Positions 1-48,001 of a stretch of DNA of 48,001 nt are shown here, one piece after another. Made by a program: the position numbers and the translations under genes. Numbering within the stretch: the first letter of the stretch is position 1; every line of letters begins with the position of its first letter. The stretch comes from Candidatus Dorea intestinavium (GTDB taxonomy: Bacteria > Bacillota > Clostridia > Lachnospirales > Lachnospiraceae): the NCBI GenBank assembly GCA_019113475.1, contig DXHJ01000175.1, positions 1-48,001 on the forward strand, in the 5' to 3' direction. Under the pieces are notes generated by a model. The model was not told the DNA's origin and did not search any database. It worked only from the letters and a program-made list of their open reading frames with translations.

Positions 1-2
1 TA

Positions 3-527
3 CAACGACTAGAAGAAAATGGTTTTGTAACTATTACTCCTCATAAACCTACCACCGTCACTCTTCTTGATTATAATATTGTCGACCAACTCATTTATCA
101 ACGTATTGCCATAGAGTCAATGGTCTTTAAAGATTTCATGAAAATTGCTTCACCTTTACAAATAGAAAAAATCCGCCATTTAATCTCCTTATCTGAAGAG
201 CTCTTAACTAGGGATTTTGAAATTGATGAATTTTATCAATTAGACGGACAATTACACGAAATATGGTTTAATGAACTTCAAAAAAACTACTTATGGGAAA
301 GCATTCAAAAGCCTCAAAGCAATTACACAAGATTTCGCTTCCTCGATATTCTTGACACCAAACATTGTCATGATATTGTAGATGAACATAAAGAATTACT
401 ATCATCCTTAGAAAAAAAGGATGCAACTAAGGTAGAAGAGCTTTTTGAGAAACACTTATATGGCGGCGTTAAGCGCTTAGGGGATAAAATATATACGGAA
501 CTAAAAGATTATTTTATTCAACTCTAA
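3..527 (+). CDS. GntR-family transcriptional regulator (FCD/FadR-type effector domain), 5' truncated by window edge
   Basis: The open frame extends upstream of the listed ATG to the window edge (QRLEENGFVTITPHKPTTVTLLDYNIVDQLIYQRIAIES...). The wHTH wing 'RLEENGFV' and helical FCD-like C-terminus are typical of GntR regulators. Confidence 0.75.
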   Translation, partial: QRLEENGFVTITPHKPTTVTLLDYNIVDQLIYQRIAIESMVFKDFMKIASPLQIEKIRHLISLSEELLTRDFEIDEFYQLDGQLHEIWFNELQKNYLWESIQKPQSNYTRFRFLDILDTKHCHDIVDEHKELLSSLEKKDATKVEELFEKHLYGGVKRLGDKIYTELKDYFIQL

Positions 528-536
528 TCTACCAAA

Positions 537-575
537 GAAGAGATTGCTGACGTTATAGTCGCAATCTCTTTTCCT
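537..575 (+). terminator. Rho-independent terminator after the GntR regulator
   Basis: Inverted repeat aagagattgc...gcaatctctt followed by a T-rich stretch. Confidence 0.7.
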
Positions 576-718
576 CGTTTAATAAACTGCTTCAATAATT
601 TATTAATTTTTAAATGACAAAATTGTAAGACTAACCTTGCCTTTGTAAGATGGAGCTATTGTGAAACTTGATAAAAATAGCTAAAGTATACTTAGAAGAA
701 TTATTAGGAGGTCTAACA

Positions 719-1168
719 ATGAAGAACTATAAAACAACTCGTACTTTTATCATAACTATGCTTTTACTATCTTTAGGTATTGCTACTTTTAGTGGCTGTC
801 AGGTGCCCACTACCACCAAGAAAGAAACCGGGGACACTACCGTTAAAGAAGAAACTGTAAAAGAACCTAAGGATTACTTACCCGAACTAAAGGAATTAGG
901 CCTTGATGTGAATGAGGAAGAGGCAATTGACGTAGCAACGCTTCCAAAAGAAGTAAAGGCCCTTAGTGGGGTAAGTTTTAAAGGCGATAATGATGCTGCT
1001 ATGAAACTACTGCTTTTTGAAAATCAAGAAGCCGCTGATACGGCTAGAGATTATTACATCAATTTGGAACAAGAAACCTTTACTGATGAAAACTTGCTAT
1101 TTGTTTCTGATCGCACTATGGCTGATGGTTGGTTTGATAAGTACAAAGATAATATCTTCAAACAATAA
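719..1168 (+). CDS. Putative lipoprotein of unknown function
   Basis: Start at 719 preceded by aggagg. N-terminal MKNYKTTRTFIITMLLLSLGIATFSGC looks like a signal peptide with lipobox Cys. The listed upstream start (668) has a weaker ribosome-binding context. Confidence 0.65.
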   Translation: MKNYKTTRTFIITMLLLSLGIATFSGCQVPTTTKKETGDTTVKEETVKEPKDYLPELKELGLDVNEEEAIDVATLPKEVKALSGVSFKGDNDAAMKLLLFENQEAADTARDYYINLEQETFTDENLLFVSDRTMADGWFDKYKDNIFKQ

Positions 1169-1177
1169 TAAAAGAAA

Positions 1178-1218
1178 GCAATACCTCGTTTTAATTGAGG
1201 TATTGCTCTTTTTTATTT
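1178..1218 (+). terminator. Rho-independent terminator between convergent genes
   Basis: agcaatacctc / gaggtattgct stem followed by cttttttattttt. Confidence 0.75.
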
Positions 1219-2280
1219 TTACCACTTAATTGTTACAACTGGTTTAATTAAATCACGTGGTTTATCTTTCATTAACATTAAGGCTTCTTCTACTTTATCT
1301 AAGCCTTCAAAGCGATGAGTAATTAGTCTACTTGGATCAATTCTACCTTTCATAACCATATCGGCTAATTTCTCCATACGTAGTCTTCCACCTGGCATCA
1401 AACCGCCAGCTATGGTTTTATGTCCCATACCAACACCCCATTCAGCTCTTGGTATTTTTACAAATTCGCCATCTCCTAGGTAATTAATATTACCAATGGT
1501 TCCGCCTGGTTTTAACATGGTCACAGCTTCGATAAAAGTATCCACATCGCCACCTGCGATGACAACTTTATCCACACCTTTTCCGTTAGTTTTTTCCATC
1601 ACTTGCTCTAAAATACTACCATTTTTATAGTTAATAATATCTGTTGCGCCGTATTCTTTTGCAATATCGATACAATTTTGTCTAGAACCAACTGCAAAAA
1701 GATCAGAAGCACCACGTAAGTAAGCACCACGAACCGCCATTAACCCAACCGGTCCAATTCCGATTACACAAACCTTATCACCGTATTCAATATTTGCCAG
1801 CTCACAACCGTGAAGACCTGTTGGCACCATGTCGGATAACATCGTTGCTGTCGCCGGATCCATACCTTCCGGTAGGTGTGCAAGGTTTCCATCTGCGTCA
1901 TTTACATTGAAAAATTCAGCAAAAACGCCGTCTTTTGTATTTGAAAATTTCCAGCCATTTAACATGCCTCCTGAATGCATGGAATATCCTGCTTGTGCTT
2001 CTAGTGAATTCCAATCTGGTGTAATAGCCGGTACGATAACTTTATCTCCTGGTTTGAAATCTTTTACAAGTTCACCAACCTCAACTACTTCGCCAACCCC
2101 TTCATGGCCAAGAATTAAGTTGTGGCGATCACCTACAGAACCTTCCCAAACTGTATGTACATCTGATGTACAAGGAGCTAAGGCGATTGGTCTAACAATC
2201 GCATCCATTGGTCCGCATTTTGGTCTATCTTTCTCAATCCATCCGGTTTCGCCTATTTTTAACATTGCAAATGCTTTCAT
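1219..2280 (-). CDS. Zinc-dependent alcohol dehydrogenase (NADP-dependent secondary alcohol/isopropanol dehydrogenase type)
   Basis: MKAFAMLKIGETGWIEKDRP...APCTSDVHTVWEG...LGHEGVGEVVEVG...ITPDWNSLEAQAGY..HSGGMLNGWKFSN...GIGPVGLMAVRGA closely resembles the Thermoanaerobacter/Clostridium secondary alcohol dehydrogenase family. Confidence 0.92.
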   Translation of the reverse strand: MKAFAMLKIGETGWIEKDRPKCGPMDAIVRPIALAPCTSDVHTVWEGSVGDRHNLILGHEGVGEVVEVGELVKDFKPGDKVIVPAITPDWNSLEAQAGYSMHSGGMLNGWKFSNTKDGVFAEFFNVNDADGNLAHLPEGMDPATATMLSDMVPTGLHGCELANIEYGDKVCVIGIGPVGLMAVRGAYLRGASDLFAVGSRQNCIDIAKEYGATDIINYKNGSILEQVMEKTNGKGVDKVVIAGGDVDTFIEAVTMLKPGGTIGNINYLGDGEFVKIPRAEWGVGMGHKTIAGGLMPGGRLRMEKLADMVMKGRIDPSRLITHRFEGLDKVEEALMLMKDKPRDLIKPVVTIKW

Positions 2281-2474
2281 TTAAGTATCCTCCCCTAAAA
2301 AACTATTCGTTATTTTTTTGACAATTCGAGAATATCATTTCGTCATTTTTTTGTCAATCAATTCTTTTTATTCCCTATTTTCTCAATTTATTCCTTATTT
2401 TTTATGTTTGCAATCTAGCTTTTCCGTAAAATCAGTAACATGGTTTTTATTTTTTAATGCTAACTACTTGTAAC

Positions 2475-2510
2475 AAAAAAGGAGCCTTCTTTTCATTCAT
2501 TGAAGGCTCC
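2475..2510 (-). terminator. Rho-independent terminator of the giant surface protein gene
   Basis: ggagccttc...gaaggctcc stem with T-run (aaaaaa on plus) 3' on the minus strand. Confidence 0.8.
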
Positions 2511-2521
2511 TAAAAATCAAC

Positions 2522-5500
2522 TTATTTAATTTTTCTTCTTCTCACAACGAGACTAACAATAACGGCCAAGGATAGTAACAAGGCTATTATTCCAACTACC
2601 AACGTATGACGACTATTATCTCCTGTCTTTACTACTTTGGCATGGTTCTTATCAATTCCTGTATTGGTAAAGAGTACTTTTTGAATTTCTTTATCCGTAA
2701 TATTTCCCGTTATCGTTCTTTGATTTTCTTGTTTTCCCTCGTTTAGTGCTACTTGGGTTGTATAGTTTTCACTATAATTAGCTTCCGTAACGGTATACTT
2801 AGTTCCCTGTGGTAGATCACGAATAGTTAGGCTTTCTCCATTTTTAAGTTTAATGGTGGCCTTTCCTGCTTTATCAAAGGTAACTGTATCTGCTTTACCT
2901 TCTGCTTGATAAGTATGATTTTCTCCTTTTAGGTTTTCGTTATCTAAGGTAATGGTAAATTCAAATGCTTCTTTATTATTACCTTTCTTAACCAGTTTGG
3001 TAAGGGTTAAATCGCCTAATTTTCTCGTATTAGTAAAAGCAACGCTTTGCGTTTCTTCCGCTAAGATTTCTCCTGTTGTCGTATTTTCACTAAGTGCTTT
3101 TTTGCCATTGACTGCTACTTGGGTCTTATAGCCGTCACTATAATCAGCCTCAGTTACGGTATAACCGGTTCCTTCCGGTAAATCAAGAATGGTAACACTC
3201 TCATCAGCTTTTAAGTTTAAGACAGCTTCGCCTTTTGTATTAAAAGTAACCTCGGTCACTTTACCTTCTGCTTGATAAGTATGCTTTTCTCCTTGTAGGT
3301 TTTTATTATCTAAAGTAATGGTAAATTCAAAGGCACGGTCTTTCTCTTCGCTATCTTTCACTGCCTTACTAAGGGTTAGATTGCCTAGGCGACGACTATT
3401 GGTAAAATCAACACTTTGAGTTTCTTCGGCTAAGATTTCTCCCGTTCCTTGATTACTGGCAACAGCTTCTTCTTTGTTTACAGAAACCTCGGTTTGATAA
3501 CTCTTACTATAATCAGCCTCAGTTACGGTATAGCCCGTTCCTTCCGGTATTCCTAGGATGGTTACGGTTTCATCCGCTTTTAGTTTTAAGGTTGCCTTTG
3601 CATCGCTATCAAAGGTTACTGATTTTACTGCTCCTTCGGCTTTATAAGTATGCTCTTCTCCTTCTAGGTTTTTATTATCTAAGGTAATATTAAATTCAAA
3701 CTCCCGACCTTTCTCTTCCCCATCTTTTACTACTTTACTGATGGTTAGGTTGCCCAGACGACGATGGTTGGTAAAATCAGCACTTTGGGTTTCTTCGGCC
3801 AGGATTTCTCCTGTTGCTGTATTTTCAGCAATTGCTTCTTCTTCGTTAGCTGAAACATCGGTCTTATAACCGTCACTATAATCAGCCTCAGTTACGGTGT
3901 AACCCGTTCCTTGGGGTAGATTTAAGATGGTTACGGTTTCTTTATTTTTAAGATTTAGAACGGCTTTTCCTTCGGCGTCAAAGGTTACTGAAGCAACTGC
4001 TCCTTCCGCATTAAAGGTGTGCTCTTCTCCTAATAAGTTTTCATTATCTAAAGTAATGGTAAATTCAAAGGCACGGTCTTTCTCTTCCCCATCTTTTACT
4101 GTTTTACTAAGGGTTAGATTACCCAGACGACGATGGTTGGTAAATGCTATGTTTTGAGTTTCTTCGGCTAGGATCTCTCCTGCTGTTGTATTGTCCACAA
4201 CGGCTTCTTCTCCGTTAGTTGAAACTTCACTCTTGTAACCTTCGCTGTAATCAGCCTCGGTTACGGTGTAACCCGTTCCTTGAGGTAAATTAAGAATTTG
4301 AACATATTCCTTGTCCTTAAGATTTAGAACGGCTTTTCCTTCGGCGTCAAAGGTTACTGAAGCAACTGCCCCTTCCGCACTAAAGGTGTGCTCTTCTCCT
4401 AATAAGTTTTCATTATCTAAGGTAATGGTAAATTCAAAGGCACGGTCTTTCTCTTCACTATCTAGGACATCTTTTTTGATCATGATATTGCCAAGACGTC
4501 TAGTGTTAGTAAAATCAACACTTTGAGTTGCATTGGTTAAAATTTCTCCCGTTGCCGTCTTGCCGTCGCTGGCAGCCTCACCATTTACTGCTACCTGACT
4601 CTTATAACCTTCACTATAATCAGCTTCGGTTACCGTATAACCGGTTCCTTGGGGGATTCCTTTAATAGTTACCCTCTCATCAGCCTTTAGCTTTAATACC
4701 GCTTCTCCTTTGGCGTCAAAGGTTACAGAATCTACTGCTCCTTCAGCGGCATAGGTGTGTGCTTCGCCTAACAAGTTTTCGTTATTTAAAGCAATGGTGA
4801 ATTTAAATTCTCGGTCTTTTTCTTCACTATCTTTGACGGTTTTACTAAGGGTTAGATCACCTAGATTTCGTGAATTGATAAATTCAACATTTTGAACTTT
4901 TTCATCACTAATCTGACCTTGAACCGTATTGCCGTCGGTAGCTGCTGCTTCATTCAGAGCTACTTGGGTATGATAACCTGTACTATAGTCTGCTTCGGTC
5001 ACGGTATAAGCCATATCTTGCGGGATATTAATAATCTTAACAAATTCTCCGGCTTTTAAGTTTAAAACAGCTTTTCCTTCGGTATCAAAGGTAACAGAAT
5101 TTACTGCTCCTTCGGCCTTAAAGGTCTGTTCTTGTCCTTGTAATTTTTCCTGATCTAAGGTGATGGTAAATTCAAAGACACGGTCTTTTTCTTCACTATC
5201 TTTGACGGTCTTTTTAATTAATAAATCGCCAAGACGTCGGGTATTAGTAAATTCAACCTTTTGTTCATTTTGGGCCAGGATTGTTCCTGTTGCTTGACTG
5301 CCCTCAGTTACCTCGCCGTTTACTGCTACTTGCGCTTTGTACTCGGCACTGTAATCCTCTTCTAAAATAGTGTACTTTGCTTCTTTAGGAAGATTCTTAA
5401 TGGTAACGCTTTCTTTATCTTTTAAAGTGATTTCTGCTTTACCCTCATTATCAAAGTGGACAGAGGAAAGCACTCCTTTGGCAGCAAAAGTTTTGCCTTT

Positions 5501-8500
5501 TACGTCCTTATTATCCATGGTAATGGTAAATTTAAATGTTCTACCTTCTTCACCATCTTTTACTAATTTCTTAAGAGTTAAATCACCAACTTCATCTTCT
5601 TTAAAGTTAGTGAGGAACATTTTATTGCCCTCTTCATAAGTAGCCGGATTACCTTCAATAAGGACAATCGGTCTAACTTTTCCCGGACTAACTTCTCCTA
5701 ATTGAACCGTTACATGATAAATGGTTGGATCCATTAAATAGTCATTAGAGGGAGCTTTTGTTTCTTTTAGATAATAATCCCAAACTTCTCCTTCTGTTTT
5801 TGGTGCCGGAATTCCTCTAATTGAGGCAATGCCCTTTTCATTAGAAGTTGCAACAAAAATTGGATTTTCATCGGTAGCATTATTAAATAAACCAAACTCA
5901 GCACCGGCAAGAGGTTTTCCATTCGCTTTTGTTTTCTCTATCTGTAATAAGCCAACACGTTCAATTTTACCTTTAGCCCAATTTTTAGAAACTATCCAAG
6001 ACTTCTCAACCTTATTAGTAAAATCATCTTTTCCTTCTGCCGTTACTTGATTCTTTAAATTAGCATCACCCTTAACATCAGCAGAAACAAGGGTCTCGTA
6101 TTCAATCTTGTAAAGTTTTTTGTCATCTCTTAGAGCGACAGATAACTCACGAGTGTTTGGATCATAACTTGGTTTAATATCTACGACTGTTCCCCCGGTA
6201 CTTGGAAATGTTCCATCGCCGGGATCAGTATATTCCGTGATAATAACCGCATCAGCAGCAAGGCTTCCATCTTTATTTAGTTTTAAAGACAGGCCTTCTG
6301 GCAGTTTATCTTTAATGGTTATCTTTTTTAAGGATTCCAATCCATAAGGATGATATTTAATCGTCCATTTTGGTAAAGCAGAGGAATCATCACCTGGGGA
6401 TAGTAATTCTTTATCTAAGAACTTCGTATTAACGCGAACGTCATGTTTTCCCGTTGGTTTCCAATCTTTATCGCCCTCAGAATTCATCGAAACCTTATTG
6501 GTTTTTTTAACCGATCCATTCTTAGAAGTTTCCTCTGTTCTTCCATATTCTAAGTATTTTTCTTCCGAAAGTTGTGCTTTTACTAAAATATAATAACTGG
6601 TGTCTAACTTACTAAAGACAAAGGTTGCTGTTTGATCAGTAATAGCAGGGGTTCCATCAATAATACCGGAAACATCAGTAACGAGCGTTCCATCCGCTTT
6701 ATGAAGCTCGTATTTTACGCCCTCCGCTAAATCAACAAAGGACCAACCTTCCGGCAAAGTATCAACTACGGTTATTTCACCCATTGTGGTAAAGCCACCA
6801 TTATAGATATCAGCACCCGTAAGGTCTACTTGATCTTCATTGACATTTAACCGAAAGACTGCAGTGCGATCTTCATAATTAAAGCCATTTCCGGCATTTC
6901 CGATGCCGTTTCCGGCAGCATTCATAATTTCCTTACTTAAGACTTTACGTTCATAGTTCGTCTTGCCGGTGGCATTATGCAAATATTCATCACCATAAAA
7001 TAAAGTTGCGGTATTTTGAACCTCTTGATTCTTATTCCCGGCAAAGATATTCGGATCAAGAACCTGGGTTTTAAAGGTATAGGGATAAGCTTTATCGGCA
7101 TCAAATCCGCTTACAATTAATAAATCTCCTACTTCTTTACCATTTTGTGTAACTTTTTTAACGTCAACGGTTAAACCGACCTCGTTAGCAAAACTTCCGT
7201 CTACATATTGTTGACTATATTTAGGCGTTAACTTCTTAGCAATAGTGGTGCTAGTTAAATCAGCTAAGTTGCTACTACCCGCTTTAAAACTACCCTCTTT
7301 ACCATAAATTAACAGATCATAAACTTTTAAGTTCTCTGGTTCTGTAAAAGTATCTTGTTTCTTTAAGTCAACTGTCACTGTCCAAGGAATTTGGCGCTTT
7401 TCATAATCAACTTGACCAGCTGCTTTTTTGATACTAGTAATACCAATGCCGACACCTTTTTCGTTGGAGTCTTGGCCTTTTGGCACTTGATCACTGGTAA
7501 TCGTTGCTTTATTTTTATAAGTAAACACATGGCCGGGATGCGTTTCTGCCGGCACCTTAGTGACAATAGTTAATTTCACCTTTTCTTTAAGAGGTGTTGT
7601 GCCATTATTTAAATTATAAACTCCCCCTGTTGGTTCACTAGTTATAGCAGGTAAAGTAATACCACTTTGTGCTGTACTATCCCATTCCCATTTTGCTGAT
7701 AGCCAAGTCCATTTTGCCGGCTTATCCGACAACTTATCCGTCACCTTAACATTGGTAAGATCAAGTCCATTGGGATCAACAGTAATCGTCCAAGTAATAG
7801 TTTGTTTCTTAGGATCATAAACGCCGCTTGTTACCCAGTTATATGCCTCACCGTCTTTGGTAATTAAAGTCTTTTTTGATATTTCTGCTGTACCGTCATC
7901 CGGTACTATTTCATCATCATCACCAAAGTAGGCGGTGTTATCAATGCTTCCTCCCGGAATTAGCATTTGTTCCGGAATTTTGGTTCTAAAGGTAACAATT
8001 TGTTCTCCCGAAACGTCTTCAAAGGTGTAATTTAGAGTTTTTTTAGCGCTATTATAAACACTATTATCTTTTGTTACATTATTTACTTTAAAAGAACCGG
8101 GGACAAAGTCGCCAACCTCAGTTAAGTCATCGCTAAAAACATAATCCTTTAAAGAAACCTCTGCTCCGTTCTTTTTGGCATTAACTTTAACGCTCCATTC
8201 TACTTCACCAGGATGATCTTTTGATTCTTTTCCTGATTTTTCAATAGTCTTATCCACTTTAATTTTCGGTTTGGTAACATTCATATCTTTACCAAAAATC
8301 GAAACAACCTTGGTTTCACCTTCTTCCCAAGTTTCATCCTCATGGTAGGTGAATTTCGCGCCAAATGAGCATTTAATGTTGCTGGCATGTTCATCTAGGG
8401 AATCCCCATCAAATTTAATACTGACTCGGCTATTGGTCTTATCAAAAGTAAGCGTACCAATTTTCTCGCCATCATGCATGATTTCAACAGAAGGATCATT

Positions 8501-9016
8501 GAATAATTCAATACCGGTTTCAAATGGTAGAAGTTCATCTACCCAGTCACCATTAATAACCCAATCTGTAACACCTTCATCACCAGGTGCCGGAATAGTA
8601 AAACTTCCTTCTAACCAAAATGGTTCGCCCGCTGTAATTTTATCTACATCATTGCCATTTTTATCTTTAATGATGGTCTCCAAATTCCCGATAAGATTTC
8701 CTACTTCTTGGGGGTCTCTTTGATCAACATCAAATATTCCTATCTTAGAATCATCCGCCGTAGCTTCTTGATTTTCACTTATCGCGACATCATCTGCCGT
8801 ACCGTCTTGATTTTCACTTATCGCGACATCATCTTTAGGCAACTGCTCATTTTCGGGCATTTGTTCTACTTCTTGTTGTGTTTCTTCAGTTTTCTGTGCT
8901 GCTTCGGCAGTTGAAGTATCTTCTTGTGCCACAACAGACAAGGATGGCATGAGCATATTTAGAACCATGACAAATGCCAACAAGAAACTCAGAAAACTTT
9001 TTTTGTTTCTCTTCAT
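2522..9016 (-). CDS. Giant cell-wall surface protein: signal peptide, collagen-adhesin-like N-terminal domains, SpaA/Cna-B domain, eight ~123-aa DUF5979-like repeats, C-terminal sorting signal
   Basis: 2164 aa. N-terminal hydrophobic signal (MKRNKKSFLSFLLAFVMVLNMLMPSLSVVAQE); SpaA-like 'VGLLQIEKTKANGKPLAGAEFGLF...YYLKETKAPSNDY'; repeated 'LGxLTLxKxVKDxEEKDRxFEFTITLDNxN...GYTVTEADYSxGY...FTNxRR'; C-terminal VVKTGDNS + TM helix + RRRKIK. Confidence 0.9.
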   Translation of the reverse strand: MKRNKKSFLSFLLAFVMVLNMLMPSLSVVAQEDTSTAEAAQKTEETQQEVEQMPENEQLPKDDVAISENQDGTADDVAISENQEATADDSKIGIFDVDQRDPQEVGNLIGNLETIIKDKNGNDVDKITAGEPFWLEGSFTIPAPGDEGVTDWVINGDWVDELLPFETGIELFNDPSVEIMHDGEKIGTLTFDKTNSRVSIKFDGDSLDEHASNIKCSFGAKFTYHEDETWEEGETKVVSIFGKDMNVTKPKIKVDKTIEKSGKESKDHPGEVEWSVKVNAKKNGAEVSLKDYVFSDDLTEVGDFVPGSFKVNNVTKDNSVYNSAKKTLNYTFEDVSGEQIVTFRTKIPEQMLIPGGSIDNTAYFGDDDEIVPDDGTAEISKKTLITKDGEAYNWVTSGVYDPKKQTITWTITVDPNGLDLTNVKVTDKLSDKPAKWTWLSAKWEWDSTAQSGITLPAITSEPTGGVYNLNNGTTPLKEKVKLTIVTKVPAETHPGHVFTYKNKATITSDQVPKGQDSNEKGVGIGITSIKKAAGQVDYEKRQIPWTVTVDLKKQDTFTEPENLKVYDLLIYGKEGSFKAGSSNLADLTSTTIAKKLTPKYSQQYVDGSFANEVGLTVDVKKVTQNGKEVGDLLIVSGFDADKAYPYTFKTQVLDPNIFAGNKNQEVQNTATLFYGDEYLHNATGKTNYERKVLSKEIMNAAGNGIGNAGNGFNYEDRTAVFRLNVNEDQVDLTGADIYNGGFTTMGEITVVDTLPEGWSFVDLAEGVKYELHKADGTLVTDVSGIIDGTPAITDQTATFVFSKLDTSYYILVKAQLSEEKYLEYGRTEETSKNGSVKKTNKVSMNSEGDKDWKPTGKHDVRVNTKFLDKELLSPGDDSSALPKWTIKYHPYGLESLKKITIKDKLPEGLSLKLNKDGSLAADAVIITEYTDPGDGTFPSTGGTVVDIKPSYDPNTRELSVALRDDKKLYKIEYETLVSADVKGDANLKNQVTAEGKDDFTNKVEKSWIVSKNWAKGKIERVGLLQIEKTKANGKPLAGAEFGLFNNATDENPIFVATSNEKGIASIRGIPAPKTEGEVWDYYLKETKAPSNDYLMDPTIYHVTVQLGEVSPGKVRPIVLIEGNPATYEEGNKMFLTNFKEDEVGDLTLKKLVKDGEEGRTFKFTITMDNKDVKGKTFAAKGVLSSVHFDNEGKAEITLKDKESVTIKNLPKEAKYTILEEDYSAEYKAQVAVNGEVTEGSQATGTILAQNEQKVEFTNTRRLGDLLIKKTVKDSEEKDRVFEFTITLDQEKLQGQEQTFKAEGAVNSVTFDTEGKAVLNLKAGEFVKIINIPQDMAYTVTEADYSTGYHTQVALNEAAATDGNTVQGQISDEKVQNVEFINSRNLGDLTLSKTVKDSEEKDREFKFTIALNNENLLGEAHTYAAEGAVDSVTFDAKGEAVLKLKADERVTIKGIPQGTGYTVTEADYSEGYKSQVAVNGEAASDGKTATGEILTNATQSVDFTNTRRLGNIMIKKDVLDSEEKDRAFEFTITLDNENLLGEEHTFSAEGAVASVTFDAEGKAVLNLKDKEYVQILNLPQGTGYTVTEADYSEGYKSEVSTNGEEAVVDNTTAGEILAEETQNIAFTNHRRLGNLTLSKTVKDGEEKDRAFEFTITLDNENLLGEEHTFNAEGAVASVTFDAEGKAVLNLKNKETVTILNLPQGTGYTVTEADYSDGYKTDVSANEEEAIAENTATGEILAEETQSADFTNHRRLGNLTISKVVKDGEEKGREFEFNITLDNKNLEGEEHTYKAEGAVKSVTFDSDAKATLKLKADETVTILGIPEGTGYTVTEADYSKSYQTEVSVNKEEAVASNQGTGEILAEETQSVDFTNSRRLGNLTLSKAVKDSEEKDRAFEFTITLDNKNLQGEKHTYQAEGKVTEVTFNTKGEAVLNLKADESVTILDLPEGTGYTVTEADYSDGYKTQVAVNGKKALSENTTTGEILAEETQSVAFTNTRKLGDLTLTKLVKKGNNKEAFEFTITLDNENLKGENHTYQAEGKADTVTFDKAGKATIKLKNGESLTIRDLPQGTKYTVTEANYSENYTTQVALNEGKQENQRTITGNITDKEIQKVLFTNTGIDKNHAKVVKTGDNSRHTLVVGIIALLLSLAVIVSLVVRRRKIK
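2657..5587 (-). repeat. Eight tandem ~369-bp (123-aa) protein-coding repeats
   Basis: The LGxLxLxK...FTNxRR unit recurs eight times, seen as the 'cc(a/t)aga/ggcg...ttggtaaa' boundary every ~369 bp on the plus strand. Confidence 0.9.
8766..8834 (-). repeat. Two exact 30-bp direct repeats at 39-bp period (13-aa DDVAISENQ-type repeat)
   Basis: tcttgattttcacttatcgcgacatcatct occurs at 8766-8795 and 8805-8834, encoding DDVAISENQDGTA-DDVAISENQEATA. Confidence 0.9.
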
Positions 9017-9355
9017 TTTTCTCCTCCTTATAAAAATAATTTGTTTATTAAAATCCCCCGCTTTTCTTCGAAAAACTGTTTGACAAATCGCCCAAAACTT
9101 GTAGCGAAGCTAGTAAAATATATCTTTTCGCGTGGAGGTGATTTTCATATTAATTTTTTACCTACCTTTTTATATCACTAAAAATAAATTGTATTTCTTA
9201 AATTTTCAAGAATCAGTTTAGGATATTTGTAATAATTGCGTAACATTTGAATTTTTTTTAGAAATTATCTAAAACTCCTTTTATTATGTAATAATTTTTG
9301 TGTTATATTGAGTTTATACAAGAAATATATTTAAGAAGTATAAAGAGGCAAAATT

Positions 9356-10513
9356 ATGAAAATCCCCAGGGAAATTGCTCAAGAAATCGTGGAAGAAATT
9401 AGTACTGAAATCAATGAGCATATTAACTTTATGAATGAAGAAGGCATTATCATTGCTAGTACCGATCCTAAGCGAATCGGCGTGCTCCATGAAGGTGCCC
9501 AAAAAATTATAACAGAAAAGCTACCGGAACTTTATATCACTCCAGAGATGGAAACTAAAACCACTCGCTGTGGCATTAATCTGCCTCTTATTGTGGAAGA
9601 TGAAATTGTTGGTGTTATTGGTATTACCGGCAAAAAGAAACGGGTTGCTAAGTACGGAAACATTGTTCGTCGTATGACCGAGATTATGGTTGAGGCGAGT
9701 ATCCAAAATGAAACTCGTCGCTATGACAGGCGGGTTATTTATCGTTTCCTTGATGAATGGGTCACAAACGAGAATATTAATAGTAATCCAATCTTTATAA
9801 GCCGGGGCCACAGCTTAGGAATCGATGTTACCCGTTCCTACCGCGTCATGGTTTTATATTTTACGGACTTTACAAAGCTTTCCGCCACCATGTTAGGCCA
9901 ACGAAAACTAGATGAAATGGAGCAATTAATTCGCCAATTAATGGCCCAAGAAACCGGTGTCCTTTACCTGCGTAAACCGCCAAAGCAAATTTTACTCGTT
10001 TCTTGGCGAGAAACCAAAGAATTATTAGCTCTTGCCCAGTGTATTAGGGAAAATCTGGAGCAAACTTATCAGGCACAAATTAAAATTGGCATTGATAGTA
10101 GTAAAAATACGCCCCGCGATGTTTCTTTACGATTGCACCAAGCGGAAAAAGCCGCTGCCATTATTTTGCATGGTGAAATTGATACCGCCGAATATGATCA
10201 CTTAAATATCGATCTTTTTTTACATGATATTCAATTAACCACTATGGATGAATATTTACGAAAACTTTTCCCCGATTTATCTCCCCAAGAAGTTAAAACT
10301 TATGTTTCTTTAGTTGAAGCTTATTTTACTTATGATGGTTCTTTGACAAAAATCTCTGAGGCCCTTTTTATGCATAAAAACACCCTGCAATACAAACTAA
10401 AAAAGATGGCCACTATTACGGGACTAGATATCCGTCGTCCTTCCCAAGCTGCTCCTTATTACATGGCGCTAACTTTTTATAATATTTTGAAAAGTATACA
10501 CTTAACTGATTAA
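9356..10513 (+). CDS. cdaR: CdaR-family transcriptional regulator (sugar diacid recognition domain + PucR-type C-terminal HTH)
   Basis: N-terminal 'INFMNEEGIIIASTDPKRIGVLHEGAQKII' and 'IVGVIGITG' diacid-recognition motifs; C-terminal 'GSLTKISEALFMHKNTLQYKLKKMATITGLDIR' HTH. Confidence 0.85.
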   Translation: MKIPREIAQEIVEEISTEINEHINFMNEEGIIIASTDPKRIGVLHEGAQKIITEKLPELYITPEMETKTTRCGINLPLIVEDEIVGVIGITGKKKRVAKYGNIVRRMTEIMVEASIQNETRRYDRRVIYRFLDEWVTNENINSNPIFISRGHSLGIDVTRSYRVMVLYFTDFTKLSATMLGQRKLDEMEQLIRQLMAQETGVLYLRKPPKQILLVSWRETKELLALAQCIRENLEQTYQAQIKIGIDSSKNTPRDVSLRLHQAEKAAAIILHGEIDTAEYDHLNIDLFLHDIQLTTMDEYLRKLFPDLSPQEVKTYVSLVEAYFTYDGSLTKISEALFMHKNTLQYKLKKMATITGLDIRRPSQAAPYYMALTFYNILKSIHLTD

Positions 10514-10680
10514 TCACTTGTTCCTGATAACGAAAATAGTCCTACTAATATGTTCTTGTTGACATTTACTTTTTTTCTTTTTGATGATATCTTAGTAATA
10601 TAAACTAAATAATTTATCTTTTATAATTATTTTTTATTTACTTTGCACAAATAACTTATCTAAAGAAAAGGAGAAAAATT

Positions 10681-12072
10681 ATGACAGGGATACCATTTTT
10701 AATTGTTTTTATCGTAGCTATTATTGTAATGATCTTAATGATTAGTAAACTGAAAATCCACCCATTTCTTTCTATTCTACTCGTTTCATTGTTGCTTGGT
10801 GTAATTGGCGGCATTCCACTAGTTGGTTATACCAAAGCCGATGACACGGTAGTGGATGGAATTGCCACTGTAATAGGTAATGGCTTTTCAGGAACTTTTA
10901 CAAGTATCGGTATTGTTATTATCTTTGGCGCAATGATTGGTTCTTTCTTGGAAAAAACGGGTGCTGCTCTAAAGCTTGCGGATATGGTGGTTAAGCTAGT
11001 CGGACCAAATCGTCCGGAACTTGCCATTGAGCTAATGGGCTGGGTTGTTTCTATTCCGGTTTTTTGTGATTCTGGTTTTGTTGTATTAAACCCCATTCGT
11101 AAAGCCCTCGTAAAGCGTACGGGTGCTTCTTCCGTCGCTATGACCTTATGTTTGTCCGCCGGACTTTATGCTTCTCACGTTTTTATTCCGCCAACTCCTG
11201 GTCCTATTGCTGCAGCTAATACCCTAGGAATTGGTAATAACCTGCTCCTAATTATGGGTCTTGGCGCCTTAGTTTCCATTCCCGCTTTAATTGGTGCTTA
11301 CTTTTATGCAAAATATATTGGTAAAAAAGTGAAGTCTCAAGACGAGTTAGAGGCGGCTGAAACCGTAAAGACTTATGAAGAGTTAGTTGCTTCCTTTGGC
11401 AAATTACCAAATGGCTTTATGTCTCTGGCACCCATCCTTATTCCAATTCTTTTAATGGCTATGTCCAATGTTTCAGCGATTCTTGGTTGGAGTGGTGCTC
11501 TTAATACTGCCTTTACTTTCCTCGGAACTCCTATTGTTGCTTTAGCAGTTGGTGTCATCTTAGGCATTATCCTTTTAGCACAAAGTAACATGACGAAAGA
11601 ATTATACGAATTAGTAAATGATACCTTAAAAACTGTTGGACCTATTCTTTTTATCACCGCTGCCGGTGGTGTCTTAGGAAAAGTAATTGCTTCCACAAGT
11701 TTGGTTTCCTTTATTACGGAACATGCTGATTCCTTACAAACAATTGGCATTTTCTTCCCATTTTTACTAGCTGCTATTTTAAAATCCGCACAAGGATCTT
11801 CTACCGTTGCTATTACTACAACCGCTGGTATTATGGCTCCTTTAATGGGCGCTTTAGGTATGGATTCAACAGTTATGAGTGCTCTTTGTGTTATGGCTAT
11901 CGGTGCCGGTGCTATGACTGTTTCTCATGCTAATGACTCTTATTTCTGGGTCGTTACAAACTTTGGGGAAATGACACCGGAACAAGGCTATAAAACCCAG
12001 ACTATGGTAACCCTCGTTGAAGGTGTCTGTGCCATGGCGATGATTTTTGTTTTGTCACTATTTTTACATTAA
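10681..12072 (+). CDS. GntP-family permease (gluconate/glycerate-type transporter)
   Basis: Polytopic protein with GntP hallmarks: 'GSFLEKTGAALKLAD', 'SIPVFCDSGFVVLNPI', 'YASHVFIPPTPGPIAAA', 'QGSSTVAITTTAGI', 'SHANDSYFWVVTNF'. Confidence 0.9.
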   Translation: MTGIPFLIVFIVAIIVMILMISKLKIHPFLSILLVSLLLGVIGGIPLVGYTKADDTVVDGIATVIGNGFSGTFTSIGIVIIFGAMIGSFLEKTGAALKLADMVVKLVGPNRPELAIELMGWVVSIPVFCDSGFVVLNPIRKALVKRTGASSVAMTLCLSAGLYASHVFIPPTPGPIAAANTLGIGNNLLLIMGLGALVSIPALIGAYFYAKYIGKKVKSQDELEAAETVKTYEELVASFGKLPNGFMSLAPILIPILLMAMSNVSAILGWSGALNTAFTFLGTPIVALAVGVILGIILLAQSNMTKELYELVNDTLKTVGPILFITAAGGVLGKVIASTSLVSFITEHADSLQTIGIFFPFLLAAILKSAQGSSTVAITTTAGIMAPLMGALGMDSTVMSALCVMAIGAGAMTVSHANDSYFWVVTNFGEMTPEQGYKTQTMVTLVEGVCAMAMIFVLSLFLH

Positions 12073-12088
12073 AGAAATGAGGTAATCG

Positions 12089-13321
12089 ATGAATTTAAGA
12101 GAAGATGCAAATGAAATAATAAAACAATCGATTCAATCCGTTTTACCAGATACCGCTATTCGTGAAGCTTTACTTGGCAAAGAATTTAGCTCCGGCAAGC
12201 TTTATTTAATTGCCGTGGGAAAAGCCGCTTGGCAAATGGCTAGTGCCGCGGTTAAAGTTCTTGATCGACCTCTTAATAAAGGTATTGTTATTACCAAATA
12301 TGATCACGTAAAGGGGGAGATACCAGGCGTTTCTTGCTATGAAGCCGGGCATCCGATTCCTGATGAGAATTCCTTTTTAGCCACAGAACAAGCTATTTCA
12401 CTAGTACAAAATTTAAAGTCTGAAGATACCGTACTTTTTCTACTCAGTGGTGGTGGATCGGCACTTTTTGAAAAGCCTCTAATTAGTGCCGATTCGCTAC
12501 GAGATGTTACCAATCAATTAATGGCCTGTGGCGCGGATATTGTGGAAATCAATTGTCTTAGGAAGAGACTATCAGCAGTAAAAGGTGGCAAGTTTGCTAA
12601 ACTTTGTGAACCGGCTCAGGTTTATAATATTGTTCTTAGCGATATTTTAGGCGACCCCCTCGATATGATTGGCTCTGGCCCTACTTATCCTGACTCCTCT
12701 TCTGCTGCTGAAGCTTTAGCAATTGTGGAAAAATATGATTTGAAATTTAATGATGAGATTTTAGATTTACTGGCCCTTGAAACGCCAAAAGAACTAACCA
12801 ATATTGAAACTAAAATTACGGGTAGCGTTCGTAACCTTTGTAATGCCGCCCAAAGGGCTTTAGAAAGCCTTGGCTACGAAGTTGTTTACTTAACTGATCA
12901 ATTAGCCTGTGAAGCTAAAGAAGCTGGCTCTTTTCTCGCCGCCATTGCTAAATCCTATCAAAAGCATCCTAGAAGTATCGCTTTTTTAGCCGGTGGTGAA
13001 ACCATCGTTCGCTTAACAGGTAAGGGCCTCGGAGGTCGGAATCAAGAAATTGCTCTATCCGGAGCTGCCGGCATTAGTGGTTTAAATAATACAGCTATCT
13101 TTAGTATTGGTAGTGACGGAACAGATGGTCCTACTGACGCTGCTGGTGGTTATTGTGATCAAGATAGTGCCAAATGCTTAAAAGAACAAAACATTAATAT
13201 TTATGAAGTTCTAAAAGAAAATGATTCTTATCATGCTTTAGAAAAATGTGATGGTTTAATTAAAACGGGGCCTACCGGTACTAATGTTAATGACCTCTCG
13301 GTACTATTAATAAAAAGATAA
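12089..13321 (+). CDS. Glycerate 2-kinase (DUF4147/MOFRL family)
   Basis: 'AVGKAAWQMA', 'AGHPIPDENS', 'FLLSGGGSALFEKP', 'NCLRKRLSAVKGGK', 'LSDILGDPLDMIGSGPTYPDSS', 'LAGGETIVRLTGKGLGGRNQEIAL', 'GSDGTDGPTDAAGG'. Confidence 0.92.
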   Translation: MNLREDANEIIKQSIQSVLPDTAIREALLGKEFSSGKLYLIAVGKAAWQMASAAVKVLDRPLNKGIVITKYDHVKGEIPGVSCYEAGHPIPDENSFLATEQAISLVQNLKSEDTVLFLLSGGGSALFEKPLISADSLRDVTNQLMACGADIVEINCLRKRLSAVKGGKFAKLCEPAQVYNIVLSDILGDPLDMIGSGPTYPDSSSAAEALAIVEKYDLKFNDEILDLLALETPKELTNIETKITGSVRNLCNAAQRALESLGYEVVYLTDQLACEAKEAGSFLAAIAKSYQKHPRSIAFLAGGETIVRLTGKGLGGRNQEIALSGAAGISGLNNTAIFSIGSDGTDGPTDAAGGYCDQDSAKCLKEQNINIYEVLKENDSYHALEKCDGLIKTGPTGTNVNDLSVLLIKR

Positions 13322-13335
13322 ATAAATCCTATCTA

Positions 13336-13375
13336 AAAAGAGTCTACCCGGTTAAAGGTAGACTCTTTTACTTTT
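13336..13375 (+). terminator. Rho-independent terminator (convergent gene boundary, possibly bidirectional)
   Basis: aaaagagtctacc / ggtagactctttta stem-loop with flanking A/T tracts. Confidence 0.75.
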
Positions 13376-13376
13376 A

Positions 13377-14471
13377 TTATCCCCAAACTTCTTCTGCTAT
13401 TTCTTTTACTAAAGCAAGTTTGGCCCATTGCTCTTCTTCTGTTAGTTTATTACCGATTTCACAAGAAGCAAAGCCACACTGTGGGCTTAGGCATAAGCGC
13501 TCAAGTGGAATGTATTTTGCTGCTTCGTGAATTCTAGCAATCACTTCTTCTTTATTTTCTAATTCTGGCTTTTTAGTTGTAATAAGACCTAGTACTACCT
13601 TCTTATCACCACTTACTTCTTTTAGGGGTGCAAAGCTACCAGAACGTTCATCATCAAACTCCAGGTAATAAGCATTCACGTTTTCTTCGCCAAAAATAAT
13701 CTTAGCTACTGAATCATAAGCTCCTTGGCTAAAATAATCTGAATTGTAATTTCCTCGACAAATATGGGTATTAACAACCATATCACTCGGTACTTTAGCA
13801 ATAGCTAAGTTATTAGCTTTTAATAGTTGTTTTGCGAAAGCTTCACTTTCCTTGGTTAAATCTTGTCCAAAGAATAATCCCCAAGAACAGTCATCTATTT
13901 GCAGATTTCTACATCCTGCTTCATATAAGTCTCCAATGACCTTTTGGTAAGCTTTTCCCAGGTCTTCAATTAAATCTTCTGTCTCAGGATAAATAGCTTT
14001 CGTTGCAGCTAAGTTTTCTTCAAAGACACACTGCAACAAGAACTGCGCAGGTGCAGGAATGGTTTGTTTTGCTACCGTATTTTCATCTTCTAAAGCTTTT
14101 ATAAACTTAAAGTGTTCCACAAAAGGATGTTTATCTACTGTAATTTTATCGACTAAATAAGTATCCTCTAAATCTGTTTTCGTGGCATGAAAATTAATTG
14201 GGTTCTTGCTTGGCTTATGAGCAACCCCATTAAATCCCCACATAAAATCTAGCTGCCAAGTTGCTCTACGAAACTCTCCATCAGTAATAACCTGGTAACC
14301 AGCTTTCTTTTGCTTTTCTACAAGATCAATAATAGCCTTATCTTCAACCGCTTTTAATTCCTCAGCTGTAATCTTTTTATTTTCAAAATCTCTACGAGCT
14401 ACTTTTAAAGACTCCGGTCTTAAAAAACTTCCTACATAATCATATTTAAAAGGTGTATTTGCTTTTCCCAT
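13377..14471 (-). CDS. Cobalamin-independent methionine synthase-like protein (MetE C-terminal domain family, YxjG/YxjH-like)
   Basis: 'YVGSFLRPESLKVAR', 'VITDGEFRRATWQLDFMWG', 'LQIDDCSWGLFF', 'THICRGN', 'LGLITTKKPELE', 'LSPQCGFAS' match the metal-site motifs of this family. Confidence 0.85.
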   Translation of the reverse strand: MGKANTPFKYDYVGSFLRPESLKVARRDFENKKITAEELKAVEDKAIIDLVEKQKKAGYQVITDGEFRRATWQLDFMWGFNGVAHKPSKNPINFHATKTDLEDTYLVDKITVDKHPFVEHFKFIKALEDENTVAKQTIPAPAQFLLQCVFEENLAATKAIYPETEDLIEDLGKAYQKVIGDLYEAGCRNLQIDDCSWGLFFGQDLTKESEAFAKQLLKANNLAIAKVPSDMVVNTHICRGNYNSDYFSQGAYDSVAKIIFGEENVNAYYLEFDDERSGSFAPLKEVSGDKKVVLGLITTKKPELENKEEVIARIHEAAKYIPLERLCLSPQCGFASCEIGNKLTEEEQWAKLALVKEIAEEVWG

Positions 14472-14600
14472 CCTTATTATCCTCCTACTTAACTTTTAAT
14501 TTTGCTAACAAGGAGAGTATAGCATTTAAAGGTCTTTCGCCGTTAATACTGCTTTTTAATGGGTAGCCATAGTTAAAACCTATGATTATACATCCGATCT

Positions 14601-17087
14601 TTATTTTTTCTGCCTCTTGATCCATTCCATAATAATATCAACCACATAAGTTTGTTCTAGGTCCGTAAGCGGATGACCTTTGGGAATCTTATGCCATTTT
14701 TCTAAACAGCCGCGACAACAAGTTGCGGTAGCATGTTGAGCGATAAAAACCGGGTGACCTCGCATAGGGGTTTGCTTCCCATCATTTTTAGGTTTAGCCG
14801 GTGCCAGACGCTTCCCAATAAAATCACAAGCGTGATCTTTTACCACTTCCAGCCCTTTTTCCTCAACATAAGCCAAATCCTTTGCTTTTAAAGAGAAACT
14901 ACTGCGAAATTTTGATTGTGCTAGCCTTTGAAAAATATCCTCACTCTCTTTATTTTCTTCTTTCTTTTCTAACCTCTTTGCTAACTTCGTATTTCTAGCT
15001 GTAGTGGTTTCATTTTGAATAGCATAGGCTATCGCTTTCTTCTCGCCAATTAAAACTAGGATCTTTTTGGCCCTAGTTACACCGGTATAAAGTAGATTTC
15101 TCTGTAACATAACATAATGACTCATGGTAAAAGGCATAACTACAATGGGATATTCTGAACCTTGAGCTTTATGAATGGTTGTAGCATAGGCCAGGGAAAG
15201 TTCATCTAATTCGCTAACATCATAGAGAACTTCTCGACCATCAAAGTCTACTACTAGCTCTCGTTCTTCCCTATCTACTTTACAAATCATGCCAATATCC
15301 CCATTATAGACTTCCTTATCATAATCATTACGAATCTGCATAACTTTATCATGCAAACGGAACTGAGTTCCCCCTCTATTTAAGAAAACCTCCGTGGGAT
15401 TCAGCGCTTCTTGTAGTACCTGATTTAATTTTTCTGCTCCACAAGCTCCCCGCTGCATGGGAGTCAAAACCTGAATATCCGTTAAGGGATCCACCTGATA
15501 ATACTTGGGTAGATTATTTGTACAGTACTTGACTAATAAATCTACAATTTCTTCATTACCCTCTTTCGCAGCAAAGAAAAAGTCTGCTTCTTTTCCTCCT
15601 CGCAAATCAATGTTTTGTCCTTTATTAATGCGATGTGCATTCATAATAATGCGACTGCCTTGGGCTTGGCGAAAAATACGAGTAAGGCGAACAATCGGTA
15701 TTCGCCCAGATAAAATCACGTCTTTTAAAACATTTCCCGCTCCAACACTTGGTAGTTGATCCGTATCTCCCACCATAATAAGAGTCATATATTTGGGTAT
15801 TGCTTTTAACAAATTGTACATTAATATAATATCAATCATGGAGCACTCATCCAGAATTAGAACATCGCCGCTTAAAGGGTTTTCTTCATTTTTTTGATAA
15901 CCTTCTGGCGGTTTATATTCTAATAATCGATGAATCGTTGTCGCTTTCATTCCTGTAGCTTCTGACATTCTTTTGGCTGCCCGGCCAGTAGGAGCTGCTA
16001 AAAGAATGTCACATCCTGCCAGCTGATAGGCCTTAATTATCCCTAAAGTAGTAGTAGTTTTTCCTGTTCCCGGACCACCAGTTAAAACCATTACTTTAGA
16101 AGAGATGGCTACCCGAATTGCTTCTAACTGAATCTCATCATAGGTAATAGCCGCATCAGCAACCACTTTTTTCATAACGTTATCCACATTTAGAGACACT
16201 TTTCGCTCTGCACTCAACAACTGTAAGATTCTTTTTGCACTTCCTTCTTCAGAAAAATAAAAAGGTGGCAAGTAAATGGCCTCTTCCTCACGAATCAGGT
16301 CTTCTACCCTTAGCATTTCATCTAAGGTCATCTCTAGTTCCGGTTTTTCTACCTCTAGCAACTTCGCTGCTGTTTTAATAAGTTGTTCTCTAATGGCGTA
16401 ACAGTGGCCACTTTCTGCTAATTTATTCAGGGTATATAAGATACCACTTCTTAAGCGAATATAGCGGGTCTTATCAATCCCCAATTTTTCGGCAATGCTA
16501 TCTGCCGTTTTAAAACCAATGCCCCAAATATCATCAGCCAGGCGATAAGGATTTTCTTTTACTACCTTAATACTGTCATTACCATAAGTTTTATAAATCT
16601 TCGTAGCATGAGCGGTACTTACTTCATGACTTTGTAAAAAAAGCATAATATTCTTAATCTCTTTTTGCTCAATCCAACTTTTCTTAATCCGTTCCACCCG
16701 AACTTTGCCAATTCCTTCCACTTCTAAAAGTCTATCTGGTTCTCCTTCAATTATCTCTAAAGTGTCCTGACCAAACATTCTAACGATACGCTGGGCAAAC
16801 TTCGGACCTACTCCCTTTACTAAACCTGATCCTAAATATTTCTCAATACCATAGGCCGTTGCTGGTAGTGTTTCTTCAAATTTTTCCACAGAAAACTGCT
16901 TTCCATATTTCATATCACTTTTCCAAAATCCAGTTAAGAAAAGTACCGAGCCCACATGGGTATCTGGCATCATGCCAACGACCGTTACTAAGTCATGGTA
17001 GTTTTTTACTGCAACCTTTAGTACCGTATAGCCATTTTCCGTATTTTGATAAGTAATCCGTTCCACAACGCATCGTAACTGTTCCAC
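14601..17087 (-). CDS. recD2: RecD2-type SF1B helicase with a C-terminal DUF4186-like domain
   Basis: HhH region, Walker A 'LTGGPGTGKTTTTLGI', 'LDECSMIDI', 'GDTDQLPSVGAGNVLKD', 'LTRIFRQAQGS', 'ATTIHKAQGSEYPIVVMP', 'YTGVTRAKKILVLIG'. The C-terminal 114 aa (SEDIFQRLAQSKFRSSF...HPVFIAQHATATCCRGCLEKWH...VVDIIMEWIKRQKK) is not part of canonical RecD2. Confidence 0.9.
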   Translation of the reverse strand: MEQLRCVVERITYQNTENGYTVLKVAVKNYHDLVTVVGMMPDTHVGSVLFLTGFWKSDMKYGKQFSVEKFEETLPATAYGIEKYLGSGLVKGVGPKFAQRIVRMFGQDTLEIIEGEPDRLLEVEGIGKVRVERIKKSWIEQKEIKNIMLFLQSHEVSTAHATKIYKTYGNDSIKVVKENPYRLADDIWGIGFKTADSIAEKLGIDKTRYIRLRSGILYTLNKLAESGHCYAIREQLIKTAAKLLEVEKPELEMTLDEMLRVEDLIREEEAIYLPPFYFSEEGSAKRILQLLSAERKVSLNVDNVMKKVVADAAITYDEIQLEAIRVAISSKVMVLTGGPGTGKTTTTLGIIKAYQLAGCDILLAAPTGRAAKRMSEATGMKATTIHRLLEYKPPEGYQKNEENPLSGDVLILDECSMIDIILMYNLLKAIPKYMTLIMVGDTDQLPSVGAGNVLKDVILSGRIPIVRLTRIFRQAQGSRIIMNAHRINKGQNIDLRGGKEADFFFAAKEGNEEIVDLLVKYCTNNLPKYYQVDPLTDIQVLTPMQRGACGAEKLNQVLQEALNPTEVFLNRGGTQFRLHDKVMQIRNDYDKEVYNGDIGMICKVDREERELVVDFDGREVLYDVSELDELSLAYATTIHKAQGSEYPIVVMPFTMSHYVMLQRNLLYTGVTRAKKILVLIGEKKAIAYAIQNETTTARNTKLAKRLEKKEENKESEDIFQRLAQSKFRSSFSLKAKDLAYVEEKGLEVVKDHACDFIGKRLAPAKPKNDGKQTPMRGHPVFIAQHATATCCRGCLEKWHKIPKGHPLTDLEQTYVVDIIMEWIKRQKK

Positions 17088-17326
17088 CGCTAATTCTCCT
17101 ATTTATTTCCAAAAATAATTCTCGTTTTCCTTCATTTTAGCGATAGATGCTTGAGATAGCAAGAAATATGAATAAGATAGCTTATCATTCTGTTATATTG
17201 ACGCCTTTATTTTTCACTGCTAAGATATAAGATAATTAAGAAATAGGTACAGACAATACTCTATATTTTTAACATTTAAAATTTGCACTATATTTGCTAG
17301 GTTCCAAATATAGATAGGAGGCCGAC

Positions 17327-17602
17327 TTGAAATCAAAAGAAGCCAAGATTATTTTCTTTGCTGTTTTTGCCATTATGATTCAAGTAATAATATACTTCAT
17401 GAAGCCGGTTATGATACAACTTTATTTAGCTTATGAAGTTTATTTATTACTTGTTGTAATAGGTATCCCCATTTTTTATGTAAAGAATTGGGCTAAAAAT
17501 GATATTGTATTGGTACCAGGTATCATAAGTGAAATAATCTGCCTTGTTTTGCTGGCTACTAATACTAATGCCTGTATTTTCTTGTTGTGGCTGACTACTT
17601 GA
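17327..17602 (+). CDS. Small hydrophobic (predicted membrane) protein of unknown function, TTG start
   Basis: 91-aa ORF with TTG start at 17327, preceded by aggaggcc; three hydrophobic segments. Confidence 0.5.
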   Translation: MKSKEAKIIFFAVFAIMIQVIIYFMKPVMIQLYLAYEVYLLLVVIGIPIFYVKNWAKNDIVLVPGIISEIICLVLLATNTNACIFLLWLTT

Positions 17603-17646
17603 ATAGGCTTTTATGGCGAAATCAAAGTTATACTTAACATACCAAA

Positions 17647-17690
17647 AAAGACACCGTCTTCAATCACTCGAAGACGGTGTCTTTACTAAC
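17647..17690. terminator. Strong (bidirectional) Rho-independent terminator
   Basis: Perfect 15-bp stem aaagacaccgtcttc / gaagacggtgtcttt, A-rich 5' and T-rich 3' flanks, between convergent genes. Confidence 0.75.
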
Positions 17691-17708
17691 ACTCCTATAA
17701 AATCAAAT

Positions 17709-18590
17709 CTACAATATGGTAATTGTAAAGGTATAATCTTTTTTCTTTCCCGGTTTTACTACCTGTACATTTCTCTTTTCTTCAAAGACATCACTCTCAT
17801 CGCTACAAGTCGATAATCCCACCCAAGGTTCAATAGCCACAAAAGGACCATCATTTGCTGAGGACCAAAGAATGAGGTAAGGAAAATCTGCAAAATCAAG
17901 TTCTACTCCTATACTGCTCTTTTTCGATAATAGCTTAATCTTTCTCGACTTTAATTCATCAAAAATTATGGCATCTTTATGAAATAACTCATGTTTCAAA
18001 GCAAATGTCTTCGCATGATCCAAACAATTCGTTCTATTTTCTACATCAATTAACCCGGTCTCGGTGATTGGTGTTGGCACGGTACAAGTCTCTTCTTTTT
18101 CAAATTCCACATAATAATCACTATAGTTTTCGCCCGCTACGAGAGGACAATTAAAACCCGGATGACCACCAACAAAAAATGGCATGTCTTTAGCACCTGT
18201 ATTCTCCACCTCATAGGTTACCTTCACAGATTTTCCTAGCAATTCGTATCTTGTCCTTAATTTAAAATCATAAGGAAATTTCTTTAAGGTTTCTTCATTA
18301 CTCTGAATCGAAAAACAAATCATATTATCAGTTATCTCTTCTACTGTAAAATTAGATTTACGTACAATTCCGTGTCTTGGCATTGCTGTCTTTAGGCCGT
18401 TACCAATGACTGCCTTATCATCGCGAATACTACCACAAATTGGAAAAAGTACCGGTGCTGTGCCACTCCAGTAAGTAGCATCTCCTTGCCAGAGATACTC
18501 TGTTCCCTTTTTATCTTTAATAGAACTAAATGTTCCACCAAATTCGGTAAAGCTAACTTCTAAATGTTCATTTGTTAATGTGTGATTCAT
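17709..18590 (-). CDS. Aldose 1-epimerase family protein (LacX-like)
   Basis: 'FGGTFSSIKDKKGTEYLWQGDATYWSGTAPVLFPICGSIRDD', 'MPRHGIVR', 'FFVGGHPGFNCPL', 'PYLILWSSANDGPFVAIEPWVG'. Confidence 0.85.
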   Translation of the reverse strand: MNHTLTNEHLEVSFTEFGGTFSSIKDKKGTEYLWQGDATYWSGTAPVLFPICGSIRDDKAVIGNGLKTAMPRHGIVRKSNFTVEEITDNMICFSIQSNEETLKKFPYDFKLRTRYELLGKSVKVTYEVENTGAKDMPFFVGGHPGFNCPLVAGENYSDYYVEFEKEETCTVPTPITETGLIDVENRTNCLDHAKTFALKHELFHKDAIIFDELKSRKIKLLSKKSSIGVELDFADFPYLILWSSANDGPFVAIEPWVGLSTCSDESDVFEEKRNVQVVKPGKKKDYTFTITIL

Positions 18591-18983
18591 AATAGCCTCC
18601 TATAGCCATGTAAGTTTTTCTACCTTTTGCAAACAAAAAAACGGACATCACAGCGCCAATAACTAATTTATAATTTCTTACTTTTACCCGCTGTTTACTC
18701 GATAAAAACCTGAATGCTTGCAATCACTAATTTATCTATTCCCTACTATAGTCTTTTTGCCTATAAGTAGCAAGTTTATGATTAATCACTCACTCCTAAT
18801 CCATGGATTTTACTATGCCCACCCTTCTACATAGGCTAATCGTATCTTGTTTTAGCACTTAATACTTTATTACAAAGTGGTGTTCTCTTTTTTTACTTAT
18901 TTTTTTATTTATCCAAATGAAATTTTACACTAGCCTTAATGCAAAAATTTAAGATTTTGAGCACCTTTTATCGCTAATTATGG

Positions 18984-19010
18984 GGAATCGAACCCTCAAT
19001 TTATCCTTAG
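18984..19010 (-). repeat. Degenerate partial copy of the 3' half of tRNA-Arg(CCT) (possible att-site remnant)
   Basis: ggaatcgaaccctcaatttatccttag matches 23/27 with ggaatcgaacctgcacttgatccttag at 19808-19834 (same strand, same spacing), inside the tRNA. Confidence 0.45.
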
Positions 19011-19152
19011 TAATTTATCTAACATTGTTACTCTAAAGTACTGTGTTTTACTGCACAGTATAGCATGAAGTTGTAGAGTCCGATTAGCATTCTATTAGCA
19101 AAACCCATGTAAAAGATATTTGGAAATCTTTTATGTTTTTAAGAGAAAAGAC

Positions 19153-19365
19153 TTACTTTGAGGTCGCAATTTGCGACTTCAAAAATTTCTCTTCATCTTC
19201 TGTTAATCGGAAACAGAACTTTTCCGGAAATCTTGCTATGTTTCTTTTTACAGCTTCATTTAAACGTTTAGTTTCCACTTGATATAGCATTGCTAAATCG
19301 CTATCCAACATAACTTGTTGATTGCGAATTACATATATCAAATTTTCAATACGAGATTGAACCAT
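19153..19365 (-). pseudogene. Truncated ORF6N-domain protein (phage/mobile-element-type)
   Basis: 'IENLIYVIRNQQVMLDSDLAMLYQVETKRLNEAVKRNIARFPEKFCFRLTEDEEKFLKSQIATSK' is the N-terminal ORF6N signature. The frame stops directly after the '..SQIATS' motif where the family normally continues. Confidence 0.7.
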
Positions 19366-19796
19366 TCCTACATCAGTCTGTTCATCACTCTAACCAAAAA
19401 TTTCTATTTCTTTTTCAGTTGACACCCAAATCCTCCTATCTATACTTGAGATGCTAATCTGGCATTTCAAGTTTATGTTTGCCTTCTAACAGCGAACATT
19501 AATATCTTTTATCTATCATCTAAGCAGCTCCAAATAAAACCAATACCGTAGAATACTTAATTAGTATAAACAACTTCATCAAGAACATTATCATCTATAC
19601 TATACCAATTGAAGCATTTCTTATTTTGTTGCATTAAAATATTCTAAGGATAGCATCAAATTTTAGATTATTACACTATGGGAAAATAAGGATAGTAAAA
19701 GATTTACAAATGAATAATTAAGATTTGTTTAGATAAGGCCTATAGATTTTTTATTGAATATGTATTTAATGTTGAAGAATTTCTATCTTTTTTAAA

Positions 19797-19868
19797 CGTT
19801 CCCTGCAGGAATCGAACCTGCACTTGATCCTTAGGAGGGATCCGTAATATCCATTTTACTAAGGGAAC
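19797..19868 (-). tRNA. tRNA-Arg (anticodon CCT)
   Basis: Minus strand GTTCCCT-TA-GTAA..TTAC-G-GATCC CTCCTAA GGATC-AAGT-GCAGG TTCGATT CCTGC-AGGGAAC-G folds as a cloverleaf; anticodon CCT; no encoded CCA. Confidence 0.9.
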
Positions 19869-19892
19869 AACATGGCTATTATACTTTAAATT

Positions 19893-19924
19893 AATGGGAA
19901 TGTAAACCTCTTTACATTCCCATT
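19893..19924 (-). terminator. 14-bp perfect hairpin between the DUF3881-like gene and tRNA-Arg (terminator-like, weak T tract)
   Basis: aatgggaatgtaaa / tttacattcccatt with 4-nt loop, 11 bp downstream of the minus-strand gene end; the 3' tail (ttaatttaaag) is not a strong T-run. Confidence 0.45.
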
Positions 19925-19934
19925 TCTATGGCTA

Positions 19935-20813
19935 TTACCTAAAGTGAATCTTGCCTTGGAGCCACACATCACCTTTGAATCGGCGTCCTACTAAAGGCAC
20001 TCCAGTTAACTTATCCTTGGGGATACAAACATCAAAGTTTAAGCCATTAACATCAAGGCTTAAGATATAAAGCTTTGCTTTCGAGAATTCGTTTTCTACT
20101 AGCTGCATAGCCTTTATTTCGCCCATTATGGAGTAGCGGTCACATTCTATGCCATAAGGCATAATATAGGTGTCTACAATGCTTAAAACGTCTTCTGAGA
20201 CCAGTCTCTTAGAAACCTGTGAATACACATCCATATCTTCTAGCGTTAGGCTTTCAGCAGCTGCTGAGTCTCCACCTCTAGCCTCATTTAATAGTGACAT
20301 TCTATTTTTTGATTCTTCTTTAATACTCTTTCTTTGTTCCTCAGTTTTCTTAATGGGGAAAAGGACGGTGCCTTCATTACAAAGACCACTAATGGTAACA
20401 GAAGAATACTTAATCGTCTTCGTTCCCTTGTCTTTTTCTCTTAAATATTCCACTGAGTTTTGCAGTTTAAAGATAAGGCTAATGCCAATTTTAAAGTCTT
20501 CACAAATGCCTACATAATCTTCCCGATCCATTCTTCGCTCTACCACTACTTCTGAATAAGAAGTAATGCCAGTTCCATAAAAATAAGGATAATAGTATTC
20601 TTTCGTAAACATTTCATCGATATCCATATAACCACATAAGGCCATACCAATACCTGGGGCAAATTCCTTTTTAAATTCGCAAAAATCCCACTCTCTATCA
20701 ACGCCAATTAACTCATGATTGGTATAATTCCATTCAATGTGATTCACTAATTGATCTAATTTGGCTTTCGAAATCACTTTTCCAAAACCAATTGCTTCTA
20801 AATATTGATGCAT
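19935..20813 (-). CDS. Conserved hypothetical protein, DUF3881-like
   Basis: 292-aa intact ORF starting 'MHQYLEAIGFGKVISKAKLDQLV', tightly downstream of serS. Family name is from memory of similar Lachnospiraceae proteins. Confidence 0.6.
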   Translation of the reverse strand: MHQYLEAIGFGKVISKAKLDQLVNHIEWNYTNHELIGVDREWDFCEFKKEFAPGIGMALCGYMDIDEMFTKEYYYPYFYGTGITSYSEVVVERRMDREDYVGICEDFKIGISLIFKLQNSVEYLREKDKGTKTIKYSSVTISGLCNEGTVLFPIKKTEEQRKSIKEESKNRMSLLNEARGGDSAAAESLTLEDMDVYSQVSKRLVSEDVLSIVDTYIMPYGIECDRYSIMGEIKAMQLVENEFSKAKLYILSLDVNGLNFDVCIPKDKLTGVPLVGRRFKGDVWLQGKIHFR

Positions 20814-20822
20814 TTAATTCCT

Positions 20823-22109
20823 CTATTTCTTAGCTAATTGAGTAGCCCCTCCCATGTAAGGTCTTAAAGCCTCTGGAATAGCTACGCTTCCGTCTGCTTT
20901 TAAGTTATTTTCTAAGAATGCAATTAACATTCTCGGTGGTGCTACTACTGTGTTATTTAAGGTATGTGCGAAGTATCTGTCACCATTTTCTTCTTTAATC
21001 TTAATGCCAAGTCTTCTTGCTTGTGCATCTCCTAGATTTGAGCAACTTCCTACTTCAAAGTATTTTTGTTGTCTTGGTGACCAAGCTTCTACGTCACAAG
21101 ATTTTACTTTTAAGTCAGCAAGATCGCCAGAGCAGCACTCTAATGTTCTTACTGGGATATCCAAAGTTCTAAAGAAATCTACGGTGTTTTTCCACAAAAC
21201 ATCATAGTATTTCTTGCTATCTTCTGGTTTACAAACAACGATCATTTCTTGTTTTTCAAATTGGTGAATACGGTAAACGCCTCTTTCTTCAATACCGTGA
21301 GCTCCTTTTTCTTTTCTAAAGCAAGGAGAATAGCTAGTAAGTGTTTGTGGCACTTCACTTTCTTCTAAAGTAGTATTGATGAATTTACCAATCATCGAGT
21401 GTTCACTGGTACCGATTAGGTAAAGATCCTCACCCTCGATTTTATACATCATCGCATCCATTTCAGCAAAGCTCATAACTCCTGTTACTACTTCACTTCG
21501 AATCATATAAGGAGGAATACAATAAGTAAAGCCTCTATTAATCATAAAGTCTCTAGCATAAGCTAAAACAGCAGAGTGAAGTCTGGCAATATCACCCATT
21601 AGGTAATAGAAACCATTACCTGCTACCTTGCCAGCACTTTTAAGGTCAATACCATTAAAAGATTCCATAATATCGGTGTGATAAGGTACTTCATAATCAG
21701 GCACTACAGGTTCACCAAATCTTTCGATTTCTACATTTTGTGTATCATCTTTGCCAATTGGTACAGAGGGGTCAATGATATTTGGAATAATCATCATATT
21801 GGTTTTGATTTTTTCTTCTACTTCTTTTTCTCTAGCTGATAATTCTTCAATCTTTGTAGCATTTTTTGCTACTTCTTTTTTAACTTCTTCTGCTTCTTCT
21901 TTCTTACCGCTAGCCATTAAAGCGCCGATTTCTTTAGAAATCTTATTCTTGTTGGCACGAAGTTCTTCTACTTCTTGCTTAATCTCTCTATTTTCTTTAT
22001 CAAGTGCAAGAACTTCATCTACTAATGGTAATTTTTCATCTTGAAATTTTTTCTTAATGTTTTCCTTTACTGCATCTGGATTATTTCTTACAAATTTAAT
22101 GTCTAACAT
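20823..22109 (-). CDS. serS: Serine--tRNA ligase
   Basis: 'MLDIKFVRNNPDAVKENIKKK', coiled-coil arm, 'TSEHSMIGKF', 'SPCFRKEKGAHGIEERGVYRIHQFEKQEMIV', 'LNNTVVAPPRMLIAFLENN'. Confidence 0.97.
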   Translation of the reverse strand: MLDIKFVRNNPDAVKENIKKKFQDEKLPLVDEVLALDKENREIKQEVEELRANKNKISKEIGALMASGKKEEAEEVKKEVAKNATKIEELSAREKEVEEKIKTNMMIIPNIIDPSVPIGKDDTQNVEIERFGEPVVPDYEVPYHTDIMESFNGIDLKSAGKVAGNGFYYLMGDIARLHSAVLAYARDFMINRGFTYCIPPYMIRSEVVTGVMSFAEMDAMMYKIEGEDLYLIGTSEHSMIGKFINTTLEESEVPQTLTSYSPCFRKEKGAHGIEERGVYRIHQFEKQEMIVVCKPEDSKKYYDVLWKNTVDFFRTLDIPVRTLECCSGDLADLKVKSCDVEAWSPRQQKYFEVGSCSNLGDAQARRLGIKIKEENGDRYFAHTLNNTVVAPPRMLIAFLENNLKADGSVAIPEALRPYMGGATQLAKK

Positions 22110-22121
22110 GTTGTTACCTCC

Positions 22122-22691
22122 CTATTTATCCTTTTTTTCTTTTTTTTCTTTTTTGTCTTTTTTATCTTTTTCGTCTGTTTCTTTTACTTTAAAGTTAACG
22201 CTAAAAATAGCTTTATCTAATGCTTCTGCTTCTTCTTCTGCAAGTTCTACATAACTTCTTCCTTTAACAATTTCTTTAATATAAGTATAACAACCTTCAC
22301 GGCTGTGCATAACGTTCATAATAAAACCGTTGTCTTTTTCATCAAGCATAGCTAGTGCGAAACTTAATTTACCACCCATTTCATTAAAAGCATCATACTT
22401 CACTATGCCACTTTTTTGGAAGTTATTCGCGTTTTTACCAGAAAGGTTACGAATATCTTGTCTATTTTGTTTTACAGCACGAACAATGGTATCAACTTCT
22501 TCGAATTTACTCTTAAAACTTTCTTCTAGGGACTTGCCGTCCTTGTCCTTCATAAATGTACTATAACTATTTTTTAGTCGATTATAGTTCATTTGCAGTT
22601 TTACCAGATAAAATATCACACCTAATAAAACAACTGCAAGTATAATAAATAAGATCCCGGGATCTACATTTTTAAAGATTTTACTTTCCAT
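22122..22691 (-). CDS. DUF4446 family protein with Lys/Asp/Glu-rich C-terminal tail
   Basis: N-terminal TM segment, 'VRAVKQNRQDIRNLSGKNANNFQKSGIVKYDAFNEMGGKLSFALAMLDEKDNGFIMNVMHSREGCYTYIKEIVKG' typical of DUF4446 proteins next to parB. Confidence 0.85.
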   Translation of the reverse strand: MESKIFKNVDPGILFIILAVVLLGVIFYLVKLQMNYNRLKNSYSTFMKDKDGKSLEESFKSKFEEVDTIVRAVKQNRQDIRNLSGKNANNFQKSGIVKYDAFNEMGGKLSFALAMLDEKDNGFIMNVMHSREGCYTYIKEIVKGRSYVELAEEEAEALDKAIFSVNFKVKETDEKDKKDKKEKKEKKDK

Positions 22692-22692
22692 A

Positions 22693-23601
22693 TTATTCCC
22701 CTTTTATACTAGTAATCATATCGAATAAGTGTTCGAACTCTGAATTTGAGTAGTATTCTATTTCAATTTTTCCTTTGCCATTGCCTTTTGCGTTAACCTT
22801 TACTTTAGTTCCCATAACTTCTTGCATCTTTTCTTCTAAGTCTTTAAACAAATAGGAATGGTCTTCTTTTGCTTTTTTATCCTCTTTTTTAGGATTTTTA
22901 AGGCTTTTTACTAACTTTTCTATTTCTCTAACGCTAAGTTTCTCATCAAAAACGCGGTTTGCTAAGATATATTGCGATTCTTTATCATCAATAGCTAAAA
23001 GTGCTCGCGCATGACCGGTGGAGATCATGTCATCAATAATCATTTGCTGCACTCTTTCATCTAATTTTAAAAGTCGCATAGCATTAGTAACTGCTGTTCT
23101 ACTTTTAGAAACTCGCTCTGCTACTTCATCTTGTTTTAAATTGTGTTCTTCTAATAATTGTTTATAAGCAAGTGCTTCTTCAATGGGGTTTAAGTCTTCT
23201 CTTTGGATATTTTCGATGATGGCATATTCCAAAGTTTCTAGATCTGTCAGGTCACGAATAATAGCTGGTATTTTCTTAATTCCAGCCATCTTAGATGCTC
23301 GCCAGCGGCGTTCGCCTGCGACGATTTGGTAATAATCATCCTTTTTATTTACCATAATGGGATAAATAACCCCTTTTAATTTAATGGACTCTGCTAATTC
23401 AATAATTCCATCTTCATTAAAGTTTTTTCTTGGTTGGTCCCTATTAGGCTCCACCTCATTTATATTTAGCATTACTACATTAGGTCCCGCTTCGCTGCTT
23501 TCTTTAACAGTAGTTGCTACTTCTTCTTTTTTCTCTCTAATATTTTTATTAGGTATCATGGAATCTAAGCCTTTGCCTAATCCTTTTCTTTTCACCGCCA
23601 T
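22693..23601 (-). CDS. parB: ParB/Spo0J chromosome-partitioning protein
   Basis: 'RKGLGKGLDSMIPN', 'PNRDQPRKNF', 'YQIVAGERRWRASKMAGI', 'AIIENIQREDLNPIEEA', HTH 'LKQDEVAERVSKSRTAVTNAMRLLKL', 'GHARALLAI'. Confidence 0.96.
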   Translation of the reverse strand: MAVKRKGLGKGLDSMIPNKNIREKKEEVATTVKESSEAGPNVVMLNINEVEPNRDQPRKNFNEDGIIELAESIKLKGVIYPIMVNKKDDYYQIVAGERRWRASKMAGIKKIPAIIRDLTDLETLEYAIIENIQREDLNPIEEALAYKQLLEEHNLKQDEVAERVSKSRTAVTNAMRLLKLDERVQQMIIDDMISTGHARALLAIDDKESQYILANRVFDEKLSVREIEKLVKSLKNPKKEDKKAKEDHSYLFKDLEEKMQEVMGTKVKVNAKGNGKGKIEIEYYSNSEFEHLFDMITSIKGE

Positions 23602-23605
23602 TAAT

Positions 23606-24370
23606 CTATTTCTCCATTTCTATAACTTCTTTTGCCAGCTCTCTATAACTTTTTGCACCTGAGGAAGCAGAATCATAGAGGTTAATAGGTAAACCATAAC
23701 TAGGTGCTTCAGCAAGTCTTATATTCCTTGGGATAATTGTATTGAAGATATTTTGGTCTATATTTTCTCTAACATTTTCTACTACTTGTAAGGAAAGATT
23801 TGTTCTTGCATCATACATCGTAAAAACAACTCCTTCAAACTCTAACTCCGGATTTAATCTTTCTCTAACTAAATCAACCGTGTAAAGCAGTTGACTAAGT
23901 CCTTCTAGTGCGTAATATTCACACTGAATTGGCACAAGAACAGAGTTAGCAGTTGTTAAAGCATTTATTGTCAATAAGCTAAGAGAAGGAGGGCAATCAA
24001 TAATGATGAAGTCATATTCATCTTTTACTTTTGCTATCCCTTCTCGAATAATGTATTCTTTATCATTAATACCGATTAGTTCAATCTCTGCAGCTGATAA
24101 ATTTATATTAGAAGGTAATATATCTAGATTTTCCGTGGCATTTTTTACTACTATTTCATCAAACTCAGCGTCGCCGATAATTAGATCATAAACAGACTTT
24201 TCTACTTCCATCTTGTCTATACCTAAGCCACTGGTCATATTTCCTTGGGGATCCATATCGATTCCAAGCACTTTTTTCCCTTGTTCCGCTAAACATGCAG
24301 CCAAATTAATAGAGGTGGTTGTTTTACCAACTCCCCCCTTTTGATTAGCGATAGCTATAGCTCTTCCCAT
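23606..24370 (-). CDS. parA: ParA/Soj chromosome-partitioning ATPase
   Basis: 'MGRAIAIANQKGGVGKTTTSINLAACLAEQGKKVLGIDMDPQGNMTSGLG', 'IIIDCPPSLSLLTINAL', 'IPRNIRLAEAPSYG'. The start at 24370 (GGTGATAAAA upstream) fits better than the longer ORF start at 24418. Confidence 0.96.
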   Translation of the reverse strand: MGRAIAIANQKGGVGKTTTSINLAACLAEQGKKVLGIDMDPQGNMTSGLGIDKMEVEKSVYDLIIGDAEFDEIVVKNATENLDILPSNINLSAAEIELIGINDKEYIIREGIAKVKDEYDFIIIDCPPSLSLLTINALTTANSVLVPIQCEYYALEGLSQLLYTVDLVRERLNPELEFEGVVFTMYDARTNLSLQVVENVRENIDQNIFNTIIPRNIRLAEAPSYGLPINLYDSASSGAKSYRELAKEVIEMEK

Positions 24371-24433
24371 TTTTATCACCTTTCCAATCGTATTGAATCT
24401 AATTATACCATTTTTCACTAATTATATCTACAA

Positions 24434-24449
24434 TGTTTCACGTGAAACA
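24434..24449. promoter_or_regulatory. parS centromere site (copy 1)
   Basis: Exact TGTTTCACGTGAAACA, embedded in a 22-bp palindrome CAATGTTTCACGTGAAACATTG (24431-24452). Confidence 0.97.
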
Positions 24450-24472
24450 TTGAGTTAATTAACTTTTAAGAA

Positions 24473-24488
24473 TGTTTCACGTGAAACA
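24473..24488. promoter_or_regulatory. parS centromere site (copy 2)
   Basis: Exact TGTTTCACGTGAAACA, embedded in a 26-bp palindrome AAGAATGTTTCACGTGAAACATTCTT (24468-24493). Confidence 0.97.
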
Positions 24489-24556
24489 TTCTTTTACACT
24501 ATGAATTAAAAGGTAATTATAGTATAATAATAACATAATTAAGTAGGAGGTTTATT

Positions 24557-25510
24557 ATGAATTGGAAAAAGAAATTTGCGCTAATTTCAACTTTTACAGG
24601 TGCTGTCGCTTGCACGACTGCTACAATTAATCGTATCGTTTCTTTTAACGCTAGCAAAGAAAATATATTATATAGATCATCAGGTTTTTATTATTCCTGG
24701 AAGTTTGGAAAGATTTTTTATAAGAAAATTGGTATTGGTAAGCCTTTATTATTAATTCATGATTTACAAGCTTTTTCTTCCCATGAAGAATGGGAAGAGG
24801 TAATTAATGAATTAGCTAAAAAGCACACTGTTTATGCTATCGACTTATTAGGTTGTGGACGTTCAGAAAAGCCGAATATTTTGTATACCAACTACTTATA
24901 CGTTCAACTATTAAATGATTTTATTAAGCAGGTCATTGGTTCTAAAACCGATGTTATTTCGATGGGAGAATCTTCATCTTTTGTTTTAGCTACTTCTCAC
25001 AATAATCCTGAATTAATTAATAAGATTATTATGGTCAGTCCCAAAAGCATAGATGATTTATCACAAATACCCGATCGTCGATCTAAGACTTCTTCCTGGT
25101 TAATCAATTTACCACTTGTTGGTACCTTCCTATATCACATTCTAATGCGAAAGAAATGTATCGGCAATTATTTTAATAAGGAATACTTCTTTAAATCAGA
25201 CAGTTATACGAAAGCTATGTTAAATAAGAGTTTTGAAGCAGCCCATACAGATTCTTCCAAAGCAAAACATTTACATTCCAGTATCATTGGCCAATATACA
25301 ACTGTCCAATTAAATAGTTTTCTTAAAAAATTAAATAATAGTATTTATATTATCTCTGGGGATAAGTTCTTTGAAAATAGAGCCATTCAAAAAGAGTATC
25401 AAGAAAACCTACCTTCTATTGAAGGAGTGATTATTGATAATTGTGGTAACCTACCACAAATGAATCAACCGGTTGAATTTATTGAACATACTGAGTTATT
25501 CTTATCTTAA
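24557..25510 (+). CDS. Alpha/beta-hydrolase-fold protein with atypical active-site residues, predicted N-terminal membrane anchor
   Basis: 'KPLLLIHDLQAFSSHEEWEEVINELAKKHTVYAIDLLGCGRSEKP' and 'DVISMGESSSFVLATSH' nucleophile-elbow region; the usual C-terminal GHxP motif reads 'CGNLPQMNQPVEF'. Confidence 0.8.
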   Translation: MNWKKKFALISTFTGAVACTTATINRIVSFNASKENILYRSSGFYYSWKFGKIFYKKIGIGKPLLLIHDLQAFSSHEEWEEVINELAKKHTVYAIDLLGCGRSEKPNILYTNYLYVQLLNDFIKQVIGSKTDVISMGESSSFVLATSHNNPELINKIIMVSPKSIDDLSQIPDRRSKTSSWLINLPLVGTFLYHILMRKKCIGNYFNKEYFFKSDSYTKAMLNKSFEAAHTDSSKAKHLHSSIIGQYTTVQLNSFLKKLNNSIYIISGDKFFENRAIQKEYQENLPSIEGVIIDNCGNLPQMNQPVEFIEHTELFLS

Positions 25511-25520
25511 TAAAAAATAA

Positions 25521-25556
25521 GCCGTTATTAACAATTGTTAATAACGGCCTTTTTTA
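25521..25556. terminator. Bidirectional Rho-independent terminator between the hydrolase-like gene and rsmG
   Basis: gccgttattaacaattgttaataacggc stem with T-run on plus (cttttttat) and T-run on minus (ttattttttatt); it abuts the rsmG stop codon. Confidence 0.8.
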
Positions 25557-26261
25557 TAAAGGTTTCTTCCCCGGTAACGGGGCTTTTCTGGGGTATTTTT
25601 TTTCGGTTTTTCGTATTTTTTCAATCACCGGAATACTTCTTTTAATATCTGTATCAGGTAATTCAAAATATCTTATTTTTTTTACCTTACCCCCTAATAT
25701 TTTAATGGCTTTTTCACTATTAGCCATTTCTTCGTTAATATCTCCCGCTTTATAAGGGGCAAAGATACCGCCAACCTTAATAAAAGGTAGGGAATACTCA
25801 CTTAATGTGGATAAGTTAGCTACGGCTCTAGAAACACAAAGGTCATATCTTTCCCGGTAGTTTTTATCCACGCCGAAATCTTCTGCTCTACCATGGATAG
25901 TAAGAACATGATCTAGTTCTAAGTCAGTAATCACTTCATTTAAGAAATTAATTCTTTTATTTAAAGAGTCTAATAAGGCAACCTTTAGGTGAGGATAGAC
26001 GATTTTTAGAGGAATTCCTGGAAAGCCAGCACCCGTGCCAATATCGATGACTGATTTTACTTTATTCATCTCGATAATATCGGCTACGGCTAAGCTATCA
26101 ATAAAATGTTTGGTAATAACCTCATCATACTGCGTAATGGCTGTAAGGTTAATCTTCTCATTCCAAGTTATTAATAACTCATAATAATCTTGAAACTTTT
26201 TCCCCATTTCTGCTGTGAATTCTACATTTAGTTTTTCTACATATTCTTTTAATCTATTCAT
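25554..26261 (-). CDS. rsmG: 16S rRNA (guanine527-N7)-methyltransferase RsmG/GidB
   Basis: '[29 protein letters not shown]', '[40 protein letters not shown]', '[17 protein letters not shown]', '[13 protein letters not shown]'. Confidence 0.96.
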
Positions 26262-28167
26262 GCTTTGCTCCAGTTAAATATACTAATAATACGGAAATAT
26301 CGGCTGGTGAAACCCCGGAAATACGACTAGCTTCCCCAATTGAGGCTGGCCTTAACTCTTTTAGTTTTTGGACGGCTTCTATTCTAAGGCTTCTTACTTG
26401 ATCATAGTCGATATCGCCAGGAATACGCTTTTTCTCCATCTTCTTAAACTGCACAACCTGTCTTTTTTGTCTTTCTAAGTAGCCTTCGTACTTAATATTA
26501 ATATTAACCTGCTCTCCTACAGTTTGAGCTAAGCCATCTGGTATTTCTGGACGTTCCTTATCAATATCTTTTAAACTTTCATAACTAAGTTCCGGTCTTC
26601 TAATTAATTCCTTTAAAGAAGCTCCCGAGTTAAGCGGTGTACTACCTAATTTTTGCAAGATTTCTTGCACTTCTTTTGTATTACCAATATGGGTTTTTTC
26701 TAGTCTTTCTACTTCTTCGGCAATATATTTTTCTTTATCTCGGAGTCTCCTAATCTCTTGATCGGAAACTAATCCTACTTCATACCCAATTTCACTTAGT
26801 CGTTGATCTGCATTATCCTGGCGTAAAAGTAGACGGTACTCAGCTCTAGAAGTCATCATACGATAAGGTTCATGACTTTCTTTCATCACTAAATCATCAA
26901 TTAAAACCCCAATATAAGCTTGGGAACGATCTAAAACAACGGCTTCTTTTCCTTGTAATTTTCTAGCGGCATTAATTCCTGCCATTAATCCTTGGGCGGC
27001 TGCTTCTTCATAACCAGAGCTACCATTAAACTGACCCCCACTAAAGAGACCGGCAATATCTTTAAATTCCAGCGAGTGTTTTAGTTGTCTAGCATCAATA
27101 CAATCGTATTCAATAGCATAGGCATTTCTCACAATCTTAGCGTGCTCTAAGCCTGGCACCGTGCGATACATTTCATATTGCACATCTTCAGGTAGAGAAC
27201 TACTCATGCCGGCCAGATACATTTCGTTAGTATCAAGGCCTTCTGGTTCGATAAAGACCTGGTGCCTCTTCTTATCGGCAAACTTAACCACCTTGTCTTC
27301 GATAGAAGGGCAATATCTAGGTCCCGTTCCTTCAATCGCACCACTAAAAAGTGGGGAACGATCTAGGTTATTACGAATAATCTCATGAGTTTCTTCATTG
27401 GTATAAGTAAGCCAGCAAGATACTTGATCAATTTGGGCATCAGCTGGATTAGTAGAAAAGGAAAAAGGTACCACTACTTCATCGCCCTTTTCTTCATGTA
27501 GCTTACTAAAATCAACACTTCTCTTATCTACTCTGGCCGGAGTACCGGTCTTAAAACGGTTTAATTTAATGCCTAAATCTTTTAAGGAATCGGTTAAATA
27601 ATTAGCCGCTTGTAGGCCATTAGGGCCGGTGTTAGTTGCTACTTCACCGTAAACGCATTTTGCTTGTAAGTAAGTACCAGTGCACAGTATTACCGCGTCG
27701 CAGTAGTACTTTCCTGAAGAGATGGTTTCAATACCAATAATTTTATTGTCTTTGGTTAAAAGCTTTGCTACTTCCGTTTGCTTAATTTCTAAGTTTTCTT
27801 GATTTTCTAATACCCGTTTCATATTTTTTGTATAAAGAGCTTTATCTGCCTGAGCTCTTAGGGAGTGAACGGCAGGGCCTTTGGATTTATTGAGCATCTT
27901 AGACTGAATAAAAGAGGCATCAATGTTCTTACCCATTTGCCCTCCTAAGGCGTCAATTTCCCGCACCAAATGGCCTTTTGAACTTCCCCCAATATTGGGG
28001 TTACAAGGCATTAAGGCAATACTTTCAATACTAACAGTAAACATGAGGGTGCGCATGCCAAGTCTGGCGCTAGCAAGGGCTGCCTCGCAGCCTGCGTGTC
28101 CACCTCCAATGACGATTACATCATATTTATCTTTATTTTCCCATACAGAATTTTCTAAAAATTTCAT
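26254..28167 (-). CDS. mnmG: tRNA uridine-5-carboxymethylaminomethyl modification enzyme MnmG/GidA
   Basis: '[30 protein letters not shown]', '[24 protein letters not shown]', '[11 protein letters not shown]', '[15 protein letters not shown]', '[21 protein letters not shown]'. Confidence 0.97.
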
Positions 28168-29527
28168 TGACTAAATCTTCTCCTATAGCTTCACCTGTTA
28201 TCTGACCTAAGTGTTCATAAGCATCTAATAAATCAATGGTTAAGAAATCTTCTGGCATTGCCATTTCTAAGCTTTCTTTCACCTTTAATAAAGACTCTTT
28301 ACTCTTACTAAGCTCATTTTTTTGTCTGGTATTGGTAATATAAACTTGATCATTATATGCAAGATTTCCTTCATAAAACATATTTTTAATAGTCTCTTCT
28401 AATTCTTTGATTCCTTGGTTGTTCTTAGCGGAAATCTCAATAATCTTAATATCTTGATCTTTAAAATAATTATTCTTAATCACTTCTTCACTTAAGACCA
28501 TATTTAAATCGGACTTATTTAATAAGATAATGGTATTTTTACCTTCAATCATCTCCATAATATCCCGGTCATTATCATCTAACTCTCTAGAAGCATCAAT
28601 TACGTATAAAATTAAATCGGCACTATTCGCATAATCCTTAGCTTTTGATACACCGATTTCTTCAATTTTATCATCTGTTTGTCTAATTCCTGCGGTATCA
28701 ATGATATTTAAGAGCACCCCATTTAAGTTAATTTGTTCTTCTAGGGCGTCTCTTGTGGTTCCTTCAATATCAGTAACAATGGCTCTTTCTTCTTCAATCA
28801 TAACATTTAAAAGAGAGGATTTACCGGCGTTAGGTTTACCTAAGATAACGGTATTTACTCCTTCTTTTAAGATTTTACCATTGTCTGCGCTATTAATTAA
28901 TTCCGTAATTTCCTCTAACCACTGGTCTAATTCTCCCGCTAGTTTTTCTGGTAACTCATCCAGACTAATGTGTTCTGGATCATCAAGAGCCGACTCAATA
29001 AAAGCCGTATCATACATAATCTCTGCTCTTATTTTTTCTATTTTTTCTTTTAAACTCCCCTTTAACTGACTAACAGAACTCTTTAGGGCGTACTCATTTT
29101 GGGAACTAATTAAGTCGGAAACTGCCTCAGCTTGAGACAAATCCAGGCGTCCATTTAAGAAAGCCCTTTTGGTAAATTCTCCCGGTTCTGCCGGGGTTGC
29201 ACCGTTTTGTATCAATAAGTCTAAGACCTTTTTAACCACAAAGATACCCCCATGGCAGTTAATCTCTACCGTATCTTCGGTGGTAAAACTATTGGGTCCT
29301 TTCATAAGCATTACTAGTACCTCATCAATGGTATCTTCCCCATCAACAATGTAGCCGTAATGAATGGTATGACTTTTTTGCTCCCTTAATTTCTTACCTT
29401 TAATGCTTTTAAAAACCCGATCGGCTATTTCAATGGAACGCTCTCCTGACATTCTAACTATCCCAATACCAGAAGGGTTCATGGCTGTTGAAATGGCAGC
29501 GATGGTTCCTGATTCTTGTTGCATCAT
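28133..29527 (-). CDS. mnmE: tRNA modification GTPase MnmE/TrmE
   Basis: '[20 protein letters not shown]'-type N-terminus, '[25 protein letters not shown]', '[33 protein letters not shown]', '[13 protein letters not shown]', C-terminal 'IFRKFCMGK'. Confidence 0.97.
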
Positions 29528-29593
29528 ATCATCACCTTTACCTTCATTTTAAATAAGGAAAAAGAGGGAGTATGAAGACTCCCCCTTCTTGTT

Positions 29594-30388
29594 TTATCTG
29601 TAAACGTAAGTTATAACAACTTTTCTATATGGTTCTGTTCCTTCACTATGCGTTGTAACCTTATTATCATCTTGTAAATAAGAGTGGATAATCCTTCTTT
29701 CATAGGGATTCATCGGTTCTAGTGAAACAGGTCTCTTGGTTCTTTTTACCTTATTAGCCAGATTTCTTGCTAGGTGCTCAAGAGTCTCTTTTCTTCTTCT
29801 GCGATAATCTTCTGTATCAAGCTTAATTCTTACGTAACCTTCTTGGGCTTTATTTGCTACCCGATTCGCCAGGTATTGAAGAGAATCTAGAGTTTGACCT
29901 CTTTTACCAATTAAAAGGCCCATATTCTTTCCTTCTAGATTAATACATAGGATGTTATCTTTATCCACACTAGCATGAACTTCTACATCATCCATATCCA
30001 TAGCTTTTAGAACATCTTCAATAAAGGAAACTGTTGTTTTAATGGTTTCAGCTAAAATTTCTACAGTTTCTTTTTTATCTGAAACTTCAACTTCTTTTGT
30101 AACTTCTATTTCTTCTTTTACAACTTCTTTTGTATCGCTAACTTTTTCAATGACTTCTTCTTTAACTTCTACGATCTTTTCACTAACAGGTTCAATGACT
30201 GGTTCTTCTTTCACAATAGGTTTTCTTCTTGCTTTAATTACTGCTTGTTTTATTCCTATTCCTAAAAATCCGGCACTTCCTTTTTCAATCACTTCGTAAT
30301 CTAGTTGATCGCTTGTAATACCAAGTTGGATCAATGCTTCTGTAATAGCATCATCAAGATTTCTTGCTGATACGGTAATATAATCCAT
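29594..30388 (-). CDS. jag: Jag/KhpB-type RNA-binding protein (Jag_N, KH, R3H domains)
   Basis: 'KGSAGFLGIGIKQAVIKAR' Jag N-terminus, acidic/Lys repeat linker, KH 'GLLIGKRGQTLDSLQYLANRVAN', R3H 'LEPMNPYERRIIHSYLQDDNKVTTHSEGTEPYRKVVI'. Confidence 0.94.
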   Translation of the reverse strand: MDYITVSARNLDDAITEALIQLGITSDQLDYEVIEKGSAGFLGIGIKQAVIKARRKPIVKEEPVIEPVSEKIVEVKEEVIEKVSDTKEVVKEEIEVTKEVEVSDKKETVEILAETIKTTVSFIEDVLKAMDMDDVEVHASVDKDNILCINLEGKNMGLLIGKRGQTLDSLQYLANRVANKAQEGYVRIKLDTEDYRRRRKETLEHLARNLANKVKRTKRPVSLEPMNPYERRIIHSYLQDDNKVTTHSEGTEPYRKVVITYVYR

Positions 30389-30399
30389 GGTCTTACCTC

Positions 30400-31497
30400 C
30401 TATTTATTTTCATTGAATCTTTTTACTAAATTCGCTTTGTCAGAAAGACTTCCTGGTTTAGAATCAGTGGCTGGTTTAGCATCAGCTTTTGTTTCTACCT
30501 TTGTTTCTTCACTAGGAGTAGTAACCTCTTTCTTAGAAGTAGTAGCTTTTGTGTTAACTTGTGCTTTATCTTTTAAACTTCTAGTATTGGTTTGAGCCAT
30601 GGTACTAACCTTATCTGCTCTCTCCCCACGTTTTTCTCTTTTCTTTTCTGCTTTTTCTTTGTTCTTTTCAATAATATCTTCCACTGAGATTTTACTAAAG
30701 TGCTTGTTTACAAGTAATTGTTGTACCAAACGAACAACAGCAGAAATTACCCAGTAAATACCAATCGCACTAGGAGAAGAAAATACAATAAATACCGACA
30801 TAAGTGGCATCATAATATTCATAGACTTCATCGTACTAGCCATTGGGTTACTATCATCACCATTTGGGCTCTTACTTGCTGCTTGCATTAAAATCGTACT
30901 AATGTACTGAGTAATACCAGAAATAGCTGGAAGAGCTAGTGCTGTAATAATAATGACAATCGCTGGAAATTCAAAACTACCGCTATTTTTTATCATTTCA
31001 AGTGGTGAAATGGTAATATTAGGGATGGTTAAAAACTTATTAACGGCATCTGGTGCCTCTTTAATTGCTGGTACGTATTGTTTGATATTTAAGATAACTG
31101 GATAAAGGGCAAATAGGAAAGGCATTTGGATTAGAAGTGGTAAACAACTGCTTAACATACCTGTGCCGTATTTGTCATATACTTGTTGAATCTCTTCTTG
31201 TTGCTTCATCATGGAAGCTTGATCTTTTTTGTTTTTGTACTTCTTTTGTACTGCCTGAATTTCTGGCTGCATGACAGCATTCATTTTTGCTGTTTTTTGT
31301 TGGCTAATGGTTAGTGGAAGCATGCAGGTATATACAAAAACTGTATATATAATCATGGATAATCCAACTAGGCCTGTGTCAGTTGTTAATGTCTTATCTA
31401 AAAAGTTATAGATAAAGTTCATCAACTTTCCCATTAACCAGGCAATTTGTCCAACAATTGGCCAATTCGCTGCTGATAATAATGTGGTAATCATCAA
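30400..31497 (-). CDS. yidC: Membrane protein insertase YidC/Oxa1 family
   Basis: 'GLSMIIYTVFVYTCMLPLTISQQKTAKMNAVMQPEIQAVQKKYKNK', 'CLPLLIQMPFLFALYPVI', multi-TM, conserved position between yidD and jag. Confidence 0.94.
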   Translation of the reverse strand: MMITTLLSAANWPIVGQIAWLMGKLMNFIYNFLDKTLTTDTGLVGLSMIIYTVFVYTCMLPLTISQQKTAKMNAVMQPEIQAVQKKYKNKKDQASMMKQQEEIQQVYDKYGTGMLSSCLPLLIQMPFLFALYPVILNIKQYVPAIKEAPDAVNKFLTIPNITISPLEMIKNSGSFEFPAIVIIITALALPAISGITQYISTILMQAASKSPNGDDSNPMASTMKSMNIMMPLMSVFIVFSSPSAIGIYWVISAVVRLVQQLLVNKHFSKISVEDIIEKNKEKAEKKREKRGERADKVSTMAQTNTRSLKDKAQVNTKATTSKKEVTTPSEETKVETKADAKPATDSKPGSLSDKANLVKRFNENK

Positions 31498-31730
31498 TTC
31501 TTTCCTCCGTCGTCTTTATTAGGGACAGGATCTACGCCGCCCTTAGAAAATGGATTACAACGAAGTACTCTCCATATTGCTAAGCCTGTGCCTTTAATAG
31601 CACCAAATCTTTCAATGGCTTCATAAGCATAAGTAGAGCAGGTTGGATAGTACTTACAGGTATTAATCCTTTTCATTCCTGATATATACTTTCTATAAAA
31701 ATTAATGATTCCCAGTAGAATCTTTTTCAA
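31494..31730 (-). CDS. yidD: Membrane protein insertion efficiency factor YidD
   Basis: 'INFYRKYISGMKRINTCKYYPTCSTYAYEAIERFGAIKGTGLAIWRVLRCNPFSKGGVDPVP'. Confidence 0.96.
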   Translation of the reverse strand: MKKILLGIINFYRKYISGMKRINTCKYYPTCSTYAYEAIERFGAIKGTGLAIWRVLRCNPFSKGGVDPVPNKDDGGKN

Positions 31731-31799
31731 TATATATCACTCCAAATCTTGTACTTATACTTGAGGTTTTTTAATTCCCTAGTATGCGAAGAAAAAAGC

Positions 31800-32156
31800 T
31801 TACGCTTTCTCCTTACTATATATACCATGAAGATGTCCCAAATGTTTAACGGAATCTCTAAGTTCAAAATAATTTTTTTCTGCGGCGAAACCTCTTGCTA
31901 TGATTACAATATCATAGCCATATTCAAAATCATCTTCTAATAGTCTATATCCTTCTTTAATTAATCGCTTTACGCGGTGCCTTACTACGCTGTTACCAAC
32001 TTTTTTACTTACGGATATACCAAGTCTATTGGTGTCTGTGTTATTTTTCATTTTATACATGACAAGGTTCTTGTTTGCATAACTTTTCCCTTTGTTGTAT
32101 ACTCTCCTGTAGTCCGAATTTTTTCGTAAAGACTCAGTAAATTTCATCTTTTTCAC
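31800..32156 (-). CDS. rnpA: Ribonuclease P protein component
   Basis: 'RRVYNKGKSYANKNLVMYKMKN..TNRLGISVSKKVGNSVVRHRVKRLIKEGYR' RnpA signature. Confidence 0.95.
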   Translation of the reverse strand: MKKMKFTESLRKNSDYRRVYNKGKSYANKNLVMYKMKNNTDTNRLGISVSKKVGNSVVRHRVKRLIKEGYRLLEDDFEYGYDIVIIARGFAAEKNYFELRDSVKHLGHLHGIYSKEKA

Positions 32157-32193
32157 CTATTTTTAGTAGAAGAAAAGGCCACAATGATGCGGC

Positions 32194-32328
32194 CTAAGCT
32201 GATAAAACCTTTCTTCCTTTAGCTCTTCTTGCAGCGAGAACTTTTCTGCCGCCTGCTGAACTCATTCTTGCACGGAAACCGTGTACCTTAGATCTTTGTC
32301 TTTTTTTAGGTTGGAATGTCATTTTCAT
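32194..32328 (-). CDS. rpmH: 50S ribosomal protein L34 (44 aa, below the supplied ORF-length cutoff)
   Basis: Minus-strand translation [44 protein letters not shown]. Confidence 0.97.
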
Positions 32329-32512
32329 ATTAAATCCACCTCCTTATATACTCAAGGGACTACTCCCTATCATTTCTATGGACATCAATCCGATTATATT
32401 AAAAAACCACGAATACGTCAAGTAAACAATTGCTTAAATTCATAATTTGATGTAAAATAAATTGGATAGTTTTTAAAATTATTAAATATGAAACTAAGAA
32501 TGGAGTTATTAC

Positions 32513-33883
32513 ATGGACCGGGTAATTGATAAATGGCCTCAAATTATTGAACATCTAAAAATTGAACATGAACTTAGCAACACTTCTTACGAAGCATGGA
32601 TCAAACCCCTTAAGGTGAACCGTGTTGTTGATGATACTATATATGTGACCGTAAGCGCAACTTCAAAAGATTACGTAGAAAAGAAATTTTTTCTGCCCTT
32701 AAAAGTTTGTATTGCGGATATCTTAGAAAAAGAGTATGAGCTGGTCTTTACCACGGAAGAAGTAAAGACGGATAATACCCCTATTTCCCATATATTAAAT
32801 GACGACGTGATTCAAAAAAACAAAACCAAATCTTTGGCAGAAAAAGCAGGACTTAATCCAAAGTATACTTTTGATACCTTTGTAGTGGGAAAAAACAATA
32901 ATTTTGCTTATTCTTCTTCCCTGGCCGTAGCCGAATCTCCAGGTAAAGCCTATAACCCGCTTTTCTTATATGGTGGTGTAGGTCTTGGTAAGACTCACCT
33001 TATGCACTCGGTAGGTCATATGGTCTTAGAAAATAATCCCGATGCCCAGGTGTTATACGTAACCAGTGAAGCCTTTACCAATGACGTGATTGAGTCCATT
33101 AGAACCAACACCATGAGTAAGCTAAGAGATAAATATCGTTACATCGATGTGCTCTTAATTGACGATATTCAATTTATAATAGGAAAGACTTCCACCCAGG
33201 AAGAATTTTTCCATACTTTTTGCGCCCTTCACGATGCGGGAAAACAAGTCATTGTTTCTTCCGATAAGCCACCTAAAGAAATTGAAACTTTAGAGTCTAG
33301 GCTTAAAAGCAGGTTTGAATGGGGGCTTATTGCTGATATTGGCACCCCTGATTATGAAACCAGGATTGCCATCTTACAAAAACGAATTGAACTAGAACAT
33401 CTAGAGCATTATAAGATTTCGGCCGAGGTTTTAGCTTATATTGCTACTAATATTAAAAATAACATTCGAGAACTTGAAGGTTCTCTCAATAAATTAATTG
33501 CTCTTTATAAACTAGATAATAAAAGGACGGAGATTGATATTTCACTAGCAGCAGAAGCTATTAAAGACTTTATCTCCCCTGATGACAGACGCCAAGTGAC
33601 ACCAGAGCTTATTTTAGACATTGTTTCCGAACACTTTAATGTTAGCATTGAGGACTTAAAGAGTAAGAAAAGAAATGCCGAAATAGCCAATGCAAGGCAA
33701 ATTGCCATGTATTTAATACGAACACTTACGGATTCTACTTTAGAGACCATAGGGTTTCTTTTGGGTGGAAAAGATCACACCACCATTAAGTATGGCTCCG
33801 AGAAAATACAAAATGATATGAAAAACGATGAATTACTAGCTAATAACATCGATATACTACTAAAAAAGATAAATCCCACATAA
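32513..33883 (+). CDS. dnaA: Chromosomal replication initiator protein DnaA
   Basis: 'NPLFLYGGVGLGKTHLMHSVGH', 'LLIDDIQFIIGKTSTQEEFFHTF', 'SSDKPPKEIETLESRLKSRFEWGLIADI', C-terminal 'GGKDHTTIKYGSEKI'. Confidence 0.98.
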   Translation: MDRVIDKWPQIIEHLKIEHELSNTSYEAWIKPLKVNRVVDDTIYVTVSATSKDYVEKKFFLPLKVCIADILEKEYELVFTTEEVKTDNTPISHILNDDVIQKNKTKSLAEKAGLNPKYTFDTFVVGKNNNFAYSSSLAVAESPGKAYNPLFLYGGVGLGKTHLMHSVGHMVLENNPDAQVLYVTSEAFTNDVIESIRTNTMSKLRDKYRYIDVLLIDDIQFIIGKTSTQEEFFHTFCALHDAGKQVIVSSDKPPKEIETLESRLKSRFEWGLIADIGTPDYETRIAILQKRIELEHLEHYKISAEVLAYIATNIKNNIRELEGSLNKLIALYKLDNKRTEIDISLAAEAIKDFISPDDRRQVTPELILDIVSEHFNVSIEDLKSKKRNAEIANARQIAMYLIRTLTDSTLETIGFLLGGKDHTTIKYGSEKIQNDMKNDELLANNIDILLKKINPT

Positions 33884-34152
33884 TGTGGATAACTTTGTGG
33901 AAAAATGTGGATAAGTCTGTGGATACGCTGTGAATTGTCTGTGGATGAAAAAGTTTTCCCCAAAAGGTGAAATTAGTTATTCTTTTTCATCCACAGTAAA
34001 ATTTGGCCTAATCCACATAGTTATTAACGGCGAAAGAAGTGATAGCCACGGGCTTTATAAGACTTATCCCAGTATTCACATCTATTACTACCACTAAGAC
34101 TAACTTTTTATATATTTATATATTTAAAAGCACCAGAAAGGAGTTTTAAACA
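33884..34152. other. oriC: Putative chromosomal replication origin (oriC), dnaA-dnaN intergenic, with DnaA-box cluster
   Basis: TTATCCACA-type boxes (given as plus-strand matches): tgtggataa 33884-33892, tgtggaaaa 33896-33904, tgtggataa 33906-33914, tgtggatac 33918-33926, tgtggatga 33940-33948, tcatccaca 33987-33995, taatccaca 34009-34017; gene orientation diverges around dnaA. Confidence 0.88.
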
Positions 34153-35262
34153 ATGAAAATTTTATGCACAAAATCAGATTTACAAAAAGGCGTTAGTATC
34201 GTTGCCAAAGCTGTTCCTTCAAAAACGACCATGCCTATCTTAGAATGTATCCTTATCGACGCAAGTTCAGACCGCATCAAACTAACCGCTAATGATATGG
34301 AACTAGGGATTCAAACCGAGGTAGCTGGTAGTATTCAGGAAAATGGAATGATCGCTATTAATGCTAAACTCTTTTCTGAGATTGTCAGAAAGCTGCCGGA
34401 TAGTGATGTGGTTATTGAAACCAACGATAAATACCAAACTTTTATTACTTGTGATAAAGCGAAGTTTGATATTGTCGGTAAATCAGCAACCGAATTTTCT
34501 TTTTTACCAACTATTGAACAAGAATCTAGTATTGAAGTATCACAGTTTGCCTTAAAAGAAGTGATAAGACAAACCATCTTTTCTATTTCTGAGAGTGAAT
34601 CGCAAAAACTAATGAGTGGTGAACTCTTTGAAATTGCTGATAATGTTTTAAGAGTGGTTTCCCTAGATGGTCACCGTATCTCGATTCGAAAAATAGAACT
34701 AAAAGATGAAAGCGAAGATGTAAAATTAATCGTTCCTGGTAAGACCTTAAGTGAAGTAAGTAAGATTTTATCTGGGGACTTAGAAAATATGGTAAAGATT
34801 TCTTATACCAAAAATCACATTGTCTTTGAGTTTGATAGTACGGTCGTAGTTTCAAGACTGATGGAGGGAGAGTACTTTAAGATTGATCAAATGCTCTCTA
34901 ATGACTATGAAACAAAAGTAAGAGTTAATAAAAAAGAATTACTAAATGCCATTGATCGGGCCACTTTGTTTGTCAAAGAGGGCGATAAGAAACCCATTAT
35001 TATTAATATCACCAATGAATCCATGGATTTACAAATCAAATCTCAAATGGGTTCCATGGATGAAAGTATTGCCATTGAAAAAGAGGGAAAAGACTTACTC
35101 ATTGGTTTTAACCCTAGATTTTTAATTGACGCCCTAAGGGTAATCGATGATGAGCTGGTTACTTTGTATTTGATGAATGCGAAAGCTCCTTGCTTTATCA
35201 AAGATGAAAATGAAAGTTATATTTATTTAATTTTACCCGTTAATTTTAATGCAGTAGCTTAG
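34153..35262 (+). CDS. dnaN: DNA polymerase III subunit beta (sliding clamp)
   Basis: 'VSIVAKAVPSKTTMPILECILIDAS', 'LTANDMELGIQTEV', 'SLDGHRISIRK', C-terminal 'YLMNAKAPCFIKDENESYIYLILPVN'. Confidence 0.97.
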   Translation: MKILCTKSDLQKGVSIVAKAVPSKTTMPILECILIDASSDRIKLTANDMELGIQTEVAGSIQENGMIAINAKLFSEIVRKLPDSDVVIETNDKYQTFITCDKAKFDIVGKSATEFSFLPTIEQESSIEVSQFALKEVIRQTIFSISESESQKLMSGELFEIADNVLRVVSLDGHRISIRKIELKDESEDVKLIVPGKTLSEVSKILSGDLENMVKISYTKNHIVFEFDSTVVVSRLMEGEYFKIDQMLSNDYETKVRVNKKELLNAIDRATLFVKEGDKKPIIINITNESMDLQIKSQMGSMDESIAIEKEGKDLLIGFNPRFLIDALRVIDDELVTLYLMNAKAPCFIKDENESYIYLILPVNFNAVA

Positions 35263-35273
35263 AAAGGATCATC

Positions 35274-35472
35274 ATGGAAACAATTCAGGTAAGAGACGAG
35301 TTTATTAAACTAGGTCAAGCGCTAAAAGCCGCTGGTCTAGTAGAAAATGGTGCCCAGGCAAAAGAAGTTATTATCGAAGGCCTAGTAAAAGTCAATGGCG
35401 AAGTAGAAACTAGAAGAGGTAAAAAATTATATCCAGGTGATGTGGCCTCTTTTAACGGAGAAGAAGTAAGAA

Positions 35473-35483
<11 letters not shown>
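35274..35483 (+). CDS. yaaA: S4-domain RNA-binding protein (YaaA/RlbA-type)
   Basis: 69 aa, 'EFIKLGQALKAAGLVENGAQAKEVIIEGLVKVNGEVETRRGKKLYPGD', in the conserved position between dnaN and recF. Confidence 0.92.
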
Positions 35484-38500
<3,017 letters not shown>

Positions 38501-38515
38501 GAGGAATAAATAACA

Positions 38516-41032
38516 ATGGAAGACAATATATTTGATAAGGTCCATGACGTAGACCTGAAGAAAACAATGGAAACCTCCTACATCGATTATGCCATGAGTG
38601 TTATTGCTTCTCGTGCCCTGCCTGATGTAAGAGACGGACTAAAACCCGTTCAAAGAAGAATTTTATATTCCATGATTGAACTAAATAACGGTCCCGATAA
38701 ACCCCATAGAAAATGTGCCCGTATCGTCGGCGATACCATGGGTAAATATCACCCTCATGGTGACAGCTCTATTTACGGGGCTCTTGTAAATATGGCTCAG
38801 GAATGGTCCACTCGTTACCCTTTAGTTGACGGCCACGGAAACTTTGGTTCCGTTGATGGTGACGGCGCGGCGGCTATGCGTTATACCGAAGCAAGACTTA
38901 GTAAAATCTCTATGGAGCTTACGGCCGACATTAATAAAAATACCGTGGACTTTATTCCAAACTTTGATGAAACCGAAAGAGAGCCTTCAGTATTACCAGC
39001 CAGATTTCCCAATCTACTAGTAAATGGTACCTCTGGTATTGCCGTTGGTATGGCGACAAATATTCCGCCTCATAACTTACGAGAAATTATTGACGCGGTG
39101 GTAAAAATCATTGATGATCAAGTAGATGAGGCCGGGGAAACCAGCCTTGAAGAAATTCTAAAAATCGTGAAAGGTCCAGATTTTCCTACCGGCGGTGAAA
39201 TTCTTGGTACCAAAGGTTATGAAGAAGCTTATCGCACGGGACGTGGTAAAGTAAGAGTTCGGGGTATCACCAATATTGAAACCATGAGTAATGGCAAAAG
39301 CCGAATTATTATTACGGAACTGCCTTACATGGTTAATAAAGCAAGACTTATTGAAAAAATAGCCGAGCTTGTTCGTGATAAAAAAATTGTCGGTATTACG
39401 GATTTAAGTGATCAATCCAATAGAGAAGGTATGCGAGTCGTAGTAGAACTGCGCCGTGATGCCAATGCCAATGTGATTTTAAATCAATTATATAAACATA
39501 CTCAATTACAAGATACTTTTGGGGTGATTATGCTGGCGCTAGTTAATAACGAGCCAAGGGTCATGACCATTCTAGAAATGTTAAATCACTACCTTCTTCA
39601 CCAAGAAGAAGTAGTGACAAGAAGAACCAAATATGAGTTAAATAAAGCAGAAGAAAGAGCCCACATCTTAGAAGGACTCTTAATTGCCTTAGATCACATT
39701 GATGAAGTCATTAAAATCATTCGTGCTTCCAAAAATGTCCAAGAAGCAAAACTGCAGTTAATGGAGCGTTTTGACTTATCCGATGCTCAGTCCCAAGCTA
39801 TCGTAGATATGCGTCTGCGAGCTTTAACCGGTTTAGAGCGGGAAAAACTGGAAAATGAATACAAAGAATTAATGGCCAAAATTGATTACTTAAAATCCAT
39901 CTTAGCTGATCGTAAACTGTTACTAGGTGTCATCAAAGAAGAAATCTTAGTGATCCGTGATAAATACGGAGATGATAGAAGAACCATTGTAGGTTACGAT
40001 AGCCTGGATCTAGAAACCGAAGACTTAATTCCCAGAACCGATGTAGTCATTACTATGACTAAACTAGGTTACATTAAGCGCATGAATAACGAAGCCTTTA
40101 AGTCACAACACCGTGGTGGTAAAGGCATTAAGGGCATGCAAACCATTGATTCGGACTACGTGGAAGATCTCTTTATGACCAGCACTCATGACTATATTAT
40201 GTTCTTTACTAACACTGGTAGAGTGTACCGCTTAAAAGGTTATGAGATTCCAGAAGCAAGTAGAACGGCTAGAGGAACGGCTATTATTAACCTGTTACAA
40301 CTACAACCAGAAGAAAAAATTAGTGCCATTATTCCAATTTCCGAGTACAAAGAAGGGGAATACCTCTTTATGGCAACGAAAAAGGGTATTGTGAAAAAGA
40401 CCAGTATCTTAAATTATGCTAATGTAAGAAAAACGGGACTGGCAGCTATTTCTCTGCGTGATGATGATGAATTAATTGAAGTGAAGTTTACCGATAATGA
40501 CCGGGATGTCTTCCTGGTAACCAAATACGGACAATGTATCCGCTTTAACGAAGAAGATGTTCGCCCAACGGGTAGAACTTCCATGGGCGTTCGGGGTATG
40601 AACATTACCCATGATGATGAAGTGATTGGTATGCAACTAGATTCACAGGGTAGTCACTTACTGATCGTTTCCGAAAAAGGTATGGGTAAACGAACCGACA
40701 TTGCGGAATTTACTCGTCAACGCCGTGGTGGTAAAGGCGTTCGCTGCTATAAGATTACGGAAAAAACCGGAGAAGTAGTGGGGGTTAAATCGGTAGATGA
40801 AGATAGTGAAGTGATGATTATTAATACCGATGGTATTATTATTCGCATGCGTTGTAAGGATATCTCTATTATTGGCCGCGTAACTTCTGGAGTTAAACTC
40901 ATTAACCTAAAAGAAGGAGAAAAGGTAGCAAGTATTGCTAAGGTTCGCCTTAAGGAAGATGATGATGACATTGAAGAAGTAAAGCCAGAAGAAATGGTAG
41001 TAGAAGCAGAAGAAATAGATACACAAGAGTAA
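38516..41032 (+). CDS. gyrA: DNA gyrase subunit A
   Basis: '[33 protein letters not shown]', '[51 protein letters not shown]', C-terminal beta-pinwheel repeats. Confidence 0.98.
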
Positions 41033-41040
41033 AAAGAAGA

Positions 41041-41075
41041 GGTCAAAGCTAGAGTTTTAGTTTTGACCTTTCTTC
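41041..41075 (+). terminator. Probable terminator downstream of gyrA
   Basis: ggtcaaagct...agttttgacc stem (one G-U pair) followed by tttctt. Confidence 0.6.
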
Positions 41076-41250
41076 ATACCTAGAATAGTAAAGCAATAAA
41101 TAAATAGTAAATCACAAAATTATTATTGATTTGTTAGGCTAGAAATTGTATAATTTTTAGCAGGGTCTAAAAAAAAATAAAAATTTCTAAAATTTGTCTT
41201 AAAATATCGTATAATAAAAAAGGACAAATAACAGGAGAGGTTTAAAAAAT

Positions 41251-41964
41251 ATGAATGAGAATCAGGTACAAAGTTTTAATCAAGATGATGACGAAATTGA
41301 AATTGATTTAGTAGAGATAGCAAGGCTCCTACTGAGAAAGTGGTGGCTAATTATTGCCGGATTACTAATTGGAGCAATCGCTGCTATGGGCATTGCTAAA
41401 ATCTTTGTTACACCTATGTATGAATCATCTTCCATGATTTATGTTTTATCTAAAACAACCAGTGTAACTTCTGCTATTGATTTACAACTAAGTAAACAGC
41501 TAACGGTTGACTTTGAAACCCTAGCAAAAAGTAGACCAGTTATTGAAACCGTTATTGATGATTTAAACTTAGACTATACTTATAAAGAAATGTTAGAAAT
41601 GGTTACCGTAGAAAATCCAAGTTCTACCAGTATTTTAAGAATGACTGTTCAAGACCCAGATCCAGAAAGAGCCAAAGAAATAGCTGATGCAATGGCAGAT
41701 GCTACAGCAGATAGGGTATCTGAGGTTATGTTAACGGATAAACCAAGTAATGTCGAAAGTGCCGTAGTAGCGAAACATCCAGTTAGTCCTAATATTAAAA
41801 AATACGGCTTGATCGGTGGCCTTGGTGTAGCTATTTTAATTATAGCAATCTTAGTACTTCTTCATTTATTAGATGACACCATTAAAAATGAAGATGATGT
41901 AAAGAAATATTTAAATGCTGTTACTTTAGCAGCACTACCAAAAGAAAAACGAAAAATCAATTAA
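41251..41964 (+). CDS. Wzz/CapA-type polysaccharide chain-length determinant (BY-kinase activator-like)
   Basis: 'IEIDLVEIARLLLRKWWLIIAGLLIGAIAAMGIAKIFVTPMYESSSMIYVLSK', second TM 'GLIGGLGVAILIIAILVLLHLLDDTIKNEDDVKKYL'. Confidence 0.88.
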   Translation: MNENQVQSFNQDDDEIEIDLVEIARLLLRKWWLIIAGLLIGAIAAMGIAKIFVTPMYESSSMIYVLSKTTSVTSAIDLQLSKQLTVDFETLAKSRPVIETVIDDLNLDYTYKEMLEMVTVENPSSTSILRMTVQDPDPERAKEIADAMADATADRVSEVMLTDKPSNVESAVVAKHPVSPNIKKYGLIGGLGVAILIIAILVLLHLLDDTIKNEDDVKKYLNAVTLAALPKEKRKIN

Positions 41965-41983
41965 TCGATAAAGGATAATCGCT

Positions 41984-42979
41984 ATGAAAAAGAAAAAGAT
42001 TATAATCGCTATGAGTATTATCCTAGCAGCTCTTTTATCCTTTATGGCAACATATCTTATTATTGGTAGTCAAAAAAGTACAGAAAAAGAGACTAGAAAA
42101 GATACGAATAAAAAACAAGAACAAGAAAAAATTGACTATGATGTAATGTATGAAGGTAAGAAATATACCTACAACAAAGACTTACAAACGGTCTTGTTTA
42201 TGGGCGTAGATAATAAAGATAAGATGGAATTAAAGGAAGAAGCAGGATTTAGTGGTCAAACAGACAGCTTGCTTCTTCTTGTCATGAATAAGACTACTAA
42301 GTCTACTCAGCTTATTAGTATCTCCAGAGATTCGATGGTAGAGGTTAAGGTTTACGGACTTAGTGGAGACTATGTAGGAAATACGAAAGCACAGATTGCC
42401 ACCCAGTATGCTTATGGAGATGGTGAAAAAAGAAGTGCCAAACTTACCAAAGATACCGTTCAAGCTATGATGTATGACGTACCTATTTCGTCTTACATAA
42501 CACTTGATATAGCCGGGGTTTCTGATATAGTTGAAGCGTTAGGCCCAATTACGCTTACTGTTGGTGGTGACTACACAGACATTGATCCAATGTTTAAAGA
42601 AGGTGAAACTATTACTTTAAACGGAGAGATGGCAGAAAAATATGTCCAAAAAAGAGATACCAAAAAAGATGGTAGTAACAACCAAAGGATGGAGCGCCAA
42701 TCGGAATTTATTAAAGCTCTTTTTGAAACCATCGGTAGTAAAGGTGCCGGAACTTTATTTAATAAAGTCTACCAAGTGGCAGATCCATATCTAGTAACCG
42801 ATATGAGTGTAGAGGCACTAAAGAATTTATCAAATTATGAAATCAAAGATGAAATCATCAAAGTCCCAGGAACAGACGTAACAGGTGAAGCAGCAAAAAG
42901 TGGACATGATGAATATTATCTAGATGATAAAGGATTGTATGAGTTAATACTAAAGGAATTTTATGTGGAGGTAAAATAA
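41984..42979 (+). CDS. LytR-CpsA-Psr (LCP) family protein
   Basis: N-terminal TM; 'TVLFMGVDNKD....SGQTDSLLLLVMNKTTKSTQLISISRDSMVEV', 'AEKYVQKRDTKKDGSNNQRMERQSEFIKAL'. Confidence 0.9.
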   Translation: MKKKKIIIAMSIILAALLSFMATYLIIGSQKSTEKETRKDTNKKQEQEKIDYDVMYEGKKYTYNKDLQTVLFMGVDNKDKMELKEEAGFSGQTDSLLLLVMNKTTKSTQLISISRDSMVEVKVYGLSGDYVGNTKAQIATQYAYGDGEKRSAKLTKDTVQAMMYDVPISSYITLDIAGVSDIVEALGPITLTVGGDYTDIDPMFKEGETITLNGEMAEKYVQKRDTKKDGSNNQRMERQSEFIKALFETIGSKGAGTLFNKVYQVADPYLVTDMSVEALKNLSNYEIKDEIIKVPGTDVTGEAAKSGHDEYYLDDKGLYELILKEFYVEVK

Positions 42980-42985
42980 AAAATC

Positions 42986-44230
42986 ATGAATAAAAAGATT
43001 GCAGTGGCAGGTACCGGGTATGTTGGCTTATCTATAGCTGTATTACTAGCACAACATAACCAGGTAGTAGCAGTAGATGTAATTCCTGAAAAAATTGATT
43101 TAATTAATCGGAAAAAATCACCTATTCAGGATGATTATATTGAAAAATATTTAGAAGAAAAAAAGTTGGATTTAGTAGCTACATTAGATGGAAAAAAAGC
43201 TTATAGTGAGGCAGAAATCGTTGTTATTGCAACACCAACTAATTATGATAGTCAAAAGAACTTCTTTGATACTTCAAATGTTGAAACTGTAATTAAGTTA
43301 GTCATGGAATGTAATCCAGATGCCATAATGATCGTGAAATCCACCATACCAGTTGGTTATATGGAATCTATTAGAAAAAAGTTTGCTACTAAAAATCTTT
43401 TATTTAGTCCAGAATTTCTCCGTGAATCAAAAGCACTTTATGATAATTTATATCCAAGTCGCATCATAGTAGGTACTGATTTAAATGATAAAAGATTAGT
43501 AAATGCTGCTCAGGAGTTTGCTGCACTTCTACAAGAAGGAGCAATAAAAGAAGACGTAGATACCTTGTTTATGGGATTTACGGAAGCAGAAGCTGTTAAG
43601 CTATTTTCGAATACTTATCTAGCACTTCGAGTTTCTTATTTTAATGAATTGGATACTTATGCAGAAATGAAAAATCTAGATACACAATCTATTATCAATG
43701 GTGTATGTCTTGATCCAAGAATTGGAACTCATTATAACAATCCTTCTTTTGGCTACGGTGGTTATTGTCTACCAAAAGATACCAAACAGCTATTAGCAAA
43801 CTATAAAGATGTACCAGAAAATTTAATTGAAGCTATTGTTGAAAGCAACCGTACGAGAAAAGATTTTATTGCTGACCGAATTTTAAATTTAGCAGGATAT
43901 TATGGGTATGATGAAGAAAACCAATATGATTCTAATAAAGAAACGGAAGTAGTAGTTGGTGTATATAGATTAACGATGAAAAGTAATTCTGATAATTTTA
44001 GACAAAGCAGCATTCAAGGAGTTATGAAAAGAATTAAAGGTAAAGGCGCCAAAGTCATAGTATATGAGCCAACGCTAAGAGATGGAGAAACCTTTTTTGG
44101 TAGTTTAGTGGTAAATGATTTAGAACAATTTAAGAAGAAATGTAATGCAATCATTGCTAATCGGTATGATGCTTGCTTAGATGATGTCACAGATAAAGTA
44201 TATACAAGAGATATTTTTAAAAGGGATTAG
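42986..44230 (+). CDS. ugd: Nucleotide-sugar dehydrogenase (UDP-glucose 6-dehydrogenase family)
   Basis: '[38 protein letters not shown]', '[13 protein letters not shown]', '[26 protein letters not shown]', '[17 protein letters not shown]'-type motif. Confidence 0.93.
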
Positions 44231-44475
44231 TAATATGTGCACAAGTTCTAATTACAAATATTATATTTAATTAAAAATAATTGATATGAGATAGATGTAA
44301 ATACAAAAAAATAAAAATGAGGATAGTTTTATCTATCCATATATAGAAAATTTACAGTATGAAGATAATACTTCTTATTATTATCAGTTACATATAAACG
44401 AAAATGTCTAATTAAAATAGAGAGTTTAGTAGTTAATTATTTTGTAAAAGTGTGTTTGAAGGAGTGACGGCATAG

Positions 44476-45630
44476 ATGAATAAAAGAATAAATAAAATAG
44501 AAAAAATCCGTATTCTGCACGTTGCTCAAGCAGCTGGAGGTGTTGATAAATATATAAAAATGCTTTTCAAATATATGGATAATGATAAGTTTGAGAATAT
44601 ATTAGTTTGTTCACATGATTTTAAAAAAGAAGATTATGCTAATCTAGCGGATGAAATTGAATATGTTGATATGCAAAGACAAATTGGAAATACAGACATT
44701 AGCGCAATAAGAACTGTTAGAAAGCTTATTCAAAAATATCAGGCTGACATTGTTTATGCTCATTCTAGTAAAGCTGGTGTTATTGCACGAGTAGCAAATA
44801 TTGGAATGAAAAAAAATGAAGTAAAGATAAAGTGTATTTATAATCCACACGGCTGGGCTTTTAATATGAGGTGTGGAAAAATAAAACAAATATTCTATAC
44901 AGTTATTGAAAAAATGATGTCTATATTCTGTGACAAGATAGTGTGTATATCTGATGCAGAAAAACAGTCAGCATTAGATAAAAGGATATGTAAAACAGAT
45001 AAATTGCAGGTTATTATTAATGGTATAGATATAGAAGATTATTTAAATAAAGAAAATATAAAATTAGATAGAATAAGTCGCGAAAGTTTTGGAATACCCA
45101 ACAATGCTTTTGTCATCGGAATGGTTGGACGTATCAGTGAACAAAAGGCGCCGGATATATTTATTAAGGCAGCAAAGAAAATAAAAGAAAAGATTCCAGA
45201 AGCATACTTTAAAATTGTAGGTGATGGTCCTTATCGTGAAGAAATTGAAAGCTATGCAAAAGAAAATGATATTCCACTATATATTACAGGTTGGGTAGAA
45301 AATGCTTTGGACTATATAAATTTATTTGATGTTGCATTGTTGCTTTCTCGTTGGGAAGGTTTTGGATTGGTATTACCAGAATATATGTTAGTAGGTAAGC
45401 CTATTATTGCTAGTAATGTTGATGCAATACCAAACATTATAACAAATGGAGAAAATGGATTACTAGTTGAAGTAGATAATGTTGAGAGCGTGGTCGAAGC
45501 AGTTATTAAGATTTATAAAGATAATACATTAAAAAAATGTTTAATTAGCCAAGGGAGCATTACAGTATATGAAAAATATGATGCTAAAAGAGTTAGTAGA
45601 GAAACCGAAGAGATGTTTGAAAAATTATAA
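44476..45630 (+). CDS. Glycosyltransferase family 4 protein
   Basis: GT-B: 'RILHVAQAAGGVDKYIKMLFKYM', 'YAHSSKAGVIARVA', 'VIGMVGRISEQKAPDIFIKAA', 'LLLSRWEGFGLVLPEYMLVGKPIIASNVDAIPNII'. Confidence 0.9.
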   Translation: MNKRINKIEKIRILHVAQAAGGVDKYIKMLFKYMDNDKFENILVCSHDFKKEDYANLADEIEYVDMQRQIGNTDISAIRTVRKLIQKYQADIVYAHSSKAGVIARVANIGMKKNEVKIKCIYNPHGWAFNMRCGKIKQIFYTVIEKMMSIFCDKIVCISDAEKQSALDKRICKTDKLQVIINGIDIEDYLNKENIKLDRISRESFGIPNNAFVIGMVGRISEQKAPDIFIKAAKKIKEKIPEAYFKIVGDGPYREEIESYAKENDIPLYITGWVENALDYINLFDVALLLSRWEGFGLVLPEYMLVGKPIIASNVDAIPNIITNGENGLLVEVDNVESVVEAVIKIYKDNTLKKCLISQGSITVYEKYDAKRVSRETEEMFEKL

Positions 45631-45656
45631 TATATTAAGTTTAGGATGGTGCACAG

Positions 45657-46919
45657 GTGAGTAGTAAGGAAAAAATCGTAATTTTTACGGCAGATTCTAA
45701 TGGTGGTTATCCTGTCCCTGCAGTAAAAGGAGGGGCGGTTTCTACATTAATTGAACATTTAGTTAAAACAAATGAGAAAAAAAAAATAGTTGATTTAACG
45801 GTTGTCTCATTTTATGATAAATTTGCAAAAGAAAAGGCTGAAAAAGAATACCCTCATGTAAAATTTGTATGGATAAAACCTATAAAGGTAGTAAAAATTT
45901 TTGATAAACTGATTTATATTATTATCACAAAACTGTTTAAAAAAAATAAAAGTATATCTTTTATTTCATTATGTAGTTTGAGTTACTTTATTGTTAAAGC
46001 AAGTAAATATTTAAAAAACAATGATATTGATAAAGTGGTTATAGAAAATAATATTCCAATGGCATGGATTATAAAGCTTTCTAAATATGAAAAAGAGTAT
46101 TATTTCCACTTTCATAATGTACCTCGGGTTAATGCTAGATGTAAAAAAATTTTTAAAAATGCAACGGGTTATCTATGCGTAAGTAATTATGTATCAAGGC
46201 AGATTCAATTACCTGAGAATCCTATAGGTCCAATAAATCGTGAAAAAATAAAAGTACTTTATAATTGTGTAGATACAACAATTTTTAGAAAAATTAATGA
46301 TACAACTTTATTGAGTAAAGAAAGAAAAAAGTTTAATATTGCCACTGATGAGAAAATCGTAGTTTTTGTGGGACGTTTATCGGAAGAAAAGGGGATAACT
46401 CAATTACTTGAATCTGTTAGTTATATAAAAAAAAGAAACTTTAAAGTATTAATCGTTGGTAGTTTAATTCATAATCAAAAAGTAATGGATACTTATCAAC
46501 AAAAACTTTATAATATGTCAAAGAATTTAGAAAATAAGATATGTTTTACAGGATACATAGATCAAGATGAACTTCCATTAATATATAATATAGCTGATGT
46601 GGCAGTACTTCCATCTATGTGGGATGAACCAGCTGGTTTGACAATGGTTGAAGCAATGAGTTGTGGTACTCCTGTTGTTACAACAAAATCAGGGGGAATA
46701 CCTGAATATGTAGGAAGATTTGGAGTTACTCTAGAAAGAGATGATAAGCTGGTGATGAATATTGCTTATTGTATAAAAAATATTTTTGATGATAACAAAT
46801 CAAGTATAAAAAAGATAACTGAAGAAGGAATTTCACATATAAATGATATGTTTTCTACAGATACCTATTTACAAAAATTTGTTAATTATCTAAATGCGTT
46901 GATAAAATACCAAAGATAA
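45657..46919 (+). CDS. Glycosyltransferase family 4 protein (GTG start)
   Basis: 'KIVVFVGRLSEEKGITQLLESVSYIKKRNFKVLIVG', 'VAVLPSMWDEPAGLTMVEAMSCGTPVVTTKSGGIPEYVG'. Confidence 0.9.
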   Translation: MSSKEKIVIFTADSNGGYPVPAVKGGAVSTLIEHLVKTNEKKKIVDLTVVSFYDKFAKEKAEKEYPHVKFVWIKPIKVVKIFDKLIYIIITKLFKKNKSISFISLCSLSYFIVKASKYLKNNDIDKVVIENNIPMAWIIKLSKYEKEYYFHFHNVPRVNARCKKIFKNATGYLCVSNYVSRQIQLPENPIGPINREKIKVLYNCVDTTIFRKINDTTLLSKERKKFNIATDEKIVVFVGRLSEEKGITQLLESVSYIKKRNFKVLIVGSLIHNQKVMDTYQQKLYNMSKNLENKICFTGYIDQDELPLIYNIADVAVLPSMWDEPAGLTMVEAMSCGTPVVTTKSGGIPEYVGRFGVTLERDDKLVMNIAYCIKNIFDDNKSSIKKITEEGISHINDMFSTDTYLQKFVNYLNALIKYQR

Positions 46920-46948
46920 TAGCAAAAAATTAGAGGGAGAATAGATTT

Positions 46949-48001
46949 GTGTGGGTTTATTTTATAACATTTTCGATATCGTTACTTTTGTATTACATAA
47001 TTTCAAAAAGCAAAATAAGACCTTTTAAAATTCAACTATTATTTAATAAAAGTATAATTTTAACAAAATCCAATATAGCTTGTTGCAGTGCAAGTATTCC
47101 CCTTTTTTTAATTAGTGGGTTAAGATATGCGGTTGGAACTGACTATTTTGCTACATATTATACAGGATTTTATAGAGTACTTGAAGACAGTAGCGTGGAT
47201 AATTTTGATTTAGGTTTTCATGGTCTAATTAAAGGAATACAATTATTTACAGATAATGCAATATGGTTGTTTTTTATCGGTTCATTAATTTTTATTGGTT
47301 TAACAATGATAACAATACAAGATATTTCTGTTAGTCCACTGTATAGTGTTCTATTATTGCTTATTACGCGTTTTTACTTTATAGGTATGAATGTTGTTAA
47401 GCAAGCAATTGCATTGGCTATAATAGTATGTTCAATCAAATATATAATTAATCAAGATAAAAAGAAGTTTGTTTTAACAGTTTTGACAGCTAGTTTTTTT
47501 CATTATTCAAGTTTGGTTTTCCTTCCAGTATATTTTTTAGGAAGGATCAAATTAACATTTTCAAAAATATGTATTTATATACTAGTGGATATAGGAGTTT
47601 TTGTTATTGGTATTAGATATGTATTGAGACTCATTAGTCATACAAAGTATGGATTCTTATTAAATAAATTTGAGGTATGTGGAATTAAATTCATGATATT
47701 TCAAGTTATTATAAATCTTCTTCTCTTTTTAGTTGCATATAGTAATAAGCAACAAAAAAAAGATATGGTAAGTCGTGTTTTCATAAATCTTCAATTTCTT
47801 GCGCTACTTATTGCGTTAACGTTGAGAACGATACCACTTATGGAAAGAATTTATTGGATATTTACATTTCCCCAAATAATAACAATTCCATATTTTATGA
47901 AGTTGCAGAAAAAAACAAGTAGATGGATATTAAATTCAATAGTTATTGGTGCTTTGTTTATATTTATGATATATGACATCGGTTATGTTGGTGATCATGA
48001 T
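46949..48001 (+). CDS. EpsG/Wzy-like polysaccharide polymerase, multi-TM, 3' truncated by window edge (GTG start; absent from supplied ORF list)
   Basis: Uninterrupted 351-codon frame from GTG 46949 to the window end: VWVYFITFSISLLLYYIISKSKIRPF...SGLRYAVGTDYFATYYTGFYRV...FFHYSSLVFLPVYFLG; 'LRYxVGTDYxxYY' and 'FHYSSL' are EpsG-family hallmarks. Confidence 0.85.
   Translation, partial: MWVYFITFSISLLLYYIISKSKIRPFKIQLLFNKSIILTKSNIACCSASIPLFLISGLRYAVGTDYFATYYTGFYRVLEDSSVDNFDLGFHGLIKGIQLFTDNAIWLFFIGSLIFIGLTMITIQDISVSPLYSVLLLLITRFYFIGMNVVKQAIALAIIVCSIKYIINQDKKKFVLTVLTASFFHYSSLVFLPVYFLGRIKLTFSKICIYILVDIGVFVIGIRYVLRLISHTKYGFLLNKFEVCGIKFMIFQVIINLLLFLVAYSNKQQKKDMVSRVFINLQFLALLIALTLRTIPLMERIYWIFTFPQIITIPYFMKLQKKTSRWILNSIVIGALFIFMIYDIGYVGDHD

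Follow-up and report, generated by a model that had tools for sequence, protein, structure and literature searches.

A second RecD2 helicase of gut-type Clostridia carries a complete C-terminal DUF4186 domain

The window, a stretch of 48,001 nucleotides from Candidatus Dorea intestinavium (contig DXHJ01000175.1), encodes on its minus strand a protein in which a RecD2 helicase continues without interruption into a DUF4186 domain. The gene and its parts are listed below, with residues numbered along the fused protein.

14601..17087, minus strand: recD2-DUF4186 fusion gene, 828 aa, GTG start, uninterrupted frame
17096..17100, minus strand: Shine-Dalgarno sequence AGGAG, 8 bases upstream of the GTG start, read directly
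14973..17069, minus strand: RecD2 helicase (TIGR01448), residues 7-705
16863..17087, minus strand: OB-fold domain OB_YrrC, residues 1-75, domain match
16398..16670, minus strand: HHH_RecD2 domain, residues 140-230, domain match
15741..16130, minus strand: AAA_19 motor domain, residues 320-449, with Walker A GGPGTGKT and DECSM inside, domain match
15243..15428, minus strand: SH3_13 domain of the helicase, residues 554-615, domain match
15048..15194, minus strand: UvrD_C_2 domain, residues 632-680, end of the helicase core, domain match
14940..14972, minus strand: linker, residues 706-716, about 11 aa, very short compared with other fused proteins
14616..14939, minus strand: DUF4186 domain (PF13811, whole profile), residues 717-824
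14766..14783, minus strand: DGKQTP motif, D769-P774, with D, G, Q and T invariant in 121 sequences
14691..14735, minus strand: H-x4-CC-x2-C-x4-H cluster of H785, C790, C791, C794 and H799, with H785, C790, C791, R792 and C794 invariant in 121 sequences

The sequence-only reading had described a RecD2 helicase with a complete DUF4186 at its C-terminus, and both profiles indeed match within the single 828-aa frame. TIGR01448 aligned over profile positions 2-712 of 713 (914 bits against a cut-off of 500, 5e-275) and PF13811 over positions 2-109 of 109 (178.6 bits against a gathering cut-off of 25, 3.7e-53); when the C-terminal segment was isolated, PF13811 matched it over its whole length with 184 bits. 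The bounds given earlier for the domain, 14601-14945, are corrected to 14616-14939. Accessory domains OB, HHH_RecD2, SH3_13 and UvrD_C_2 are all present, and the ATPase motifs GGPGTGKT, DECSM, GDTDQLPSVGAG and TGVTRAKK are intact. In this architecture, including AAA_19, the window protein resembles the RecD2/YrrC SF1B helicases of B. subtilis and D. radiodurans, from which it differs by the added C-terminal domain. A profile search of the assembly returned this protein as its single DUF4186. The neighbours of the gene read as metabolic genes, with no defence genes among them.

A scan of reference genomes combined with genome searches disclosed RecD2-DUF4186 in one frame at 14 non-duplicate loci including the window (the others being L007, L008, L009, L012, L013, L014, L022, L040, L056, L080, L095, L115, and L125). 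All 14 were assigned to Bacillota or to the family of the window, one of them to the isolate Faecalicatena contorta; the fusion thus occurs in at least 14 loci of gut-type Clostridia. Because the same open-frame fusion is repeated at these loci, it is not an artefact; a frameshift, indel, or assembly join, for which the region near 14945 had been singled out for checking, was rejected, as the frame is open there and the fusion recurs at 13 further loci. Full-length fused proteins that could be aligned share 72-79% identity with the window protein. Both domains are conserved, while the linker, at about 10-110 aa, varies in length and is poorly conserved; in one fusion (L009) the helicase half is broken. 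A survey of Gammaproteobacteria found few DUF4186 and no further fusion among these. The RecD2-DUF4186 fusion is thus real and conserved; as far as the literature was searched it is undescribed, joining a known helicase family and a known domain of unknown function.

The window's genome holds two RecD2 copies, an ordinary one of 739 aa (G000:C5:5610-7781) and, as the second, the fused helicase; the sequence-only reading had not seen this. Unfused RecD2 copies also occur in other genomes with the fusion, for example G026, G841, G809, G873, and G875. The RecD2 model matched at least once in 149 of 150 genomes of the window's family, whereas a copy of the second lineage was found in 12 of the 150, the window's genome included. 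Unfused members of this lineage are 58-65% identical to the window helicase, compared with approximately 42% for the family's ordinary RecD2 copies. A tree of 37 helicases set the second lineage apart by long, fully supported branches and gathered the 11 fused proteins with a full-length helicase into one clade (98% support). Members outside this clade are plain or bear an N-terminal RNase_T domain, a DEDD-type 3'-5' exonuclease, in one frame with the helicase; the two of the latter kind (L118, 1498-4350, minus strand; L119, 760-3738, plus strand) form a separate clade (support 98) and lack DUF4186. The exonuclease on these sister proteins indicates that the second lineage does take on DNA-acting domains. 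RecD2s that are 51-60% identical to the N-terminal third of the window protein, apparently unfused and in frames of 715-810 aa, were found in a number of other families within the class, and the second lineage may have been transferred in from such families. A tree of DUF4186 alone was poorly resolved and compatible with a single origin of the helicase-fused domains (p-AU 0.116), and a post-hoc single-origin test without the window copy returned p 0.03, so that DUF4186 may have been replaced on some fused helicases.

A peptide motif, [MK]VAExxxxYG, was observed in the linkers of eight fusions (L008, L009, L012, L013, L022, L040, L056, and L095) as well as at the extreme C-terminus of one RecD2 that lacks DUF4186 (L131); it is absent from the window protein. 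Further loci with the motif are L171, L172, L174, L177, L178, L180, L182, L184, and L186-L190. Searched as a DNA pattern, MVAExxxxYG matched about 32 times in 30 of the 150 family genomes, against 1 match for a reversed control, and about 13 of these were read in frame within 16 aa of a stop on unrelated proteins, among them type I restriction HsdR subunits, SymE, and a small zinc-ribbon-like protein. The motif may be a C-terminal tag for docking or degradation that these proteins share.

An alignment of 121 DUF4186 sequences revealed ten residues that never vary (G31, D55, G56, Q58, T59, H71, C76, C77, R78, and C80) and two histidines, H38 and H64, that are kept in 118 sequences each. The core DGxQTP ... 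H-x4-CCR-x-C, nearly invariant across the alignment, is present in the window domain, which is full length and keeps all the invariant residues of PF13811, the family of E. coli YneG; members of the family usually stand alone, at roughly 115-130 aa, whereas the window copy forms part of a helicase protein. The presence of three Cys and one His in a span of ten residues suggests a metal site, with the H...CCxxC residues as putative ligands. The H/C cluster had been put forward as a metal or active site, which is plausible for the invariant H71, C76, C77, R78, and C80; its last histidine, H85, is missing in at least one relative. The AlphaFold model of the domain, built from 73 sequences, is all-helical with six helices (pLDDT 92.6, pTM 0.86). 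A fold search of the PDB with this model gave no match (best E 1.5), no PDB relative was found by sequence, and a phrogs search with the domain had no match; sequence matches to KorB were dismissed as chance. The single significant match among viral structures was BFVD A0A481Z275, a 241-aa protein of Pithovirus LCPAC001 (E 2e-5, 32% identity), which holds a DUF4186-like fold and has no assigned function of its own. The model of the full-length fusion was poor (pLDDT 56), and no contacts between the domains could be read from it.

DUF4186 is also joined to partners other than RecD2. In Bacillota, it follows DUF5131 in three fusions (L066, 3233-4336; L085, 1845-3011; and, by sequence reading, L004, 1456-2706, minus strand), and the DUF5131 part bears a weak likeness to the radical SAM family TIGR04471, with a score below the cut-off. 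It precedes a GNAT within one protein (L067) and, on Streptomyces plasmids, forms the C-terminus of an AraC-type regulator with AraC_binding_2 and HTH_18 domains, two genes from uvrA (L163, 2924-4378). Plasmids of Roseovarius, Nostoc, and Tolypothrix (L164, L165, and L166) carry an HTH regulator, a divergent DUF4186, a radical SAM protein, further proteins, and a small kinase-like AAA protein, with an annotated ASCH protein in the strings of both cyanobacteria (two of the three plasmids). These similar gene strings look like an unnamed system. Among the loci examined, the neighbourhoods of stand-alone DUF4186 genes had no dominant partner gene.

Independent clues come from E. coli. In 2009, one large-scale study placed YneG, a stand-alone DUF4186, in a DNA-replication neighbourhood and found that the yneG deletion markedly lowered viability on an antibiotic replication inhibitor, like hypomorphs of DnaT, DnaA, and DnaE (PMC2672614). 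Together with the RNase_T domains on the second RecD2 lineage, this supports the earlier suggestion of a link to repair or replication. The motor is expected to act at forks; B. subtilis RecD2 is a 5'-3' single-stranded DNA translocase that prefers forked DNA (PMC12143592). In its general design, the fusion resembles B. subtilis DinG, in which a DEDD exonuclease is joined to a helicase as an extra DNA-processing domain for replication stress; DinG is of another helicase family, and its extra domain is unrelated to DUF4186 (PMC12525004).

These observations suggest that DUF4186 in the fused protein is probably a metal-binding module for processing DNA, held by a tether on a helicase that acts at forks. 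A DUF4186 gene that once stood alone would have been joined a single time, in a Lachnospiraceae-like lineage, to a second RecD2, probably through loss of the stop between adjacent genes. The motor would be loaded onto forks and single-stranded DNA and travel 5' to 3', like its B. subtilis counterpart, and would bring DUF4186 to forks or gaps. There the domain could act either on the exposed DNA or on a partner from replication or repair, most likely via a small metal site made of the invariant H...CCxxC and the DGxQTP loop. The tether is proposed because the linker varies in length, and we infer it together with the metal site and the action in replication stress. Specifically, the DUF4186 on the helicase tail would act in coping with stalled or damaged replication. 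As a whole, the explanation that a fused second RecD2 delivers DUF4186 to forks in replication-stress tolerance has, in our estimate, about an even chance of being right (roughly 0.5). In its favour we counted the full-length domains in one frame, the variable linker between constant domains, the single helicase clade, the ordinary RecD2 copies beside the fused ones, the exonuclease on sister RecD2s, the YneG phenotype, the invariant residues and confident fold of the domain, the fork preference of B. subtilis RecD2, and the fusion or adjacency of DUF4186 to radical-SAM-type proteins; against it, we counted the missing PDB fold match, the poor full-length model, the lack of a dominant neighbourhood, the sad-glsB setting of yneG, the origin of the YneG phenotype in a single large-scale study, and the fusions with a GNAT and with an AraC regulator, which give no specific pointer to DNA repair. 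The functional reading of the fusion is accordingly put forward as a supported hypothesis. More tentatively, DUF4186 in general could be an undescribed metal-dependent module for processing DNA lesions or forks, attached separately to RecD2, the DUF5131 protein, and the AraC-type regulator, with the RecD2 fusion as its helicase-delivered form.

Alternatively, loss of a stop codon may simply have joined neighbours, leaving DUF4186 as a passenger that still does what it does as a separate protein, with no bearing on the helicase. The genes for DUF4186 are scattered in their occurrence and seem to be mobile, being present on plasmids and in viral contigs, and the linker length is not conserved; at one locus (L011), RecD2 and DUF4186 are neighbouring ORFs in the same frame with one in-frame stop inside the linker. 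We nevertheless consider this unlikely, as one old and diverse clade of fused helicases keeps the domain full length with its invariant residues and the evidence tying YneG to replication is independent of the fusion. The idea of an accessory RecD2 whose added domain serves as effector or sensor against foreign DNA, in phage defence or on mobile elements, appears more doubtful still: the extra copy, its patchy distribution, the scores of RecD-like helicases and DUF5131 against PADLOC candidate-defence models, and the C-terminal peptide common to linkers and HsdR subunits would suit such a role, but within the fused protein the PADLOC matches are confined to the helicase part, the window copy sits among metabolic-looking genes, and the peptide is missing from it. 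Signs of membership in an anti-phage defence system were looked for and not found: no defence gene lies among the neighbours read, and DUF4186 has no PADLOC match in the fused protein. Least probable is a part for DUF4186 in nitrogen or amine metabolism or in thiol or metal sensing, by whose signal it would regulate the helicase, an idea that fits the clustered invariant Cys residues, the AraC-type fusion in Streptomyces, and the place of yneG behind sad-glsB in a sad-glsB-yneG operon regulated by YneJ with glutamine and putrescine use (PMC9283627), but that conflicts with the replication phenotype of the deletion and with unrelated neighbours at other loci, the operon link having been observed in the examined Enterobacteriaceae alone.

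As a domain, DUF4186 is both widespread and strongly conserved; it is uncharacterised, and few of the open-access papers searched name it. With the covalent tie to a fork-acting helicase and the little-noticed E. coli phenotype, its function is now testable, and yneG offers a simple model gene.
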